Notes: a model not told the origin generated them from the letters alone. A stretch of 64,000 nucleotides of DNA from Truepera radiovictrix DSM 17093 (GCF_000092425.1 NC_014221.1:2919001-2983000); one strand, 5' to 3'. Counted from the stretch's first letter, positions 1 to 64,000 are shown. Translations and numbers: made by a program.

Positions 1-1539
1 CGCAACACCCTGACGTTCTCGCGCGACACGGTGGGGTTGCGTTTTACCAACGTCACCATCCCCCAGGGGGCCAGGATCACCAACGCGTTCGTGCGCTTTA
101 TGCCCCACACCTCCGACGCGGGTAGCACCACCATCACCGTGCGGGCGCAGGATGTGAACTCGGCGCCGCAGTTTACCAACGCCAACCGCAACATCAGCTC
201 GCGCAACCTCACCTCGGCGTCGGTGTCGTGGCAGCCCGGGGCGTGGCGTGCGGGGCAGGTGGCGGAGACAAACGACCTGTCGCGGGTGATCCAGCAGGTG
301 GTCAACCGCAGCGGGTGGCGCAGCGGCAACGCGCTGGTGCTGGTGTTTACGGGGGACAACCGGGCGGTGCGCACGGCGCGTGCGGTCGACGGGTGGGGGA
401 CGCGGATCGCCCCGACGCTGTACGTCACCTATGAGACGAGCGGCGGCAGCGGCGCTGGCAGCAGCAGCGGCAGCACCGCCCCTAGCAGCAACGTCAGCAG
501 CGGCCAACAGGAGTGGCTCGAGCGCCTCGTCGCGACGATCGACAATCCAAGGTACGACAGCAGCAATGCCTGGATGGATCCGTTACGAATGGCGGACTCC
601 GGCGACCTCAACAAGTATGGTCGCGACCTCAACCACTACCTAACGAGCCTGATCCTGGCGTACCGGACGACGGGGGACCGGCGTTTGGTGCAGCAGATCG
701 ACACGGTGATGAACCGGATGCGGGGGACGCTGCGCGACACCACCGGCGACGGCTTCCGCAACTGGCGGTACTTGATGCGAAACCCAGACCCTGGTGGGCG
801 ACAGCACGTGGGTCGCGACACCCATGAGATGGAGGAGATCTTAGCGCACTCAGTGGTGGCGGCGGCGGCCTACACGCTGCGGCAAGCGGGCTTTAACAGC
901 AGCGCGAACTTCTGGACGAACTACCTGCGCAACGACTTCGAGGCCAAGTGGCGTCGGCGCAAGGGGGTGCGTTCGGGCTTTCCGTTTTTGACGCGCAACC
1001 TGATGCACCCGTACGTGCAGTGGATCCGCTACCACCACTACATGGGCAAGCTGACGGGCGACAGCGGCTACACGGCCGAGGCGCGGCGGATGGCGCGGAT
1101 CGTGGAGAACAACATGCGCAGCGTCAACACGCCGTCGGGGACGGGGTACGTGTGGGACCACCGGGTGCAGCTGTCGGGGCGAGCGAGCAACGGCTGCCAG
1201 CCGATGGTGTACGTGCGGCTGACGACGCAGGGGCTAGCGGACCTGGCGACGCAGGGGGTGTTCAGCAACACCTTTATGCAGCGCGTAGCCAACGGTATGG
1301 CCCATGTCGGCCTCAAGAGCACCGACGGGCAGCTCGCGGGCAACATCTGCGGGAGCGGGACCTACGGCGGCCTCTACCACTTCGTCAGCCGCCCCTACGT
1401 GCACCTCGCCCCCTGGGACCACTCCAACCGGCTCCGCGAGGCCGCCGAGAGAACCTACAACGCGACTGAACGCGGCCGGCTCGCAAGCCCTCGGATCTAC
1501 AACATCCCCGCGTCGATGGTGTTCATCTTGGGACGTTAA
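1..1539 (+). CDS. Large beta-sandwich plus helical-toroid protein, 5' end missing
   Basis: The frame is open from base 1, so the gene starts upstream; the GTG at 31 is internal. The first ~130 residues form a beta-sandwich of the DNRLRE/CBM96-like type (VGLRFTNV, ITNAFVRF, LYVTYE), common in extracellular carbohydrate-active proteins. A Gly/Ser-rich linker follows (about residues 145-165 of the visible part). The last ~330 residues are helix-rich with repeated aromatic and His residues (YGRDLNHYL, WIRYHHYMG, HLAPWDHSNR), resembling an alpha/alpha toroid of the polysaccharide lyase or epimerase type. I cannot assign an activity. Any secretion signal lies outside the window. Confidence 0.7.
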   Translation, partial: RNTLTFSRDTVGLRFTNVTIPQGARITNAFVRFMPHTSDAGSTTITVRAQDVNSAPQFTNANRNISSRNLTSASVSWQPGAWRAGQVAETNDLSRVIQQVVNRSGWRSGNALVLVFTGDNRAVRTARAVDGWGTRIAPTLYVTYETSGGSGAGSSSGSTAPSSNVSSGQQEWLERLVATIDNPRYDSSNAWMDPLRMADSGDLNKYGRDLNHYLTSLILAYRTTGDRRLVQQIDTVMNRMRGTLRDTTGDGFRNWRYLMRNPDPGGRQHVGRDTHEMEEILAHSVVAAAAYTLRQAGFNSSANFWTNYLRNDFEAKWRRRKGVRSGFPFLTRNLMHPYVQWIRYHHYMGKLTGDSGYTAEARRMARIVENNMRSVNTPSGTGYVWDHRVQLSGRASNGCQPMVYVRLTTQGLADLATQGVFSNTFMQRVANGMAHVGLKSTDGQLAGNICGSGTYGGLYHFVSRPYVHLAPWDHSNRLREAAERTYNATERGRLASPRIYNIPASMVFILGR

Positions 1540-1605
1540 AGAACGCTGCGCCGGACCACGTCGGCACCGGCGCCGTTAGCGGCCCGAGAAAGTGGTTGCA
1601 CCGCG

Positions 1606-1627
1606 AGGGAGGGCTCGAGCCCTCCCT
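1606..1627. terminator. Perfect palindrome between convergent genes
   Basis: A 22-bp perfect inverted repeat with AGGGAGGGCTC arms lies between the + gene ending at 1539 and the - gene ending at 1659. It probably serves as a bidirectional terminator. The U-tract is poor on both sides. Confidence 0.6.
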
Positions 1628-1658
1628 TCGACGTTTTCCGACAGCGCCCCTCTCCACG

Positions 1659-3347
1659 CTAGCGCTTGACGAACACCTGCGCCTCCCACGGCCCGAGCTC
1701 GAGCGTCAGCTCCCCCGCGACGTCCGTGTCGTAGTCTTTGGTCCACTCGTGCCAGGTGCCGCTGCCAAGCCCCGGTACGCAGTACGATGCGTGATGCTGG
1801 TCCGAGAGGTTGGCGACCACGACGACCTGCGAGCCGCCCTCGTCCCAACGTTTAAAGGCGAGCACGCGCGCCTCGTCGTTTTCGTGAATGAACTCGAGGT
1901 TCTCGGTCTGCAGCGCCCCCTGCTCTTTACGCAAGGCTACCAGCCCTTGGTGATACGCAAATAGCCCCCTGTTGGCCTCGTTGGCCAGCAGCGGCCAGTC
2001 GATCTTGGCCTCCTCGAGCTGCTTCTTTTTGTACTCACCGAACTCGCTCCCCATCCAGAGCATCGGGACGCCGAGCGCGGTAAAGGTCAACGCGGCCCCC
2101 AGCTTCGCCCGCCGAAAGGCCTCGGCGTCGTGAATTCCCGCCTCGGCGAGCACCGCCATCAGGTGCCCGTGGTCGTGCGAGGCGATGTAGTTGACCAAAG
2201 CCGTCGGCCCCGTGAAACCCTTACGCCGACCGTCCAGCAGCCCTTTGAGCTCGTCTAGGTCGAAGCGCTCGCCTTTGAGGTGGGCCGTAATCCCGTGATA
2301 GAAGCCGTTGTGCCAACACCCGTCCATCGGCCCCTCTTGGCCGACGATCTCCGGAACCTCGGGGATGTGCTCGGCGATGGTGTAGAAGGGTTTAACACCC
2401 GCCGCGCGCTTCGCTTCACCCACCACCCACGTCATAAAGTCGTGCGAAGCGATGTGCTTAGCGGCGTCGAAGCGGATGCCGTCGATGTGATACTCCTCGA
2501 CCCAGAAGCGTACCAGGTCGCCCGCGAACTTGCGCGCCGGGAAGGTGCCCAGGGACTCGTCGTACTTTTCGTAGTTGAACTCGGGTCCCCAGGTGTTGTT
2601 GGGGTCGGTCGGTTCGTGGTGGTACCAGTAGTCGTGGTCGATCTGCGTCAGGGGGCTCTCGGACTCCGAGTGGTTGAGGACCATGTCTAAAATCACGCGC
2701 ATACCGCGCCCGTGACAGGCGTCCACGAGGCGCTTAAGGTCCTCCGAGGTGCCGTAACCGGGATGGACGGCGAAGAAGTGGCGCGGGTTGTAACCCCACG
2801 AGTGGTCGCCGGGGTAGGCCTGCACGGGCATCAGCTCGAGCGCGTTTACGCCGAGCTCTTGCAAATAGTCGAGCTTCTCCTCGACGTGCCTAAAGTCGCC
2901 GCGTTCGTGCGCGTCGTCTTCACCCCCTGAGAAGTCGGCGACGTGCAGCTCATAGATGGCGAGCGCGTGGTCCGGCGGCAGGTGCGCCTCGTCGTGCTGC
3001 CACGCGTAGTCGTCGACGTAGCGCTCCCCCCCGCGAACGCGCACCACACCGTTTTCGCCACCCTCGTGGTCGATGGCCGTCGCGTAGGGGTCGACGACGT
3101 CCACCCACGCGCCCTCTTCGAAAAACCAGCTCTTCGAGCGGACGCGGAACTTGTAGCGGTAGGTGCCATCTGCTAGCGGCACCTGCACGCGAAAGACCCC
3201 ATCTTCACCCCGCGTCATCGCGAGCGGTTCCCAGTCCGTGAACTCGGCGATGAGGGCCGCCTCTTCGTTGTAAGGGGCGAACAGGGTGAATTCCACCATG
3301 GGGGCGTCGGCAGACGTGCTTGAGGGCGTATTCGAGGACGTGCTCAT
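1659..3347 (-). CDS. GH13 alpha-glucan enzyme with N-terminal CBM48-type domain
   Basis: 562 residues. The start at 3347 is chosen because GGAG lies 6 nt upstream; the frame runs further upstream without a better site. A beta-sandwich (about 18-105) precedes a GH13 barrel. Region I is DMVLNH (221-226). GIRFDAAKH gives the nucleophile Asp294, IAEH gives acid/base Glu326, and SHD gives Asp392, so the catalytic triad is intact. GH13 enzymes hydrolyse or transfer alpha-glucans. The arrangement resembles trehalohydrolase or branching-type enzymes, but I cannot choose between them. A glgC gene near 57 kb supports a glycogen or trehalose context. It is cytoplasmic (no signal peptide) and divergent from the MFS gene. 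Confidence 0.85.
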   Translation of the reverse strand: MSTSSNTPSSTSADAPMVEFTLFAPYNEEAALIAEFTDWEPLAMTRGEDGVFRVQVPLADGTYRYKFRVRSKSWFFEEGAWVDVVDPYATAIDHEGGENGVVRVRGGERYVDDYAWQHDEAHLPPDHALAIYELHVADFSGGEDDAHERGDFRHVEEKLDYLQELGVNALELMPVQAYPGDHSWGYNPRHFFAVHPGYGTSEDLKRLVDACHGRGMRVILDMVLNHSESESPLTQIDHDYWYHHEPTDPNNTWGPEFNYEKYDESLGTFPARKFAGDLVRFWVEEYHIDGIRFDAAKHIASHDFMTWVVGEAKRAAGVKPFYTIAEHIPEVPEIVGQEGPMDGCWHNGFYHGITAHLKGERFDLDELKGLLDGRRKGFTGPTALVNYIASHDHGHLMAVLAEAGIHDAEAFRRAKLGAALTFTALGVPMLWMGSEFGEYKKKQLEEAKIDWPLLANEANRGLFAYHQGLVALRKEQGALQTENLEFIHENDEARVLAFKRWDEGGSQVVVVANLSDQHHASYCVPGLGSGTWHEWTKDYDTDVAGELTLELGPWEAQVFVKR

Positions 3348-3546
3348 AAGACTCCGTAAAGATGACGTTGGCGCGCCCGTCGCGGCGCACGCCGTAGGGT
3401 AACCACCCCGCCCCGAAGCGCATTGTAGGGGAGCGCCTTGCGCGCGCGCTAGCCTTATAGGGGATAGCCGACCGCTCTCCTGGAGCTGCCGAGCGCACCT
3501 TCGCGGTCGGTGCCGGTGCCGACCACCCGCCAAGAGACGCCCGTGG

Positions 3547-3552
3547 TAGCGT
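3547..3552 (+). promoter_or_regulatory. -10 hexamer for leaderless MFS mRNA
   Basis: TAGCGT sits 7 nt before the ATG at 3560 with no Shine-Dalgarno sequence. This supports 3560 rather than the upstream GTG at 3551 as the start. Confidence 0.4.
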
Positions 3553-3559
3553 GCGGCGC

Positions 3560-4747
3560 ATGTCGCCCCGCACATTTCTCATCGCGCTCGCTTTTCTCGC
3601 CTTTGTCAGCTTGGGTCTCCCCGACGGGCTCCTCGGGGTCGCGTGGCCCTCCATCCGCGACACCTTCGGACTGCCCCTCGACGCCTTGGGTGCGCTGCTC
3701 GTGAGCGGCACCGCTGGGTACCTGACCTCGAGCTTTCTCGCGGGCCGCATCCTGCGCTTTATCGGCGTCGGTACGCTGCTCGCGCTCTCGACCGCCGCCG
3801 CCGCGACCGCGCTCCTCGGCTACGCGCTCACGCCGGTGTGGCCTTTAATGGTCGTGCTCGCCTTTTTGGCGGGGTTAGGCGGCGGGGCGGTCGACGCTGG
3901 GCTCAACGCGTACGGGGCAGCGCACTTTAGCGGGCGCACGCTCAACTGGCTCCACGCCTTTTTCGGCGTCGGCACCACCTTGGGACCGCTCATCGTCGCG
4001 GGGGTACTCAACGCGGGGCTCGTGTGGCGCTGGGGCTACGCCATCGTGGGGTGTGCGCAGCTCCTCTTGGCGGCGACCTTCGCGCTCACCCGTAAGCGCT
4101 GGGAGACAAGCGGCAGCGTACAGGCTCCCCCCCCTGCGTCGCCCGCTCGCACGCGCGAGACGCTCCGGCGCGGCGCGACCTGGCTCGGGATGGCCGTCTT
4201 TTTCGTCTACACGGGGGTCGAGATGGTCGCGGGGCAGTGGAGCTACAGCGTCCTGACGCTCGCTAGAGGCGTCTCCGAAGGCGCCGCCGGCGTCGCCGTG
4301 AGCCTCTACTGGGGGAGCCTGATGGTCGGGCGCGTGCTCTTCGGGTTTGTCGCCGACCGGGTCCCTCTGGTGCCGACCCTGCGCGCGTGCATGCTCGGGG
4401 CGGCCGTCGGCGGCCTTCTCTTCTGGCTCAACTTAGGGCTCGCCGCGTCGCTCGCGGGCCTCATGCTCGTCGGCCTCTCGGTCGCGCCGATTTTCGCCTC
4501 GCTCGTCGCCATGACCCCCGCGCGTATCGGCAGGGCGCACGCGGACAGCGCCATCGGCTTTCAGATCGCCGCGGCGGGGCTCGGGGGGGCGGCTCTGCCG
4601 GGGCTCGTGGGGCTCATCGCGGGGCGCGCCGGGCTCGAGGTCGTCGGCGCGGCGCTCGTCGTCGCCGCGACTTTACTGCTGGCGCTCTTTGAGGTCATGA
4701 CCTGGGACACGCGGCGGCGGCTTGGTGGGGTGGCGCGTAGCGAGTGA
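3560..4747 (+). CDS. MFS transporter
   Basis: 395 residues with about twelve hydrophobic segments. The N-terminal half contains the loop GRILRFIG after TM2, and the C-terminal half repeats the pattern (GRVLFGFVADRV), the usual MFS A-motif position. The Gly-rich helices (FLAGLGGGAVDAGLNAY) resemble the fucose-permease/YfkF-like branch. The substrate cannot be read from sequence. It is divergently transcribed from the GH13 gene with about 210 bp between the start codons, so a sugar-related role is possible but unproven. It acts in the cytoplasmic membrane. Confidence 0.85.
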   Translation: MSPRTFLIALAFLAFVSLGLPDGLLGVAWPSIRDTFGLPLDALGALLVSGTAGYLTSSFLAGRILRFIGVGTLLALSTAAAATALLGYALTPVWPLMVVLAFLAGLGGGAVDAGLNAYGAAHFSGRTLNWLHAFFGVGTTLGPLIVAGVLNAGLVWRWGYAIVGCAQLLLAATFALTRKRWETSGSVQAPPPASPARTRETLRRGATWLGMAVFFVYTGVEMVAGQWSYSVLTLARGVSEGAAGVAVSLYWGSLMVGRVLFGFVADRVPLVPTLRACMLGAAVGGLLFWLNLGLAASLAGLMLVGLSVAPIFASLVAMTPARIGRAHADSAIGFQIAAAGLGGAALPGLVGLIAGRAGLEVVGAALVVAATLLLALFEVMTWDTRRRLGGVARSE

Positions 4748-4750
4748 CCT

Positions 4751-4806
4751 GTGGCTCGTGACTCGTGGGGAGAACCAGGCGCCATTCCCCACGGGCCACA
4801 AGCCAC
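4751..4806. repeat. Imperfect inverted repeat after the MFS gene
   Basis: Arms at 4751-4771 (GTGGCTCGTGACTCGTGGGGA) and 4785-4806 are nearly complementary, with about four mismatches. Such elements recur in intergenic spaces of this group; here it could end MFS transcription. A related GTGGC-rich stretch is at about 53,310-53,345. Confidence 0.5.
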
Positions 4807-4875
4807 CTCCTATGAGCTCCCTGTACACAACCCCACATTTTGGCTGCGACCTGCAACCCTGCGCCCAAAGCGCGC

Positions 4876-4881
4876 TAAGAT
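4876..4881 (+). promoter_or_regulatory. -10 hexamer, leaderless
   Basis: TAAGAT ends 5 nt before the ATG at 4887 and there is no Shine-Dalgarno sequence, so transcription should start at or next to the ATG. Confidence 0.45.
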
Positions 4882-4886
4882 AGCGC

Positions 4887-5831
4887 ATGACGCTCCCCAC
4901 CCCGCCCTCCCCTACACCGGCACCTCAGCACTGCGGGGCTCGAGTCTTTAAGCAAACCTTTACGGGCAGCCTCGGCGAACGCGCGCTCTACATCTACCTC
5001 CCGCCGGACTACTTCGAGCCGCACGCAGCTGACACCCGCTACCCCATCCTCTACCTCCACGACGGTCAGAACTGCTTTGAAACCTTCTCGGAGGACGCCT
5101 TTAGCGGTTCGTGGCGGGCCGATGAGACCGCCGAACGGCTGATCCACGAGGGCCAGATGCGACCCGCCATCCTCGTCGGCGTCAGCAACGGGGGGGCCGC
5201 GCGCCTCGCGGAGTACCTGCCCCCTTACAGCCGCTTCGCCACGGCGCCCTCGAGGCGCTACCGCCACCGGCTCCGGCGGCGGCGGCGTGTGGCCTACCTC
5301 TGGGGGCAAGCGCACCGGACCTTCGCCTTCTACGAGGAGGTGCACGCGTACATGTGCGAGCACTTCCGCGTCCGGGGGGGCCGCGAGCACGTCGCCACGT
5401 GTGGTTCGTCGATGGGGGGGCTTTTCTCGGCCTACATCGCCTTTGAACACCCCGCGTTCGCACGGCACCACGCCATCTTGTCGGCGTCGTTCTGGGTCAC
5501 GGAGACCGCTGCGGGGGAACTCGAGATGCTCACGCGGCTCCGCGAAGCGCCCGTACACGACCTGCGCGTGTGGCTCGATTCGGGCGAGGGCGAGGGCGAC
5601 TCGGACGACAACAAGTGGGTCACCTTGGCGGCGCGCCAAGCCCTCCTGGACGCGGGTTACACCGAGGGCCAGGAGTTCGTCTACCACCTCGCCGAGGGCG
5701 CCACCCATAGCGAAGCGGCGTGGGCGGCGCGGCTGCCGCAGGTGCTCTCGTACCTCTTCCCGCCGGAGCCCGCCCCCTGCGACGCAGCCGAGGGGGACGC
5801 GGCAACGGTTCTCGTCGGGGACGCTCCGTGA
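4887..5831 (+). CDS. Alpha/beta-hydrolase esterase (esterase D family)
   Basis: 314 residues, PF00756-like. YPILYLHDGQN (about 52-62) is the typical strand-loop, GSSMGG puts the nucleophile at Ser175, and ATHSE near the C-terminus supplies the catalytic His. There is no signal peptide, so it is probably cytoplasmic. An odd Arg-rich loop (about 123-134) sits in the lid region and may be a simple-sequence expansion. The stop overlaps the start of a second esterase (GTGA), so the two are translationally coupled, and an ATP-grasp ligase follows. The trio suggests formation and hydrolysis of an ester- or amide-linked metabolite, but the substrate is unknown. Confidence 0.8.
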   Translation: MTLPTPPSPTPAPQHCGARVFKQTFTGSLGERALYIYLPPDYFEPHAADTRYPILYLHDGQNCFETFSEDAFSGSWRADETAERLIHEGQMRPAILVGVSNGGAARLAEYLPPYSRFATAPSRRYRHRLRRRRRVAYLWGQAHRTFAFYEEVHAYMCEHFRVRGGREHVATCGSSMGGLFSAYIAFEHPAFARHHAILSASFWVTETAAGELEMLTRLREAPVHDLRVWLDSGEGEGDSDDNKWVTLAARQALLDAGYTEGQEFVYHLAEGATHSEAAWAARLPQVLSYLFPPEPAPCDAAEGDAATVLVGDAP

Positions 5832-6565
5832 GGCGCCGCTACGAAAAGCTCTACAACCCCGCCATCGGGCGCGACGTGCAGGTGCTCGCCTTCGGCCACT
5901 ACGGTGCCCCGTTGATCGCTTTCCCCTCGGGCGGCGGGCAGTTTTACGACTTTGAAGACAACGGGATGATCGGCGCCGTCGCGCACCTCATTGAGGCGGG
6001 CAAACTCAAGGTCTACTGCCCGGAGAGCCTGGACCACGAGACGTGGCTCGCGCACAAAGACCCCCACGAGCGGGCGCTGCGCCACCGCGCCTACGAGGAC
6101 TTCATCCTGCACACCCTGGTGCCCGCCATCCGCTACGACTGCGAGGACGCCACCCTGAGCGTCGCCCTCACGGGCTGCTCGTTGGGCGCCTTTCACGCGG
6201 CCAACTTCGCCCTGAAGCACCCGCACGTCTTTCCTTACGCGCTGTGTCTCAGCGGGCGCTACAACGCCGAGTCGTTTACCGGTCCGACAGCGTCCCAGGA
6301 GGTCTACTTCAACAACCCGGTCGCGTACGTGCGCAACTTCGGGGGGGCACACCTCGAGTTCGTCCGCCGCCACGCGCACCTCGTGTTGGTCTGTGGCCAG
6401 GGCGCCTGGGAGGACAAGTGCCTCGCCGACACCCACCTGTTGGCCGACCTGCTGCGGGAAAAAGGCGTGTCCCACGAGCGCGACATCTGGGGGCACGACG
6501 TCGACCATCACTGGTACTGGTGGCGGCAGCAGCTCGCGCACCACTTAGGCCGCGCGCTCGGTTAG
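5828..6565 (+). CDS. Second esterase-family alpha/beta hydrolase
   Basis: 245 residues from the GTG overlapping the upstream stop. The open frame extends upstream, but that part is the out-of-frame image of the first esterase. GCSLG gives nucleophile Ser118; the catalytic His is likely in HDVDHHW near the end. The body (AFPSGGGQFYDFEDNG) resembles the shorter PF00756 esterases that follow the first type in Deinococcus-like genomes. It is cytoplasmic and co-transcribed with 4887-5831. Confidence 0.8.
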   Translation: MRRRYEKLYNPAIGRDVQVLAFGHYGAPLIAFPSGGGQFYDFEDNGMIGAVAHLIEAGKLKVYCPESLDHETWLAHKDPHERALRHRAYEDFILHTLVPAIRYDCEDATLSVALTGCSLGAFHAANFALKHPHVFPYALCLSGRYNAESFTGPTASQEVYFNNPVAYVRNFGGAHLEFVRRHAHLVLVCGQGAWEDKCLADTHLLADLLREKGVSHERDIWGHDVDHHWYWWRQQLAHHLGRALG

Positions 6566-6578
6566 GGGCGGCGCCCGG

Positions 6579-6613
6579 TTGCCTGGGTTTGGCACGCTGG
6601 GTGATAATCACCC
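6579..6613 (+). promoter_or_regulatory. Promoter overlapped by a perfect palindrome
   Basis: -35 TTGCCT (6579-6584), an 18-nt spacer and -10 GATAAT (6603-6608). The -10 is embedded in the 15-bp palindrome GGGTGATAATCACCC (6599-6613), a likely repressor operator. It would give the ATP-grasp gene a separate, regulated transcript with a leader of about 150 nt. Confidence 0.55.
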
Positions 6614-6765
6614 TACGTCAAAGACCTCCCGCGCGGAAGGCGCTCCGCCGCCCGACGCCGGTTTTTGCCGAACGGGGTGCGCGTGTATGGGTGTGCGGGT
6701 GGGCTGGCCACCAACGGAGCTGGTGACGTTTCGAGAAGAGGGTTCCCTAGGAGGTGCGACAACCG

Positions 6766-8031
6766 ATGTCCAAAGTTGCCAAAAACAACGTCGTTACGAA
6801 AAAGATCGGCCTGCTGCTGGGCGACGAGGAGGACTGGCCGAGCACCCTAGAGGCCCTCGCGCGCCGCTTTCTTAAACCCATCCGCCGAGGCCGCAAGCAC
6901 TACGCGTTCGCGCTCGAGCGCGTCCGCATCCATCCGTTTCGCCTCGACGCCCCTACCTCCTACGACCTGGTCATCGACCGGCTCGCCTGGTGGCACACCA
7001 ACCCGCGCGAGTGGCTGAAAAAGGCCGCCATGGTCAACGGTACCTACCTGATCAACAACCCCTTTACCTTCCAGAGCATGGAGAAGCACACCGCCTACTG
7101 CGTGATGATCCGGCTGGGGTTGCACATCCCCGAGACCTGGCTGATCCCGCCCAAAGAGGGGCCGCCGTCGGAGAAGTACCGCCGCACCGCCGAGCGCTAC
7201 CACGACCTCTTCGACCTGCCCGCGATCGCCGCAGGGATCGGCTACCCGCTCTTTATGAAACCGTTCGACGGCGGCGGCTGGCGCGGCGTCTCGTTCATCC
7301 GCGACGTGCACGACCTGATGTCGTCTTACGACGCTTCGGGCACCATGATCATGCACCTGCAAAAGGGGATCGACTTCGACGTGTTCGTGCGCTCATTAGG
7401 TATCGGACCGCAGGTGATCTCGCTGCAGTACGACCCTACGCAGCCGCTGCACGCGCGCTACCGAGTGGCGCACGACTTTTTGGACGCTAGGTCGGGCCGC
7501 GAGGCGCGCGCGATCACCAAGATTATCAACGCGGTGTTTCGCTGGGAGTTTAACTCGTGCGAGGCGCTCCTCAAGGGGGGCACGCTCTGGCCCATCGACT
7601 TCGCCAACGCCTGCCCCGACATCGCCCTCACAAGCCTGCACTACTACTTCCCCTGGGCGATCAAGTCGCTTCTCGCCTGGAGCCTTTTTTGCGCCGTCAC
7701 CGAGCGCGAACCGCGCGTGACGATGGACCTGGAAAAGTACTTCAAGGTCGCCGACTCCGACCGAAGCTATGAGGAGAAGCTCGACGCCTACGAGCGCATG
7801 GCCGACAAGTACTTCGATACGGAGCGGTTCGAGGCGTTCAGGGCCAAAGAGCTGCAGGGGCTCGATGAGGCGATGTGGGAGCTTGTCGCGAGCCCCGAGT
7901 TCGCGCGCATCTTGGAAAACACCGTGCAGAGCACCTTTCCGCCCCACGAACACGAGCACTTCACCGCGCACTACAAGGGGCTCATGCAGCACTGGCTCGA
8001 GGCCGAGAGGGTGCAGGCGGCCGCCCCTTGA
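6766..8031 (+). CDS. ATP-grasp ligase (RimK/glutathione-synthetase-like fold)
   Basis: 421 residues. The start has AGGAGGT 11 nt upstream; a GTG at 6754 is less likely. The N-terminal domain ends in YDLVIDRLAWWH. The ATP-grasp core includes KHTAYCVMIRLGLHIPETW, the nucleotide-binding strand YPLFMKPFDGGGWRGV, and a metal-binding stretch near LWPIDFANACPD. Such enzymes join a carboxylate to an amine or thiol using ATP. The C-terminal ~110 residues are helical and not part of the usual fold. The gene follows two esterase genes but has its own palindrome-controlled promoter. Product unknown. Confidence 0.75.
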   Translation: MSKVAKNNVVTKKIGLLLGDEEDWPSTLEALARRFLKPIRRGRKHYAFALERVRIHPFRLDAPTSYDLVIDRLAWWHTNPREWLKKAAMVNGTYLINNPFTFQSMEKHTAYCVMIRLGLHIPETWLIPPKEGPPSEKYRRTAERYHDLFDLPAIAAGIGYPLFMKPFDGGGWRGVSFIRDVHDLMSSYDASGTMIMHLQKGIDFDVFVRSLGIGPQVISLQYDPTQPLHARYRVAHDFLDARSGREARAITKIINAVFRWEFNSCEALLKGGTLWPIDFANACPDIALTSLHYYFPWAIKSLLAWSLFCAVTEREPRVTMDLEKYFKVADSDRSYEEKLDAYERMADKYFDTERFEAFRAKELQGLDEAMWELVASPEFARILENTVQSTFPPHEHEHFTAHYKGLMQHWLEAERVQAAAP

Positions 8032-8145
8032 GCGCCCGCCTGCCCGAGCTAGTCCTTATGTACTAGGGCACCGTGACATAGAGACCTACCGGCGCGCCGA
8101 GCGGCCTCTGTATAGTAAAGGCCATTGGGATTTCCGTCGGGGGAA

Positions 8146-8173
8146 GAGCGAGGCGCGCTAGCGCGCCTCGCTC
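8146..8173. terminator. 28-bp perfect palindrome between convergent genes
   Basis: GAGCGAGGCGCGC, then TA, then the exact complement. It lies between the ATP-grasp gene (+) and the permease gene (-), probably as a bidirectional terminator. There is no U-tract. I see nothing else in 8032-8263. Confidence 0.6.
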
Positions 8174-8263
8174 CGGCGTGTCGGCCCACTGAGGGTCTCC
8201 TACCTCGCCACCACCACGAACGCAGCGGGCCCGAAGGGCGCACCCCACGCCCGTTCGCGCGGG

Positions 8264-9151
8264 CTACCTCGAGCCCCGCATCCGCGGGTCGAGAATGTCG
8301 CGCAGCGCGTCGCCCACGAGGTTGAGCGCGAGCACCGTGACGACGATCGCCAAACCCGGGAACGTCACCGCCCAGTGCGCCTGGCGGATAAAGGGCCGGG
8401 CCGCGTTGAGCATGCTGCCCCACTCGGGGGTCGGCGGCTGCGCGCCCAGCCCGAGAAAGCTCAGACCCGCAGCGGCGAGAATCGCCCCCGCGAGCGACAA
8501 GGTCACCTGCACGATCACCGGGCTGAGGGCGTTCGGGATGATGTGCTTAAACATGATGCGCAGGTCCGAGGAGCCCGCCGCCTTGGCGGCCGCGACGTAG
8601 TCGAGCTCGCGCACCGAGAGCGCCGCCGAACGCGTGATGCGGGCGAAGCTGGGGATGTTGGCGATGCCGACGGCGATCATCACGTTCGTCAGGCTCGGGC
8701 CGAGCGCCGCGACGATAGCGAGCGCCAGGAGAAACGCGGGGAGCGCCAAGAGCACGTCGACGAGCCCCATAAAGAGGCTGTCGAGCCAGCCGCCGTAGTA
8801 AGCGGCCAAAACGCCCATCAAACCGCCGATGACGAGCGCGATACCGACCGACAAAAAGCCGACCTGAAGCGAGATGCGCCCGCCGTGGATAATCCGGCTC
8901 AAGATGTCGCGGCCGAACTGGTCGGTGCCCAAAAGGTGCTCGGCGCTCGGCGGCTGCAGGCGGTTGCGAAGGTTTTGGACGTTGGGGGGGTGCGGGCTCA
9001 GCTGATCGGCGAAGATCGCCGCGACGATAAGTAGCGCGAGCACCAGCGCGCCGAAGACGGCGCGCGGGTTGCGGGCCAAGCGCCGCAGCGCGCCGCTACC
9101 GAGCGACCGGCGGCGCGGGGCAGCGGGTGCAGACGGGGCAGTTGTCGCCAT
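8264..9151 (-). CDS. Oligopeptide-type ABC permease, DppC/OppC-like
   Basis: 295 residues with AAGGAGG 5 nt before the ATG. The first TM (about 34-48) is followed by the OppC_N-type segment HLLGTDQFGRDILSR, then five more TM helices. The EAA coupling loop (DYVAAAKAAGSSDLRI) contacts the ATPase. It is the second permease of a peptide or nickel-type importer. It is the last gene of an operon with a substrate-binding protein and DppB-like permease; no ATPase gene follows, so ATPases must be encoded elsewhere. Confidence 0.92.
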   Translation of the reverse strand: MATTAPSAPAAPRRRSLGSGALRRLARNPRAVFGALVLALLIVAAIFADQLSPHPPNVQNLRNRLQPPSAEHLLGTDQFGRDILSRIIHGGRISLQVGFLSVGIALVIGGLMGVLAAYYGGWLDSLFMGLVDVLLALPAFLLALAIVAALGPSLTNVMIAVGIANIPSFARITRSAALSVRELDYVAAAKAAGSSDLRIMFKHIIPNALSPVIVQVTLSLAGAILAAAGLSFLGLGAQPPTPEWGSMLNAARPFIRQAHWAVTFPGLAIVVTVLALNLVGDALRDILDPRMRGSR

Positions 9152-9159
9152 GGTCCTCC

Positions 9160-10089
9160 TTAACCGTAGCGCACCCGCAAGCGGGGGTCGAGCGCGGCGT
9201 AGGTCAGGTCGACGAGCAAGTTGACGAGCGCGTAGGCGATCGCGAACACCAGGATCACGCCCTGCACGACCGGAAAGTCCTGCGCCCGAATGGCGTCGAC
9301 GGCGAGGCGGCCGATACCCGGCCAGTTAAAGATGGTTTCAGTCAGCACCGCGCCCGCGAGCAAGCTCCCAAACTGCAACCCGATCACCGTCACGACCGGG
9401 ATGAGGGCGTTGCGCAGGGCGTGGCGGTAGATCACGCGGCGTTCGGCAACCCCCTTGGAGTGAGCCGTGCGCACGTAGTCCTGCCGGATGGTCTCGAGCA
9501 TCGTCGAACGGGTCATGCGGGTAATCGCGGCGATCGAACTTGTACCCAACGTCAGGGTGGGCAGCACGTAGTACTCCCACCCGCCGAGGCGCCCCGACGA
9601 GGGGAACCAGCCGAGCCACAGCGAAAAGATGAGGATCATCATGAGCGCTTGCCAAAAGACCGGCATCGCCAGCCCGCCGAGCGCCGCCACCATGGTGGCG
9701 TTGTCGAGCAGCGAGTTGGGGCGCGTCGCCGACAGCACGCCGATGGGGATGCCGATCGCGACTGAAATCAGCGTGGCGAGCACCGCGAGCTCGATCGTCG
9801 CGGGCAGCCGCGAGGCGATCTCGGCGGCCACCAGCCGGTTGGAGCGGATCGAGCGCCCCAAGTCGCCCTGCAGCACGCGCCCGACCCACATGCCGTACTG
9901 CACGTGCAGGGGTTCGTTGAGGCCGAGCCGCGCGCGCAGCGCCTCGAGCTCGGCCTCCGGCGCGCCCTCACCGAGCATCAAGATGGCCGGGTCGCCGGGG
10001 GAGAGGTGCATAATGCCGAACACGAGGATCGACACCCCGAAGAGCACCGGGATCACCAGGAGAATGCGTTTGACAATATACTGAAACAT
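9160..10089 (-). CDS. Oligopeptide-type ABC permease, DppB/OppB-like
   Basis: 309 residues. The N-terminus YIVKRILLVIPVLFGVSILVF is the hallmark first helix of DppB proteins. The periplasmic segment with LSPGDPA and GDLGRSI follows, then five TM helices and the EAA loop (QDYVRTAHSKGVAERRV). Only 8 nt separate its stop from the DppC-like start, so the two are co-translated. It forms the membrane channel with DppC; the substrate is probably peptides. Confidence 0.93.
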   Translation of the reverse strand: MFQYIVKRILLVIPVLFGVSILVFGIMHLSPGDPAILMLGEGAPEAELEALRARLGLNEPLHVQYGMWVGRVLQGDLGRSIRSNRLVAAEIASRLPATIELAVLATLISVAIGIPIGVLSATRPNSLLDNATMVAALGGLAMPVFWQALMMILIFSLWLGWFPSSGRLGGWEYYVLPTLTLGTSSIAAITRMTRSTMLETIRQDYVRTAHSKGVAERRVIYRHALRNALIPVVTVIGLQFGSLLAGAVLTETIFNWPGIGRLAVDAIRAQDFPVVQGVILVFAIAYALVNLLVDLTYAALDPRLRVRYG

Positions 10090-10136
10090 CGTAAACGTCC
10101 TAGAGCGTGGGGTCTGGGGAGGCCGTTAAGAGACTA

Positions 10137-10201
10137 CCCCACCCTGGCCCCTGCAGACCGGGTGGGGTGGGTCGTCCGGCTAGGGCCGCCTTTGCGCGGC
10201 C
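10137..10201 (-). terminator. Two hairpins between binding protein and permeases
   Basis: CCCCACCC/GGGTGGGG (10137-10144 with 10160-10167) and GGCCGC/GCGGCC (10184-10189 with 10196-10201) fill the gap after the binding-protein gene. Such hairpins commonly reduce read-through so that the binding protein is made in excess of the permeases. Confidence 0.45.
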
Positions 10202-10219
10202 GCAGACGTCGCGCCGGCG

Positions 10220-11734
10220 CTAGCTCCCCGTGATGGTCACCGAGTGGAGCCGGTGGTGGCCCGCCGGGTGGGGCACGAAGCCCTCGACGTTGTCGCGGAC
10301 GCCGTTGTCCTCGACGGTGATGTTGAGAAAGAGCCAGGGCGCCTCTTCGAGGATGATCTCCTGGGCTTCGGCGTAGGCGGCTAAGCGCTCCTCTTCGTCG
10401 GCGCTGCTGCGGCCGAGGTCCAAAAGCTCGTCGACGCGTTCGTTGGCGAAGAAGGTGCGGTTGCCGGGGTTGCCCATCTGCTCGGAGTGGAAGAGCGAGT
10501 AGAGGCCGTAGTCGGCGTCGCCGGTGACCGACACCCAACCGAGGATGAACATGTCGTGGAGCCCTTCGGCGGTGTCGGCGAGGTAGGTGCCCCACTCGAG
10601 CACCTGCACGTCGACGTTGATGCCGACGTCGAGCAGCATCGCCTGGACGATCTCGGCGATCTGGATCCGGGTCGGGTTGTCGTTCGTCCAGATGGTGGTG
10701 CTAAAGCCCCCCTCGAGGCCGGCTTCGGCGAGCAGCTCGCGGGCGCGCTCGGGGTCGTAGGCGTAGGGCTCTAAGTCGGTGCGGGCACCGAAGACCGCCG
10801 GCGCGATGGGGCCGGTTGCCGGGATCGCCCGACCTTCCAAAACCGCCTCGATAATGAGGTCGACGTCGACGGCGTGGTTGATCGCCTGGCGCACGCGCAC
10901 GTCGTCGAAGGGCTCTTTCTGGACGTTAAAGCCGATGTAGTTGGTCGAGAGCGTCTCGACCGTTTCGAGCCGGACGCCGGGCACCCCGCCCCCTTCGATG
11001 CGGTTGGCGTCGGTGGGCTCGAGCCCGTAAGCGATGTCGATGCCGCCCGTTTCGAGTTCAATCGCCCGCACGGTGCCTTCGATGATGGGGCGGAAGACGA
11101 CGCGCTCGGGCAGGACCTCGCCCCCCCACCAGTCGTCGTTGCGCTCGAGCACGATCTGCGTGGCCGGCTCCCAGCGCACGAAGCTAAAGGGGCCGGTGCC
11201 GACGACGGTGGTCGTCCCATAGTCTTCGCCCGCTTCGGTCACGGCTTGCTCGTTCAAAATCGAGGTCGCCGTGTGCGAGAGGTGCGCCAAGATGGGCGCG
11301 AAGGGGTACTGGGTGGTGATCCTGACCGTCCGCTCGTCGGCCGCCTCGACGCTCTCGACGAAACCCAGCAAGAAAGCCGCCGGCGCCGCTACCTCGGGGT
11401 CCGTGAGGCGGTTAAAGGTGAACACCACGTCGTCGGCGGTCAGCGGTTCGCCGTTATGGAACGTCACCCCTTCGCGGAGGGTAAACTCCCAGGTCGTGTC
11501 GTCGAGCTGCTCCCACGACTCGGCCAAACCGGGGACGAGCTCGAGGTCCTCTTGCTGGATGATCAGCGTGTCGTAAATCTGCCGCATCACCCGCGCCGAG
11601 GGCTGGTCGTTGGTGCCGTGTGGGTCGAGGGTGACCGCGTCGGCGCCTTGACCCACGGTAATCGTCTGGGCTTGGGCGAGCGCACCTGCCCAGAAAAGAC
11701 CCAGAACCGTCAATCCGGATACGATTCGCTTCAC
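10220..11734 (-). CDS. Extracellular solute-binding protein, family 5 (peptide)
   Basis: 504 residues. The GTG start is fixed by AAGGAGG 6 nt upstream and by an immediate Sec signal peptide (KRIVSGLTVLGLFWAGALAQA). Family-5 signatures follow: DAVTLDPHG, the DTLI/LVPGLAESWE segment and the FTLREGVTFHNGEPLTADDV motif. It is exported and captures oligopeptides or similar ligands for the two downstream permeases. No lipobox Cys is present, so it would be soluble or held by other means. First gene of the operon. Confidence 0.92.
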   Translation of the reverse strand: MKRIVSGLTVLGLFWAGALAQAQTITVGQGADAVTLDPHGTNDQPSARVMRQIYDTLIIQQEDLELVPGLAESWEQLDDTTWEFTLREGVTFHNGEPLTADDVVFTFNRLTDPEVAAPAAFLLGFVESVEAADERTVRITTQYPFAPILAHLSHTATSILNEQAVTEAGEDYGTTTVVGTGPFSFVRWEPATQIVLERNDDWWGGEVLPERVVFRPIIEGTVRAIELETGGIDIAYGLEPTDANRIEGGGVPGVRLETVETLSTNYIGFNVQKEPFDDVRVRQAINHAVDVDLIIEAVLEGRAIPATGPIAPAVFGARTDLEPYAYDPERARELLAEAGLEGGFSTTIWTNDNPTRIQIAEIVQAMLLDVGINVDVQVLEWGTYLADTAEGLHDMFILGWVSVTGDADYGLYSLFHSEQMGNPGNRTFFANERVDELLDLGRSSADEEERLAAYAEAQEIILEEAPWLFLNITVEDNGVRDNVEGFVPHPAGHHRLHSVTITGS

Positions 11735-12072
11735 GTTTCCTCCTTGGGGAGCAGGGTCACAGCGGGACGTACCGTAAGCTAGCTGTAACAGGGCTGCTCG
11801 GGGGTGTAGAGTGCAGGGCACTCCTGGGGTCTTTAGCAGTCTAACAGACATTGCGAGCCAGCACACAACCTCTTCAGCGGAAAGCTACACAGCGAGAGAA
11901 CACAGCCACCCATAGGGCTGCCGCACCTTCTCCAACGCGACCCACTCGAGCGCTCGCGAGCCGCGGAGGACTGCACGCTCGCAAGCTAGAATGGGGCTTG
12001 CCACAATGGGTCTTACCGCCGCCCGCCGGCACAGCGGCGGAAGACGCGACGGGGCAGCGCTAGGAGGCAAGG
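11735..12072. other. Divergent intergenic region, 338 bp
   Basis: It separates the binding-protein operon (-) from the aldo/keto reductase (+). A TAGAAT hexamer at about 11,986 could be a -10 for the + gene; on the - strand, TTGTGT and TTAGAC with an 18-nt spacer is a weak candidate. I see no ORF or RNA gene. Confidence 0.35.
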
Positions 12073-13023
12073 ATGCAGTACCGCAGACTCGGCAAAAGCG
12101 GCCTTAAGGTCAGCGTGATCTCGCTAGGGGCGTGGACGACCTACGGCGGCAGCGTTCAGGACAAGGCGGTGGTTCGGGAGATCGTCGACAAAGCCCTCGC
12201 GGGCGGCGTGAACTTTTTCGACAACGCCGACGTCTACGCCCACGGTAAGGGCGAGGAGTTTTTGGGCGAAGTCCTCAACGACACCGGCGTCCCGCGCCAC
12301 CACCTCGTCTTGTCGACGAAGGTCTTTTGGCCGATGTCGGAGAACGTCAACGACCGCGGGCTCTCACGCAAGCACGTCTTAGAGTCCATCGAGATGTCGC
12401 TCGACCGCATGGGCACCGACTACGTCGACATCTATTTCGCCCACCGCTACGACCCCGAAACGCCTTTGGAGGAGACCGTCGAGGCGTTTTCCGACGTGGT
12501 CCGGAGCGGTCTGGCCCACTACTGGGGCACCTCGGAGTGGACGGGCGCGCAGATCGCCGAAGCCCACACCTACGCGCGCGAAAACGGCCTCGTGGCGCCT
12601 GTGACCGAGCAGCCGCAGTACTCGATGCTGTGGCGCGAACGGGTCGAGAGGGAGATCCTGCCCGTCACCGAGAACAAGGGCATCGGCCTCGTCGTCTGGA
12701 GCCCGTTGGCCATGGGGATGCTCACCGGCAAGTACGACGACGGCGTCCCCGAAGACAGCCGTTTCGGACGCGACAGTGGGTTTGGCGAGCGCTACTTGAC
12801 TGAGGAGAACGCGCGCCGGGTGCGTGCGCTTAAAGAGGTTGCCGACGAGCTCGGCGTCACCCGCGCGCAGCTCGCGCTGGCGTGGGTGCTGCGGCAGCCG
12901 GGCGTCTCGAGCGTCATCACCGGCGCGACCAAGGTGAGCCAGATGGAGGACAACCTGGGCGCCGCCGAGATTGAACTCTCGCCGGAGCAGCTCGAGCGCA
13001 TCGAGGCCATCTTGGCGAGCTAA
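12073..13023 (+). CDS. Aldo/keto reductase, KCNAB/YghZ-like
   Basis: 316 residues, with AGGAGG 7 nt upstream of ATG. (Beta/alpha)8 AKR fold: the N-terminal motif YRRLGKSGLKVS; the catalytic tetrad from FFDNADVYAHG (Asp and Tyr), LSTKVF (Lys) and IYFAHRYD (His); and a C-terminal NADPH site in SSVITGATKVSQMEDNL. It reduces carbonyls with NADPH in the cytoplasm; the natural substrate is not evident. The Trp/Tyr-rich C-terminal half matches the potassium-channel beta-subunit branch. Apparently monocistronic. Confidence 0.9.
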   Translation: MQYRRLGKSGLKVSVISLGAWTTYGGSVQDKAVVREIVDKALAGGVNFFDNADVYAHGKGEEFLGEVLNDTGVPRHHLVLSTKVFWPMSENVNDRGLSRKHVLESIEMSLDRMGTDYVDIYFAHRYDPETPLEETVEAFSDVVRSGLAHYWGTSEWTGAQIAEAHTYARENGLVAPVTEQPQYSMLWRERVEREILPVTENKGIGLVVWSPLAMGMLTGKYDDGVPEDSRFGRDSGFGERYLTEENARRVRALKEVADELGVTRAQLALAWVLRQPGVSSVITGATKVSQMEDNLGAAEIELSPEQLERIEAILAS

Positions 13024-13106
13024 AGGGCGCGTCGCCGCACGCTTTTCCCCTCCGCTTACAGCTTTTCCCCCCCACCGCGCCTAGAGTGCGCGGTGGGGGG
13101 TACACC

Positions 13107-14138
13107 ATGAACCAGAGCCACCGCCAACCTGCAAGCCGCGCGCCCGGCTTCTTCGTCACGGTCAAGCGCACGAGCGCCAGCGGCCAGGCCGCTAACCGAG
13201 CCGAAGACGTCTGGGGGTTGCGGACGCTAGTCGCTAACGTCTACTTCGTCGCGGTTACAGGCACTAGCCCGACGCCCAGTGGCGCTGACCGAGGCCACCC
13301 CGGGAGCCGCAACTGGGTGCTTATAGACGCGGGCATGCCGGGAACGGCGCGCCGCATCCTGCGGGTCGCCGCCGCCCGCTTCGGCGGCCCGCCCAAAGCC
13401 ATCATCTTGACGCACGGCCACTTCGACCACGTAGGAGCGCTTTCCAAGCTGCTCGAGCGTTGGGACGTGCCCGTTTACGCGCACGCGCTCGAGCTCCCCT
13501 ACCTCACCGGCCGCTCGGACTATCCGCCCCCCGACCCCTCCGTGGGTGGCGGCCTCATGGCTAGGAGCGCGCCCCTCTACCCGCGCCGCGGCCGCAACTT
13601 CGGTGGACGGGTGCGGCAGCTACCCGAGGACGGCAGCGTTCCCTTTTTGCCGGGGTGGCGCGCCCTGCACACACCCGGCCACACCGACGGGCACGTGTCT
13701 CTCTTTCGGGAAGCCGACCGGACGCTGCTCGCCGGGGACGCCTTCGTCACCGTCCGGCAGGAGTCGCTCCTAGCGGTGCTGCGGCAGCGCCGTGAGCTGC
13801 GCGGGCCGCCCCGCTACTTCACGACGAACTGGCTCGCCGCCCACACCTCGGTCCTGCGCCTCGCGGCGCTCTCTCCACAGGTCGCAGCGACCGGCCACGG
13901 CCGACCGATGCGCGGGGAGCGTTTGGCGCGCGAGCTAAGCGAATTAGCCGCCAACTTCGACCATCTGGCGGTGCCGAGGCGCGGGCGCTACGTCGGGCGC
14001 CCCGTGAGGGCCGACGAGCGCGGGGTGGTCTATGTGCCGCCGCCCAAACCGAGCCCGCTGGCACCAGCTCTTATCGGCGTAGGCGTGGCGGCGCTTCTGG
14101 GCGCCGCTATCGCGCTGCAGGGGCGCAAGAACCGCTGA
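13107..14138 (+). CDS. Metallo-beta-lactamase-fold hydrolase with C-terminal membrane anchor
   Basis: 343 residues from the ATG, with a G-rich tract 6 nt upstream. Zinc ligands are intact: THGHFDH (about 98-104), HTPGHT, and the bridging Asp in LAGDAF; ATGHGRPM supplies the last His. The fold covers glyoxalase II-like thioesterases and lactonases. The last ~28 residues (SPLAPALIGVGVAALLGAAI, then basic residues) form a predicted TM helix with the catalytic domain on the cytoplasmic side, unusual for the family. Substrate unknown. The 3' flank is full of repeats. Confidence 0.82.
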   Translation: MNQSHRQPASRAPGFFVTVKRTSASGQAANRAEDVWGLRTLVANVYFVAVTGTSPTPSGADRGHPGSRNWVLIDAGMPGTARRILRVAAARFGGPPKAIILTHGHFDHVGALSKLLERWDVPVYAHALELPYLTGRSDYPPPDPSVGGGLMARSAPLYPRRGRNFGGRVRQLPEDGSVPFLPGWRALHTPGHTDGHVSLFREADRTLLAGDAFVTVRQESLLAVLRQRRELRGPPRYFTTNWLAAHTSVLRLAALSPQVAATGHGRPMRGERLARELSELAANFDHLAVPRRGRYVGRPVRADERGVVYVPPPKPSPLAPALIGVGVAALLGAAIALQGRKNR

Positions 14139-14150
14139 GCTTTAGGGGAG

Positions 14151-14292
14151 AGGTCAACGCCACACTCAGCCTCATTAGAGGCGGGGCAGGGCCCCTGTGA
14201 GCACTCAGCCTCACTAGAGGCGTCCCCCGGTGGGGATGCTGCGCGAGGGCAGGGCCCCTGTGAGCTAGGCGTTCGGCCCATGGCCGTAACCT
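14151..14292 (+). repeat. Mosaic palindromic repeat, long composite copy
   Basis: It begins AGGTCAACGCCAC and ends GGCCGTAACCT like the other copies. The middle holds two internal duplications: CACTCAGCCTCA(T/C)TAGAGGCG at about 14,162 and 14,202, and GGGCAGGGCCCCTGTGAGC at about 14,184 and 14,249. Confidence 0.75.
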
Positions 14293-14294
14293 TG

Positions 14295-14334
14295 AGGTCA
14301 ACGCCACTAGGCGTTCGGCCTATGGCCGTAACCT
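14295..14334 (+). repeat. Mosaic palindromic repeat, minimal 40-bp copy
   Basis: AGGTCAACGCCACTAG plus GGCGTTCGGCCTATGGCCG plus TAACCT. It lacks the central palindrome of longer copies and defines the two ends of the family, AGGTCA and TAACCT, which are near-complementary. Confidence 0.75.
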
Positions 14335-14369
14335 AGGCGCGCCGTCTCCCCTTGTGCACACTCACCCAT

Positions 14370-14448
14370 AGGACAACGCCGCTAGTACGGGCACCGAGCC
14401 CGGCCCTAGTGGGCCTAGTACCAGGCGCCCCGGCTAGGCCGGTAACCT
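14370..14448 (+). repeat. Mosaic palindromic repeat, copy overlapping the valS 3' end
   Basis: It contains CTAGTACGGGCACCGAGCC and CGGCCCTAGTGGGCCTAGTA and ends CCGGTAACCT. On the - strand its end supplies the last ValS codons (Arg-Leu-Pro-Ala) and the TAG stop. Confidence 0.75.
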
Positions 14449-17211
14449 CCCCAAGGTCGCTAGGCTCGCCTCGAGCCCCCTGATTAATGCCTCGGCCTCC
14501 TCAAGGCGCCGCCGCTCCTCGGCCACGACCGCTTCGGGCGCGTTCTGCACGAACTTGGGGTTGGCGAGCTTTTTCTCGCTCTTGGCGCGGTTCGCGCGCA
14601 GCTCGGCGAGGCGCTTTTCCTGCCGCGCGCGCCACTCGGCGACGTCGACAAGGCCCTCGAGGGGCAGGGTGAGCTCGAGCTCCGGCACCACCTGCGACAA
14701 TGCGGCGCCCGAAACGGGCTTGTCGAGCAAGGCGGCGCGCGTCAGGGCCTTGAAGACCGCCTCGTTCTCTAGAAGCGTCCCCGCACCCGCGCCGCTCGCG
14801 TACACCGCCACTTCCTGCGAGGGGGGTACGTTGGCCTCGGCGCGCAGGTTTCGCACCGCCGTGACCGCGTCCTGCAGGCGCCTAAAGTCGCGCTCGGCGG
14901 CCTCATCGAGGAGGCTCTCATCCGCTTCCGGCCAGGCGCTCAGACCGAGCTGCGTCTCCAGGTTACCGGCCCAGCCGGTGCGCCCGGTACTAGGCCCACT
15001 AGGGCCGGGCTCGAGTCTAGGGCCACTAGGCCCCCGGCGGGTGCCGGTACTAGTGCCCGTACTAGTGGCGCTGACCTCATGCCCCAACGCCTCGTAGAGC
15101 TCAGACGTGATAAAGGGCATCAGCGGGTGCAGCAGCTTCAAGATATCGGTGAGCGTGCGCCGCAAGACCACCCGGGTCTCCTGGTTGCCGGCGCGCAGCT
15201 CCGGTTTGGCGGCCTCGAGGTACCAGTCGCAGAACTCCGACCAGACGAAGTCGTACGCGGCGCGGCTCGCACCGCCCAAGTCGAAGGCCTCGAGGTGGCG
15301 CGTCACCTCCTGGATGGCGCGCTGCAAACGGCTGGTGATCCAGCGGGAGGTCAACCCCCCCGCCTCCGGCACCCCCCCTTGTAGGGGAGGCAGGGGGGGA
15401 TCCCCAAGATGCATCATCGCAAACCGCACCGCGTTCCACAGCTTGTTGCCGAAGTTGCGCCCCATCTCCACCCGGCGCGGGTCCCAGCGGATATCCTGCG
15501 CCCCCGTCGAGGCGTAGGCCATGGCGAAGCGGAGCGCGTCGGCGCCCGCTTCGGCGATCACGTCCAGGGGGTCGATGCCGTTGCCCTTGGACTTCGACTG
15601 CTTCTGGCCGTGCTCGTCCAAGACCAGCCCGTGCAGCACGATGTCCGAGAAGGGTTTCTGGTCGAGTAGGGCGTAGCTCGCGAGCTGCATCTTGGTCACC
15701 CAGAAAAAGAGGATGTCGTAGCCCGTGACCAGCACCGAGGTCGGGAAGAACTTCTTGAAAAAGGGGTCCTCCGTGTCCGGCCACCCCAGGGTCGAAAACG
15801 GCCAGAGGTTCGAGGAGAACCAGGTGTCGAACACGTCGGGGTCTTGGGTCAGGGTCAGGTGCGCGTAACGCGGGTCGTCGGGGGGGTCGAGGTCGGGGTT
15901 TTGGGGGTCGGGGACGTAGATGTTGCCCTCGGGGTCGTACCACGCTGGGATCTGGTGGCCCCACCAGAGCTGCCTTGAAATGTTCCAGTCGCGTAAGCTG
16001 AGGAGCCAGTCGCGGTTGACCTTGGTGTAGCGCTCGGGCGTCAGGCGCATCTCGCCCGCGTCCAACGCGGCGAGCACCTTGGGCGCCACTTCGGACATCT
16101 TGAAAAACCACTGCGTCGAGAGAATCGGCTCCACGGGCGCTTTGGTGCGTTCGGAGAGCCCGATGGGCACGGTGTAGTCGCGCGCGTGGGCGAGCGCCCC
16201 GGCGGCCTCTAACGCCGCCACGACGCGCGCGCGCGCCTCGAAGCGGTCCAAACCGCGAAACGCCTCCGGCACTAGCTCGCCGGTGAGCCTCGCCTCGAGG
16301 TCGATCACCGAAGGGCGCGGCAGGCCGTGGCGCAGGCCGATCTCGAAGTCGGTCGGGTCGTGCGCCGGGGTGATCTTAAGCGCCCCCGTACCGAAGTCCC
16401 GCTCGACGGCCTCGTCGGTGATGATGGGCACCCACCGGTCGGTCAGCGGGATGCGCGCCCGCTTGCCGTGCAGGTGCGTAAAGCGCTCGTCTTCGGGGTG
16501 CACGGCCAGGGCCACGTCCGCGAAGATGGTCTCGGGGCGCACGGTGGCGATCTCTAACGCGCCGCCCCCCTCGAGCGCGTAGCGGAGCGTGTAGAGCTTG
16601 CCGGGACGCTCCTCGCGGTCGACCTCGAGGTCTGAAAGCGTCGTCTGGCTCACGGGGTCCCAGTTGACGATGCGCTCGCCGCGGTAGATGAGGCCCCGGT
16701 GGTAGAGCTCGACGAACTGCTTGCGCACCGCACGGGACAGCCCCTCATCCATCGTAAAGCGCGTGCGGGTCCAGTCCGCCGAGATGCCGAGGCGCTGGAG
16801 CTGGCCGAGGATGATGCCGCCGTAGCGCTCCTTCCAGGCCCACATGCGCGCCAAAAACGCCTCGCGCCCGAGGTCGTGCTTGGTCAGCCCCTCGCTCTGC
16901 AAAGCCCGCTCGACCTGGACCTGGGTCGAGATCCCCGCGTGGTCGGTGCCGGGTTGAAAGAGCGCCTCGAAACCCCGCATCCGCTTGAAGCGGATCAGGG
17001 TGTCGATGAGGGTGTTGTCGAAGGCGTGGCCCAAGTGGAGGCTGCCGGTCACGTTGGGCGGCGGGATGACGATGCAAAAGCCTGGCTTGTCGCTCGTCGG
17101 GTCGGCGGTAAAGGGCCTCTCGGCCCAGCGCCGCGCCCACTTCTCCTCGACGCTGTGGGGGTCGTACTGCTTGGGCAACTCTCGGGTCTGGGTAGATTCA
17201 GACTGCGTCAT
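14434..17211 (-). CDS. valS: Valyl-tRNA synthetase with repeat-derived insertions
   Basis: 925 residues, with AAGGAG 8 nt upstream of ATG. It charges tRNA-Val. Class I signatures are intact: HLGH (PPNVTGSLHLGHAFD, about 51-65) and KQSKS; the editing domain has TVRPET and GTGALKITPAHDPTDFEIG, and a C-terminal coiled coil (about 860-915) is present. Two stretches look foreign: GDPPLPPLQGGVPEAGG (about 605-620) before the anticodon-binding domain, and a Ser/Thr/Gly/Pro-rich stretch of about 39 residues (712-750) encoded by a mosaic repeat. Both leave the frame open. The C-terminal RLPA also comes from a repeat. Downstream of a methyltransferase under a T-box leader. Confidence 0.95.
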   Translation of the reverse strand: MTQSESTQTRELPKQYDPHSVEEKWARRWAERPFTADPTSDKPGFCIVIPPPNVTGSLHLGHAFDNTLIDTLIRFKRMRGFEALFQPGTDHAGISTQVQVERALQSEGLTKHDLGREAFLARMWAWKERYGGIILGQLQRLGISADWTRTRFTMDEGLSRAVRKQFVELYHRGLIYRGERIVNWDPVSQTTLSDLEVDREERPGKLYTLRYALEGGGALEIATVRPETIFADVALAVHPEDERFTHLHGKRARIPLTDRWVPIITDEAVERDFGTGALKITPAHDPTDFEIGLRHGLPRPSVIDLEARLTGELVPEAFRGLDRFEARARVVAALEAAGALAHARDYTVPIGLSERTKAPVEPILSTQWFFKMSEVAPKVLAALDAGEMRLTPERYTKVNRDWLLSLRDWNISRQLWWGHQIPAWYDPEGNIYVPDPQNPDLDPPDDPRYAHLTLTQDPDVFDTWFSSNLWPFSTLGWPDTEDPFFKKFFPTSVLVTGYDILFFWVTKMQLASYALLDQKPFSDIVLHGLVLDEHGQKQSKSKGNGIDPLDVIAEAGADALRFAMAYASTGAQDIRWDPRRVEMGRNFGNKLWNAVRFAMMHLGDPPLPPLQGGVPEAGGLTSRWITSRLQRAIQEVTRHLEAFDLGGASRAAYDFVWSEFCDWYLEAAKPELRAGNQETRVVLRRTLTDILKLLHPLMPFITSELYEALGHEVSATSTGTSTGTRRGPSGPRLEPGPSGPSTGRTGWAGNLETQLGLSAWPEADESLLDEAAERDFRRLQDAVTAVRNLRAEANVPPSQEVAVYASGAGAGTLLENEAVFKALTRAALLDKPVSGAALSQVVPELELTLPLEGLVDVAEWRARQEKRLAELRANRAKSEKKLANPKFVQNAPEAVVAEERRRLEEAEALIRGLEASLATLGRLPA
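14960..15077 (-). repeat. Mosaic palindromic repeat inside valS
   Basis: A 118-bp copy with the same ends (AGGTCA... and ...TAACCT on the - strand) and the core CGGCCCTAGTGGGCCTAGTA, in the valS frame. A second short palindrome (GGGCCTAGTGGCCCTAG) is duplicated in it. Confidence 0.8.
15371..15402 (-). repeat. C-rich hairpin repeat inside valS
   Basis: ACCCCCCCTTGTAGGGGAGG followed by CAGGGGGGATC. Translated, it reads GDPPLPPLQGGVP, a peptide typical of a widespread bacterial intergenic repeat, here in-frame in valS. Confidence 0.6.
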
Positions 17212-17224
17212 CGGTGGCTCCTTT

Positions 17225-17332
17225 AGGTTACGGCCATCGGCCGGAGTGCGTAGCCGCGCGAAGCGACGCCTGGTACTAGGCCCACTAGGGCCGGGCTCGG
17301 TGCCCGTACTACCGTACTAGTGGCGTTGACCT
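17225..17332 (-). repeat. Mosaic palindromic repeat between methyltransferase and valS
   Basis: A 108-bp copy ending GGCCGTAACCT just before the valS Shine-Dalgarno sequence. Its other end (AGGTCAACGCCACTAG) supplies the last codons and stop of the upstream methyltransferase gene. Confidence 0.8.
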
Positions 17333-18099
17333 TTGGTGAGTAGCACGATCATGCGCGGGCTTACTGGGGTGTAGGGCGCTAACGTCCAGTCGCCGTAGAC
17401 CTCGTGCACATCGAAGCCGGCGGCGTGGGCGCGCTCAGAGAGTTCGCTCAGGGTGTAGTGAAAGCGCGTGAGGCGGCGCGTTTGGCAGCGCCCGTCGGCA
17501 AAAATGCGCTGCTGCTCGAGGTGCTGCGCGCCCGTGCGGAGGTCGAAGTGGGCTTCCTCGAGGATCCAGGGCAGCTCTCCCCCACCCAAGAGGGGCGCCA
17601 GCTCCGCTCTGGGGGGTGCAGCCTTGCGCCACGAGCGCGTCGTCCCCGCCTGCACCAGTCGCTCGCGGTTGCTGGTGTCGAGCAGAAAGCGGCCCTGCGG
17701 CTTGAGGGCGCGCGCCACCCCGCGCAGCACCCGCGCCGCTGCGTTGGGGTCGGCAAAGAGGCCGTTGGCGACGCAGTACACCGCGTCAAACGCGTCCTCG
17801 AACTCGAGCCGGGTCGCGTCTTGCTCGAAAAGCGTCACCCCCTCGATGGGCTCCAGAAACGCCCCTTGCACGTCTACGCCGACGAGCGCCCCGAAGCCGC
17901 GCCGCTTCAGTTCGCGCAGGTGCCGCCCCCAACCGCAGGCGAGGTCCAAGATGCGCTCGGTCGGTTGGAGCCCCAACACGCGCACGAGCGCGTCCACCTC
18001 GAGCCGGGTGCGCGCCGCCGTAAAGCGGGCCTCATGCTCGAGGCGGTAGACCGTGTCGAACTCGCTCAGATCGACTGTTTGGGGTGTTTGGGTCGACAT
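17317..18099 (-). CDS. Class I SAM-dependent methyltransferase
   Basis: 260 residues. GGAGGAGG lies 7 nt before the ATG and is the sequence sequestered in the T-box leader. Motif I (ILDLACGWGRHLREL, about 50-64) binds SAM; GVDVQG ends strand 2; FDAVYCVANGLF is motif post-II. The acceptor is unknown; a helical insert (about 135-175) may bind it. The C-terminal KGQRH and the stop codon come from the mosaic repeat, so the native C-terminus may differ. First gene of the T-box-controlled operon with valS, which suggests a translation-related role but does not prove it. Confidence 0.8.
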   Translation of the reverse strand: MSTQTPQTVDLSEFDTVYRLEHEARFTAARTRLEVDALVRVLGLQPTERILDLACGWGRHLRELKRRGFGALVGVDVQGAFLEPIEGVTLFEQDATRLEFEDAFDAVYCVANGLFADPNAAARVLRGVARALKPQGRFLLDTSNRERLVQAGTTRSWRKAAPPRAELAPLLGGGELPWILEEAHFDLRTGAQHLEQQRIFADGRCQTRRLTRFHYTLSELSERAHAAGFDVHEVYGDWTLAPYTPVSPRMIVLLTKGQRH

Positions 18100-18106
18100 G
18101 CAAAAA

Positions 18107-18452
18107 CCTCCTCCGCTCGGTCAATAGCTGCGGACGAGGCGAACCCCGCGGTACCACCGCGCTTCCCTTAGCACGCGCTAAAGGCACTCGTTCAAGCTGC
18201 ACTGTCGGGGCAGCGTCCGGGGCGTCTACTGGGCTCGGTGTTCTATACCAAACCGTTCTTGCCCGGGCTCACGGGCGACGTTCGCTCGGCTCTCCCGGCG
18301 CCAGCTCTCAGCGCGCCGCTGGCGCTCTCTGTCGGGCAGCTGCGGTCAACGGCACGAGCCGTGGGCCTAGTGGCCCTAACCGTTCGGTCAACGGCACAAG
18401 CCGCGGGCCTAGTGGCCCTCACCGCTTCGAGCTACTCCTCCCGCTCAACGCG
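18107..18452 (-). promoter_or_regulatory. T-box leader (Val) with Shine-Dalgarno sequestration
   Basis: Textbook antisequestrator: helix GCGG/CCGC, 7-nt bulge TGGTACC, helix GCGGGG/CCTCGT closed by TTCG (18,130-18,162). The competing helix pairs CCTCGTCCGC (18,130-18,139) with GCGGAGGAGG (18,107-18,116), which hides the ribosome site of the methyltransferase; TTTTT follows, so partial termination is also possible. Stem I shows AGTA in GGAGTAGC, flanking helices GCGGG/CCCGT and GCTCG/CGAGC, a candidate GTC (Val) specifier at 18,277-18,279, and an apical AGAGAGC segment. Uncharged tRNA-Val would open the ribosome site. Confidence 0.88.
18343..18427 (-). repeat. Two tandem 42-43 bp repeats inside T-box stem I
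   Basis: Two near-identical units (CGGTCAACGGCAC, then GGGCCTAGTGGCCC), related to the mosaic family, lie in the 5' arm of stem I between the specifier-loop helix and the apical part. Each can fold on itself. Confidence 0.65.
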
Positions 18453-18458
18453 CCTTAA

Positions 18459-18488
18459 AGGATAGCAGACCGCACGGACTCCAAACAA
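18459..18488 (-). promoter_or_regulatory. Promoter of the T-box/valS operon
   Basis: -35 TTGTTT (18,483-18,488) and -10 TATCCT (18,459-18,464) with an 18-nt spacer, reading leftwards. Transcription would begin at about 18,452, at the foot of stem I. Confidence 0.6.
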
Positions 18489-18539
18489 GCGCTCTAAACC
18501 TTACGGTCGCGCGGCCTCCGACGTGCCACAGTCGGGGCC

Positions 18540-19166
18540 ATGACCGACCCCGCAACCGCCCCCTCCACCGTCACCGCCGACCCAGCGGCGCTCGCCCACC
18601 TGCAGACCGACCCCACGATGGCGACGCTCGTCGCCCGTTTTGGGCCCTACGGATGGCGGCTCGGGGAGCCCTACCGGGTGCTCGTGCGGGCGATCGTCGG
18701 GCAGCTCATCTCGGGGGCGGCGGCGCGGGCGGTGTACGGGCGGCTCCAAGCGGCGACCGACCTCGACCCCGAACGCCTGCTGACCTGCACCACGGACGAC
18801 CTCCTCGCCCTCGGCGTGCCGCGCCGCAAGGGGGAGTACCTCAGGGAGCTCTCGGCCGCCTACCTCGGCGGCGCGCTCGAGGGGCTCGCGGGAGGCTCCG
18901 ACGCGGACGTCCTGGCGCGGCTCACGGCTCTTCGGGGGGTCGGCGTGTGGACGGCGGAGATGTTTCTCATCTTCGCCCTCGGCCGCCCGGACGTCTGGCC
19001 GCTGAAGGACATGGGCGTGGTGCGCGCCGGGGAGGGGCTCTACGGCGCCTTCGGCGTCCCTGCTCTAAGCGAGCTCGGCGCGCGCTTCGCGCCCTACCGG
19101 AGCGCGGCGGTGTGGTACCTGTGGCGCTGGATCGAGGCGGGAGGGCTCAAAGTGGCGCCGAAGTGA
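18540..19166 (+). CDS. DNA-3-methyladenine glycosylase (AlkA/HhH-GPD family)
   Basis: 208 residues. The helix-hairpin-helix LTALRGVGVWTAEMFLIFAL (about 128-147) is followed by the loop with the catalytic Asp (WPLKDMGV). The first half has the usual YRVLVRAIVGQLISGAAA helix. It excises alkylated bases for base-excision repair. It is short and lacks the extra N-terminal domain of E. coli AlkA, as in many thermophile and Deinococcus enzymes. Divergent from the T-box promoter. No clear ribosome site precedes the ATG. Confidence 0.88.
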   Translation: MTDPATAPSTVTADPAALAHLQTDPTMATLVARFGPYGWRLGEPYRVLVRAIVGQLISGAAARAVYGRLQAATDLDPERLLTCTTDDLLALGVPRRKGEYLRELSAAYLGGALEGLAGGSDADVLARLTALRGVGVWTAEMFLIFALGRPDVWPLKDMGVVRAGEGLYGAFGVPALSELGARFAPYRSAAVWYLWRWIEAGGLKVAPK

Positions 19167-19236
19167 CCCCGCGCGTCGTCGGCGCATTGTCGGCAACGCT
19201 TCAGAGCCCCTTCGCGCCGCTTGATAGCGTAACCGC

Positions 19237-19959
19237 ATGGAGACGAACCTACAAGGCAAGACCGCGCTGATCACCGGCGGCAGCAAGGGCATCGGTTACG
19301 GCGTCGCAGAGGCGCTCGTCCGGGAGGGGATGAACGTCACCATCACGGCCCGCACCCAGAGCGAGGTCGAGGCGGCGGCGGAGCGGCTGAGCGGCGTGGG
19401 GCCGGGGCGGGCGCTCGGGCTCACCTGCAACGTCCGCAACTTCGACGAGCAGCGGGCGGTCGTCGAGGAGACAGTGAGCACCTTTGGCGGCCTCGACGTG
19501 CTCGTCGCCAACGCCGGCGTCGGGCACTTCGCGCCGGTCGATGAGCTGAGCCTCGAGCAGTGGCACGACGTCATCGACACAAACCTCACGGGCGTCTTTT
19601 ACAGCGTCAAGGCCGCTCTCGACGCGCTCAAAAAGGGCGGCGGCTACGTCATCACCATCTCGTCACTCGCGGGCCGCAATCCGATGCCGGGGGGCGCCGC
19701 GTACAACGCCTCGAAGTTCGGCCTAAACGGCTTTTCCGAGGCGGTGATGCTTGACTTGCGCCAGCACGACATCAAAGTCTCGTACATCATGCCCGGGTCG
19801 GTCGCCACGCACTTTAACGGCCACACGCCGAGCGAGGCGGACGCCTGGAAGATCCAACCCGAGGACATCGCCGAGATCACGCTGATGCTCCTCAAGATGC
19901 CCGCGCGCACGCTGCCGAGCCGCGTCGAGGTGCGCCCGAGCAAACCGCCTACGAAGTAG
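19237..19959 (+). CDS. Short-chain dehydrogenase/reductase (FabG-like)
   Basis: 240 residues. TGGSKGIGYG (about 14-23) is the Rossmann dinucleotide loop, NAGVG the structural motif, ISSLAG carries the catalytic Ser, and YNASKFG carries Tyr/Lys. It oxidises or reduces a hydroxy/keto substrate with NAD(P)(H). The C-terminus ends RPSKPPTK, longer and more basic than FabG. TAGCGT lies 6 nt before the ATG, suggesting a leaderless mRNA. Substrate unknown. Confidence 0.88.
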   Translation: METNLQGKTALITGGSKGIGYGVAEALVREGMNVTITARTQSEVEAAAERLSGVGPGRALGLTCNVRNFDEQRAVVEETVSTFGGLDVLVANAGVGHFAPVDELSLEQWHDVIDTNLTGVFYSVKAALDALKKGGGYVITISSLAGRNPMPGGAAYNASKFGLNGFSEAVMLDLRQHDIKVSYIMPGSVATHFNGHTPSEADAWKIQPEDIAEITLMLLKMPARTLPSRVEVRPSKPPTK

Positions 19960-19971
19960 CCTACGTACCCG

Positions 19972-20003
19972 CGAGGTCGGGGAGCCCCTCGGCTCCCCCT
20001 CGC
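19972..20003 (+). terminator. Hairpin terminator after the SDR gene
   Basis: GGGGAGCC cctc GGCTCCCC with outer CGAGG/CCTCG pairing. No U-tract. Confidence 0.6.
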
Positions 20004-20159
20004 AGCACCCGCCTCGACTCCGCGCGGCTTCCTGATCGTCGGGCCTGGAAAGACGATAGCGCTTCCCGTCGGGCATCCGGGCCACCGCGTTGGCGCGGCG
20101 TTCGGCGTGTTGGGTGGAGCCCCAAAGGCGCAGCCCCTATGTGAGCAAAAGCGCACTAA

Positions 20160-20715
20160 ACAACCACCGACTAAAGTCGGAGGGTTTGAAAGAGCGACTG
20201 AAAGTCGGGATACGGGTCATAGACCCGTCAGTCCTCTGTCCTGAAGTTGTCCTCTCGGGTCGGCTCGAAGTGATGCTCCAGGTAGCTCTTGATCATCTCT
20301 TCCGTGACTTGCCCCACCGTCGCACAGAAGTACCCTCTAGCCCAAAAGTGCCGCCCCCAATAACGTGCTTTTAGCTTCGGATACTCCTCGAATAGCTTGC
20401 TCGCACTTCGCCCTTTGATCCGCCGCATGATCTCACTCGGCGCCATTGTCGGCGGCGCACTCACCAGAATATGCACGTGGTCGCTACTCACCACTCCGCT
20501 CAGAATCCGTATCTCGAACGCCTCGCAGGTTTGCCGCACCAACTCCCTAACACGCTCGGCTATGTCCCCTTTCAGCACCTTGTAGCGGTACTTCGTGACC
20601 CACACAAAGTGGTACTCGATGTTGAAGACGGTATGGCTGCCATAGCGATACTCCATCCGCCAAGGCTAGCAGATGAAATCTGACCGCCTAAAGGCGGTGG
20701 TTTCAACCTTACGCT
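20160..20715 (-). mobile_element. IS200/IS605-type element, tnpA only
   Basis: A single Y1 transposase gene flanked by subterminal hairpins: CCGACTAAAGTCGG (20,167-20,180), CGACT/AGTCG (20,195-20,207) and ACGGGTC/GACCCGT (20,212-20,228) on one side, and ACCGCCTAAAGGCGGT (about 20,682-20,697) on the other. These are the imperfect palindromes such transposases recognise. Exact ends are not fixed; no tnpB/iscB gene is present. Confidence 0.8.
20228..20656 (-). CDS. tnpA: IS200/IS605 family transposase (Y1, TnpA)
   Basis: 142 residues, the usual length. The HUH pair is in HVHILVSAPP (about 61-70) and the catalytic Tyr in EEMIKSYLEHHF (about 120-131). TnpA dimers cut and join single-stranded DNA at hairpin ends without target duplication. 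The N-terminus YHFVWVTKYRYKVL is typical. All key residues are present, so it could be active. Opposite in strand to its neighbours, between the SDR and FAS1 genes. Confidence 0.95.
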   Translation of the reverse strand: MEYRYGSHTVFNIEYHFVWVTKYRYKVLKGDIAERVRELVRQTCEAFEIRILSGVVSSDHVHILVSAPPTMAPSEIMRRIKGRSASKLFEEYPKLKARYWGRHFWARGYFCATVGQVTEEMIKSYLEHHFEPTREDNFRTED

Positions 20716-20861
20716 TGGAATAATGAAATTTCCTCCCACACTGCCTAGCTGAACGGGCATCTACACTGACGTCGTGCGTTCCAACTCGGCTGCGAGGTGT
20801 CACGCTAGGTCGGCACCTGCAGCGCACATGCTTTAGAACGCACCTCGCCGGAGGAGGACAC

Positions 20862-21263
20862 ATGCCGAACCTTGTCGAAGTCGCGGTCAACGCCGGTAAC
20901 TTCCAGACGCTCGTCAAAGCGGTGCAGGCTGCGGGGCTTGAAGAGACCCTTGCGGGATCTGGCCCCCTGACGGTTTTTGCACCCACAGACGAGGCTTTTG
21001 CCAAGCTTCCCGAGGGGACGGTAGAGGGGCTTCTCAGCGACAAGGAGCAGCTTACCAAAGTTCTCACCTACCACGTCGTTTCCGGCAAAGTTACTGCCGC
21101 CGACGCGCAAACCCTCAGTAGCGCGAAAACCGTTGAGGGTGGCGAGCTCAGCATCGACACTTCAGACGGGGTCCGGGTCGGCGGGGCGCGCGTCATTCAG
21201 GCCGACATCGAAGCGGACAACGGTGTTATTCACGTGATCGATAGCGTTTTGCTGCCCGGCTGA
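20862..21263 (+). CDS. Single-domain fasciclin (FAS1) protein
   Basis: 133 residues, one complete FAS1 domain. H1 box: [17 protein letters not shown] (about 34-50); YHVV motif at about 70-73; H2-type end [20 protein letters not shown] 5 nt upstream fixes the start. FAS1 domains mediate adhesion and are normally exported, but there is no signal peptide here, so the protein is cytoplasmic or exported by another route. A strong terminator follows, so it is monocistronic. Confidence 0.9.
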
Positions 21264-21282
21264 GTTCGGCACCAACAACCAG

Positions 21283-21304
21283 CCGCTCGCAGGTTTGCGA
21301 GCGG
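21283..21304 (+). terminator. Rho-independent terminator after the FAS1 gene
   Basis: Nine-base-pair stem CCGCTCGCA/TGCGAGCGG with a 4-nt loop, followed by TTCTTG. Confidence 0.75.
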
Positions 21305-21361
21305 TTCTTGCCGTCCCGCGGCGAACCTAGCGGTCGAGAGCTCTCTAGCCCCCACTTACCG

Positions 21362-21367
21362 TAAGCT
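21362..21367 (+). promoter_or_regulatory. -10 hexamer, leaderless pyrD
   Basis: TAAGCT ends 5 nt before the GTG at 21,373; no Shine-Dalgarno sequence is present. Confidence 0.45.
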
Positions 21368-21372
21368 GTAAC

Positions 21373-22461
21373 GTGTACAAGGCGCTCCGCCCCCTCCTGT
21401 TCCATCTCGACCCCGAAAGCGCCCACGACCGCGCCATGGCGCTCCTCGAGTGGACCGCGCGGCACCCCGGTGCGCTGCGGCTCGTGCGCGCGGCGTGCGC
21501 TCTTGACGATGAGCGCCTCCAGACCAGGGCGTTCGGCCTTCGTTTCCCCAACCCCATCGGCCTGGCCGCCGGCTTTGACAAAAACGCCGTCGCCGTACCC
21601 ACCTGGGCGGCCCTAGGCTTCGGGTTCGTCGAGGTCGGCAGCGTCACCGCGCACGCGCAACCCGGCAACCCCAAACCGCGCCTTTTTAGGCTGCCGGAGG
21701 ACGCGGCGCTCGTCAACCGCATGGGTTTTAACAACGCCGGGGCGGCGGCCGTTGCGGCGCGCCTCGCGGCGCTGCGGGCTTCGGGTGCTATTCAGGTGCC
21801 GCTCGGGGTCAACCTGGGTAAGTCCAGAGTCACCCCCCTAGACGACGCGCCGGGGGACTACGTGCAGTCGCTAGGGGCGCTCTGGCCCCACGCCGACTAC
21901 TTCGCCGTCAACGTCTCGTCGCCCAACACGCCGGGGCTGCGGGCTTTGCAGGAGGCCGCGCGGCTCGATGAGCTTTTGGGGGCCGTGACCGCTTTCGCCG
22001 CGGCGCAACCCGTCCAGAAGCCCATCTTGCTCAAGCTCGCCCCCGACCTCTCGGAGGCGGAGCTCGCCGAAGCGGCCGAACGCGCCGCTCGCTACGGGCT
22101 CGCGGGGCTTATCGCCACCAACACCACGGTGTCGCGGGAGGGTCTCAGGACGCCCCTCGACGAAGCGGGGGGGCTCTCCGGCAAACCGCTGCGGGCGCGG
22201 TCTTTGGCAGTGCTGCGCTTTTTGCAGGGCTTGGGGACGGGGTTGCCGCTCGTGTCGGTGGGCGGCGTCGCCAGCGTCGACGACGTTTACGAACGCCTCG
22301 CCGCGGGGGCGTCGTTGGTGCAGCTCTATACGGGTCTCGTCTACGAGGGACCGCTGCTCCTAAAGCGCCTTCACCGTGGGCTGCTAAGGCGGCTCGAGCA
22401 CGAGGGTCTCGCTTCGGTCGAGGAGCTCGCGAGGCGGCACGCGCCGCCCCCTGGCTTCTAA
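21373..22461 (+). CDS. pyrD: Dihydroorotate dehydrogenase (quinone), class 2
   Basis: 362 residues, typical of class 2. It oxidises dihydroorotate to orotate with FMN and passes electrons to quinone. The N-terminal helices (about 1-45, LRPLLFHLDPESAHDRAM) dock to the membrane and mark class 2. NPIGLAAGFDKN binds FMN; NVSSPNTPGLR (180-190) carries the catalytic Ser; NTTVSRE and VGGV complete the FMN phosphate site. GTG start with a leaderless-type promoter. The regulator gene downstream is not functionally linked. Confidence 0.96.
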   Translation: MYKALRPLLFHLDPESAHDRAMALLEWTARHPGALRLVRAACALDDERLQTRAFGLRFPNPIGLAAGFDKNAVAVPTWAALGFGFVEVGSVTAHAQPGNPKPRLFRLPEDAALVNRMGFNNAGAAAVAARLAALRASGAIQVPLGVNLGKSRVTPLDDAPGDYVQSLGALWPHADYFAVNVSSPNTPGLRALQEAARLDELLGAVTAFAAAQPVQKPILLKLAPDLSEAELAEAAERAARYGLAGLIATNTTVSREGLRTPLDEAGGLSGKPLRARSLAVLRFLQGLGTGLPLVSVGGVASVDDVYERLAAGASLVQLYTGLVYEGPLLLKRLHRGLLRRLEHEGLASVEELARRHAPPPGF

Positions 22462-22474
22462 GGCTCTCTTAAGC

Positions 22475-22493
22475 TATGCTCTAGGCATGCCTA
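22475..22493 (+). promoter_or_regulatory. Promoter with palindromic operator before the DtxR-family gene
   Basis: -10 TATGCT (22,475-22,480) is followed at once by the 12-bp perfect palindrome TAGGCATGCCTA (22,482-22,493), which covers the expected transcription start. It is probably the autoregulatory site of the metal-responsive regulator. Confidence 0.6.
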
Positions 22494-22537
22494 AACCCGG
22501 CACGTCCAACCGTCGCCCTCTGGGGGTGGCGCGGTGA
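22487..22537 (+). CDS. Possible 16-residue leader peptide overlapping the regulator start
   Basis: ATG lies 6 nt after the TATGCT -10 box and inside the operator palindrome. The frame reads MPKPGTSNRRPLGVAR and its TGA overlaps the regulator's GTG (GTGA). If translated from a leaderless mRNA it would couple translation into the regulator gene. Short and without homologue evidence. Confidence 0.3.
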   Translation: MPKPGTSNRRPLGVAR

Positions 22538-23211
22538 CGCGGCGGACGATCTCAGCCGCTACCGAGGACTACCTCAAGACGATCTACGACCTCGGTGGGC
22601 GCGACGTCAAAACGCAGGCGCTCGCCGAGGCGCTCTCGGTCAGCGCGGCGAGCGTCTCAGGGATGCTCAAAAAGCTGCACGCGCTTAAGCTCATCACCTA
22701 TGAAAAGTACCGCGGCGTCTCGCTCACCCCGGCCGGGCGCAAGGTCGCCCTCGAGACGCTGCGCCACCACCGCCTTATCGAGACCTACCTGAGTGAGGCG
22801 CTCGGCTACCCCTGGCACGAGGTGCACGACGAGGCCGAGAGGCTCGAGCACGTCATCAGCGAGGCGTTCGAGGCGCGCATCGCCGAAGCGCTGGGGCACC
22901 CCACCTTCGACCCCCACGGCGACCCCATCCCGCAGACCGACGGCAGCTTGCCGGCGCCGCGGGGCCGCCCGCTGACCGAGCTCGAGCCCGGCCGGCGCGC
23001 CCGCTTGACGCGCATCACCGACCAGCGGCGCGAGGTGCTCGTCTACCTAGAGAGCCAGGGGCTCAAACCGGGGGCCGAGCTCGAGGTCGTCGCGCGCGCC
23101 CCCCTCGCGGGCCCCGTGACGCTGCGCTGCGGCGGCCAGCAGCTCGCCCTCTCCCTCGAGCTCGCCGAGACGCTCCACGCCACCCCCCTAGACCCCTCCA
23201 ACGGTCCTTAG
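22534..23211 (+). CDS. DtxR/MntR-family metal-dependent repressor
   Basis: 225 residues. A winged helix spans about 1-65 (TEDYLKTIYDLGG; recognition helix in SAASVSGMLKKLH). The dimerisation and metal domain has HHRLIETYLSEALG and HDEAERLEHVISEAFE, giving the usual His/Glu ligands. A C-terminal FeoA/SH3-like domain (about 145-215) is present. Such proteins repress Mn or Fe uptake genes when loaded with metal. The operator TAGGCATGCCTA just upstream suggests autoregulation. GTG start overlaps a possible leader peptide. Mn versus Fe specificity cannot be settled here. Confidence 0.9.
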   Translation: MTRRTISAATEDYLKTIYDLGGRDVKTQALAEALSVSAASVSGMLKKLHALKLITYEKYRGVSLTPAGRKVALETLRHHRLIETYLSEALGYPWHEVHDEAERLEHVISEAFEARIAEALGHPTFDPHGDPIPQTDGSLPAPRGRPLTELEPGRRARLTRITDQRREVLVYLESQGLKPGAELEVVARAPLAGPVTLRCGGQQLALSLELAETLHATPLDPSNGP

Positions 23212-23483
23212 CGCGGCTCGGTGCTTGATGATCCCGCAGACGGTTGTACCCCGCCTCTACGCCGCAAGGAGCGCCAGACCCCGTATACTAAAGCGCGTAC
23301 CCTGGGCGCTAGACGCTAAAGAGCCGTGCACGGCCTCGCGGCTGGCCCTGCGGCAGCGCTCACGGACGCAGGTCCACGTACCAAGCCCGCCGATCCTTGG
23401 GGTTCGCATGGCGTGGGGGGAAGCAGGTGACGAGACATCGTTGCGACGTTAGCGGTGCGCGCCGCGCTCTAGGGGTGCGCGCC

Positions 23484-24953
23484 ATGACCACGAGCGTCAT
23501 CAGCGGCGAGGGCTTTTCGGCCCCCCCTTCTGCGCCGCCATCGGTGCCCCTATGCGTCGATCTCGACGGCACCTTGATCCAAACCGACCTTCTGCTCGAG
23601 TCGCTGCTCGCCCTGCTCAAGCGGCGCTCGCCGAGCCCCCTCAAGCTCCCCGTGTGGCTACTTGGGGGTAGGGCGCACCTGAAACGCGAGGTCACGGCGC
23701 GCGCCGAGCTCGACGTCACCGCGCTACCCTACCGCGAGGAGCTCGTCGCGTACTTGCGCGAGGTGCGCGGCGCCGGGCGACCCCTCGTCTTAGCGACCGC
23801 CGCCGACCAGCAGGTCGCGGCGCGCGTCGCCAAACACCTAGGGCTTTTCGATCACGTCGTCGCCAGCGACGGCCGGGTGAACAACGCCGGCGCGGAAAAG
23901 CTGCGCGCGTTGCAGAGCGTTTTTCCAGAGGGCGCATTCGTCTACGCTGGCGACGCCCCCCTCGACCTTGCGGTGTGGCGCGGCGCGGCGGGCGCGGTCG
24001 TCGTCGGCGAACGGCTCGCGGCCAGGGTCGCGAGGGTCACGCCTATCGAGCGCGTGTTTCCCGTGCAGGACCGTCTGCGCGAACTGCCGCGCGCGCTCAG
24101 GGTGCACCAGTGGGTGAAAAACCTGCTCATCGGGGTGCCGCTGCTGCTCGCTCACCAGCTGAGCGCGCCCCTGCTCCTAGCGGCGCTTTTGGCCTTTGTC
24201 GCCTTTGGCCTGCTCGCCTCGGCGACGTACGTGATCAACGACCTTTTGGACCTCGAGGCCGACCGCCACCACCCCCGCAAACGCCGGCGCCCCTTCGCCG
24301 CCGGCACGCTCCCCCTCAAGCTGGGCGTCGCACTCGTACCGGCGCTTTTGGCGAGCAGCGCGCTCGTTGCGCTCGCCCTTCCCCCCGCCTTTTGGGCGGT
24401 GCTCGCGGGCTACTTTGTCACGACGCTCGCCTACTCGCTCCACCTCAAGCGCGTGCCCATCCTCGACGTCATCGTGCTCGCGCTGCTCTACACCCTGCGC
24501 ATCATCGCTGGCACCGCAGCCACCGGGCTCGAGGTCACCCCGTGGCTGCTCGCCTTTTCGACCTTTTTCTTTCTCTACCTCGCGTTCGTCAAGCGCCTCT
24601 CCGAGCTCCACGCGCTGCGCCGAGCGGGCGACCTCCAAGCCAAGGGGCGCGGCTACAGCGTCGAGGACTTTGCGGGGCTCGCCAACTTGGGCGCCTCGAG
24701 CGGTTACGTGTCGGTGCTCGTCGTCGCGCTCTACCTGAGCAGCCCGCAGGTCGCCGAGCTCTACCGCGCACCCCTCGTGCTCTGGCTGCTCTGCCCGCTG
24801 CTGCTCTTTTGGATTAGCCGCGTCTGGCTGCTCGCTCACCGCGGGCAGATGCACGACGACCCGGTCGTGTTCGCCCTACGCGACCGCGTGAGCTACGCCG
24901 TCGGCGCCCTCGCCCTAGCGATCGGCTTAGCGGCCACCTGGGGGTGGGGATGA
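23484..24953 (+). CDS. HAD phosphatase-UbiA prenyltransferase fusion
   Basis: 489 residues. The HAD domain (about 20-200) has VDLDGTLIQTD (motif I), LATAADQQV (motif II) and YAGDAPLDLAVW (motif IV). The UbiA domain (about 205-489, eight or nine TM helices) has NDLLDLEADRHHPRKRRRPF (NDxxDxxxD) and LDVIVLALLYTLRIIAG. Mycobacterial Rv3806c, also UbiA, attaches phosphoribose to polyprenyl phosphate; fusions like this could also remove the 5-phosphate. Neighbours DprE1- and DprE2-like support a polyprenyl-phospho-ribose to arabinose route. Its stop overlaps the next start (ATGA). A TATACT at about 23,283 is a weak promoter candidate in the 272-bp gap before it. Confidence 0.88.
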   Translation: MTTSVISGEGFSAPPSAPPSVPLCVDLDGTLIQTDLLLESLLALLKRRSPSPLKLPVWLLGGRAHLKREVTARAELDVTALPYREELVAYLREVRGAGRPLVLATAADQQVAARVAKHLGLFDHVVASDGRVNNAGAEKLRALQSVFPEGAFVYAGDAPLDLAVWRGAAGAVVVGERLAARVARVTPIERVFPVQDRLRELPRALRVHQWVKNLLIGVPLLLAHQLSAPLLLAALLAFVAFGLLASATYVINDLLDLEADRHHPRKRRRPFAAGTLPLKLGVALVPALLASSALVALALPPAFWAVLAGYFVTTLAYSLHLKRVPILDVIVLALLYTLRIIAGTAATGLEVTPWLLAFSTFFFLYLAFVKRLSELHALRRAGDLQAKGRGYSVEDFAGLANLGASSGYVSVLVVALYLSSPQVAELYRAPLVLWLLCPLLLFWISRVWLLAHRGQMHDDPVVFALRDRVSYAVGALALAIGLAATWGWG

Positions 24954-26443
24954 GCGGGGCCGAGAGCGCATACACCTCGCAGTACACCTCGTGGGGCCGC
25001 TACCCGCGCGCGCAACACCGCGTCCGCCGGCTCGCTTGGCGCCACGACGCCGAGGCCGCGCTGACGCCGGGCGACGGCACCGTGCTGCCCTACGCTTACG
25101 GCCGCTCCTACGGCGACGTCTGCTTAAATGACGGGGGCACCCTCATCGACACGCGCGCGCTGAATCGCCTGATCGCTTTTGATCCGCAGACCGGCGTGCT
25201 GCGCGCGGAGGCGGGGGTGAGCCTCGAGCAGGTGCTGGCGTTCGCCGTGCCGCGCGGCTTTTTCCTGCCGGTCAGCCCCGGCACCCGCTACGTCTCGCTC
25301 GCGGGCGCGGTCGCAAACGACGTCCACGGCAAAAACCATCACCGCGCGGGCACCTTCGGGCGGCACGTGCGCGCCTTTGAGCTCCTGCGCTCGGACAGCG
25401 CCTCTGGACGCGCGGGCTGCACCCGCACCCGAACGGACAGCGCCTCTGGACGCGCGGGCTGCACCCGCACCCGGACGGACAGCGCCTCTGGGCGCGCGGG
25501 CTGCACCCGCACCCGGACGGACGGCGCACGCCTGGTGTGCTCCCCCGAGGAGAACCCCGAGCTCTTTCGCGCGACGGTGGGCGGGCTCGGCCTAACGGGG
25601 CTCATGCTCTGGGTCGAGATCGCCCTCAAACCCATCCGCAGCGCCGAACTCGAGGTCGAGACCATCAAGTTCGCCAACCTCGACGAGTTTTTCGAGCTTT
25701 CCGCCGAATCCGACGCCACCCACGACTACACCGTCGCCTGGGTCGACTGCGCCGCGAGCGGGGCGACGCTGGGGCGCGGCCTCCTGATGCGCGGCAACGA
25801 GGCGGCCGACGGCCCCCTGACGCCGCACACCACAAGGCGCCTGAACGTCCCCCTGGAGGCGCCGAACGCGCTCTTAAACCCCCTCTCTATCCGCGCCTTT
25901 AACGCGCTCTACTACCACAAGAGGCGCGCCAAGGTGGTGCGCACGCGCCAACACTACTCGAGCTTTTTCTACCCGCTCGACGCCCTCGGGGGGTGGAACA
26001 AGCTCTACGGCCCGCGCGGGTTGTTGCAGTACCAGTGCGTCCTCCCCTACGCGGGTGACGCAGGGCCTCTCAAAATGATCTTCCGCGCGGTCGCCGACTC
26101 GGGGATGGGGTCACCTCTGGCCGTGCTCAAGGTGTTCGGCGACCTGCCCTCGCCCGGGATGCTCTCGTTCCCGCGCCCGGGGGTCACCTTGGCGCTCGAC
26201 TTTCCCAACGCGGGCGCGCGCACGCTGGCGCTGCTGGCGCGCCTCGACGACATCGTCCGCGCGGAGGGGGGGCGGCTCTACCCCGCGAAAGACGCCCGCA
26301 TGTCGGGGCGCGACTTTCGGCGCTTCTACCCGCAGTGGCGCGCGTTCGCGCGGTTCGTCGACCCGCGCTTCTCCTCGAGCTTCTGGCGGCGGGTCACGCA
26401 AGACGCCGCTCAGGAGACGGGTGGGGACGGGGAGGACGTGTGA
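24950..26443 (+). CDS. DprE1-like FAD-dependent oxidoreductase with a tandem-repeat loop
   Basis: 497 residues. The PCMH-type FAD domain includes YAYGRSYGDVCLNDGGTLID (about 46-65), VSPGTRYVSLAGAVANDVHG and GTFGRHV. DprE1 oxidises the 2'-OH of polyprenyl-phospho-ribose. A loop at about 149-190 holds three copies of DSASGRAGCTRTRT; without them the protein would read LLRSD-GARLV, as expected for the family. The C-terminal substrate domain has YYHKRRAKVVRTRQHYSSFF. Overlaps both neighbours in the operon. Confidence 0.87.
   Translation: MSGAESAYTSQYTSWGRYPRAQHRVRRLAWRHDAEAALTPGDGTVLPYAYGRSYGDVCLNDGGTLIDTRALNRLIAFDPQTGVLRAEAGVSLEQVLAFAVPRGFFLPVSPGTRYVSLAGAVANDVHGKNHHRAGTFGRHVRAFELLRSDSASGRAGCTRTRTDSASGRAGCTRTRTDSASGRAGCTRTRTDGARLVCSPEENPELFRATVGGLGLTGLMLWVEIALKPIRSAELEVETIKFANLDEFFELSAESDATHDYTVAWVDCAASGATLGRGLLMRGNEAADGPLTPHTTRRLNVPLEAPNALLNPLSIRAFNALYYHKRRAKVVRTRQHYSSFFYPLDALGGWNKLYGPRGLLQYQCVLPYAGDAGPLKMIFRAVADSGMGSPLAVLKVFGDLPSPGMLSFPRPGVTLALDFPNAGARTLALLARLDDIVRAEGGRLYPAKDARMSGRDFRRFYPQWRAFARFVDPRFSSSFWRRVTQDAAQETGGDGEDV
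25394..25519 (+). repeat. Three tandem 42-bp units inside the DprE1-like gene
   Basis: Units at 25,394-25,435, 25,436-25,477 and 25,478-25,519 differ by only one or two bases. Each encodes 14 residues and keeps the frame. An 11-bp partial fourth unit follows. Confidence 0.95.
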
Positions 26444-27174
26444 GACGCACGCTCATCCTCGGCGCAACCTCGGCGATTGCCGCGGCGACCGCGCGGCTCC
26501 TGACCGAGCGCGGCGACGCGCTCTACCTCGTTGCGCGCGACGCGGCCAAACTGGGGGCGGTGGCGCAGGACCTGCGCGCGCGCGGCGCGGCGGTGCAGAG
26601 CGCGGTCGCCGACCTCACCGACACCAAGCGGCACGAGGCGCTCTTAGCGGCCGCCGCGGACGCCTTGGGCGGGCTTGACGTGGTGCTCATCGCCTACGGC
26701 ACGCTCGCCGACCAGGCGGCCTGCGAGGCCGACTACCGCGTCGCCGAGCGGGAGCTGCGGACGAACCTGCTTAGCGTGGTGTCGCTTCTGACGCACCTCG
26801 CCAACCGTATGGAGGCGCAGCGGAGCGGGACGATCGCGGTGATCTCGTCCGTCGCCGGCGACCGCGGCCGCGCGAGCAACTACGTCTACGGCAGTGCCAA
26901 GGGCGCGCTGAGCCTCTTTGCGCAGGGGCTCAGAAACCGCCTCCACCCCTCGGGCGTGCGCGTCGTCACGATCAAACCGGGTTTGGTCGACACGCCGATG
27001 ACCGCCCACCTCAAGAAAAACCCTCTTTTTGCCTCCCCCGAAGCCGTCGCCAAGGGCGTCGTCCGGGCGCTCGATGGCGGCCCCGAGGTCGTCTACCTGC
27101 CCGCCTTCTGGCACTTGGTGATGCTCGGGATCCGCGCCCTGCCGGAGGGGCTCTTTAAACGGCTAAGGCTCTGA
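26440..27174 (+). CDS. DprE2-like short-chain dehydrogenase
   Basis: 244 residues from a GTG overlapping the upstream stop (GTGA), with GGAGG 5 nt before. LILGATSAIAAATARLL (about 4-20) is the DprE2-type nucleotide loop; the catalytic triad is from ISSVAGDRGRASNYVYGSAK (Ser, Tyr, Lys). DprE2 reduces the keto intermediate made by DprE1 to polyprenyl-phospho-arabinose using NADH. The C-terminal hydrophobic segment (AFWHLVMLGIRALPEGLF) is usual for this family. Operon position directly after DprE1 supports the assignment. Confidence 0.88.
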   Translation: MRRTLILGATSAIAAATARLLTERGDALYLVARDAAKLGAVAQDLRARGAAVQSAVADLTDTKRHEALLAAAADALGGLDVVLIAYGTLADQAACEADYRVAERELRTNLLSVVSLLTHLANRMEAQRSGTIAVISSVAGDRGRASNYVYGSAKGALSLFAQGLRNRLHPSGVRVVTIKPGLVDTPMTAHLKKNPLFASPEAVAKGVVRALDGGPEVVYLPAFWHLVMLGIRALPEGLFKRLRL

Positions 27175-28115
27175 TGGACGCACCGCGACCACGCCCCCCG
27201 CGCCTGCGGGCGCTTCTCTGGACCGCTCTGGCGGCCATGCTCGGTTACGCGGCGCTCACCCTCTGGAGCGGCGCGGCGGAGACGGCGGCGGCCATGCGCC
27301 GCTTGGGCCTTAGCGGCGCTCTGCTCGCGCTGCTTTTGGCCCTCGCCAACTACGCGCTGCGCTTCGGGCGCTGGCAGCTCTACCTAGCGCACCTCGGCGC
27401 CCCCGTCGCGCTGCGCCCGAGCCTGCGCGCCTATCTGGCGAGCTTTACCTTTACCGCTACGCCGGGCAAGGTCGGCGAGGCGGTGCGCGCCATCTACCTC
27501 AAACCGCACGGCGTCCCCTACGCCGCGAGCCTCTCGGCGCTCTTTGTCGAGCGGCTCATCGACCTCGCGGCGATGCTCCTGTTGGCCGCTCTGGGCGTAC
27601 TCCACTTTGGGCGTTACGCGCCCCTGGTGGCGCTACCCTTGGGCGCGGTGCTGGGGATCGTGCTGCTCTTTAGGAGCACCCGCTTTCGGCGGTGGGCGCG
27701 CGCGCAGCGCGTCTTGGCGCGCGCCGAAGGGGTGCTGAGCGCCCTCGAGGCCACCGCAGCGCTCAGCAGGGGGCGGCCTTTGGTCGTAGGCGCCCTTTTA
27801 AGCCTCGTCGGGTGGGGGCTCGAGGCGCTCGCGTTGCACGTCATCCTCCTCGCGTTGGGGTTCGAGCTCCCCCTCACCGCGAGCCTCGGCATCTACGGTC
27901 TCGCCGTCGCCGTCGGGGCGCTCTCCTTTTTGCCCGGCGGTTTGGGTGGGATGGAGGCGACCATGATCCTGCTGCTCTCCCTAAGCGGCGTCGGCGTCGC
28001 CGACGCCGGTGCGGTCACCCTCTTGCTGCGGTTTGCCACGCTCTGGTTCGCCGTCCTTATAGGCGCGCCCTTTGCTGTCGGCTTTGGGCGCGTCGGTGCG
28101 CAGGTAGGTGGATGA
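27174..28115 (+). CDS. Flippase-like integral membrane protein (LPG synthase TM family)
   Basis: 313 residues with about eight TM helices. ATPGKVGEAVRAIYLKPHGV (about 95-114) is the conserved loop of the lysylphosphatidylglycerol-synthase TM/AglD family, and FLPGGLGGMEATMILLL (about 249-265) is the second. These proteins often accompany polyprenyl-linked sugar synthesis and may flip or handle lipid-linked sugars. Start overlaps the previous stop by one base (TGATG); its own stop overlaps the next start (ATGA). Role inferred from context. Confidence 0.82.
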   Translation: MDAPRPRPPRLRALLWTALAAMLGYAALTLWSGAAETAAAMRRLGLSGALLALLLALANYALRFGRWQLYLAHLGAPVALRPSLRAYLASFTFTATPGKVGEAVRAIYLKPHGVPYAASLSALFVERLIDLAAMLLLAALGVLHFGRYAPLVALPLGAVLGIVLLFRSTRFRRWARAQRVLARAEGVLSALEATAALSRGRPLVVGALLSLVGWGLEALALHVILLALGFELPLTASLGIYGLAVAVGALSFLPGGLGGMEATMILLLSLSGVGVADAGAVTLLLRFATLWFAVLIGAPFAVGFGRVGAQVGG

Positions 28116-29644
28116 GGCGCCCCCCCCGCGTCCTCCCCGCCCCGCGCTCACCGGGCTGCTCGCGCCTCCCCCTGCTGTCCGCGCTGCTCGCCCTCCTCCT
28201 CGGTTGGGGCTACCTCGCGACGCTACTACCCGGTATCGGCTACTCGGGTGACGCCATCAAGTTTCAGTACCTCGGTCGCGTCCTGGGTATTCCGCACGCA
28301 CCCGGGTACCCGCTCTACATGGTCTTGAATCACCTTTTCGTCACCCTGGTCCCGGTCGGCACGCTGGCTTACAGGGCGAACCTGCTCACCGCGCTCTGCG
28401 CCATCGGCGCCTGTCTGGTGCTCTTTAAGCTGCTCGAGCTCCTCGGCGTGGGGCGCTTCGTCGCCTTTGTCATGGCGCTCACCTTCGGGTTCAGCCAGAC
28501 CTACTGGTCACAGGCGATCATCGCCGAGGTCTACGCGCTCCTGGTGCTCTTTATGGTTGCGGTGAGCTTTTTTCTGGTGCGCTGGCACCTAAGGCGTCGC
28601 GACCGCGACTTCTACCTCGCCACCGCTCTTTACGCGCTGTCGTTCGGCCACCACCTGCTCGCGATCACGCTGCTGCCAGCTTTTGTCTACCTGGTCGTGG
28701 TCACCGACCGCAGCGTCTTCGTCCAACCCAAAAAGGTGCTCTGGGTGCTCGCGGTCATCACCCTGGGCGCCGCGCAGTACCTCTACCTCTTCTGGCGCCT
28801 CGCTGACCCGCAGACCCCCTACATCGAGGGGTTTACCGGGGAGAACGTCTTTCACTTCGTCACCGGCGGCCCCTTTAAACCCTACATGTTCGCCTTTACG
28901 CCCGCGCAACTTGTGCAGAACCGTCTGCCGCTCTTTTTGAGCTTTATGCGCACCGACATGCCCGTACTCGGCCTCGGGGTCGTCGGCGCAACCTTCGTGC
29001 GGCGCGCGCTGCGGCCGGTGCGGGTCTTTTTGCTCCTCTACTTTCTGAGCAACGCGCTCTACGCGGTCAACTACGACATCCCCGACATCGAGGGTTACTT
29101 TTTGCCCAACGACCTCGTGCTGGCAATTTTCGCCGCCCTCGCCCTCGGACGCGTGACGCGCGGGGTGCGAGGTAGGGGGGCGCGCGGGACGAACAGGACG
29201 AAACGGTGCGGCGCGTGGCGGTTGGGCGTTCTGCTGCTCCTACCCCTTACCCTCTACGTCACCAACTACCACGCCGTCGACCTTAGCGGCCACAGGTGGT
29301 TACAACGCGACACCGAGGCGGCCCTAGCGGCCATCGGCGAAGACGCGCTCATCATCGCCCCCGACTACGCCCGGGGCCAAGCCCTGCTCTACTACCTCAT
29401 CGGCTACGGGTGGGGCGAGACGCGCAACCTCCACGCGACCAACATCGGCTGGGTCTGGGGCCGTTTGCGGAGCTACCTCGAGGACGGCGCGCCGCTCCCC
29501 ACCCTCGGGCGGCGGGGTCCGCAAGCGGGCCTAGCGCTCTACGCTTTTCCCTGCCAACGCGGCCTTTTCGAGGCTGCCGGCCTTATGGTCACGCGCCCCG
29601 CCGACCACCTCCCCGCCCTCTGCCGCCTGGAGGCCGCTTTTTAA
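28112..29644 (+). CDS. DUF2723-type GT-C membrane glycosyltransferase
   Basis: 510 residues, from the ATG overlapping the preceding stop. The longer frame open from 27,692 is the image of the upstream gene. About eleven TM helices. The signature GYSGDAIKFQYLGRVLGIPH (about 44-63) with APGYPLYM has the Asp expected to be catalytic in the first external loop; SQAIIAEVYAL is also typical. Such GT-C enzymes use polyprenyl-phospho-sugar donors outside the membrane. In this operon the likely donor is polyprenyl-phospho-arabinose; the acceptor is unknown. Last gene before tRNA-Val. Confidence 0.82.
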   Translation: MRRPPRVLPAPRSPGCSRLPLLSALLALLLGWGYLATLLPGIGYSGDAIKFQYLGRVLGIPHAPGYPLYMVLNHLFVTLVPVGTLAYRANLLTALCAIGACLVLFKLLELLGVGRFVAFVMALTFGFSQTYWSQAIIAEVYALLVLFMVAVSFFLVRWHLRRRDRDFYLATALYALSFGHHLLAITLLPAFVYLVVVTDRSVFVQPKKVLWVLAVITLGAAQYLYLFWRLADPQTPYIEGFTGENVFHFVTGGPFKPYMFAFTPAQLVQNRLPLFLSFMRTDMPVLGLGVVGATFVRRALRPVRVFLLLYFLSNALYAVNYDIPDIEGYFLPNDLVLAIFAALALGRVTRGVRGRGARGTNRTKRCGAWRLGVLLLLPLTLYVTNYHAVDLSGHRWLQRDTEAALAAIGEDALIIAPDYARGQALLYYLIGYGWGETRNLHATNIGWVWGRLRSYLEDGAPLPTLGRRGPQAGLALYAFPCQRGLFEAAGLMVTRPADHLPALCRLEAAF

Positions 29645-29747
29645 ACCTGCGCCCCCTAGTTTGAAGCCCCCGGGGCGCCCCGAGGCTTTCAGCTGCCGCG
29701 TCGGCGTGCTGGTTTTCCGTCGACTTGACAGCTGGCTTCACGGCGGC

Positions 29748-29777
29748 TTTACAGCGCAGAACCCAACGGGGTAGAAT
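29748..29777 (+). promoter_or_regulatory. Promoter of tRNA-Val
   Basis: -35 TTTACA (29,748-29,753), 18-nt spacer, -10 TAGAAT (29,772-29,777). A perfect TTGACA also occurs at 29,725-29,730 but is too far from this -10. Confidence 0.6.
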
Positions 29778-29794
29778 CGGTGACGACCCAGCTC

Positions 29795-29869
29795 GGGCGG
29801 TTAGCTCAGCGGGAGAGCACTCGCTTCACACGCGAGGGGTCACTGGTTCAATCCCAGTACCGCCCACCA
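29795..29869 (+). tRNA. tRNA-Val (CAC), CCA encoded
   Basis: 75 nt. Acceptor GGGCGGT/ACCGCCC, D arm TAGCTCAGCGGGAGAGCA, anticodon stem CTCGC/GCGAG with loop TTCACAC (anticodon CAC), T arm CTGGTTCAATCCCAG, encoded CCA. Its 3' half is duplicated in degenerate form at 41,981-42,036, marking the far end of a genomic island. Confidence 0.97.
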
Positions 29870-29878
29870 ATCAGGGAC

Positions 29879-29912
29879 GCAGACAGCCCGGCGTAAAGAC
29901 CGGGCTGTCTGC
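29879..29912 (+). terminator. Strong terminator after tRNA-Val
   Basis: A 13-bp perfect stem, GCAGACAGCCCGG/CCGGGCTGTCTGC, with an 8-nt loop. Confidence 0.85.
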
Positions 29913-29941
29913 TGCTTAACACCCTCGCTTTCAACCTCAAA

Positions 29942-30331
29942 CTACCCATAGACTTCACTCCCCATCAGGCCGGAGTGCTGCCGGTCGAACGTCACCACCT
30001 GTAAACCGAGCCGCACCGCCATAGCCGCTAGGGTAGCGTCGGTCAGCGAGATGCGCTGACTTTCAAAACGCTTCAAGCTCGACAACGCCGCCTCGCCGTC
30101 CGCCGCTCCTGGATAATGCACCGGCGCACGCTCCTTGAGGGTCAAAATGCGCCCGCGCGCCCGCGCCGCGTCGCCGCGGCTAAGCATCAGCCGGTGCGTC
30201 TCTAGCAGCGCGGGGTAGGCGAGAAACACCGGCACGGCGTCGGCTTCGAGGCGACCGAAGAGGTCGCGCGCCGCGGCGTGATACAGGACCCAAGAAACGA
30301 AAAGCCCTATGAACCGTCTGGAGAAGCCCAT
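29942..30331 (-). CDS. PIN-domain protein, probably N-terminally damaged
   Basis: 129 residues. The second half has the usual PIN layout: YPALLETHRLM (Glu), ISLTDATLAAMAVRLG (Asp) and VVTFDRQH (Asp). The N-terminus FIGLFVSWVLYHAAARDLF aligns with the first PIN strand but lacks its conserved Asp (normally VDTS), so a metal ligand is missing. PIN toxins are Mg-dependent RNases; this copy is probably inactive. No antitoxin gene adjoins it. Just inside the tRNA-side edge of the island; 30,332-30,518 is noncoding. Confidence 0.65.
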   Translation of the reverse strand: MGFSRRFIGLFVSWVLYHAAARDLFGRLEADAVPVFLAYPALLETHRLMLSRGDAARARGRILTLKERAPVHYPGAADGEAALSSLKRFESQRISLTDATLAAMAVRLGLQVVTFDRQHSGLMGSEVYG

Positions 30332-30518
30332 CGCGCCCCTTTTAGCCTCCTAGCCGGTTCGCTCACCCATTGCTCGAGCCAACGCCTTCGAGTCGCTCCG
30401 GACTCGAGCGACCTCGAGCTCATTACTCCAATCAAGTGCTTGCACGCGCTCTTTCGGTGGCGAACGGGGTTATGTCGATTTTTGGTAACCTTGCAAACAC
30501 CTAGGAGGCGTTGGGGAA

Positions 30519-33500
30519 GTGGACGTCACGGCGAGCCTAACAGACCAGCGGGTAAACGATCCGCTCTGGCCCGAAGCCGTTCGTATCATCAGAATCAGCA
30601 AGCTGGGCGCGCGCTTTGAAGTGCTGGCCGAAGGGCTGCAGACACAGAGCCTACATAAGCGCCTCTTAGACGGCGCGCACTTGGAGCGCCTCGCCGCGGG
30701 CTTGGGCCAGCGCATCACCTTCCAGGCCGATCCTGAGCTCTATGCGTTGGGGGTGGAAGCGCAGCGGATCCGGCTGGGCCACACCTTCGACCCCTTTTTC
30801 GCGGTCTCCACCAGCCGCATCGATCCGCTGCCGCACCAGCTCGAGGCCGTCTACGGCACCCTGCTGCAGAAGCCCCGCATCCGCTTCCTCTTGGCCGACG
30901 ACCCCGGCGCAGGCAAGACGGTGATGGCTGGCCTGCTCCTCAAGGAGCTGAAGTACCGCGGCTTAGTCGAGCGGGTGCTTATCGTGACGCCCGCCAACCT
31001 CACCGACCAGTGGCGGCGGGAGATAAAGGACAAGTTCGGCGAGCGCTTCGAGGTCATGAACCGCAACACCGTCACCGCGCTCTACGACGAGAACCCCTGG
31101 GCGGCCAGGCCGATGGCGATAACCAGCGTGGACTTCGCCAAGCATGAAGCCTACTTGCAGAGCTTAGAGCACACCACTTGGGACTTGGTCATCGTGGACG
31201 AAGCACACAAGCTCTCCGCCACCCGCTACGGCCACGACGTCAAGAAGTCCATGCGCTACCGGCTCGGTGAGGTTTTGGCGCAGACCAGCACCCACCTGCT
31301 TTTCCTCACCGCCACCCCGCACCAAGGTGACGACGAAAAGTTCCGCCTGCTCCTAGACCTTTTAGAGCCCGACCTCTTCGCCACCAGGGCTCTTCTGGAG
31401 GAAGCGGCGCAGGAGGGCGAGAACCCGATCCTGTTACGGCGCCTCAAAGAGGACATGACGGACTTCGAGGGCAAGCCGCTCTTCCCGCCAAGGTACGTGC
31501 ACACGCCAGAGTTTCGCCTCACGCCGAGCGAGCGGCAGCTTTACGAACGGGTCACGGACTACGTCACAAAACACTTCAAGCGCGCCTGGACGGAAGGCAA
31601 GCGCAACATCGGCCTCACCATGACCGTCTTACAGCGCCGTCTGGCTTCGTCTACCTACGCCATCGCTTCCTCGCTGGACAGGCGTTACCGCCGCCTCCTG
31701 ACCCTACGGGACGAGGTGAGCCGCGTCCACACCGACCCGCTCTGGAACCTTACCGACGAGGAGCTCGAGGACCTGCCCGAAGAGGAACGCTGGGAACTCG
31801 AGAACGCCCTAGCCGAGCGCCTGACGTTAGCGGATAACCTGCCCGACCTGGAGCGGGAGATTCGGGAGCTAAAGGAACTAAGCGAAACGGCCACGCTGCT
31901 GGCGCGGCTGGAGCAAGACCGCAAGCTCACGGAGCTACAGAAGATTCTGCAGAGCCTACCCAATGGCGAGAAGCTCCTTATCTTCACCGAGCACAAGGAC
32001 ACGCTGACCTTCATCATGCGGGTGCTGGGAAAGCGAGGTTACACTGCTACCTCCATCGACGGCTCCATGAGATTGGAGGAGCGTATCGCCGCCGAGCGGG
32101 CGTTCAGGGACAGCTGCCGCGTGATGGTGGCGACCGAAGCGGCGGGCGAGGGCATCAACCTGCAGTTCTGTTCGGTGATGGTCAACTACGACATCCCCTG
32201 GAACCCAACGCGCCTAGAGCAGCGCATGGGCCGCGTTCACCGCTACGGACAGCGGTACGACGTGCGCATCTACAACCTGGTGGCTCAGGGTACGCGCGAA
32301 GGCGACGTGCTGGGCCGCCTCTTGACCAAGCTAGAGGCCATGCGCGAGCAACTCGGCTCGGACCGGGTCTACGACGTGGTGGGCGAACTCCTGCGGGATG
32401 TGAACTTAGAGAGACTCATCGCCGACCACCTGCTGGGCCGCAAGTCCTTAGCGGAGATTCAGGCGATGGTGGAAGCGCGCTTAAGCCCGGAGCGGGTAGC
32501 GCACATCAAGGACATCACCTTGGAGGCGCTCGCTAAGCGGGAGCTCGACCTCTCTAGGCTTAGGGAGCAGAAGCGCGACTCGGAGGTACACCGCCTGCAG
32601 CCGGAGTACATCGACCGCTTCTTCCGCCAGGCTTTCACCCGCCTTGGTGGGGTGATTGAGAGGCGGCAGGATGGCCTCTTGCGCCTGCGCGTGCCTTACG
32701 AGCTGAGGCAAGCGTGCGAGGGCGTGCAGAGCGAGTACCTGCGGGCTACTTTCAACCCCAAGGACGCAACGGACGCGGAGTTCATCGCACCAGGGCATGC
32801 CCTTTTCGACGCGGTGCTCGAGCGCACCCTCAAGGACGCCACCCCCGCCATGCAGCAGGGTGCTGCTTTTGCCCTACCCCAAGCCGCGGTGCCTGGGCTC
32901 CTCGCTCACTTCGAGCTGACGGTCCGGGACGGCACGGGCGCGGTGGTGTCCAAGCGGCTGGCAGCCTGCTTGGAGGGCGCAGAACTAAGGACGGTGCCTG
33001 CGCGCGTGCTGGTGGACGCCGCACCAGGGGAAGCCCCAGAGGACGCTACCGGCGCGGACGAGGCCAAGGAGCGCCTGCGTGACTGGGTGCACGACCACCT
33101 GCTGGACGGCTACCTGAGCGAAGTCACCGAGTCACGCTTGCGTGAGGTGGGCATCCGCCGCAAGTACGGCACCAGGAGCCTGCAGCATCTCCTTCGTGAG
33201 TCCACCCGCAAGCTCACCCAGTACAAGGTGAAGCAGCGCAGTGGAGAGGACATGGCGCTCGCCACCTTGCAGGAGGAGCGGCGGCAAACACAGCTCAAGG
33301 AGCGGCTAACCAGCTTGGAGGCGCGGCTGTCCCAGGAGGAGAATCTGAACCCTGAGCCTGCCGAGCTTCTGGCGCTCGCCTACGTGCATCCCCCAGCGGC
33401 CCTAGACGCGGTAGATGAGGATGACCCGCAGGTGCGCCGCCAGGTGGAGCTGGCCGCCATGAGAGTTGCGCTGGACTACGAGCGGCAGCGGGGACAGGAA

Positions 33501-33794
33501 CCGCAGGACGTGAGCGCCGAAAACGTTGGTTACGACATCGAATCCCCCGACCGTGCCATCGAGGTCAAAGGACGGGCTGGCACTGGGGCGGTGGTGCTTA
33601 CGCCCAACGAATGGATCGTGGCGGGACGGCTTGAGGACCTCTACTATCTCTACATCGTCACCGACGCGCTCTCTAGCCCCAAACTGCACATTGTCCGTGA
33701 CCCCGTGAACAACCTCTCTGCGGTGGAGGAGGTTGGGGTAGTCAGGCTCCTGGTGCCGCAGGCGTCATGGCGGGCGGTGGCAGAAGAAATCTAA
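30519..33794 (+). CDS. SNF2-family helicase with C-terminal DUF3883 (DrmD-like)
   Basis: 1091 residues. Motif I GAGKT (about 131-135), DEAH at 226-229, TATPHQGD motif III; C-terminal helicase half ATEAAGEGINLQ (about 537) and QRMGRVHRYGQ (about 567-577). The C-terminal DUF3883 has GYDIESPDRAIEVKGR (about 1003-1018), a PD-(D/E)xK-like core. This architecture is an ATP-driven DNA translocase seen in DISARM class 1 (DrmD) and related predicted defence loci. GTG start with AGGAGG 13 nt and GGGGAA 1 nt upstream, so spacing is poor. First gene of the island operon. Confidence 0.9.
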   Translation: MDVTASLTDQRVNDPLWPEAVRIIRISKLGARFEVLAEGLQTQSLHKRLLDGAHLERLAAGLGQRITFQADPELYALGVEAQRIRLGHTFDPFFAVSTSRIDPLPHQLEAVYGTLLQKPRIRFLLADDPGAGKTVMAGLLLKELKYRGLVERVLIVTPANLTDQWRREIKDKFGERFEVMNRNTVTALYDENPWAARPMAITSVDFAKHEAYLQSLEHTTWDLVIVDEAHKLSATRYGHDVKKSMRYRLGEVLAQTSTHLLFLTATPHQGDDEKFRLLLDLLEPDLFATRALLEEAAQEGENPILLRRLKEDMTDFEGKPLFPPRYVHTPEFRLTPSERQLYERVTDYVTKHFKRAWTEGKRNIGLTMTVLQRRLASSTYAIASSLDRRYRRLLTLRDEVSRVHTDPLWNLTDEELEDLPEEERWELENALAERLTLADNLPDLEREIRELKELSETATLLARLEQDRKLTELQKILQSLPNGEKLLIFTEHKDTLTFIMRVLGKRGYTATSIDGSMRLEERIAAERAFRDSCRVMVATEAAGEGINLQFCSVMVNYDIPWNPTRLEQRMGRVHRYGQRYDVRIYNLVAQGTREGDVLGRLLTKLEAMREQLGSDRVYDVVGELLRDVNLERLIADHLLGRKSLAEIQAMVEARLSPERVAHIKDITLEALAKRELDLSRLREQKRDSEVHRLQPEYIDRFFRQAFTRLGGVIERRQDGLLRLRVPYELRQACEGVQSEYLRATFNPKDATDAEFIAPGHALFDAVLERTLKDATPAMQQGAAFALPQAAVPGLLAHFELTVRDGTGAVVSKRLAACLEGAELRTVPARVLVDAAPGEAPEDATGADEAKERLRDWVHDHLLDGYLSEVTESRLREVGIRRKYGTRSLQHLLRESTRKLTQYKVKQRSGEDMALATLQEERRQTQLKERLTSLEARLSQEENLNPEPAELLALAYVHPPAALDAVDEDDPQVRRQVELAAMRVALDYERQRGQEPQDVSAENVGYDIESPDRAIEVKGRAGTGAVVLTPNEWIVAGRLEDLYYLYIVTDALSSPKLHIVRDPVNNLSAVEEVGVVRLLVPQASWRAVAEEI

Positions 33795-33800
33795 AGCTGC

Positions 33801-33824
33801 TAAGATGGTCATAGAGATGACCAT
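33801..33824 (+). promoter_or_regulatory. Promoter and operator of the first VapBC module
   Basis: -10 TAAGAT (33,801-33,806) overlaps the inverted repeat ATGGTCAT/ATGACCAT (33,805-33,812 and 33,817-33,824). This is a typical place for antitoxin-toxin autorepression. Confidence 0.6.
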
Positions 33825-33869
33825 AACCCCAACTCTACCCCCTAAAGAGGGTAGGGAGAAAGAGCAACC

Positions 33870-34106
33870 ATGCTAGAAGTCACCGTGGCGGAAGCCAAAG
33901 CCAAACTGAGCGAAATCATCAAGCGCGTCGAAGAAGGCGAGCAGGTCACCATCACCCGCAGGGGAAAACCCGTGGCGCGCCTCAGCGCCACCCAAGCACC
34001 CAAAAAGCCTTTGCCTTCACGCGCCGAATTTCGGGAAAAGCACGGCAACATCAAGACGAGTGCCGTTGAAGACCTTATTGCGATGCGTGAAGAGTACCGC
34101 TACTAG
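33870..34106 (+). CDS. Phd/YefM-type antitoxin
   Basis: 78 residues. The N-terminal Phd fold has EVTVAEAKAKLSEIIKRVEEG and VTITRRGKPVARL; the C-terminal ~30 residues (acidic and aromatic) are the toxin-binding tail. It would bind the operator just upstream and neutralise the PIN toxin at 34,249. The two genes were probably adjacent (TAG followed directly by GTG) before a 142-bp insertion; the TAG stop is part of the CTAG target duplication. Confidence 0.9.
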   Translation: MLEVTVAEAKAKLSEIIKRVEEGEQVTITRRGKPVARLSATQAPKKPLPSRAEFREKHGNIKTSAVEDLIAMREEYRY

Positions 34107-34248
34107 AAGCCATCTCAAAAACCCTTGGCGGGCTTTGCACGACGAGGTACTAGGCCCGCTAGGGCCGGGCTCGTGCCCGTACTAGGGAGCTGGGCGAGTA
34201 AGATAAAACGCTCAGAGTCTGAAAAGCCATTTTTGAGATGAGTTCTAG
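34103..34248 (+). mobile_element. MITE-like insertion with CTAG target duplication
   Basis: Ends CTAGAAGCCATCTCAAAAA (34,103-) and, reading inward from the other end, CTAGAACTCATCTCAAAAA (to 34,248) are inverted repeats. CTAG at 34,103-34,106 and 34,245-34,248 is the likely duplicated target, as for some IS5-family elements. About 138 bp between, no ORF. A mosaic palindromic repeat is nested at 34,146-34,187. Confidence 0.75.
34146..34187 (+). repeat. Mosaic palindromic repeat nested in the MITE
   Basis: Contains GGTACTAGGCCCGCTAGGGC and CGTGCCCGTACTAG, the same core as the copies at 14.4, 15.0 and 17.3 kb. Lacks the outer AGGTCA/TAACCT ends. Confidence 0.7.
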
Positions 34249-34692
34249 GTGATTTACCTCGACACGAGCTTCTTGATTCCCTACTACCTCAAAGAGAGCA
34301 GCAGCAAAGCCGTAGAGCTTGTGCTTCAAGCCGCCCCCGTAGGAAGCCTCGCCGTCAGCACCTGGACGCGGGTCGAGTTCATCAGCACCGTTGCGCGCAA
34401 GGTTCGCATGAAAGAGCTCACGAAAGGGAACGCTACCGCTCACGCGCAAGCCCTCGAGCACGACCTGCAAGACGGTTTTCAACTACTCCCTTGCACCACC
34501 GCCGATTTCGAGCTCTCTGGACAACTGCTCCTCTTAGACCCCGCGCTGGGTCTGCGTGGGCCTGACGCCCTGCACTTAGCCCTGGCTCGCAGGCACGAAG
34601 CGCAAATCTACAGCCTGGACAAGACCCTCATTCACGCCGCCACCGCCCTGGGCATTCCCGCGACTGACGCCAACATCTCAGGAGAAGCATGA
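34249..34692 (+). CDS. vapC: PIN-domain toxin (VapC-like)
   Basis: 147 residues. All four PIN acidic residues are visible: YLDTSFL (Asp5), WTRVEF (Glu), GPDALHLAL (Asp) and SLDKTL (Asp). VapC toxins are RNases that cut tRNA or rRNA when the antitoxin is lost. Its TGA overlaps the methylase ATG (ATGA), so methylase translation is coupled to toxin translation. The MITE between vapB and vapC probably weakens antitoxin-toxin coupling. Confidence 0.9.
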   Translation: MIYLDTSFLIPYYLKESSSKAVELVLQAAPVGSLAVSTWTRVEFISTVARKVRMKELTKGNATAHAQALEHDLQDGFQLLPCTTADFELSGQLLLLDPALGLRGPDALHLALARRHEAQIYSLDKTLIHAATALGIPATDANISGEA

Positions 34693-37600
34693 CCAAGCGC
34701 CTCATCGAACACCGCCTACCCTTGGCGGAAGTCTCCGTGGAGTCCGCTCGAGAAAAGAGCATCCGGCACGGGCACATTTCTACCTTGCACATCTGGTGGG
34801 CGCGCCGCCCCTTGGCGGCCAGCCGCGCCGCCGTTTTCGCCACGCTGGTACCCGACTCGGAGGAGAACTACGAGCTGGTGAAGAAGATCGTGCCGTGGGA
34901 GGCGGTCAAAGACGGGAACAACGCAGCTATCCTAAAGGCCCGCCGGAAGGTCTTGGAGGCTAACGGCGGTAAGCCGCCCAAGGTGCTCGACCCCTTCGCG
35001 GGTGGTGGAGCCATTCCTCTGGAGGCTCTGCGCCTGGGCTGCGAGACCTACGCGTTGGACCTCAACCCCGTCGCGCATATCATCCAGCGGGCGACCCTGG
35101 AATACCCCCAGAAGTTCGGCCAGCCCAACTCGCGCCCTGTTCCCGATTATATCCTCTCCCCCCCTCCCCCTCTCCTTGAAGGAGAGGGGGTGAAGGGGGT
35201 GAGGTCGTACATCCGCGACTTGGCCCGCGAGTTACGCCAGCGCGCCACCGACGCTGAAAGCCTACTGTGGCAAGCCCTGCGAAACCGCCAGCTCGAGCAG
35301 GCCAAATTTCGCCGTCAGCACCCCATCGGGCGCTATATTTGCGACTTCTACTGCCACGAAGCCAGACTCGTCATCGAACTTGACGGCAGCATTCATGATG
35401 AACCCAAGCAAGCCGAGTACGACCGAGTCCGCGAAGCCGAGCTTAAAGCTCAAGGCTACACGATACTCAGGTTTCGCAACCGAGAGGTGCTGGAAAACAC
35501 CGAGGAGGTGCTGGGGCGCATCGCTGACACCCTAGCTGCCGGTCGTTGGAAACAAGGGGGTCTAGGATTCAACGAGGATTCCGAGCGCGTAACGGCCTAC
35601 AAGAAGAACCCATTAGCAGCAGAGGTGCGCTACTGGGGCGAATGGGTGCTCGAGCGCGCCAGAAGCGAGCTGGCAGAGTTCTACCCGGCAGACCCCGACG
35701 GCAAGACGCCCATAGCCTACCTGTGGGCCAGGACCGTCACCTGCATCAACCCAGCCTGCCGCGCCGAGGTGCCGCTGGTCAGGCAGTGGTGGCTTGCCAA
35801 GAAGCCAGGCAAGCGCTTAGCCCTCTCCCCACAACCCCCTCTCCCCTCGGGAGAGGGGGCGAAGGGGGTGAGGGTCTCCTTCAAGGTCGTTGAAGTCGGC
35901 AGCAAAGAAACGTGGCCAGACGAGGGCACCATTACACGGGGCAATGCGGTTTGTCCTGTATGTAGTACGGTGATTCCTAGCCGAACAACTCAGGAGCAGG
36001 CCAGGCAGAACAAGTGGGGACAGCGGCTTCTCGCTGTGGTTCTATCATCCTCGACGAGTAGCGGCAAGAGCTATCGCGCAGCGACAGATGATGACTTATG
36101 TATTTTTGAACAGGCAGCCGCCAAGCTAGAGGCGCTAAAGCAGGAAATGACCTTTGACGGTCTGCCTATTATTCCCGAAGAACCCATACCCTATGAACCA
36201 AGAGCCTTCACACCCTGCATCTACGGCTTTGACAAGTGGGGCGAACTCTTCAACCCCCGCCAAGCCCTCTCGCTCGTCACCTTCGCCAAGTGGGTACGCG
36301 AAGCCCACGCGGAGATGCAGCGGCAGGGGATGGATGAGGAATGGGCTCGAGGGGTAGCGACGTATTTGGGTATACTTGCTGACCGCCTTGCCGATAGAGC
36401 TTCAACGGTTTGCCGTTGGGACAATACAGGTGAATCCATCATGAATACTTTTGCTCGCCAAGCTTTGCCGATGGTATGGGACTTTGTTGAAGTCAATCCA
36501 ATGAGTGAGCAAACTGGGGGTTGGTTGGGAGCAATTGATTGGGTGCTCAGAGTTGTCGAACATTCTGCCCAATCATCTTCTTGCCCTGCAAATGTACTCC
36601 GAGGCTCTGCCACTCGCATTCCCTTAGAGGACAACTCCCTCGACGCCATCATCACCGACCCACCCTACTACGACGCCGTACCCTACGCTGACCTCTCCGA
36701 CTTTTTTTATGTCTGGCTAAAGCGAACCATTGGGCACTTGTACCCAGCAGACTTTCGCACGCCACTTACGCCAAAAGCGCAGGAAGCGGTGCAGAACCCG
36801 GTGCGGCATGGTGGCGACAACAGCAAGGCCAAAGTCTTTTTCGAGGACATGATGGCGCAAGCCTTTAAGGAGATGTACCGCGTGCTTAAACCCAAGGGGC
36901 AGGCGACGATTGTCTTTGCCCACAAGTCCACCGATGCGTGGGAGACGCTGATTAACGCGCTCATCAAGGCGGGCTTCACGGTGGAGGCATCATGGCCGCT
37001 ACATACGGAGATGGCGACGCGGCTGCGGGCTAGGGGCTCAGCGGCCCTAGCCTCGTCCACCTTCCTCAACTGCTCTAAGCGCAGCTTTTCTCCCTCTCCT
37101 GGGGGAGAGGGCCGGGGTGAGGGGCCAATTGGTTACTTCAACCAGGTGCGCAGGGAGATGCAGGCAGCCATCCGCCCGCAGCTCAAGGAGTTCTGGGACG
37201 CGGGCATTCGCGGCGCGGACTTTTTCATGTCGGCCATCGGGCCAGGCCTAGAGTCCTACAGCCGTTACGACGAGGTTAGGCGGGCCAGCGGCGAGCCGGT
37301 CAGTGTGGGCGAGTTTCTGGACGAGGTGCGCAAGATCGTCATGGAGTTCGCGCTGCAACAGGTTCTCTCCCCCTTCGCTCCCTCTCCCGGGGGGAGAGGG
37401 GATTGGGGGGTGAGGGTAGATGAGCCCTCGCAGTTCACACTCTTGACGCTCTGGGCCTACGGCTACGAGCTGCCTTCGGACGAGGCGCGCAAGTTGGCGC
37501 AATCGAGCGGCATCGAGCTGAGGGAGCTGAGCGACATGGGCCTGGTGAGCGTAAGGGGCGAGAAGGCCAACCTGCTCACCGCCAGGGAGCGGCTGAGAAA

Positions 37601-37886
37601 AGACGACGCTCTGGGCCAGCCCACCCTGAAAGCGCCGCAGGTGCCCATCGTGGACGCCATGCACCGCGCGCTCACGCTCTTGCCCGCGGGCCGCCAGGCG
37701 ATTTCGGACTACTTGGAGGTCGTGAAGTACCGCAAGTCCGAGAGCTTCTGGCGTACCACCCAGGCCTTCGCGGAGGTGCTGGGCGACGAGGAGAGCGAGG
37801 GGCGGGCGCTGGACGAACTGCTGACCCTGCGCGACAACCTGCCGGAGCCCACGCAGAGCGCGCAGCAGGGGCTCTTCACCTCATGA
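34689..37886 (+). CDS. DUF1156 DNA methylase with embedded DUF559 nuclease domain and repeats
   Basis: 1065 residues. Start overlaps vapC (ATGA). The N-terminal DUF1156 (IEHRLPLAEVSVESAREKS, HIWWARRPLAASRAA) and SAM motif DPFAGGGAIPLEALRLG lead to LNPVAHIIQRATLE. An unrelated ~118-residue segment (about 172-290) follows: LARELRQRATDAESLLWQAL, IGRYICDFYC and VIELDGSIHD are DUF559/Vsr-like nuclease motifs. The methylase resumes at AAEVRYWGEWVLERARSEL; two CxxC-type pairs (CINPAC, CPVC) follow, and DPPYYD is the catalytic motif IV (about 657). Four repeat-derived peptides are spaced through it. Part of it (about 35,940-36,640) is clearly more AT-rich. Probably adenine-specific. Confidence 0.88.
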   Translation: MTKRLIEHRLPLAEVSVESAREKSIRHGHISTLHIWWARRPLAASRAAVFATLVPDSEENYELVKKIVPWEAVKDGNNAAILKARRKVLEANGGKPPKVLDPFAGGGAIPLEALRLGCETYALDLNPVAHIIQRATLEYPQKFGQPNSRPVPDYILSPPPPLLEGEGVKGVRSYIRDLARELRQRATDAESLLWQALRNRQLEQAKFRRQHPIGRYICDFYCHEARLVIELDGSIHDEPKQAEYDRVREAELKAQGYTILRFRNREVLENTEEVLGRIADTLAAGRWKQGGLGFNEDSERVTAYKKNPLAAEVRYWGEWVLERARSELAEFYPADPDGKTPIAYLWARTVTCINPACRAEVPLVRQWWLAKKPGKRLALSPQPPLPSGEGAKGVRVSFKVVEVGSKETWPDEGTITRGNAVCPVCSTVIPSRTTQEQARQNKWGQRLLAVVLSSSTSSGKSYRAATDDDLCIFEQAAAKLEALKQEMTFDGLPIIPEEPIPYEPRAFTPCIYGFDKWGELFNPRQALSLVTFAKWVREAHAEMQRQGMDEEWARGVATYLGILADRLADRASTVCRWDNTGESIMNTFARQALPMVWDFVEVNPMSEQTGGWLGAIDWVLRVVEHSAQSSSCPANVLRGSATRIPLEDNSLDAIITDPPYYDAVPYADLSDFFYVWLKRTIGHLYPADFRTPLTPKAQEAVQNPVRHGGDNSKAKVFFEDMMAQAFKEMYRVLKPKGQATIVFAHKSTDAWETLINALIKAGFTVEASWPLHTEMATRLRARGSAALASSTFLNCSKRSFSPSPGGEGRGEGPIGYFNQVRREMQAAIRPQLKEFWDAGIRGADFFMSAIGPGLESYSRYDEVRRASGEPVSVGEFLDEVRKIVMEFALQQVLSPFAPSPGGRGDWGVRVDEPSQFTLLTLWAYGYELPSDEARKLAQSSGIELRELSDMGLVSVRGEKANLLTARERLRKDDALGQPTLKAPQVPIVDAMHRALTLLPAGRQAISDYLEVVKYRKSESFWRTTQAFAEVLGDEESEGRALDELLTLRDNLPEPTQSAQQGLFTS
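35153..35203 (+). repeat. CTCTCC-type hairpin repeat 1 in the methylase gene
   Basis: CCCCCTCTCC ttgaa GGAGAGGGGG followed by TGAAGGGGGTGAGG; in frame (PPPLLEGEGVKGVR). It directly precedes the DUF559 segment. Confidence 0.9.
35821..35873 (+). repeat. CTCTCC-type hairpin repeat 2 in the methylase gene
   Basis: CCCCCTCTCC/GGAGAGGGGG hairpin with tail CGAAGGGGGTGAGG; in frame (PPLPSGEGAKGVR). Lies between the two Cys pairs. Confidence 0.9.
37090..37125 (+). repeat. CTCTCC-type hairpin repeat 3 in the methylase gene
   Basis: CCCTCTCC/GGAGAGGG with tail CCGGGGTGAGG; in frame (SPSPGGEGRGEG). The tail variant shows it is not a recent copy of repeat 1 or 2. Confidence 0.85.
37364..37416 (+). repeat. 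CTCTCC-type hairpin repeat 4 in the methylase gene
   Basis: CCCTCTCCC/GGGAGAGGG with tail GATTGGGGGGTGAGG; in frame (APSPGGRGDWGVR). Confidence 0.85.
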
Positions 37887-37950
37887 CCCTTTGCTGCATA
37901 CGCAGCTTATGCGCCACTGTTATGCGCTACGATAGGCATGGAGGCTTAAG

Positions 37951-38190
37951 ATGCGCGTGACGGTAAATGTTCCCGATGACATCGGCAAGACTGCCGAGCA
38001 GGTCGCTAAGCAAGCGGGCAAGTCGGTGTCGGCGCTCTACGCCGAAGCGATCGAGGCGCACGTCAAGGCGCTCAGGCGCAAGCAGGCGATAGAAGCCATC
38101 AACAGCCTTATCGGCAAGACCTACGTCGTACCGGACTTTGATGAGCAGCTAAAGAAAATGCGGCGCGAGTCGGACAGGGACTTTGAGTGA
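37951..38190 (+). CDS. Ribbon-helix-helix antitoxin (VapB-like)
   Basis: 79 residues. MRVTVNVPDDIGKTAEQVAK is an RHH strand plus helix; GKSVSALYAEAIEAHVK is helix 2. The acidic tail (EQLKKMRRESDRDFE) likely binds the toxin. GGAGG lies 8 nt upstream. The 64-bp gap after the methylase has TACGAT as a possible -10, so the module may also have its own promoter. Overlaps the toxin gene (GTGA). Confidence 0.88.
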   Translation: MRVTVNVPDDIGKTAEQVAKQAGKSVSALYAEAIEAHVKALRRKQAIEAINSLIGKTYVVPDFDEQLKKMRRESDRDFE

Positions 38191-38579
38191 TTGGGCTGGA
38201 TACAGGGGTGTTCATCCGTCTCCTCAAAGAGGATAAGGGGGCGCTCGAGCTTTGGGACGAGGTCACGGCTGGACCGCAAGAGGAGGCCCTGGTTTCTTGC
38301 ATCACGCTTTACGAGCTACAACGCAGCGGCCTTCGCGGGCTTACCGAAGGAGAGAAGACGGATCGGTTTTTAGACGCGCTGCCACAGGTCTGCAGCATCT
38401 TGTGGCTACGTGACGCTGAATCGATGCGGCGCGCGACGCGGCTTGCTCACGGCAACGGCCTAGCGATGGCCGACGCCCTGATTTTGTTTTCACTCATCGA
38501 AGCGGGCGCTGAGGTCATTTACACCACCGACAGCGATTTTGAAGCGTACAAGGCAGGCCCGCGCATCGTGAGGCTATAG
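38187..38579 (+). CDS. vapC: PIN-domain toxin (VapC-like), second module
   Basis: 130 residues. Acidic residues: GLDTGVF (Asp5), TLYELQR (Glu), MADALILF (Asp), TTDSDFEAY (Asp). GTG start overlaps the antitoxin stop; only 7 nt separate its own stop from the DUF499 gene. Not closely similar to the 34,249 toxin, so the two modules have separate origins. Confidence 0.9.
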   Translation: MIGLDTGVFIRLLKEDKGALELWDEVTAGPQEEALVSCITLYELQRSGLRGLTEGEKTDRFLDALPQVCSILWLRDAESMRRATRLAHGNGLAMADALILFSLIEAGAEVIYTTDSDFEAYKAGPRIVRL

Positions 38580-38586
38580 GGGGAGA

Positions 38587-41500
38587 ATGACAACGGACTA
38601 CGACCGCGTCGGCCAGGCGCTCAAGCTCTACGCGGACAGCGTGCGCGCCTACACGCTGCGCAAGCTCAAGGGTCACTACGGTTCGGGCAGGGCGTGGCTC
38701 GAGGCCTACCTCGGCTCGTTCAAGTCCGAGAGCCGTCGCCAGAACGCCATCGCAAACCTGAAGAACCAGCAGGCGCCGGAGGACGTCTTCGACATCGTAC
38801 ACGTCAAGGACTTGCTCTTAGCCAACCAAGACGTGTTCCGGGATGACTTTAAACGCTCCTTGCAAAAAGCGGCGACCTGGGCCGACGAGATCGTGGAGGT
38901 GCGCCACAAGTACGCACACCAACAGGATATCCCCGCCGAAGACGTGACGCGCGCGCTCGACTCCATGGCCCGCATCCTCATCTCCATCGGCGCGGACGAG
39001 CACGCGCAGGCCATCAAGAACCTGCGGGACAACGCGCCGCCCCAAGCCAGCCCCAGCACGCAGCTCGCCCCTTGGTGGCAGCACGCCGAGCCGCACGAGG
39101 ACATCAAAAAGGGTGGCTTTGACGAGAGCACCTTCGCCGCCAAGCTCGACGACGTGGTAGCGGGCAAGGCGCCCCCGGAGTACGGGCGGGCCGAGGAGTT
39201 CCTCCGCAAGACCTACCTGACCCGCGAGCTTCGCAGCCTCCTGGTGGACACGCTAAAGCGCCTCGCGGGAACGGGCGGCGAGGCGGTGGTGCAGCTGCGC
39301 ACGCCCTTCGGGGGCGGCAAGACCCACACCCTGATCGCGCTTTACCACCTCGTCAAGAGTGCGGCGGACATCGAAGGCATGTCGGACATCCAGACGCTGC
39401 TCAGGGAAGCTGGGCTAGATCACGTGCCGCACGCGCGCTGCGCGGTGGTGGTTGGCACGGACGTGAGCGTAGAACCCCGGGAAGCCGAAGCGGGCGTCAC
39501 CGTCCACACGCTTTGGGGTGAGATCGCCTACCAGCTCGGCGGCAGGGCAGGCTATGAGGTCGTGAGGGCCAGCGACGAGAGCCGCATCAGCCCCAGCAAG
39601 GACACCCTGAGGACCCTTATTGGCAAGTACAGCAGGGTGCTCATTCTGCTGGACGAGCTGCTCGTTTACCAGGTGCGCGCCAGCGCGGTGGTGGTGGGGG
39701 ACAGCAACCTGCAGGCGCAGACCTTCGCGTTTCTGCAGTCGCTGACCGAAGTGGTGAGCTCGTCGAAAGGTACCGCTCTGGTGACGACTTTCCCCGAGTC
39801 ACACCTGGAGTACTACGACCACGAGAGGGCACAAAGCGTCTTTGACACCCTCGGCAAAATTCTGGGCCGCGTGGAGGCCACGCGCGTGCCGGTGCAAGGT
39901 GAGGAGATCTTCGAGGTAGTGCGGCGCCGCCTCTTCCGCAGGATCGACGAGGCGCAGGCTAGAGGGGTGGTAGCGGCCTACCAGGGGCTCTACGAAAACT
40001 ACCGCGACGACCTGCCCACGGACGTGCGCAGCCAGGATTACGGCAGGCGCATGCTGCGCGCCTACCCCTTCCACCCCGAGCTTATCGACGTGCTCTACGA
40101 GCGTTGGGGCACCATGCAGACCTTCCAGAAAACGCGGGGCGTGCTGCGGCTCTTGGCGCGCGTCATCGAGTACGGTTATATGTCCCCCGCCGCCAGACCC
40201 CTCATTGGTCTCGGCGACGTGGGGTTGGAGGACCCGCAGCTCAGAGCGACCGTCATGCAGATCCTGAGGGGCGGCAACTGGGATCCCGTGCTGGCCTCGG
40301 ACATCGTCCCCAGCGATGGCAAGGCCTACCTGACCGACAAGGAGCGCGGCGGGGAGTATGCGAGACACCGGCTCTGCCAGACGACGGCGACGGCCATCTT
40401 CATGTACTCACACTCCGGCGGCGGGGAGAAGGGCGTGACCGAGCCGCGCCTGCGCCTGGCGCTCGTCCAGCCCGACGGCATCTCCCCGACCTTGCTAAGC
40501 GACGCGCTCTCCCGCTTGCGGGGGCGGCTCTACTACCTTTACGGCAACGGCAGCTGGGTCTTTCGGGTACAAGCCAACCTCAACGCGGTCTTGACCGACC
40601 GCATGGGGCAAGTGAAACCCAACGCTGTCGAGGAACGGCTGAAGGACGCGGTGAGCGCTCGCGCGGGCGGCGTCCCGTTCATCAAACCCATCGTCTGGCC
40701 GGAGGAAACCCGCGATATTCCAGACAACGCGCAGCTCAAGCTAGTGGTGTTCTCACCGCAGCAGCCCGCTGACGACAAGGAGAGCCTCGAGCGCGCTACC
40801 TTCGTCTTCCAGAACACGCACGCTTCCAGCCCGCGCGTCAACAAGAACACCGTCCTCTACCTCGCGGGCAGCAGCAGTGATTTCGGCAGGGCGCGTGCCC
40901 TCGTCCGTGAGCTGCTAGCGCTAGAGGAGATCAGCGCCGACCGCGGCTTGGAGCTGTCGCCAGACCAGCGGCTTGACCTCACCGAGCGTCTAGGCAAGAC
41001 CCGTGAGCGCTTACCCGAAGCGGCCAAAGCCTGCTACACCCGTCTTTACGAGCCCCTGGACGCAAGCTCCCAGAAGTTTCGGGTGCACGACGTGAGCGCG
41101 CAGGTCAAGACGGCCCGCAGCCTCGTGGACGCGGTGGTGGAGACGCTGCGCTCGCAGGACCGGTTGCTGGCCGCACTAGACCCTGCGCTGCTCGCCACCG
41201 GTCCCTACGACCTCTGGCCTGCGGATGTGGAGACGGTCAGGTTGCGTGACCTGCGCGACTACTTCCTGCGCCTCCCACACCTTCCCTACTTAGAAAACGA
41301 GGACGTGCTCAGAAACGCCCTCGTCAAAGGTGTAAGAGATGGTCTTTTCGAGATCGCCCTCAAGCGGGACGACAGCACCCCGCGGGTGTGGCGGCGTACC
41401 AACCCGCCCGCAGCCAACGACTTCTTTTTCGCCGACCACTACCTGCTCGCCCGGCCCGGGGTGCTGCACGAACCGGAAGTCAGCAAGCCTGGTGGCGAAG

Positions 41501-41796
41501 TAAAGCCGCCCATCGCCCCAGCCGACCCAGCCCCGCCTTCCAGCAGGGATGGCACCGGCCCTGCCGCGGTCAGCAAGAACAAGACGCACGTGCGGCTCAG
41601 CTTCAACGACCTTAGCATCAGCGACCTGCCCAAGCTTGTGGACGTGGCCTACGCGCTCGAGGATGCCAAGGGTAAAGTCAGTGTCGAGGTGCGCCTGAGC
41701 GCCGAGAATCCTGCCGGTTTGGATGAGAGCCTGCTGGAGCTGAACGTCCGGGAGCTGCTGGCGCAGCAGGGACTACGGGCCGACTGGGAGGACTAA
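38587..41796 (+). CDS. DUF499 ATPase with N-terminal Swt1-like HEPN domain
   Basis: 1069 residues, with AGGGGGAGA 2 nt before ATG. The N-terminal ~130 residues are helical with RHKYAH (106-111), a match to the HEPN RNase motif Rx4H. P-loop GGGKTHT (about 242-248) and Walker B VLILLDELLVYQ (about 348-359) follow in the DUF499 region. A Pro-rich linker at about 965-985 leads to a small C-terminal domain (VRLSFNDLSISDLPKLVDVA). DUF499 ATPases co-occur with DUF1156 methylases in predicted defence loci. Function inferred: nucleotide-driven sensor or motor, perhaps with RNase output. Confidence 0.85.
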   Translation: MTTDYDRVGQALKLYADSVRAYTLRKLKGHYGSGRAWLEAYLGSFKSESRRQNAIANLKNQQAPEDVFDIVHVKDLLLANQDVFRDDFKRSLQKAATWADEIVEVRHKYAHQQDIPAEDVTRALDSMARILISIGADEHAQAIKNLRDNAPPQASPSTQLAPWWQHAEPHEDIKKGGFDESTFAAKLDDVVAGKAPPEYGRAEEFLRKTYLTRELRSLLVDTLKRLAGTGGEAVVQLRTPFGGGKTHTLIALYHLVKSAADIEGMSDIQTLLREAGLDHVPHARCAVVVGTDVSVEPREAEAGVTVHTLWGEIAYQLGGRAGYEVVRASDESRISPSKDTLRTLIGKYSRVLILLDELLVYQVRASAVVVGDSNLQAQTFAFLQSLTEVVSSSKGTALVTTFPESHLEYYDHERAQSVFDTLGKILGRVEATRVPVQGEEIFEVVRRRLFRRIDEAQARGVVAAYQGLYENYRDDLPTDVRSQDYGRRMLRAYPFHPELIDVLYERWGTMQTFQKTRGVLRLLARVIEYGYMSPAARPLIGLGDVGLEDPQLRATVMQILRGGNWDPVLASDIVPSDGKAYLTDKERGGEYARHRLCQTTATAIFMYSHSGGGEKGVTEPRLRLALVQPDGISPTLLSDALSRLRGRLYYLYGNGSWVFRVQANLNAVLTDRMGQVKPNAVEERLKDAVSARAGGVPFIKPIVWPEETRDIPDNAQLKLVVFSPQQPADDKESLERATFVFQNTHASSPRVNKNTVLYLAGSSSDFGRARALVRELLALEEISADRGLELSPDQRLDLTERLGKTRERLPEAAKACYTRLYEPLDASSQKFRVHDVSAQVKTARSLVDAVVETLRSQDRLLAALDPALLATGPYDLWPADVETVRLRDLRDYFLRLPHLPYLENEDVLRNALVKGVRDGLFEIALKRDDSTPRVWRRTNPPAANDFFFADHYLLARPGVLHEPEVSKPGGEVKPPIAPADPAPPSSRDGTGPAAVSKNKTHVRLSFNDLSISDLPKLVDVAYALEDAKGKVSVEVRLSAENPAGLDESLLELNVRELLAQQGLRADWED

Positions 41797-41980
41797 GGGC
41801 GACGCACCGCACTAAACCACCCCCCCTTACGAACGCGCCGAGCACCCTTCTCGCTCTGGCTGTCAGCGCGTCACCGCCGCACACAGAGCGGGGCACTGAC
41901 CCGTCGAGCGCACCTCGCCGACGAATGGGGACAGGGCGTGGCGGGCCGAGGATCTTCACAAAGTGTGACACGAAGTGGGC

Positions 41981-42036
41981 GCTGCACACGCGAGAGGTCA
42001 CGGGTTCACGCTCAGTACCGTCCACCAGCCAGGGAG
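41981..42036 (+). pseudogene. Degenerate copy of the tRNA-Val 3' half (island end)
   Basis: Matches 29,824-29,879 from the anticodon loop through CCA and 8 nt beyond, with about nine mismatches in 53 (CACACGCGAG, GGTCAC, AGTACCG, CCACCA, CAGGGA conserved). The 5' half is absent and the T-stem is broken, so it is not a functional tRNA. 41,797-41,980 is noncoding. Confidence 0.8.
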
Positions 42037-42081
42037 GCGCGCGATACCGGGAGGCTCGTCGCCCCTGCACTGGGCCCGCCC

Positions 42082-43236
42082 CTAAGCGGCCAACAGCGCC
42101 GCGAGCAGCGCGACGCGCTCGAGGGTCTCGCGCACGCGGATGTGCTCGTGGCGCGCGTGCGGTCCGCCACCGACGGCACCGAGCCCGTCGAGCGTCGGCA
42201 GCCCCATCGCCGAGGTGAAGTTGCCGTCCGAGGCGCCCCCCACGACGGCGCCCTCGAGCGCCACCCCGAAGCCGGAGGCGTAGCTTTTGGCCTCCTCGAA
42301 GAGCGCCAGGTTCGCCGCGGTGGGCTCCATCGGCGGGCGGTTTAAGCCCCCCTCGACGATGACCTGCACCCTCGCGTCGGCGGGGCGGTAGCCCTCAACG
42401 GCTTGGATCACGCGCTCGGCCTCGCCCAAGCGGAGCACGCGAAAGTCCACCGTGGCCCGCGCCCGCTCCGCGATGACGTTCGCCGCCGTCCCCCCTTGGG
42501 CGACCGTTAGGTTGACGCTGGTGTCCGCCTCGGGGTCCGCGAGCGCCTCGACGAAGAGGAGGAAGTGGGCGAGCTCTCGCAGCGCCGAGGCGCCGAGTTC
42601 GGGGTGGTTGCCCGCATGGGCGCTTTTGCCGACGAAGGTGAGGAAAAAGTCGCCCACCCCCTTGCGCCCGACTTTGAGCGCGCCGTCGTCGCGGCCGGGC
42701 TCGAGCACAAACACGCGGTCGTGCTCGCGGGCGAGCGTCTCGATGAGCTCGCGCGAGTGCGGGCTGCCGATCTCCTCGTCGGAGGTAATAAGGAGCGTCA
42801 CGGGGCCGCGCAGCGCCACCCCGCTCTCCTCGAGCAAGCACACCGCCTCGGTGGCGGTGGCGATCCCCGCTTTCATGTCGAGGATGCCGGGGCCGTAGAC
42901 GCGGTCACCCTCGCGGCGAAAGGGGGTCTCAGCGAGGGTCCCTTGGGGCCAGACGGTGTCCGCGTGCGCTAGGAGCAGCGTCCGTGGCCCCGCTGCCTCC
43001 TCGTCCCACCCCTTGCGGGCGACCACGACGTCCCCGACCGCCTCGCGCGGCAGGCGCTCGGTCTCCCAAGCGTGCCCCACCAGCGTCGCCTCGAGGTGGG
43101 TCATCAGGAGGTCGACGAGGGCCTTGTCGTGCGTCGGCGATTCAAAGCGCACGAGCGCCTCGAGGGTGGCCAAGTAGCGGTGCTCACGCCGCAAGGCCGC
43201 GGTCTGCAGAGCTGGGCTGATGCGCGCTAGGGTCAT
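42082..43236 (-). CDS. M20-family metallopeptidase (CPG2-like)
   Basis: 384 residues. Zinc ligands: LLAHADTVWP (His, Asp), GPGILDMKAG (bridging Asp), TSDEEIGS (catalytic Glu and ligand), and a C-terminal His in ARHEHIRV. The lid domain (about 195-305) has GKSAHAGNHPELG. It resembles glutamate carboxypeptidase CPG2, which cleaves C-terminal Glu from peptides or folates. No signal peptide. TACAGT lies 7 nt before the ATG, so the mRNA is probably leaderless. First core gene beyond the island. Confidence 0.92.
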   Translation of the reverse strand: MTLARISPALQTAALRREHRYLATLEALVRFESPTHDKALVDLLMTHLEATLVGHAWETERLPREAVGDVVVARKGWDEEAAGPRTLLLAHADTVWPQGTLAETPFRREGDRVYGPGILDMKAGIATATEAVCLLEESGVALRGPVTLLITSDEEIGSPHSRELIETLAREHDRVFVLEPGRDDGALKVGRKGVGDFFLTFVGKSAHAGNHPELGASALRELAHFLLFVEALADPEADTSVNLTVAQGGTAANVIAERARATVDFRVLRLGEAERVIQAVEGYRPADARVQVIVEGGLNRPPMEPTAANLALFEEAKSYASGFGVALEGAVVGGASDGNFTSAMGLPTLDGLGAVGGGPHARHEHIRVRETLERVALLAALLAA

Positions 43237-43243
43237 GGGCGCT

Positions 43244-43249
43244 ACTGTA
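43244..43249 (-). promoter_or_regulatory. -10 hexamer, leaderless M20 peptidase
   Basis: TACAGT on the - strand, 7 nt upstream of the ATG at 43,236; no Shine-Dalgarno sequence. Confidence 0.45.
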
Positions 43250-43294
43250 CCACCCGCACCCCGCGACGCAGCGAGCGCTTTTCGCGTCGGGGGG

Positions 43295-43633
43295 CTACCC
43301 TGACCCTTTGGCCCGCAGCAGCTCCTGCCAGAGCGTCTCGGCGAGCACGCGCACGGTCGGCTCCTGCGTCGTGCGGGCGTACGAGTAGCCTAGGCGCAGG
43401 TCGCGCAGCGCCGCCGAGGGCCCTTCGGCAGCTTTGGGGTGCGCGCGCGCTAGCTGGTAGCGCGCGAGGTAGACGCGCGCTAGGAGCACGTCGCGCTCGC
43501 GCTGCGGTTTGACCGCGTGCAGGTCGCGCAGCGCGGCGGCGTAGGCGGCCATCGCCTCGCGGCGCGCGCCCGCTTCGGCGTGCGCTTGCCCCCGCTTAAA
43601 GTGCATGGCCGCGCTGTAGAGCAGTTCGCGCAC
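43295..43633 (-). CDS. Small helical (TPR-like) protein of unknown function
   Basis: 112 residues, GTG start with GGGGAA upstream. Helical pairs such as HFKRGQAHAEAGARREAMAA and VYLARYQLARAHPKAAEG look like one or two TPR units; no catalytic motif or membrane segment. Lies downstream of the GPH transporter gene on the same strand. Confidence 0.6.
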   Translation of the reverse strand: MRELLYSAAMHFKRGQAHAEAGARREAMAAYAAALRDLHAVKPQRERDVLLARVYLARYQLARAHPKAAEGPSAALRDLRLGYSYARTTQEPTVRVLAETLWQELLRAKGSG

Positions 43634-43655
43634 GGTTCCCCTCTCGCCCCACCCA

Positions 43656-43679
43656 CCCCTCCAGCAAAGGCTGGAGGGG
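43656..43679. terminator. 10-bp perfect hairpin after the GPH transporter gene
   Basis: CCCCTCCAGC aaag GCTGGAGGGG. Likely ends or attenuates transcription from the transporter into the small gene; no U-tract. Confidence 0.55.
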
Positions 43680-43726
43680 TCAACATGTCAAGCCGAGTAT
43701 ACCCACTGGACCCTAGGTGGTGCCGA

Positions 43727-45118
43727 CTACACCTCGGCGTCCCGCGCGGCTAAGCGCTCACGCGCCGCCTCGTGCGCGCGCCGCGAGATGGGGTAGCGCC
43801 ACACCAGCGGCAGCGCCAGCAGGAACACGAAGGCCGCCGTGCCGCCCACCGTCCAGCTCACCCCGGCGAGCGCCGAGGGGGGCTGGACGCTCTCGCCCGC
43901 GCGGTAGCCGAGCGCCCCCAACATGAACCCGTTGAGCGCGGCCGCGAGCGCGAACGCGAGCTTTTGCGCAAAGGTGAAGCCGGCGTAGAGGAGCCCGTCG
44001 CGCCGCTCACGGGCCGCGCCGCGCGCCAGGGCGTCGAACTCGAGGACGTCGGGCAGCATCGCCCAGGGAAAGAGCAGCACCGCCCCGACCCCCACGCCGA
44101 CGACCACAGTGCCGAGAAGCAGCGCCGCCGAGAGCGCTCCCGCGGGGCTCATGAGCACGAGCGCGGGCAAGCTCACGGCGAGCAGCGCGAGGCCGACGCT
44201 CAGCGCGCCGCGCTTGCCCAGGCGGCTCGAGAGCCGCGTCCAGAGGGGGACGCTAAGCGCCGCGACGACGAACAGCAGCCCCAAGAGCCCCGTCTGCACG
44301 GCCGGGGGCAGCTGCAGGCGGCTCGCCAGGAAAAAGGGCAGGATAGACGAGAGCGTCCCGAGCCCGAGCGTCAGGGTCGCGAAGAGGGCGAGCACCGGGA
44401 GGTAGCCGTGGGCGGCGGCGAGCGACCGGAGCGCCCCCTCGCGCCGCGCTGCCGGAACCGCCGCACGCCCCCCGGGCCGCGCGGGTTCGCGCACCGCGAG
44501 CGCCGTCGCCGCGTACGCGAGGCTCATCAGCGCGCCGAAAAGGAGCCCCATGGCGCGCCACCCGAAGGCCGCCCCCTCGGGCAGGCCGCGCCACGCGTTA
44601 AACTGCGCGGCGAGCAGCGGGGGCGCGGCCGCCGCCACGAGGGAGGCGAAGGTGGCGAACACCACGCGGTAACCGCTCAGCACCGTGCGGCTCTCGTAGT
44701 CGGGGGCGAGCTCCGGGGTCATCGCCAGGTAGGGCACCTGCACAAAGGTGTAGACGAGCGTGTGCAGCAAGAGCGCCGCCGCGGCGAGCGCGAGGAGCGC
44801 CCCCTGGTGCTCTAGCGCAGGGAGCGCCCAGAGGAGGGCGAAGGTGAGGCCAAAGGGCAGCGCGCCGCGCGCGATAAAGGGCGTGCGCGTACCGCGCCGC
44901 GCGCGCACGCGGTCGCTCCACACGCCCATGAGTGGGTCGGTCACGGCGTCAAAAACGCGCCCCAGCAGGAGCACGGCGCCGGCGAGCTCCGGGCGCAGCC
45001 GCGCGACCTCGACGAGGAAGAAGAGGAGAAAAAAGTTGATGGCGTTGTACGAGAGCGACGCCCCGACCTCCGCGACGCCGTAACCGAGGGCGAGGCGGCG
45101 GGGCAGTGGGGTGGGCAT
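43727..45118 (-). CDS. GPH-family sugar/cation symporter (MelB-like)
   Basis: 463 residues and about twelve TM helices. LGYGVAEVGASLSYNAINFF at the N-terminus and the loop VFDAVTDPLMGVWSDRVRAR (Asp in TM2, MelB motif) are diagnostic of the GPH family; RGTRTPFI and VPYLAMTPELAPDYESRT follow. It transports glycosides, pentosides or hexuronides with Na+ or H+. Start at 45,118 is set by TAAGAT 5 nt upstream; the frame is open further but has no better signal. Divergent from the flippase gene (73 bp). Confidence 0.88.
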   Translation of the reverse strand: MPTPLPRRLALGYGVAEVGASLSYNAINFFLLFFLVEVARLRPELAGAVLLLGRVFDAVTDPLMGVWSDRVRARRGTRTPFIARGALPFGLTFALLWALPALEHQGALLALAAAALLLHTLVYTFVQVPYLAMTPELAPDYESRTVLSGYRVVFATFASLVAAAAPPLLAAQFNAWRGLPEGAAFGWRAMGLLFGALMSLAYAATALAVREPARPGGRAAVPAARREGALRSLAAAHGYLPVLALFATLTLGLGTLSSILPFFLASRLQLPPAVQTGLLGLLFVVAALSVPLWTRLSSRLGKRGALSVGLALLAVSLPALVLMSPAGALSAALLLGTVVVGVGVGAVLLFPWAMLPDVLEFDALARGAARERRDGLLYAGFTFAQKLAFALAAALNGFMLGALGYRAGESVQPPSALAGVSWTVGGTAAFVFLLALPLVWRYPISRRAHEAARERLAARDAEV

Positions 45119-45123
45119 AAGGC

Positions 45124-45129
45124 ATCTTA
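45124..45129 (-). promoter_or_regulatory. -10 hexamer, leaderless GPH transporter
   Basis: TAAGAT on the - strand, exactly 5 nt before the ATG, the same layout as at 4876-4887. Confidence 0.5.
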
Positions 45130-45191
45130 AAGGTCCCGCATCATCCGCTCGAGGCGCCCGCGCGTTATGATGCGCAGCGGCCCGGGCTCTT

Positions 45192-46562
45192 ATGACCACG
45201 CTCCAACGCTTTCGCACCTCGCTCGCAACCCTCCTTGGCCCCCGCGGCGGCGCCAAACAGGGCGCCCTCTGGACGCTTTTGATGCGGGTCGTCTCGACCG
45301 GCCTGGGTTTTGCCACCAGCGTCTTGTTGGCGCGGCTTTTAGGCGTGAGCGGCTACGGCGTCTACGCTTTCGTCTTCGCTTGGGTCAACCTGCTCGCCAT
45401 CCCGACCGCGCTCGGGATGGACAAGCTGATGGTCCGCGAGGTCGCCGTCTTTCGCGCTCGAGGCGCGTGGGGGGCGCTGCACGGCTTTGTGCGCTGGGGC
45501 AACCTGGCGGTGCTGGCGGCCTCACTGGGCGTCGCGGCGCTCGCGGCGGGCGTCGGTTGGGTCGTGCTGGCGCCGCGCGACGGGCTCCGACTGGCGTTCG
45601 TGCTGGCGCTCGCGTCGCTCCCCTTGACGACCCTGACGAGCTTGCGGCAGGCGGCCATGCGCGGCTTTAACCACATCGTTAGCGGGCAGTGGCCCGAGCT
45701 GCTCCTGCGGCCGGTGCTCATCATCGCCTTTAGCCTGCTTGCGTGGTTCGCGCTGCCCCGCTTCGGGCTCCCTTTTAACGCGGTGTGGGCGACCCTAGCA
45801 GCGTTCGCGGCGACGGCGGTGGCCTTCGGGGTCGGCGCGCTGCTGCTCGTCAGGGTGCTGCGCGACGAAACCGAGAGCGCCCCGCCGAGCGCCGAACCGG
45901 GGCGCTGGCTGCGGCGCGCGCTGCCCTTTATGGTTATTAGCGGGATGTACGTGCTTAACGCCCGCACCGACGTGGTGATGCTCGGGATGCTGGCTGACAC
46001 CGACGCCGTCGGGCTCTACACCCCCGCGACGCGCGGCGCCGAACTCATCTCGTTCGTGCTTTTAGCGGTCAACACGGCGCTCTCACCGACGCTGGCGCGC
46101 CTGTTCGCCGAGGGCAAACGCGCGCAGCTCGAGGCCGCGACCGCCCGCAGCACGCGCCTGATTACCCTCGCGACGCTGCCGCTGGCGCTCGGCATGGTGC
46201 TCTTGGGCGGGGTTTTTCTGCGGCTCTTCGGCCCCGAGTTCGTCGCCGCGCGCACCGCACTGGTGATTTTGAGCGCCGGGCAGCTGATCAACGCCGCTAC
46301 GGGCACCGTCGGCACGCTTCTCAACATGACCGGTTTCGAGCGCGACACGGCGCTGGCGGTGGGTTTAAGCGCCACTCTCAACATCCTGCTCAACGCGCTC
46401 CTCATCCCCCCCTTCGGGATCAACGGCGCGGCGGCCGCGACCGCTTTGAGCACGCTTACCTGGAACGCGCTGCTGGCCACTTTTGTCTACCGGCGCCTGG
46501 GCTTCTACGCGCTCCTCGGCGTCCTCACCTTACGCCGGGCTCGGCACGCGAGCGAACGCTAA
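45192..46562 (+). CDS. Lipid-linked oligosaccharide flippase (Wzx/MATE-like)
   Basis: 456 residues with about 12-14 TM helices. The N-terminal LLMRVVSTGLGFATSVLLARLLGVSGYGVYAF pattern and ALGMDKLMVREVA are typical of polysaccharide export flippases; NMTGFERDTALAVG and INGAAAATALSTL lie in the C-terminal half. It would move lipid-linked sugars across the cytoplasmic membrane. Followed by sulfotransferases and a glycosyltransferase, it supports a surface polysaccharide locus. Confidence 0.88.
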   Translation: MTTLQRFRTSLATLLGPRGGAKQGALWTLLMRVVSTGLGFATSVLLARLLGVSGYGVYAFVFAWVNLLAIPTALGMDKLMVREVAVFRARGAWGALHGFVRWGNLAVLAASLGVAALAAGVGWVVLAPRDGLRLAFVLALASLPLTTLTSLRQAAMRGFNHIVSGQWPELLLRPVLIIAFSLLAWFALPRFGLPFNAVWATLAAFAATAVAFGVGALLLVRVLRDETESAPPSAEPGRWLRRALPFMVISGMYVLNARTDVVMLGMLADTDAVGLYTPATRGAELISFVLLAVNTALSPTLARLFAEGKRAQLEAATARSTRLITLATLPLALGMVLLGGVFLRLFGPEFVAARTALVILSAGQLINAATGTVGTLLNMTGFERDTALAVGLSATLNILLNALLIPPFGINGAAAATALSTLTWNALLATFVYRRLGFYALLGVLTLRRARHASER

Positions 46563-46596
46563 CGCGCCCGCGCCCCCCGAAGCGCCACCCCCGAGT

Positions 46597-46624
46597 ACCC
46601 TGTATACTGGAGTACATCCAGGGT
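46597..46624 (+). promoter_or_regulatory. Promoter inside an inverted repeat before the sulfotransferases
   Basis: -10 TATACT (46,603-46,608) sits within ACCCTG...CAGGGT with inner GTA/TAC pairing. It may be an operator or the terminator of the flippase gene. The rest of 46,563-46,781 shows no gene. Confidence 0.4.
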
Positions 46625-46781
46625 TGGGGGTGTCGGCCGCTGACGCCGTGACTGGTAGCGGCGCGCCGGAGCCGGTTGCTTGACGTGCAGCTCGTCCGGC
46701 GCGTTCGCCACCGATTCACCGGGGGGCGAGCTGCCGCGGGCGCTCGTGTCGACGCTGACATCAAGGAGCATAAGCATCGAG

Positions 46782-47735
46782 GTGCGCTCACATCCAACCA
46801 CGCTTTCGCCCCGCGGCTCCAACCCCGTACGCGCGCACGCGGCGCCCCTTCGAGACCGGCTGCGCACGCGCCTCTACGCGCTACGGTTCTCCGCCGAAGT
46901 GTGGGCCGCAGGCCGCCGCAAGGACGTCGCGCCGCGGTACCCGGACTTTCTCGGCATCGGCACCCCGCGCTCGGCGACGACCTGGCTCCACCTGCGGCTC
47001 GCCGCCCACCCGGGGGTCTTTTTGCCCGCCCGTAAAGAGCTGCACTTTTTTAACGAACCCCGCCCCCACACCCCCTGCCGCTTCTCCGGCGCGACCTGGA
47101 CGCGCCCCCTCTACTTCGACCTGGAGAACCCCGCGCACTGGCGCTGGTACGCGGCGCAGTTCGCGGGGGCGGGCGAGCGCCGCTGCGGCGAGATCACCCC
47201 GGACTACGCCACCTTGTCGCGCGAGCGCGTCGGCGAGGTTCTCCGGCACCTACCCGAGGTCAAGGTCATCCTCAACATCCGCAACCCCATCGCGCGGGCC
47301 TGGTCGGGGCTGCGCTACTCGTGGCGGCGGCACATCGGGCGCTACACCGATCGGCAGCTCGGCGAAAGGCTCCGGGAGGAGCTCACAGACGCGCTCATCG
47401 CAGCAGCCCTGCACCCCGAAAGGCTCCTGCGCGGCGACTACCCGCGGACGATAGGGAACTGGGAGGCGCACGTGCCGCCCGAGAGGCTGCTCTACCTCTT
47501 CTACGACGACATCGCCCGCGACCCCGGCGCCGAACTGCGGCGCGTCGCCGACTTTTTGGAGCTCGACCCCGCCGGACTCCCGCCGAGCGCCGCGGACACC
47601 AGCCCCGTCAACGACGCCCCCGCCACCGACATGCCGGACGCGGTGAAAGAGCGCCTCGTAGCGTACTACGCCCCCCACATCCGCTGGCTAGAGGCCCACT
47701 TCGGGCGCGACTTGAGCGCCTGGCTCGAGCTGTGA
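46782..47735 (+). CDS. PAPS-dependent sulfotransferase, first copy
   Basis: About 317 residues from the GTG at 46,782; the frame is open from 46,680, so the start is uncertain. The 5'-PSB loop GIGTPRSATTWLHLRLAAHP binds the PAPS phosphosulfate; VILNIRNPIARAWSGLRYSW carries the 3'-PB Arg/Ser pair; YLFYDDIARDPGAELRRVADF is the usual late motif. Such enzymes transfer sulfate to sugar or lipid hydroxyls, here probably a lipid-linked or surface glycan. Confidence 0.82.
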   Translation: MRSHPTTLSPRGSNPVRAHAAPLRDRLRTRLYALRFSAEVWAAGRRKDVAPRYPDFLGIGTPRSATTWLHLRLAAHPGVFLPARKELHFFNEPRPHTPCRFSGATWTRPLYFDLENPAHWRWYAAQFAGAGERRCGEITPDYATLSRERVGEVLRHLPEVKVILNIRNPIARAWSGLRYSWRRHIGRYTDRQLGERLREELTDALIAAALHPERLLRGDYPRTIGNWEAHVPPERLLYLFYDDIARDPGAELRRVADFLELDPAGLPPSAADTSPVNDAPATDMPDAVKERLVAYYAPHIRWLEAHFGRDLSAWLEL

Positions 47736-47834
47736 CCGGGGCGCGCACCCCTCACCCACGCGCCACCTACCACGCAGGCATGCGCGGCGGGGTACGCTTA
47801 GCGGGATGCGCGCCAAGCGCCCTAGGACCTCGCC

Positions 47835-48836
47835 ATGACCCATACCGCCACCCACCCCCCAGCCGAGACCGGCGACACCCGCCCCGAGACCACCGCACAG
47901 GCCCCGACGCGCGACACGCGGCCGAACTTTTTCATCGTCGGCGCCCCCAAGTGCGGCACCACCGCCATGAACGACTTTCTGGCGCAGCACCCCGACATCT
48001 TCATCCCAGAGACCAAGGAGGTGCACTTTTTCGGCCGCGACCTCCACTTCTCCAAGGGCGCCCTGCGCGACCCGGAGGCGTACGCGGCGCTCTTCGAGGG
48101 CGCCACCCAACCGCTGCGCGGCGAGGCGTCGGTGTGGTACCTCTTCTCCAAAACGGCCGCCGAGGAGATCCACACCTACAACCCCGACGCCAAGATCATC
48201 ATCATGCTGCGCCACCCCGCCGACATGCTCTACTCGCAGCACTCGCAGTTTCTCTTTAACGGCAACGAGGACATCGAGGACTTTGCGGCGGCGCTCGCCG
48301 CCGAAAGCGACCGCAAAGCGGGGCGGCGCGTCCCCAAGAGCGCACACCTCCCCGAAGGGCTCCTCTACTCGGAGACGGTGCGTTACGCCGAGCAGGTAGC
48401 GCGCTACTTCGCGCGCTTCGGCCGCGAACGGGTGCACGTCATCCTCTACGACGACTTCCGCACCGACCTACCCGGCACCTACCGCCAAACCCTGCAGTTT
48501 TTGGGGGTGCGCGACGACTTTACCCCCGCGTTCGGGGTGGTCAACCCCAACAAACGCGCCCGCTCGAAGCTGCTGCGCGAGTTTGTGCAGGCGCCCCCCG
48601 AGAGCGTCAAACGGCTTTCGCGCCTTCTCTTCCCCCGCCCCTTTCGCCAACGGGTGATGAAAGGGCTCGACCGGCTCAACGTCCGCTACGAAGCCCGCCC
48701 CCCCCTCGACCCCGAGCTACGCGAGCTGTTGACGCGGCGCTTCGAGCCAGAGGTCAGGGCGCTCGAGGACCTCCTCGGCCGCCCGCTGCCCTGGCACCCG
48801 TCGGCCCCGGACACCGCCGGACGCGCCTCCCAATGA
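47835..48836 (+). CDS. PAPS-dependent sulfotransferase, second copy
   Basis: 333 residues. FIVGAPKCGTTAMNDFLAQH (about 33-52) is the PAPS loop; IIIMLRHPADMLYSQHSQFL is the 3'-phosphate site; HVILYDDFRTDLPGTYRQTL follows. The Pro/Thr-rich N-terminus (1-30) is probably flexible. Its stop overlaps the third copy (ATGA). More similar to the third than to the first copy, suggesting a local duplication. Confidence 0.9.
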   Translation: MTHTATHPPAETGDTRPETTAQAPTRDTRPNFFIVGAPKCGTTAMNDFLAQHPDIFIPETKEVHFFGRDLHFSKGALRDPEAYAALFEGATQPLRGEASVWYLFSKTAAEEIHTYNPDAKIIIMLRHPADMLYSQHSQFLFNGNEDIEDFAAALAAESDRKAGRRVPKSAHLPEGLLYSETVRYAEQVARYFARFGRERVHVILYDDFRTDLPGTYRQTLQFLGVRDDFTPAFGVVNPNKRARSKLLREFVQAPPESVKRLSRLLFPRPFRQRVMKGLDRLNVRYEARPPLDPELRELLTRRFEPEVRALEDLLGRPLPWHPSAPDTAGRASQ

Positions 48837-49690
48837 GCCGCCCTAACCTCTTTCTGGTCGGCGCGCCCAAGTGCGGCACCTCGGCGCTGCACGGCTTTCT
48901 GGCGCAGCACCCGGACGTGTGGATGTCCGAACCCAAAGAGCCGCACTTTTTCTGCACCGACGTCGACGCCCCCTTCGCCATCCGCGACCCCGAGCGCTAC
49001 GAGGGGCTCTTCGCGGGGGCGCGCGCGCGCGTCGTCGGGGAGTCGTCGGCGACCTACCTCATCTCCAAGGTCGCCGCGCATCGCATCCGCGAGCGCTACC
49101 CAGAGGCGCGGATCATCGCCATCGTGCGCAACCCCCTGGAGATGCTCCCCTCGCTGCACTCGCAAAAGCGCGTCAACGGCACCGAACCCTACGCGACGTT
49201 CGAGGCGGCGTGGGCAGCCGAGGCGCGGCGCAGAAGGGGGCTCGAGCCGGCGCTGGGCGCGTTTCCCTTCTACGAGGACGCGGCGCGCTACAGCGAGCAG
49301 CTGGAGCGGTTTTTCACCGCGTTCCCCCGCGAGCAGCTCCACGTCATCGTCTTCGACGACTTTAAACGCGACCTGCCGGGGGTCTGGGAGCGCGTGCTGG
49401 CGTTTTTAGAGCTCGCGCCCTTTACCCCTAACTTCAAGGTCGTCAACCGCAACAAACGCATCCGCAGCCGCGCGCTGCACAAGGTGTTGCAACCTGACTC
49501 GGCGCTGCACCGCCTCCCCAAACCCTTGAGCACGGTGCTCTACAAGGGGCTCGACCGGCTCAACTCGGCGCACGAACGGCGCGCGCCGCTCCCCCCCGAG
49601 CTGCAGCAGGAGCTGCGGGCGCGCTTCGAACCCGAGGTCGCGCGGCTCAGCGCGCTGCTAGGGCGCGACCTGTCGCACTGGCTGGCGTGA
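48833..49690 (+). CDS. PAPS-dependent sulfotransferase, third copy
   Basis: 285 residues. LFLVGAPKCGTSALHGFLAQ (about 6-25), IIAIVRNPLEMLPSLHSQKR and HVIVFDDFKRDLPGVWERVL are the PAPS and 3'-PB motifs. Starts inside the stop of the second copy. With two neighbours, it could sulfate different positions of one glycan. Confidence 0.9.
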   Translation: MSRPNLFLVGAPKCGTSALHGFLAQHPDVWMSEPKEPHFFCTDVDAPFAIRDPERYEGLFAGARARVVGESSATYLISKVAAHRIRERYPEARIIAIVRNPLEMLPSLHSQKRVNGTEPYATFEAAWAAEARRRRGLEPALGAFPFYEDAARYSEQLERFFTAFPREQLHVIVFDDFKRDLPGVWERVLAFLELAPFTPNFKVVNRNKRIRSRALHKVLQPDSALHRLPKPLSTVLYKGLDRLNSAHERRAPLPPELQQELRARFEPEVARLSALLGRDLSHWLA

Positions 49691-49730
49691 TGGCGCGCGT
49701 GACGACGCGCAGCGCGCGTGGGGGCGCCCC

Positions 49731-50828
49731 GTGAGGGTCACCTTCGTGCTGCCCGGTTCGGGGCACCTGCCGGTGGGCGGCTTCAAGGTGGTCTACGAGT
49801 ACGCGGGCCGCCTCGCCGCGCGCGGCCACCAGGTTCGGGTGGTGCACGTCGCGCAACCCGACCTGGAGGCGCCACTCCTGGCGGCCCTCAAGGCGCGCGC
49901 CCGCTACGCGCAGAGGCGGCTGCAGCGGAGCTACCTGCCGCGGTGGTTCGCCCTCCATCCGGCCGTCGAGGTGCTCTGGCGCGCCACCCCGGACGCGCGC
50001 GGCGTCCCCGACGGCGACGCGGTCATCGCCACCGCCTGGCAGACCGCCGAGTGGGTCGCGCGCTACCCCGCCGCCAAGGGGCGCGGCTTCTACCTCATCC
50101 AGCACTACGAGACGTGGAGCGGCCCGCGAGCGCGCGTCGACGCCACCTTCCGGCTGCCGCTGCGCAAACTCGCCATCGCGCGCTGGCTCCAGCGGGTCGT
50201 CGCCGACGCCGTCGGTCCCGACGGCGAGGGCGCGGCGTACCTACCCAACGGCCTCGACCTGGACGCGTTTGGCCTCGATAGCCCCATCGAGGGGCGCGAG
50301 CCGCGCGCCATGATGCTCTTTCACACGGCCGCGTGGAAGGGTTCCGGCGACGGCCTGCGGGCGCTCGAGCGCGTCCGCGCCGAGCTGCCCGAGCTGCGCG
50401 CGACGCTCTTCGGCGTGCCCGCACCGCCACCAGGCCTCCCCGCGTGGGTCCGCTACGTGCAGACCCCCCCTCCGGAGGTGCTGCGCGGTCTCTACAACGA
50501 GAGCGCCGTCTTCTTGGCGACCTCGTGGACCGAGGGGTGGGGGCTGCCGGGGTGCGAGGCGCTCCTCTGCGGCTGCGCCCTCGCCGCGACCGAGGTCGGC
50601 GGGCACCTCGAGTACGCCCGTCACGGCGAGACCGCCCTCCTAAGCCCCCCCAAGGATCCGGGGGCGCTCGCCCGCAACGTCCTCACCCTGTTGCAGAACC
50701 CGCCGCTGCGCGTCACGTTGGCGCGCCAGGGGCACCGCTACGTGCAGCGCTTTTCGTGGGAGCGGGCGGTCGCGCGGCTCGAGGCGCTCTTAAGCGGCGG
50801 AGAGCTCTCAGCCCAACCGGATAGCTGA
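49731..50828 (+). CDS. GT4-type glycosyltransferase
   Basis: 365 residues, GTG start. The N-terminal Rossmann half begins VTFVLPGSGHLPVGGFKVVYEYAGRLAARGHQV; the C-terminal half has the nucleotide-sugar motif SWTEGWGLPGCEALLCGCALAATEVGG (E-x7-E type). It adds a sugar to a growing glycan in the cytoplasm. Retaining mechanism expected for GT4; donor unknown. Downstream of three sulfotransferase genes with a 40-nt gap. Confidence 0.85.
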   Translation: MRVTFVLPGSGHLPVGGFKVVYEYAGRLAARGHQVRVVHVAQPDLEAPLLAALKARARYAQRRLQRSYLPRWFALHPAVEVLWRATPDARGVPDGDAVIATAWQTAEWVARYPAAKGRGFYLIQHYETWSGPRARVDATFRLPLRKLAIARWLQRVVADAVGPDGEGAAYLPNGLDLDAFGLDSPIEGREPRAMMLFHTAAWKGSGDGLRALERVRAELPELRATLFGVPAPPPGLPAWVRYVQTPPPEVLRGLYNESAVFLATSWTEGWGLPGCEALLCGCALAATEVGGHLEYARHGETALLSPPKDPGALARNVLTLLQNPPLRVTLARQGHRYVQRFSWERAVARLEALLSGGELSAQPDS

Positions 50829-50855
50829 CCCACCATCGCCCCCCCGCCCACCTGC

Positions 50856-50861
50856 TAAGCT
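50856..50861 (+). promoter_or_regulatory. -10 hexamer for the small lipoprotein frame
   Basis: TAAGCT lies 7 nt before the ATG at 50,869, with no Shine-Dalgarno sequence. Confidence 0.45.
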
Positions 50862-50868
50862 CGGCGTC

Positions 50869-51147
50869 ATGAAAACCACCCTCCTCCTGCTCGCCGCCCT
50901 GTTCGCCCTAACCGCCTGTGAACCCGATGCGCAGCGCGCCCAAGACGCCGGCCAAGCCGTGGAGAACGCCCTCGAGAACGCCGGCTAGTCGCTCCAGAAC
51001 GCCACCGAGAGGGCTGGACAGACGGTCGAAGAGGCGGTCGAAGGGGCCGAGGACGCCGCGCGGGGCGCCGCGCAGAGCGTCCAAGACGTGACGCGGCAAC
51101 CTGAGGATCCGAACCGAGAGCCGACTGAAGGCCGCGCTGACGACTGA
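50869..51147 (+). pseudogene. Small lipoprotein frame interrupted by an in-frame TAG
   Basis: ATG at 50,869 begins a lipoprotein signal (KTTLLLLAALFALTAC, Cys17 in the lipobox) and runs 39 codons to TAG at 50,986-50,988. The same frame stays open after the TAG for 52 more codons to TGA at 51,145, with a similar Gln/Glu/Ala-rich amphipathic helix (AGQTVEEAVEGAEDAARGAA). So the gene was probably 92 codons and is either truncated to a 39-residue lipoprotein or read through. A strong terminator follows. Confidence 0.6.
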
Positions 51148-51168
51148 GCGAAGCGGTGCTCACAAAAA

Positions 51169-51190
51169 ACGGCCCGCTCGAGCGGGCCGT
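51169..51190. terminator. Bidirectional rho-independent terminator
   Basis: ACGGCCCGCTCGAGCGGGCCGT followed by TTTTCC, preceded by AAAAAA on the other side, so it works for both the lipoprotein frame (+) and rex (-). Confidence 0.9.
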
Positions 51191-51214
51191 TTTCCGTTGC
51201 GAGGTGCGCCGGTG

Positions 51215-51856
51215 CTAGGCGACCTCCTCGCGCAGCTGCGGGTTGAGGATGTAAAACGACAACCGCTTGAGCCCCGCCAAAAAGTCCACGGGCTCGACGT
51301 GGATCTCTTTGGGGACGTCGATCACGGTTGGCGCGAAGTTGAGGATGCCTTTGACGCCCGCGCGCACGAGCGCGTCGGCGGCGTCTTGGGCGGCCTCGTG
51401 CGGCACGGTGATAAAGCCGATGTCGATCCCCTTCTCGCGCACCACGCGGGGAAGCTCGTCGACGTGCTGCACGGTGAGCCCGGCGACCTCGCGGCCGACC
51501 TTGTGGGGGTCGATGTCAAAGGCGCCCTTAAGCAGAAAGTCGTAAGCGCCGAAGTTCGGGTAGTGCGCGATCGCCTCACCGAGCCGCCCCATCCCGACGA
51601 TAGCGGCGCTCCACGAGCGCGTCAGCCCCAAGATGCGCCGCAGCTCGCGGCGCAGCGTCGGCACGGTGTAACCCGCGCCGCGCGTGCCGAAGCGCCCGAA
51701 GTAGGCGAGGTCTTTGCGCACCTGAAAGGCGGAGACCTGTGCCTCGTCGGCGAGGTGCTCCGACGAGGTCTTTTTGATCCCCTGCGCCTCGAGCTGCGTC
51801 AAGATGCGCAGGTAGGTCACGAGGCGGCTGATCGTGGCGGTAGGTACGGTGGACAT
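51215..51856 (-). CDS. rex: Redox-sensing transcriptional repressor Rex
   Basis: 213 residues. N-terminal winged helix (ISRLVTYLRIL, SAFQVRKDLAYFGRFGTRGAGY) and C-terminal Rossmann domain (AAIVGMGRLGEAIAHYPNF). Rex dimers bind DNA when NAD+/NADH is high and release it when NADH rises, de-repressing fermentation and respiration genes. The last ten residues (ILNPQLREEVA) are ordinary. 12 nt separate it from the SPOR gene stop upstream, so they probably share an mRNA. Confidence 0.96.
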   Translation of the reverse strand: MSTVPTATISRLVTYLRILTQLEAQGIKKTSSEHLADEAQVSAFQVRKDLAYFGRFGTRGAGYTVPTLRRELRRILGLTRSWSAAIVGMGRLGEAIAHYPNFGAYDFLLKGAFDIDPHKVGREVAGLTVQHVDELPRVVREKGIDIGFITVPHEAAQDAADALVRAGVKGILNFAPTVIDVPKEIHVEPVDFLAGLKRLSFYILNPQLREEVA

Positions 51857-51868
51857 GGGGCGTACGGG

Positions 51869-53137
51869 CTACTGCGCGACCGGGAAGCTGTCGATCCCTT
51901 GAGCGGTCAGGGTGGCCTGCGTCTGCGAGAGCTCGTCAGCGTCGAAGGGGCCGACGTAGAGGCGGGTCAAACCGGTTTCCGTTTCGCTGCGGGTGACGTC
52001 GAAACCGAGATCTTCAAGCCGCTGGTGAAGCCCCTCGGCGCTCTCCGGGCTGGCAAAAGCGCCGACTTGCAAGTAGCGCTGCCCCGCGGGCGCGCTCGGT
52101 GGGGCCACCTCTTGAACCGCGCTCCCCGCCCCGACTTCGGTTCCAGGTGCGTCAGCGGTTTCAGCCGTCTCGGTCTCCTCCGTGGCAGCGTCTGCAGCAG
52201 CCGTACCGGTGTCGGCCGTCGCCGCTCCCTGTGCGCCGACGTCGCCCGCACCCGCTTCGCCCGCACCCGCAGCGGCCGTTTCGGCGTCGTCGGTGGCGTC
52301 AGCCACCACGTCACCCTCAGCCGCGGCGACGTCGGCGCCGGTTGCCGCCTCCTCGCCGGCGACCGCCGGTGAGGTCTCGGCTACGGTGTTCTCGTCGGTG
52401 TTCTCGGCAGCGTCCTCTGCCGTCTCCGCTGCGGCGGCTGCACCGCCTTCAGCGTCCGCAGCCGCCCCCGCAAAGCGGTAGACGAGCGCGTCACCGCCCG
52501 CGTCGCGGATGCCCTGCGCGGCCGCTTCGGCGTCCTCGGCGTTGTCATAGGGGCCGACCCACAGCAGGAAGAGGTCGCCCTGCTCCTCGACGGCGACGGT
52601 GTAGCCCAGCTCGCGGTAGCTCTGGGCCAACTCGTCGGCTCCCTCCCTCGAGCCGACCGCCCCCGCCGCGACCCGGTAGCTCCCCGTCGGCGAGGCGGGC
52701 GCAGGGGGTGCGTCGGCGGCTGCCGCAGTCGCCTCCTCGCCGCCGTCGGCCTCGGCTTCGGCGTCCTGCTCGGCCACCTCATCGTCATCGTCGTCTGCAC
52801 CGGCTAGCAGCGGCGCGCCACCCGTCTGAGCGTCACCGACCTCGGGGATAAAGGGGTCGATGGTGGCGGCCTCGGCGGTGGGTTCCGGGGCATCCCCCTC
52901 GGCTTCGGCGCCTTCGCCCGCCCCTTCATCCGGCGCGTCGTCGGCAGCGACCGGCTCCGGTTCGGTGATCGGCTCCGGACCGAGGGTCGTCACCGCCTGC
53001 GGCTCGGGTGGGGTGTCGCGCCGCACCAGCGAGAGGAGCGAACCGCCACTAAGGAGCGTTGCGATGATCATAGCGATGACCAGCACGAGCGCCACGCCGA
53101 TCAGCAGGTCAGGCCAGTTGCGTCTTATCCAGTCCAT
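51869..53137 (-). CDS. Membrane-anchored protein with two SPOR domains
   Basis: 422 residues from the ATG set by TAGAAT 7 nt upstream; the frame is open a little further. One TM (about 9-32) puts the rest outside. A long Ala/Glu/Asp-rich, probably disordered region is interrupted by a SPOR domain (about 165-237, SYRVAAGAVGSREGADEL, LFLLWVGPYDNAEDAEAAAQ) and the protein ends with a second SPOR (RYLQVGAFASPESAEGLHQ, LYVGPFDADELSQTQA). SPOR domains bind denuded peptidoglycan at division sites. Likely a cell-division or wall protein. Confidence 0.85.
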   Translation of the reverse strand: MDWIRRNWPDLLIGVALVLVIAMIIATLLSGGSLLSLVRRDTPPEPQAVTTLGPEPITEPEPVAADDAPDEGAGEGAEAEGDAPEPTAEAATIDPFIPEVGDAQTGGAPLLAGADDDDDEVAEQDAEAEADGGEEATAAAADAPPAPASPTGSYRVAAGAVGSREGADELAQSYRELGYTVAVEEQGDLFLLWVGPYDNAEDAEAAAQGIRDAGGDALVYRFAGAAADAEGGAAAAAETAEDAAENTDENTVAETSPAVAGEEAATGADVAAAEGDVVADATDDAETAAAGAGEAGAGDVGAQGAATADTGTAAADAATEETETAETADAPGTEVGAGSAVQEVAPPSAPAGQRYLQVGAFASPESAEGLHQRLEDLGFDVTRSETETGLTRLYVGPFDADELSQTQATLTAQGIDSFPVAQ

Positions 53138-53144
53138 GGCCCCC

Positions 53145-53150
53145 ATTCTA
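53145..53150 (-). promoter_or_regulatory. -10 hexamer, leaderless SPOR gene
   Basis: TAGAAT on the - strand, 7 nt upstream of the ATG at 53,137. Confidence 0.4.
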
Positions 53151-53245
53151 AAGCGAATACTCATAGCGGATGCTAAGTCAACCTTGAGCGATAGCTCACA
53201 CCTTGCTCATTGAGCGTGCATGCTAAAAGAGACTGATAGTGTGTA

Positions 53246-53262
53246 ATAGGTGCAACACCTAT
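53246..53262. repeat. 17-bp inverted repeat in an AT-richer spacer
   Basis: ATAGGTG caa CACCTAT, in a 270-bp spacer between the TPR gene (ends 53,424) and the SPOR gene. Could be an operator or hairpin; no ORF nearby. Confidence 0.4.
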
Positions 53263-53423
53263 ACGAGACACTGGGGTAGCGGCGCTGTGCTTGGTAGCTC
53301 GGGTGCGGGGCGTGGTGTGTGGCCTGTGGCTTACCCGTCACCGCGCGGCACCTCCAGCTCGGCGTCCCAGAGGGTGCGCGCGAGACCCGGTTGACGGTTG
53401 CGCGGGGAGGCGGCCGCTAGCGG

Positions 53424-55109
53424 CTAGAAAAACTGGCTCAGCGCCGCGCGCGCCGGTTCGAAACCGAGCTCTACGGCGCGCTCCCAGGCCTGACGCGCCT
53501 CATCGGGGCGGCCCTGCGACAACAGCGCCCAGCCGAGGTTGTAAAACGCGTCGGGGTCCTCCCGGAACTGGGTGGTCAACAGCTCGTAGACGAGGGCGGC
53601 GTCCTCGTAGCGCCCCGCCGCGAGGTAGGCCGCCCCCAGATTCAGGCGCGCTTCGGCGCCGTTCGGGTCGAGCGCCACCGCGCGCTCGTAGCGGGCGATG
53701 GCCGCCTCGAACTCCCCCCGTTGGTAGTGTGCGAGCCCCGCCCAAAGCTGCGCGTTGGCGTCCTCCGGGCGCGCGTCGGCGACCTCGCGAAGCGCCAACA
53801 GCGCCCCCCGGAACTCGCCCAGGGCGTAGAGCGAGCGCCCCAAGATGGCGCTCGCCTCGAGGCGCAGCGCAGCGTCGGCGAGCCGCGAGGCGGCGGCCTC
53901 GGCGCTCCGCCGCGCCTCGTTGGGGCGGCCGAGCTGCTCGTAGGCGGCGGCGAGCGCCAAGTACACCTCACCCTGCGCCGCGCGCGCCCCCTCCCCCTGC
54001 GCCCTAAGCTGCAGCATCAGCGCGCCCTCGAGCGGCTCCAGGGCGCGATCGGGCTGGCCGCTCTCGAGGTAGCTGAGGCCGAGGTTGTAGAGCGCTTCGC
54101 CGGAGTCCGGCGCGCGCTGCGCCGCCGCCCCGAAGGCGCGGGTCGCCGCCGCCTCGCGCCCCAAGGAGCGCTGCAGCAGCCCCAAACGGATGAGCAGGTT
54201 CGCTTCGGCGCTCGCGTCCTCGGCCTCCGCCGCGCGCCTCACCGCCCGCTGCAGCGCCCGCAGGGCGTAGTCGGTCTGCCCCGCTTGGGTGTAGATGTCG
54301 GCGCGCAGCGCGCTGACGCGGTAGTCGACGCTTTCGGCCTCGAGCGCGTTTAGCGCCGGCAGCGCTTCGATCCCCCGCCCCGCACGGTAGAGCGCCTCGG
54401 CGCGGGCGTAGACGAGCTCGGGGGCGTCGCCCGTCAGGGCGATCGCCTCGGCGTAGGCCTCGGCTGCCGCCTCGAAACGGCCGAGGGCGATGAGCTGCCC
54501 CGCGAGCCCCACGTAGGCGTCGGCCCGCGCCTGCGCGCCGGTCTCGGGGCCCGCCTGCGCGAGCGCCTCTTCAAAGGCCGCGACCGCCGCCTCGGGGCGG
54601 CGAAGCCGCGCGAGCGCCACGCCGCGGTTGAAGTGGCCGTCGAAGCGCTCGGGAAAAAGCCGCGCCACCTCGCTAAAGGCGAAGAGGGCGGCGTCAAAGT
54701 CCCCCCGGCCGTACTCGCTCAGACCGAGACCGAAGTGCGCGTCGGCCGCGAGGTAGTCGAGCGCGATGGCCTCTAGAAAGCTCTCCTTGGCCCTGTCAAA
54801 GCGCTCCGCCTCGAGGTAGGCCGCACCCAGGTCGAGCCACGCGTTGAGGTCTTCGGGCGCCGAGCGCACGCGGGCTTCGAGGGCCGCTAGCGCGGCGTCG
54901 GGCGGTTCGCGCTCGGGCACCGAGGCTTCGCCCCCCCGCATCTGCGACCGCAGCGCCTCGGCTTGCGCCGCCCACTCAGGGGCGCTCGCAAAGGCCGTGC
55001 TCGCTACGAAGAGCACCGCCCCCACCCAACGCCCTTTGCGCCACGCGCGCCCCACACCCTGGCGGGACCTCGGCTGCTGGCCCAACGTCGCTCCGCTCAT
55101 CCTCCGCAT
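53424..55109 (-). CDS. Exported TPR-repeat protein
   Basis: 561 residues. A basic N-terminus and hydrophobic core (WRKGRWVGAVLFVASTAFASA, about 23-43) form a Sec signal peptide. About twelve TPR units follow (for example DLNAWLDLGAAYLEAERFDRA, DADAHFGLGLSEYGRGDFDA-type, YNLGLSYLESGQPDRALEPL). TPRs scaffold protein complexes; being periplasmic, it may act in wall or secretion assembly. No enzyme motif. The long repeats make start choice uncertain by a few codons (ATG at 55,109 or 55,100). Confidence 0.85.
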   Translation of the reverse strand: MRRMSGATLGQQPRSRQGVGRAWRKGRWVGAVLFVASTAFASAPEWAAQAEALRSQMRGGEASVPEREPPDAALAALEARVRSAPEDLNAWLDLGAAYLEAERFDRAKESFLEAIALDYLAADAHFGLGLSEYGRGDFDAALFAFSEVARLFPERFDGHFNRGVALARLRRPEAAVAAFEEALAQAGPETGAQARADAYVGLAGQLIALGRFEAAAEAYAEAIALTGDAPELVYARAEALYRAGRGIEALPALNALEAESVDYRVSALRADIYTQAGQTDYALRALQRAVRRAAEAEDASAEANLLIRLGLLQRSLGREAAATRAFGAAAQRAPDSGEALYNLGLSYLESGQPDRALEPLEGALMLQLRAQGEGARAAQGEVYLALAAAYEQLGRPNEARRSAEAAASRLADAALRLEASAILGRSLYALGEFRGALLALREVADARPEDANAQLWAGLAHYQRGEFEAAIARYERAVALDPNGAEARLNLGAAYLAAGRYEDAALVYELLTTQFREDPDAFYNLGWALLSQGRPDEARQAWERAVELGFEPARAALSQFF

Positions 55110-55151
55110 GGTAAGGCGCAGACGCCCACGGGGCGTGTTAAATCGCGCACC

Positions 55152-56201
55152 TCAGAGGCCAGAAGAGGCTAGGGCGCCCTCCCCGCTCAGGGCCAGCTGC
55201 CCGCACGCCCCACCGGTGTCGCGCCCGCGCGAAAAGCGCACCGACACCGAGAGCCCGGCGCCCGTCAGCACCCGCTCGAAACGCGCGATCTGCGCGCGCG
55301 AGCTCGAGCGAAACGGGGAAGCGCCCCACGGGTTAAAGGGGATGAGGTTGACGTGCACCACGAGCCCCCGCAGGAGCGCCACGAGCGCTTCAGCCTGCCA
55401 GAGCGCGTCGTTGACGCCCGCGAGCATGGTGTACTCGATCGTCACGCGGCGCCCCCCCGCAGCCTGCCAGTCATGCAGCGCGGCGATGATCTCCTCGATG
55501 GCGTGCGCGTGCGCCGTCGGGATGATCTCGCGGCGCGTCTTTTCGTCGGGGGCGTGCAGCGACACGGCGAGCACCAGAGGCAGCCGCTCCGCGGCGAGCC
55601 GCCGGATACGCCCCGGCAGGCCCACCGTCGAGAGCGTGATGCGCCGCGGCGACATGTCAAGCCCCTCGGGGTGGATCATCGTGCGGATCGCCCCGAGGGC
55701 GTTGTCGTAATTCAGCAGCGCCTCGCCCATCCCCATCAGCACGACGTTGCGGATCTCGCGCGGGGCGATCCCCTCGGCCTGCGCGACCACCAGGAGCTGC
55801 CCCAGGATCTCCGCGCGGCTCAGGTTGCGGCCGAAACCGAGCGCGCCCGTCGCACAGAAGGCGCAGCCGGCGGGGCAGCCCACCATCGAGGAGACGCAGA
55901 GCGTCTTGCGGCCTCGGTAGGGCATGTAGACCGCTTCGGTCTGTTTGCCGTCGGGCAGCGTCAAGAGGTAGCGCACGGAGGCGTCGGCGGAGACAAAACG
56001 CTCGAGTCGGACAAACGGGCTTAAGCGGTAGCGCGCCCCGAGCTCGGCGCGCCACGCGCGCGGAAGGTTCGTCATCGCCTCCCAGGAGAGCGCACCCCGC
56101 TGGTAGAGCCACGCCGCGAGCTGCGCGCGGCGGTAGGGCTGCGCGTCGGGCGCCGGCAGCGCGTCGGGGGACAGCTCGAGCAGGCTCTGAACCCCCTGCA
56201 T
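55152..56201 (-). CDS. rlmN: Dual-specificity 23S rRNA/tRNA methyltransferase RlmN
   Basis: 349 residues. Radical SAM motif CPAGCAFC (CxxxCxxC, about 114-121), [15 protein letters not shown], and the C-terminal catalytic Cys in [10 protein letters not shown]. It methylates C2 of A2503 in 23S rRNA and A37 of some tRNAs. ATG chosen with GAGGGG 5 nt upstream; an alternative GTG (56,213) overlaps the upstream stop. The open frame reaches much further upstream but is not coding. Downstream of the hypothetical 56,210-56,722 gene, 8 nt apart. Confidence 0.95.
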
Positions 56202-56209
56202 GGAGCCCC

Positions 56210-56722
56210 TCACGCCACCCTCGCCGCTTCGGGGAGCACGAAAAAGGGGAGCTGTGCGCGCAGCGGTTCGATCTCCCCGCGCAGCCGCGTAAACACCTCC
56301 GCGTCGAGGTACGAGGCCGAGGAGCGCAGAAGCCCCAAGTAGTAGGTCGCCACGAGGCGTTTTTCGGCGTCGCTGAGTGCCGCCTGTTCGCGGCGCGTGA
56401 GGAGCGCGGCGATAAAGTTTTCGGGCGACTCGAGCGCGCTGCACCCCCCCTGCTCGATGGTCCGGCGCAAAAATTCGATGCTCTCCCCCGGGTTGTGCCA
56501 AAACCCGAAGTTGATGGCCTCGGTAAGCGCTTCGACGCGGCGCAACCCCTCGCGGTAGTCGCGCTCTTTTAAGACCTCCCTCGCGAGCGCCTGACGCTCG
56601 AGCCGCTTGCGCGCGTACTCGGGCAGCGACAGGTACGGCGTCTGGGGGCGCGTCCGCCCCCCGACGAGGGCGCGCAAACGGTAGGCTAAGACGTAGTCTT
56701 GGTACTCCAGGAGGTGCTCCAC
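56210..56722 (-). CDS. Conserved-looking protein of unknown function
   Basis: 170 residues, helical, cytoplasmic. Motif-like stretches: [20 protein letters not shown] and [20 protein letters not shown]. No recognised domain. GTG start preceded by TACAAT 6 nt upstream, so probably leaderless, and in operon with rlmN. Confidence 0.6.
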
Positions 56723-56728
56723 CCCCCC

Positions 56729-56734
56729 ATTGTA
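56729..56734 (-). promoter_or_regulatory. -10 hexamer, leaderless
   Basis: TACAAT on the - strand, 6 nt before the GTG at 56,722. Confidence 0.45.
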
Positions 56735-56839
56735 GGCGCTCTTTGGCCGCCTCGGCTCCCCGTTGGCTACGTTCGTGCAGGGTTGGTTGCGGACGGTTCG
56801 GAAGCGGTTCGTGGACGCCCGCGCGCCGACGGGATGGGC

Positions 56840-56845
56840 TATAGT
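56840..56845 (+). promoter_or_regulatory. -10 hexamer for glgC
   Basis: TATAGT, about 88 nt upstream of the glgC start. No clear -35; gives an ordinary leader with a Shine-Dalgarno sequence. Confidence 0.4.
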
Positions 56846-56932
56846 GACGGTAGAAGCCGTTTAGCGCGCTGCACGCTCCCCGTGGACGTGCTTGGGTCTT
56901 GGTGGGGGCGGCAGCCCTTTTGGAGGGGTCGC

Positions 56933-58192
56933 GTGAGCAGGATGTCAAACCGCAAAAAGGTGCTCGGGATGGTTCTCGCCGGGGGCAAAGGGACGCGGCT
57001 CGAGCCGCTGACCTCTAAGCGCACGAAACCCGCCGTGCCCTTCGGCGCCAAATACCGCATCATCGACTTTGCCCTCAACAACATGATGAATTCGCAGATT
57101 TACGGCATGTACGTGATGACGCAGTTTAAAGCGCAGAGCCTGACCGAACACATCCAGCGCCACTGGCGCTTCGGCTCCTTTTTGAGCGACTACTTTATCA
57201 CCCTAGCGCCCGCGCAGATGTACCGCTACGACGAGCTCGGCGCCGAGTGGTACCGCGGCACCGCCGACGCCATCTACCAGAACTTGCACCTCGTTCACAA
57301 CAACCACGCCGACTTAGTAGCGATCTTCTCGGGCGACCACATCTACAAGATGGACATCCGCCACATGATCGAGCAGCACATAGACAGCGCGGCGGACGTG
57401 ACCATCGCCGCCTACCCGACGCTTTTGGAGGACGCCACGCGCTTCGGCGTGCTGCAAGTCGACCAAAACTTTCAGATCACCGAGTTTCAGGAAAAACCGC
57501 AGAACCCCAAACCGATCCCCGGCCGCGACACCCACGCGCTCGCCTCGATGGGCAACTACGTCTTTAGCACGGAGGCGCTCGTCGAGCTCCTCACCAAAGA
57601 TGCGGCCAACGAGGCTTCAGAACACGACTTCGGCAAAGACGTCCTGCCGATGGCGCTCGACGAGGGCTACAAGATCATGGCCTACGACTTCGCTCAAAAC
57701 CCCATCCCCGGGCAGGAGGGGCTGAACACCTACTGGCGCGACGTCGGCACGCTCGACTCGTACTGGGAGGCCAACATGGACCTCGTCGCGGTCAAACCCG
57801 AGTTCGACCTCTACAACCCCGAGTGGCCGCTACGCACCGCCGCCGAGTTCTCCCCCCCCGCCAAGTTCGTCCACGAGACCAGCGACCGCCGCGGGCAGGC
57901 GTTTAACACGCTGATCGCCGGGGGGGTGATCATCTCCGGCGCGACGGTGCGCAACTCGGTCATCTCGCGCCGGGTGCGGGTCAACTCGTACAGCCTCGTC
58001 GAGCGCTCGGTGATCCTAGACGGCAGCGAGGTCGGGCGGCACTGCGTGGTCCGCAACGCCATCATCGACAAAAACGTCCGCGTCCCCGAGGGGACGCAGA
58101 TCGGCGTCAACCACGCCGACGACCGGGCGCGCGGCTTTACGGTCACCGAGCGCGGCGTGGTGGTGGTGCCCAAGAGCTACCGCTTCGCCTAG
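56933..58192 (+). CDS. glgC: Glucose-1-phosphate adenylyltransferase
   Basis: 419 residues from GTG (GGAGG 6 nt upstream); an ATG nine bases later is possible. Pyrophosphorylase loop [20 protein letters not shown] (about 13-32), [22 protein letters not shown], and the sugar-phosphate site SGDHIYKMD. The C-terminal left-handed beta-helix (about 305-400) has hexapeptide repeats. It makes ADP-glucose for glycogen. Allosteric sites are not resolved. Fits with the GH13 enzyme at 1.7 kb. Confidence 0.95.
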
Positions 58193-58360
58193 GCCCCGTT
58201 GGACTCCGTCGATGGCGCTAGCGACTCGCCCCTAGCACCCACGCGAGCCTTTGAGGATCGGTGACCCGCAGCGTGTGGTCCGCACGCGCGCCTACCGGGC
58301 GCTTAAGCGCCGGTTGGACGCAGCGCGAGGGTCACCAGAGCTAGGTAGCTGAACCGAGAT

Positions 58361-58398
58361 GGCTTGACCTTAGGTGGCTTGACCTAGGTGGCTTGACC
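58361..58398 (+). repeat. Three short direct repeats
   Basis: GGCTTGACC(T)TAGGT recurs at 58,361, 58,376 and 58,390. Confidence 0.7.
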
Positions 58399-58454
58399 CC
58401 GTGGCTCCGCGCGTCACGCCTCTAGGGGGATGGTTGGGGCGCAGCGCTAACGAA

Positions 58455-58481
58455 GTCGGGTGCCCGTGAAGGCACCCCGAC
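58455..58481 (+). terminator. Hairpin, possible glgC terminator
   Basis: GTCGGGTGCC cgtgaa GGCACCCCGAC. It is about 260 bp past the glgC stop, so the link to glgC is loose. Confidence 0.4.
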
Positions 58482-58892
58482 CGGCGAACCCAGCAGGATC
58501 TCGTCGTCCGTAGCGCGCCGTCGGGAACGCTATCGCTCCTTCCTGCCCTATTCCACTGGCCTCGAGGTTGGGCCTAGGGGCGCGCTACGGGCGCTCCGCT
58601 CTTGGGGCGTCGGCTGCAGGACCTAGACCCCACTTTGGCGGCGCGCAACCCTCGGCGGGTTCAGCCGCTTCGCGAAGCTCAGCGCGGCCCCACGAGCGTC
58701 ACGCCACGCCCGGTGAGCACGACGGGAGCGCAGCGCGCGCGAAGGCGACTTTGGTCCCTTGGCTTACACCGCGCGCGGGCCCAGATGCTACCATGCTCTA
58801 ACAGTTGACGAGGCCGCGCCCAGCCGTTTCCCAAGCACGTCCCCCTCGGGCGACGTGCCCTTGCAGGCGCAGCGCGCCCCGTGGAGGCTCCT

Positions 58893-60890
58893 TTGAAACG
58901 ACCGTTTAACCCTTGGCTGTTTGTCATCCTGATCGTCCTCGGGGTGGTGATCTTCAACCAGTTCAGCGCCCGGCCGCCGGGGAGCGAGATCACCTACTCG
59001 ACGTTTACGCAGCTCGTCGAAGAGGGCCGCGTCGCCTCCGTGGTGCTCGAAGAGAACACCATCCGCGGCGAGCTGCGCGAAGAGACGCAGATCGACGAAG
59101 CGGGTCAGACACGGGTGATCAGCAGCTTTCAGACCACCGCGCTCCCCGTCGAAGACAGCGAGCTGCTGCCGCTTCTACGCGCGAACGACGTCGAGGTAAG
59201 GGGGCGCGCCCCGTCGCCGTGGCTCGGGCTCATCGTCGGCTTTTTGCCGGTGCTGCTCATTATCGCCTTTTTCTGGTTTATCTTTATGCGGGCGCAGGGT
59301 GGCTCGAGCCAAGTCATGCAGTTCGGCCAGTCCAAAGCGAAGACCTACGGCCGCGAAAACAAGGTCAAGACGACTTTCGAAGACGTCGCCGGCCACGAAG
59401 AGGCCAAACAAGAGCTCAAAGAGGTCGTCGACTTTCTCAAAAACCCGCAGAAGTACCTGCGCATCGGCGCGGAGATCCCCAAGGGGATGCTGCTCGTCGG
59501 CCCCCCGGGTACGGGGAAGACGCTCCTGGCTCGCGCGGTCGCCGGCGAGGCAGGGGTCCCCTTTTTAACGGTCTCAGCCAGCGAATTTATGGAGATGTTC
59601 GTCGGGGTCGGCGCGAGCCGCGTGCGCAACCTTTTTGAGGAGGCGCGCAAGGCGAGCCCCGCGATCATCTTTATCGACGAGCTCGACTCCATCGGGCGCC
59701 GCCGCGGCGCCGGTATCGGCGGCGGTCACGACGAGCGCGAGCAGACACTCAACCAGATCCTCTCGGAGATGGACGGGTTTGAAAAGGACACCTCGGTGAT
59801 CATCATCGCCGCGACCAACCGTCCGGACATCCTCGACCCCGCGCTCTTGCGCCCGGGCCGCTTCGACCGCCAGGTCACCATCGGGCTGCCGACGCTGCGC
59901 GAGCGCGCGCAGGTGCTGCGCGTGCACGTGCGCAACAAACCCATCGCTGACGACGTCGACATCGAACGCTTGGCGAGCGCGACCCCGATGTTCTCGGGGG
60001 CCGACCTCGAAAACCTGACCAACGAGGCGGCGCTCATCGCCGCGCGGAGCGGCAAACAGGTGATCTCTTGGGCGGATTTCAACGAGGCGCTCGACCGCAT
60101 CGTGCTCGGCCTCCGGCGCGGCTCGCTCGTCCCGACAGAGGAGGAGCGCAAGATCTTGGCCTTTCACGAGGCGGGGCACGCGGTCGCCTTTGCCTCGCAG
60201 CCCGACCTCGGTCAGATCCGCAAGGTCACCATCATGCCGCGCGGCGGCGCGGGCGGCTTTATGGCGCCTTTGGCCAAAGAGGAGATGTTCTTCTCGCGCG
60301 AACGCTTTCAGCAGCAGCTGATCGTCGCCTTCGGCGGCCGCGTCGCGGAGAAAAAGCTCACCGGCACGATCTCCTCGGGCGCCTCGAACGACCTCAAACA
60401 GGCCACCGACATCGCCAAACAGATGGTCTTCGACCTCGGTATGGGTGGGCCCGAGTACGTCGCTTGGGGCTCCGATCAGGGGCCGGTCTTCTTGGGGGGT
60501 GAGATCAGCCGCCGCAAGGACTTCTCCGAGGAGACCGCGCGCGAGCTCGAGGAGGAGGTCACCACCATCCTGGCCGAGGCCTACCGCACGACCGAGACCG
60601 TCATCGAGGAGAACTGGACCGCCGTACGGGGGGTTGCGGAGGCGCTGCTGCAGCGCGAGACGGTCGAGGGTACCCTGGTGATGAAGGCCTTTGAACGCGC
60701 CAAAGAGGGTGCGAGTGCCGAGGAGATCACCCGCATGATCGTCGAGGAGTCCGAAGCCGCCGAGCGCCGCATGGCCGCCGCCGCGCAGCGCGCCGCCGAA
60801 GCCGACAAGCAGCGCCGCCGCGAAGCCGAGGGGCGCTCTAGCGGCCCCGCCATCGACACGCGGCCGGCGCCCGAAGGCCCGCGCAGCTAA
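58893..60890 (+). CDS. ftsH: ATP-dependent zinc metalloprotease FtsH
   Basis: 665 residues from a TTG start with GGAGG 5 nt upstream; a GTG at 58,881 is the alternative. Two TM helices (about 7-25 and 105-127) flank a periplasmic segment. AAA domain: GPPGTGKT (203-210), [11 protein letters not shown], and the second-region-of-homology [21 protein letters not shown]. Zinc motif HEAGH (425-429). It unfolds and degrades membrane and soluble proteins. The C-terminus is charged and Ala-rich. Monocistronic with a good terminator. Confidence 0.97.
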
Positions 60891-60922
60891 CGCGACGCAC
60901 CCCAACCCGTTCACCTCACCCC

Positions 60923-60944
60923 AAGGAGCGCTTCGGCGCTCCTT
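60923..60944 (+). terminator. ftsH terminator with UUCG loop
   Basis: AAGGAGCGC TTCG GCGCTCCTT, 33 nt past the ftsH stop. The rest of 60,945-61,263 is noncoding and holds a GGGGTACCCC palindrome (61,074-61,083). Confidence 0.8.
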
Positions 60945-61263
60945 ACCGTTGCGCTCGTGGACCGCTGGCCCACCGGACGCGCTTGGCGCGTTGTCAGCGG
61001 TGGCGACCTCGAACCGACGCTGGCCTCGGGATCCTCACACCTGCGCTTTGAGCGTAGAAGGTGCGGTGACCGTGGGGTACCCCGTGGCGTCAACGCGGCG
61101 CTCACCCAAACGCGTCATACTGATGACTGCAGGCAGCCCCCGGGTCGCGCCTTCAACGACCAGGCACCTGCGTGCGGTGTGTTGACGATGCCCAGACGAC
61201 GCCACTTCTCCCCCCTTCGCCCCCCCCTAGCGGGGCTCGGTACGCAGCTCGAGGGGGCCTGGG

Positions 61264-62973
61264 GTGCTTGACGGCAAATACGAGATCACCGCCGAACGCG
61301 AGATCACCCCCCACAGCACCCTCTTCGGCGGCACGGCCCCCGACGGTACGGCGGTGCAGATCGTCTGGTACGACCTGCGCACCCCCGACGACGAACGCGC
61401 CTTCGAGCGCTACCGCGCCGCCTTGCGGGCGCTTAAACGCCAGGGTCTGGCGGCGGTGTACGACCTCGTAGCGCGCCCCGGCGCTTACTACGTCGCGTGG
61501 TTCGCCCCACCGGGGACGGCCCGGCTGACGGCAGCCGAGCTCGACCCCGCGACCCGCGACGCCCTCACGGCGGCGCTGCCGCCGCACGGCAGCCTCACCG
61601 AGGCCGACGTGCGTCTGGACGCTGCAGGCAAGGTCCAGCTCTACGGTTTGCCCTTCGTGCTGCCATCGGCCACACTGCCCCCACGCAGCGCCCCGCTCGC
61701 GGAGGCGCGCGCCGCGACGCCCAAACCCGCGGCGCTCGCGCGTGCTCGTCCCGACCGCTGGGAGCTGCGCCCCGCGCTGCTCGGCATCACGCTCGCCCTC
61801 GCCGGTTGCTGGCTGCTCCTCGTGAGCTTTTACCGAACCGTCCAAACGGGCACCGTCACCGTCCCCGAGCTGCGCGGCGCGGAGGTCAACCGCGCCGCGG
61901 AGGTGCTCCACACCCTCGGCTTGGCCGTTGCCGCCGTACCCGTCGCACCCCGCGACGCGTCCCTCGAGGAGGCCGCTGCGGGCACCGTGCTCGAGCTCAC
62001 CCCCGCAGCCGGCACCCTCCTGCGTCCTGGGCGCACCGTCAACCTCCGATACGCACCGCCCGGGCACCCGTCCCCCCAGATGGTCCCCGAGCTGCGCGGT
62101 CAGTCGCTCGCCGAAGCCGAACGGACGCTCGCCGCGCACGGGCTCAGCGTCGGCGAGGTCGCGCGCGTTCACGCCGACGCCTCCACGGGGACCGTTCTAG
62201 CTCCCGCCCCAGGGGTGGGCGCGCCCGCCCCGCTCAGCGGCAGCGTCGCGCTGCTCGTCAGCGACGGTCCCAAGGGGGAGGTGACCTTTTTGCCCGACCT
62301 GACGGGGTTACCGCTCGCCGACGCGCTGACGCTGGCGCAGCTCGCGGGGTTGGCACCGCCCCTCGTCGAACGGGTTCACGGCAGTGGGCGCGCACCGGAT
62401 ACGGTGTTGGCGCAGAGCCTCCCGCCACGCGTCCCCTTCCCCCGCGACGGCACCCGGTTGCGCCTGACGGTCGCGGGCGCGTCTGAGAGCAGGGCGCCTA
62501 GCGTCGGCGGCACGCCCGACTTTACCGGTCTGCCCCTCGCCGAGGCGCAGCGCAGCGCCCGAGCGCTAGGCGCCCGCGCCGAGGTCGCCGCTCAGGTCAG
62601 CACCCTCGAGCTGCCCGAAGGGGTGGTGATGCAAGACCCACCCCCCGGAAGTCCCCTCACCGAGCGCGTCGCGCTTACCCTCAACGTCCACCCCCAACCG
62701 CTCCCGCTGCCGACGCCACAGGCCCGCGTTCACCGCGGCGAGGTGCGGCGCGCGCGCTACCGCTGGGTGCTCGAGCCCGGGATCCCGGCGCAGCGCGCGC
62801 TCGTCACCGCGCAGACGCTCGCGGGCGAGCGCACCGTCGTGCTCCGTGACCGGCTCGTCTCGGGGGGCGACGAGCTGACGGGGATCTGGCTGACGACCGC
62901 CCCCGGCCCCATCACCTTTACGCTGACGCTAAACGGTCTGCCCTACGGGGAGCCCATCACCGTCAACCCGTAG
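61264..62973 (+). CDS. PASTA-repeat membrane protein with degenerate kinase-like N-terminus
   Basis: 569 residues, GTG start with GAGGGGG about 10 nt upstream. The N-terminal ~95 residues (LDGKYEITAEREI, TPDGTAVQIVWYDLR, RQGLAAVYDLVARPGAYYVAWF) mirror a Ser/Thr kinase N-lobe but lack the Gly-rich loop, catalytic Asp and DFG. One TM (about 172-192) follows, then four PASTA domains (VPELRGAEVNRAAEVLHTLG, VPELRGQSLAEAERTLAAHG, LPDLTGLPLADALTLAQLAG, PDFTGLPLAEAQRSARALG) outside. PASTA domains bind peptidoglycan fragments. Probably a non-catalytic sensor or scaffold of wall metabolism. Confidence 0.8.
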   Translation: MLDGKYEITAEREITPHSTLFGGTAPDGTAVQIVWYDLRTPDDERAFERYRAALRALKRQGLAAVYDLVARPGAYYVAWFAPPGTARLTAAELDPATRDALTAALPPHGSLTEADVRLDAAGKVQLYGLPFVLPSATLPPRSAPLAEARAATPKPAALARARPDRWELRPALLGITLALAGCWLLLVSFYRTVQTGTVTVPELRGAEVNRAAEVLHTLGLAVAAVPVAPRDASLEEAAAGTVLELTPAAGTLLRPGRTVNLRYAPPGHPSPQMVPELRGQSLAEAERTLAAHGLSVGEVARVHADASTGTVLAPAPGVGAPAPLSGSVALLVSDGPKGEVTFLPDLTGLPLADALTLAQLAGLAPPLVERVHGSGRAPDTVLAQSLPPRVPFPRDGTRLRLTVAGASESRAPSVGGTPDFTGLPLAEAQRSARALGARAEVAAQVSTLELPEGVVMQDPPPGSPLTERVALTLNVHPQPLPLPTPQARVHRGEVRRARYRWVLEPGIPAQRALVTAQTLAGERTVVLRDRLVSGGDELTGIWLTTAPGPITFTLTLNGLPYGEPITVNP

Positions 62974-63153
62974 GGTCACGGGCGTTTCACGCAGCCCCCT
63001 CCCGCAGCGCGCCTAGGGTGACCCGAGCGCTCGCAAAAACAGCGTCGCCGCTCGCTGCAGGCGCGGGGGCGTCGTGGTTAGATAAGGCGACACCCAGACC
63101 GCCCGCGGGAGCAGGCAACCGCTAGGGCGCTTACACCCAAAGCGAGGAGCATC

Positions 63154-63498
63154 ATGAGCGAAAAAGGCGTCTTTCAAAAGATCATCGACGGCGAGATCCC
63201 CGCCGAGCGCGTCTACGAAGACGAGGAGTACCTGGCTTTCAAAGACATCGCTCCCAAGGCGCCCGTGCACTTTTTGGTGATCTCCAAAAAGCACAGCCCC
63301 CGCTTGGACGAGATGCTCGACGCCGAGGGACCGGAAGCGGTAGGGGGGCTTATGGCGGCGGCGGTGCGCACCGCGCGTCACAACGGCCTCACCGACTACC
63401 GCTTGGTGATCAACGTCGGCCCTGGGGCGGGACAGGAGGTCTTTCACACGCACGTGCACATCCTGGCGGGGAGGGAGAAGCCGCTGCCCGTCTCGTGA
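63154..63498 (+). CDS. HIT-family protein (Hint-like)
   Basis: 114 residues. HTHVHIL (about 97-103) is the histidine triad; FQKIIDGEIPAERVYEDEEYLAFKDI is the usual N-terminus. Hydrolyses AMP-linked amides or nucleotidyl phosphoramidates. GCGAGGAG 4 nt before ATG. The 180-bp spacer before it holds long-range GGGTCAC/GTGACCC complements (about 62,973 and 63,017). Confidence 0.95.
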   Translation: MSEKGVFQKIIDGEIPAERVYEDEEYLAFKDIAPKAPVHFLVISKKHSPRLDEMLDAEGPEAVGGLMAAAVRTARHNGLTDYRLVINVGPGAGQEVFHTHVHILAGREKPLPVS

Positions 63499-63661
63499 CA
63501 GTGCGGTCCTAACGGTGAGGTTGACTAGCGGGTTGCTCAAACGCCGACCATCGATAGGCAGGTAGCATCTTCAGGATGCGTGTGCCGAACCCGTTCTGCA
63601 CTGTTGGTTACGTATCCAACCCAACGCCACTTGCCATAAAGGCGCTAGAGGCCAACATGCT

Positions 63662-63667
63662 TATAAT
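63662..63667 (+). promoter_or_regulatory. -10 TATAAT upstream of hisZ
   Basis: A perfect TATAAT 42 nt before the hisZ start, with no convincing -35. A second hexamer, TAGGCT (63,697-63,702), lies 7 nt before the GTG in the leaderless layout, so there may be two promoters. Confidence 0.45.
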
Positions 63668-63709
63668 GACCCCTAGCCGCCCCGCGCGCCGCGCGGTAGG
63701 CTAGCCGTT

Positions 63710-64000
63710 GTGAAGCTCTCCCCCCCCGAAGGCACCCGTTACGCCCTAGCCCAGGAGAGCGCCGCGCGGGGGCGCGCCGTGGGGACGCTGCGCGCGCTCT
63801 TTTCGAGCTGGGGCTACGAGCGCGTCGACGTGCCCGTTTTGGAGCGCTTCGACCCCGCCCACCCGGTCGCCGAGCGCTCGTTTAAGCTCACCGGCCCCGA
63901 CGGCGAGCTTTTGGCGCTGCGCGCCGACTTTACCTTCGCCCTCGCCAAACTCGTGCGCTACAACTACCCGCAGGGGCTTCCCGGGCCGCTGCGGCTCCAG
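63710..64000 (+). CDS. hisZ: ATP phosphoribosyltransferase regulatory subunit (start only)
   Basis: 97 codons visible; the gene runs off the right edge. The sequence is class II HisRS-like: PPEGTRYALAQESA at the start, LRALFSSWGYERVDVPVLER (motif 1 helix), and FKLTGPDGELLALRADFTFALAKLV, where LRADFT instead of LRPEGT marks HisZ rather than a functional HisS. HisZ binds short-form HisG and gives histidine feedback control. GTG start. Confidence 0.8.
   Translation, partial: MKLSPPEGTRYALAQESAARGRAVGTLRALFSSWGYERVDVPVLERFDPAHPVAERSFKLTGPDGELLALRADFTFALAKLVRYNYPQGLPGPLRLQ

Follow-up and report, generated by a model that had tools for sequence, protein, structure and literature searches.

Protein-coding palindromic elements have hitherto been described chiefly in intracellular bacteria whose genomes are reduced (Rickettsia, Wolbachia), and weak selection might account for their survival in such hosts. 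The Rickettsia palindromic elements (RPEs) are about 150 bp long and form ten families, with 44 insertions in the genes of R. conorii (PMC10969869), and WPE-like inserts lie in frame and are non-inactivating (PMC4224334). Here we describe a palindrome family of Truepera radiovictrix, a free-living, radiation-resistant host that carries units in its only valyl-tRNA synthetase and in a repair protein resembling DdrA/Rad52, as well as in the T-box leader of its valS operon. As in RPEs and WPEs, the palindromes are dispersed and lie in frame in functional genes, many of them conserved, which are not inactivated (PMC10969869, PMC4224334, PMC2996958). The RPE-like pattern proposed in the initial annotation of the locus is borne out: copies occur in both coding and non-coding DNA, stay open in frame, and interrupt conserved genes whose orthologues lack the insert. 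The size differs, as the unit is 40 nt instead of ~150 bp and lengths of 79-142 nt are attained by nested composites alone. The family also differs from RPEs and WPEs in its two hairpins, its constant step of 42 nt, its tandem arrays and its nesting within itself, and in its host: RPEs and WPEs inhabit intracellular parasites, whereas Truepera is a free-living member of the Deinococcota. The family thus acts like RPEs but is structurally a family of its own; RPEs are compared here by description, and common descent is not claimed.

Other small repeats share some of these traits. The double-hairpin elements of Allomyces and sponge mitochondria are small, have two hairpins and occasionally lie in genes without a frameshift (PMC2800124), but their hosts are mitochondrial and they are mostly intergenic or in rRNA. 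REP/RAYT sequences are dispersed palindromes of 20-40 nt, some of them within genes (PMC3733652); they carry a GTAG or CGTC tag, whereas the Truepera unit ends in NGGTCA and TAACCN. The SNRs of Deinococcus radiodurans belong to the same phylum and have a mosaic structure (PMC1978522), but they are described as noncoding, and a covariance model of the Truepera unit had no match in the other genomes of the phylum that we searched. PARCELs (Mollicutes and others) are palindromic, protein-coding and tandem (PMC2996958), but these are amphipathic repeats that diversify membrane proteins, whereas the Truepera units enter unrelated housekeeping genes. The passages of the T. radiovictrix RQ-24T genome paper that we consulted give the same genome size as used here, report 9 CRISPR repeats and mention no palindromic family (PMC3072082). 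In the open literature, which leaves aside subscription journals, we found no account of such elements in Truepera.

Copies of the element in the 64-kb window

The window is a 64-kb stretch (C1:2919001-2983000) of the single-contig T. radiovictrix RQ-24T genome (3,260,398 bp). Within it, CGGCCCTAGTGGGCCTAGTA had four matches compared to 0.00 expected, and the start AGGTCAACGCC had eight near matches compared to 1.7 expected. All five copies described in the initial annotation are present, three on the plus strand (14151-14292, 14295-14334, 14370-14448) and two on the minus strand (14960-15077, 17225-17332). Further copies lie at 13159-13198, 13252-13291, 18343-18424 (two units) and 25392-25515 (three divergent units). 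The copies and their hosts are as follows.

13159..13198, plus strand: unit in frame in the metallo-beta-lactamase-fold gene, 14 aa
13252..13291, minus strand: second unit in frame in the metallo-beta-lactamase-fold gene, in the opposite orientation
14151..14292, plus strand: 142-bp composite, intergenic; a 40-bp copy with 102 nt in the first-hairpin loop
14295..14334, plus strand: minimal 40-nt double-hairpin unit, intergenic; AGGTCA, first hairpin (ACGCC ACTA GGCGT), T, second hairpin (CGGCC TAT GGCCG), TAACCT
14370..14448, plus strand: nested copy of 79 nt (40+39) at the 3' end of valS; gives the final codons RLPA and the stop of valS
14960..15077, minus strand: valS-internal copy of 118 nt, nested three deep (40+39+39); reads EVSATSTGTSTGTRRGPSGPRLEPGPSGPSTGRTGWAGNL
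17225..17332, minus strand: 108-nt composite between the methyltransferase gene and valS; gives the methyltransferase codons KGQRH and stop
18343..18424, plus strand: two tandem units (18343-18382 and 18385-18424, period 42) in the T-box leader; stems ACGGC/GCCGT and GGGCC/GGCCC
25392..25515, plus strand: divergent subtype (CGGACA...CACCCG), three units in tandem with a 42-nt period, in frame within the FAD-dependent oxidase gene
34147..34185, minus strand: core (inner-module) copy within a MITE-like element
13086..14138, plus strand: host gene, metallo-beta-lactamase-fold protein
14434..17211, minus strand: host gene valS, the single full-length ValS match in the genome
17317..18099, minus strand: host gene for a class I methyltransferase, which precedes valS and has its end within the 17225-17332 element
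18127..18457, minus strand: T-box leader (RF00230) of the methyltransferase-valS operon; 28.5 bits, gathering score 93
24944..26443, plus strand: host gene, FAD-binding oxidase

A core copy had also been placed in the MITE at 34.1 kb; the core is there, but it consists of the inner core module only. A 124-aa ORF at 18084-18458, which overlaps the T-box leader, was rejected as a gene, and other ORFs antisense to valS were likewise rejected.

A 40-nt double hairpin is the unit of the family

Comparing copies genome-wide, we found a minimal unit of 40 nt that forms a double hairpin: NGGTCA, a 5-bp stem with an NCTA loop, a second 5-bp hairpin, and TAACCN. The outer N..N is A..T or C..G, and the ends are imperfect inverted repeats (AGGTCA/TAACCT). 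The second hairpin falls into two register classes: in one, 5 bp enclose a 4-nt loop; in the other, a spacer base comes before 5 bp and a 3-nt loop. Both classes keep the total at 40 nt. GGTCA, TAACC and, in the first loop, CNCTA are invariant. The copies had been thought to share both ends. This holds for GGTCA and TAACC, which are constant, but the 3' end of the five copies first described is two-fold, being GGCCGTAACCT in three copies and CCGGTAACCT in both valS copies.

The pairing is conserved while the letters change. Across 17 different units, 98.8% of the cells in the foot and first hairpin were paired compared to a shuffled mean of 80.2%, and double-sided stem changes were seen in 26 cells compared to 8.9 in shuffles; none of 500 shuffles scored as high. 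Variants of the first stem include ACGCC/GGCGT, CGGGC/GCCCG, CGGCC/GGCCG, TCGGC/GCCGA and ACGGC/GCCGT, the ddrA copy has its foot altered on both sides (CAGTCA...TAACTG), and the second hairpin covaries too, in each of the two register classes. One foot position reads as a mismatched C.A or, on the opposite strand, as a T.G wobble in 16 of the 17 units, and so marks one strand. The predicted single-stranded DNA fold of the minimal 14295 unit is a three-way junction (-12.7 kcal/mol, z -4.8); that of the 118-nt valS copy has three nested hairpin pairs. The unit had no family match in Rfam, where the region gave the T-box leader only and six other loci gave none at the units. Part of the stem covariation could stem from hairpin-templated repair instead of selection.

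The mosaics are nested insertions in the first-hairpin loop. The minimal 40-bp copy and the 142-bp composite do lie between genes, as first described, and the flanks of the composite are identical to the minimal copy at 39 of 40 positions. Removing 39 nt from the 79-nt copy leaves a unit like the 40-nt one, and the 118-nt valS copy has exactly 39 nt more than the 79-nt copy, in the inner first-hairpin loop. The additions in the 108-nt copy (17225) are ~8 and ~21 nt, part of them not frame-keeping, as would be expected of an intergenic copy free of coding constraint. This repeated targeting of the first-hairpin loop suggests that resident copies attract new ones. In addition, a 101-nt composite is common, almost letter for letter, to ddrA and a gene for a 568-aa protein, two distant genes; composites therefore also move or convert as a whole. 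Tandem units are spaced by exactly 42 nt (14 codons) at genome positions 469734, 492687, 1770222, 2755733, 2937343 and 2944392, with one exceptional spacing of 43 (2118822-2118865).

Insertions in protein genes and empty sites in orthologues

In-frame internal copies occur in the genes for ValS, the metallo-beta-lactamase-fold protein and the FAD oxidase in the window, and in five others elsewhere in the genome. In a further set of genes, units form the C-terminal tail.

383417-384352: DdrA/Rad52-like gene with internal copy
1609336: cupin with internal copy
1954933: DeoC/LacD-type aldolase with internal copy
2754218: luciferase-domain (luciferase-like) protein with internal copy
3076073: rve transposase with internal copy
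NfeD protein: C-terminal tail from three units
568-aa protein: C-terminal tail from five units
short-chain dehydrogenase: C-terminal tail from three units

In tyrS a cluster of units reads into the N-terminus at its annotated length and the same-genus protein starts later; the tyrS start may simply be mis-called.

Orthologues reveal empty sites. The copy inside valS, estimated at the outset as about 39 extra residues with an open frame, amounts to 39-40 codons by orthologue alignment, and 40 residues are missing in the ValS of the other genome of the genus (G001). Among the relatives listed with both halves of ValS, matches stop at ~707-716 and resume at ~748-758, and the alignment with the Thermus ValRS (1GAX) breaks at the same place (residues 695-698). 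Comparison with repeat-free relatives, suggested earlier as a check, thus finds the segment missing and not conserved as native sequence. Exactly 14 aa of the cupin and exactly 42 aa of the FAD oxidase are missing in the same-genus orthologues, while 15 aa of the aldolase are missing in relative G006, and 35 and 36 aa of DdrA in G018 and G017, respectively. The predicted peptide of the insert region is EVSATSTGTSTGTR... in ValS and SSALAEGPVALTSAPEVVVGNAAE... in the cupin.

Elements also provide gene ends. As proposed, one gives the valS C-terminus and stop (14434-14436, ...RLPA), where the same-genus orthologue ends in ...ASLAQLA without an element. Another gives the stop of the methyltransferase (17317, ...KGQRH), whose same-genus orthologue ends in ...LITRKEAL, again without one. 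The supply of stop codons, prominent in the initial annotation, is nevertheless a minor theme seen in these two genes; in-frame read-through insertion is the main theme.

Relative to the unit, each of the 12 in-gene copies examined uses frame 0 or frame 2, and the host frame stays open across every one. Frame 1 contains stops in every one of them except the FAD subtype; the 118-nt copy inside valS has seven stops in frame 1 and none in frame 0 or 2. Since hosts were recognised by their open frames, gene-breaking copies, which would look intergenic, would be under-counted and this frame use is biased. The genome has a single full-length ValS, and therefore ValRS must work with the insert if the insert is translated. 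In-gene copies are apparently kept as extra 14-aa blocks in working proteins, including the only valyl-tRNA synthetase.

Copy number and species range

A genome-wide count, one of the checks proposed for the family, yielded many further copies. The covariance model, built from 17 unit sequences, found 33 places in the T. radiovictrix genome (E<=0.01, both strands merged), of which about 10 were not among the training sequences. Adding the mosaics at 14151, 14960 and 17225 and the three divergent units at 25392 gives at least 39 units at ~20 loci. The pattern GGTCAN{22,38}TAACC had 54 genome matches compared to 11 for the reversed pattern, although part of these belong to a repeat unrelated to the unit.

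With filters that were stricter and lose weak matches, the model found no units in 100 relatives, among them the other genome from the genus, and none in the rest of 111 Deinococcota genomes, a set that overlaps the relatives. The same-genus genome has one copy of the inner core module, in a MITE-like element resembling the one at 34.1 kb. A narrow 15-base pattern scanned across 84,980 species, the window's own genome left out, gave no match with both hairpins fully paired; its 50 scattered single matches were judged to be chance. Among the genomes searched, with one genome per species, the family is restricted to T. radiovictrix, and no transposition event or site polymorphic within the species was observed.

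Spread of the element and alternative explanations

Very probably, these are mobile elements that insert in frame. Such very small, non-autonomous elements (40-nt double hairpins) would have spread after the split from the other sequenced Truepera. Their survival within genes could follow from three properties: the unit plus two flanking bases makes 42 nt, or 14 codons; four of the six unit frames are open; and the Ser/Thr/Gly/Pro/Arg-rich peptide would be tolerated in loops and tails. As to the machinery, an enzyme acting in trans may recognise the folded strand through the GGTCA/TAACC foot, the strand-asymmetric mismatch and the CNCTA loop, and copy it into new sites with a preference for resident loops; for this step alone the balance tips only slightly in its favour. 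A MITE would share its inverted ends with an autonomous transposon and show a target duplication; no autonomous partner with matching ends was found at the loci examined. There are 11 Y1 transposase matches, and at the IS200/IS605 loci examined the end hairpins are unlike the unit, save for a weak likeness of one 5-bp/4-nt hairpin. REPs are single imperfect hairpins. Among the Y1 loci whose flanks were examined, no RAYT-type locus flanked by units was found. No target-site duplication was resolved at base level in the orthologue alignments, the relatives being too diverged.

The serious rival is template switching, in which errors made at hairpins during replication or repair (strand switching, quasipalindrome correction, tandem slippage) create and multiply the copies with no dedicated enzyme, perhaps favoured by the intense repair of breaks in a radiation-resistant host. 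It would account for the tandem arrays with their fixed 42-nt period, the arms corrected to near-perfect pairs, the nesting in hairpin loops, the near-identity of the ddrA and 568-aa-gene composites and the lack of a matching transposase at the loci examined. However, the sites extend over 3 Mb and keep GGTCA, TAACC and CNCTA invariant beyond the needs of pairing, which suggests recognition of a specific sequence, and we consider template switching unlikely, if worth keeping in mind. Ranked below it, and improbable, is movement of the unit as a structured RNA that is copied back to DNA, with AGGTTA...TGACCT as the active strand. On that strand the C.A of the 6-bp foot becomes a U.G wobble (16 of 17 units) and the RNA fold is at least as favourable as on the other strand, but the same asymmetry could flag a DNA strand for a protein, and the three-way fold is the DNA minimum of the 14295 unit and not its RNA minimum.

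Two further explanations concern the copies within genes. The in-gene copies, which are short, hairpin-forming and within conserved genes, might be passed over during translation or cut out of the RNA, as with the translational bypass (byp) elements described for the mitochondria of Magnusiomyces. Inserts that are passed over could do without stop-free frames and an open host frame, yet 12 of 12 have both, and the downstream frame is kept even in the transposase with its 41-nt unit, so that this explanation is very improbable. The inserts could otherwise be native sequence, that is, ordinary variable loops or low-complexity tails, given that the peptides are of low complexity and lie in loops or at termini. 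The same DNA unit is, however, found in either orientation and read in two frames, and it also lies in non-coding DNA such as the T-box leader; this, together with its absence from orthologues, refutes the native reading and leaves it a negligible probability.

If the units are indeed mobile, the family shows selfish DNA growing proteins in discrete 14-residue steps. It is tempting, though rather doubtful at present, to see in it a new class of minimal mobile element: a 40-nt folded strand, a recombinase in trans that would recognise the three-way junction and insert into resident loops, 42/39-nt quanta that keep the frame, and a host that gains loops and tails 14 residues at a time. The minimal unit, with its two hairpins and two invariant feet, is simple enough for direct binding and mobility tests, and relatives with empty sites allow a before/after comparison of enzyme function.

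Units in the T-box leader of the valS operon

The two tandem units at 18343-18424 lie in the leader of the methyltransferase-valS operon. A T-box at the same operon position in the other genome of the genus scores 89.3 bits, also under the Rfam gathering score of 93. The T-box alignment puts the tandem units in stem I, between AGTA and CAGAGAG.

Double-hairpin units and neighboring elements

Features, with positions in the window, in the contig of its own genome (G000:C1) or in further loci (L-numbers, own numbering)
Window 18127-18457, minus strand: T-box leader upstream of the methyltransferase-valS operon
G000:C1 383903-384002 and 1770222-1770450: 101-nt composite of two double-hairpin units
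Window about 34105-34250; L073 about 1390-1595: MITE-like element whose ends read CATCTCAAAAA
Window 14163-14265; L110 about 5760-5875; L112 about 2660-2780: second repeat, CACTCAGCCTCNCTAGAGGCG...GGGCAGGGCCCCTGTGAGC
Window 20273-20632, minus strand: IS200/IS605-type Y1 transposase
L104 5706-6349, minus strand: CRISPR array (nine weak CRISPR-DR36 matches)

Two of the 40-nt double-hairpin units lie within stem I of the T-box leader, which is also kept in the other sequenced member of the genus (L109 818-1066). The same 101-nt composite occurs in the DdrA/Rad52-like gene ddrA and again, about 1.4 Mb away, at the C-terminal end of a 568-aa gene unrelated to ddrA.

The inner core module is present inside the MITE-like element, which is flanked by an antitoxin-like gene and a PIN-toxin-like gene, and likewise in a similar element of the same-genus genome.

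The second repeat sits in the loop of one double-hairpin unit, and other intergenic sites carry copies too. The Y1 transposase is one of seven near-identical copies in the T. radiovictrix genome. At 58341-58406 the window holds short TAGGTNGCTTGACC-like repeats in tandem, their period being 14 nt. A core module and two double-hairpin units in tandem lie about 1 kb from the CRISPR array.
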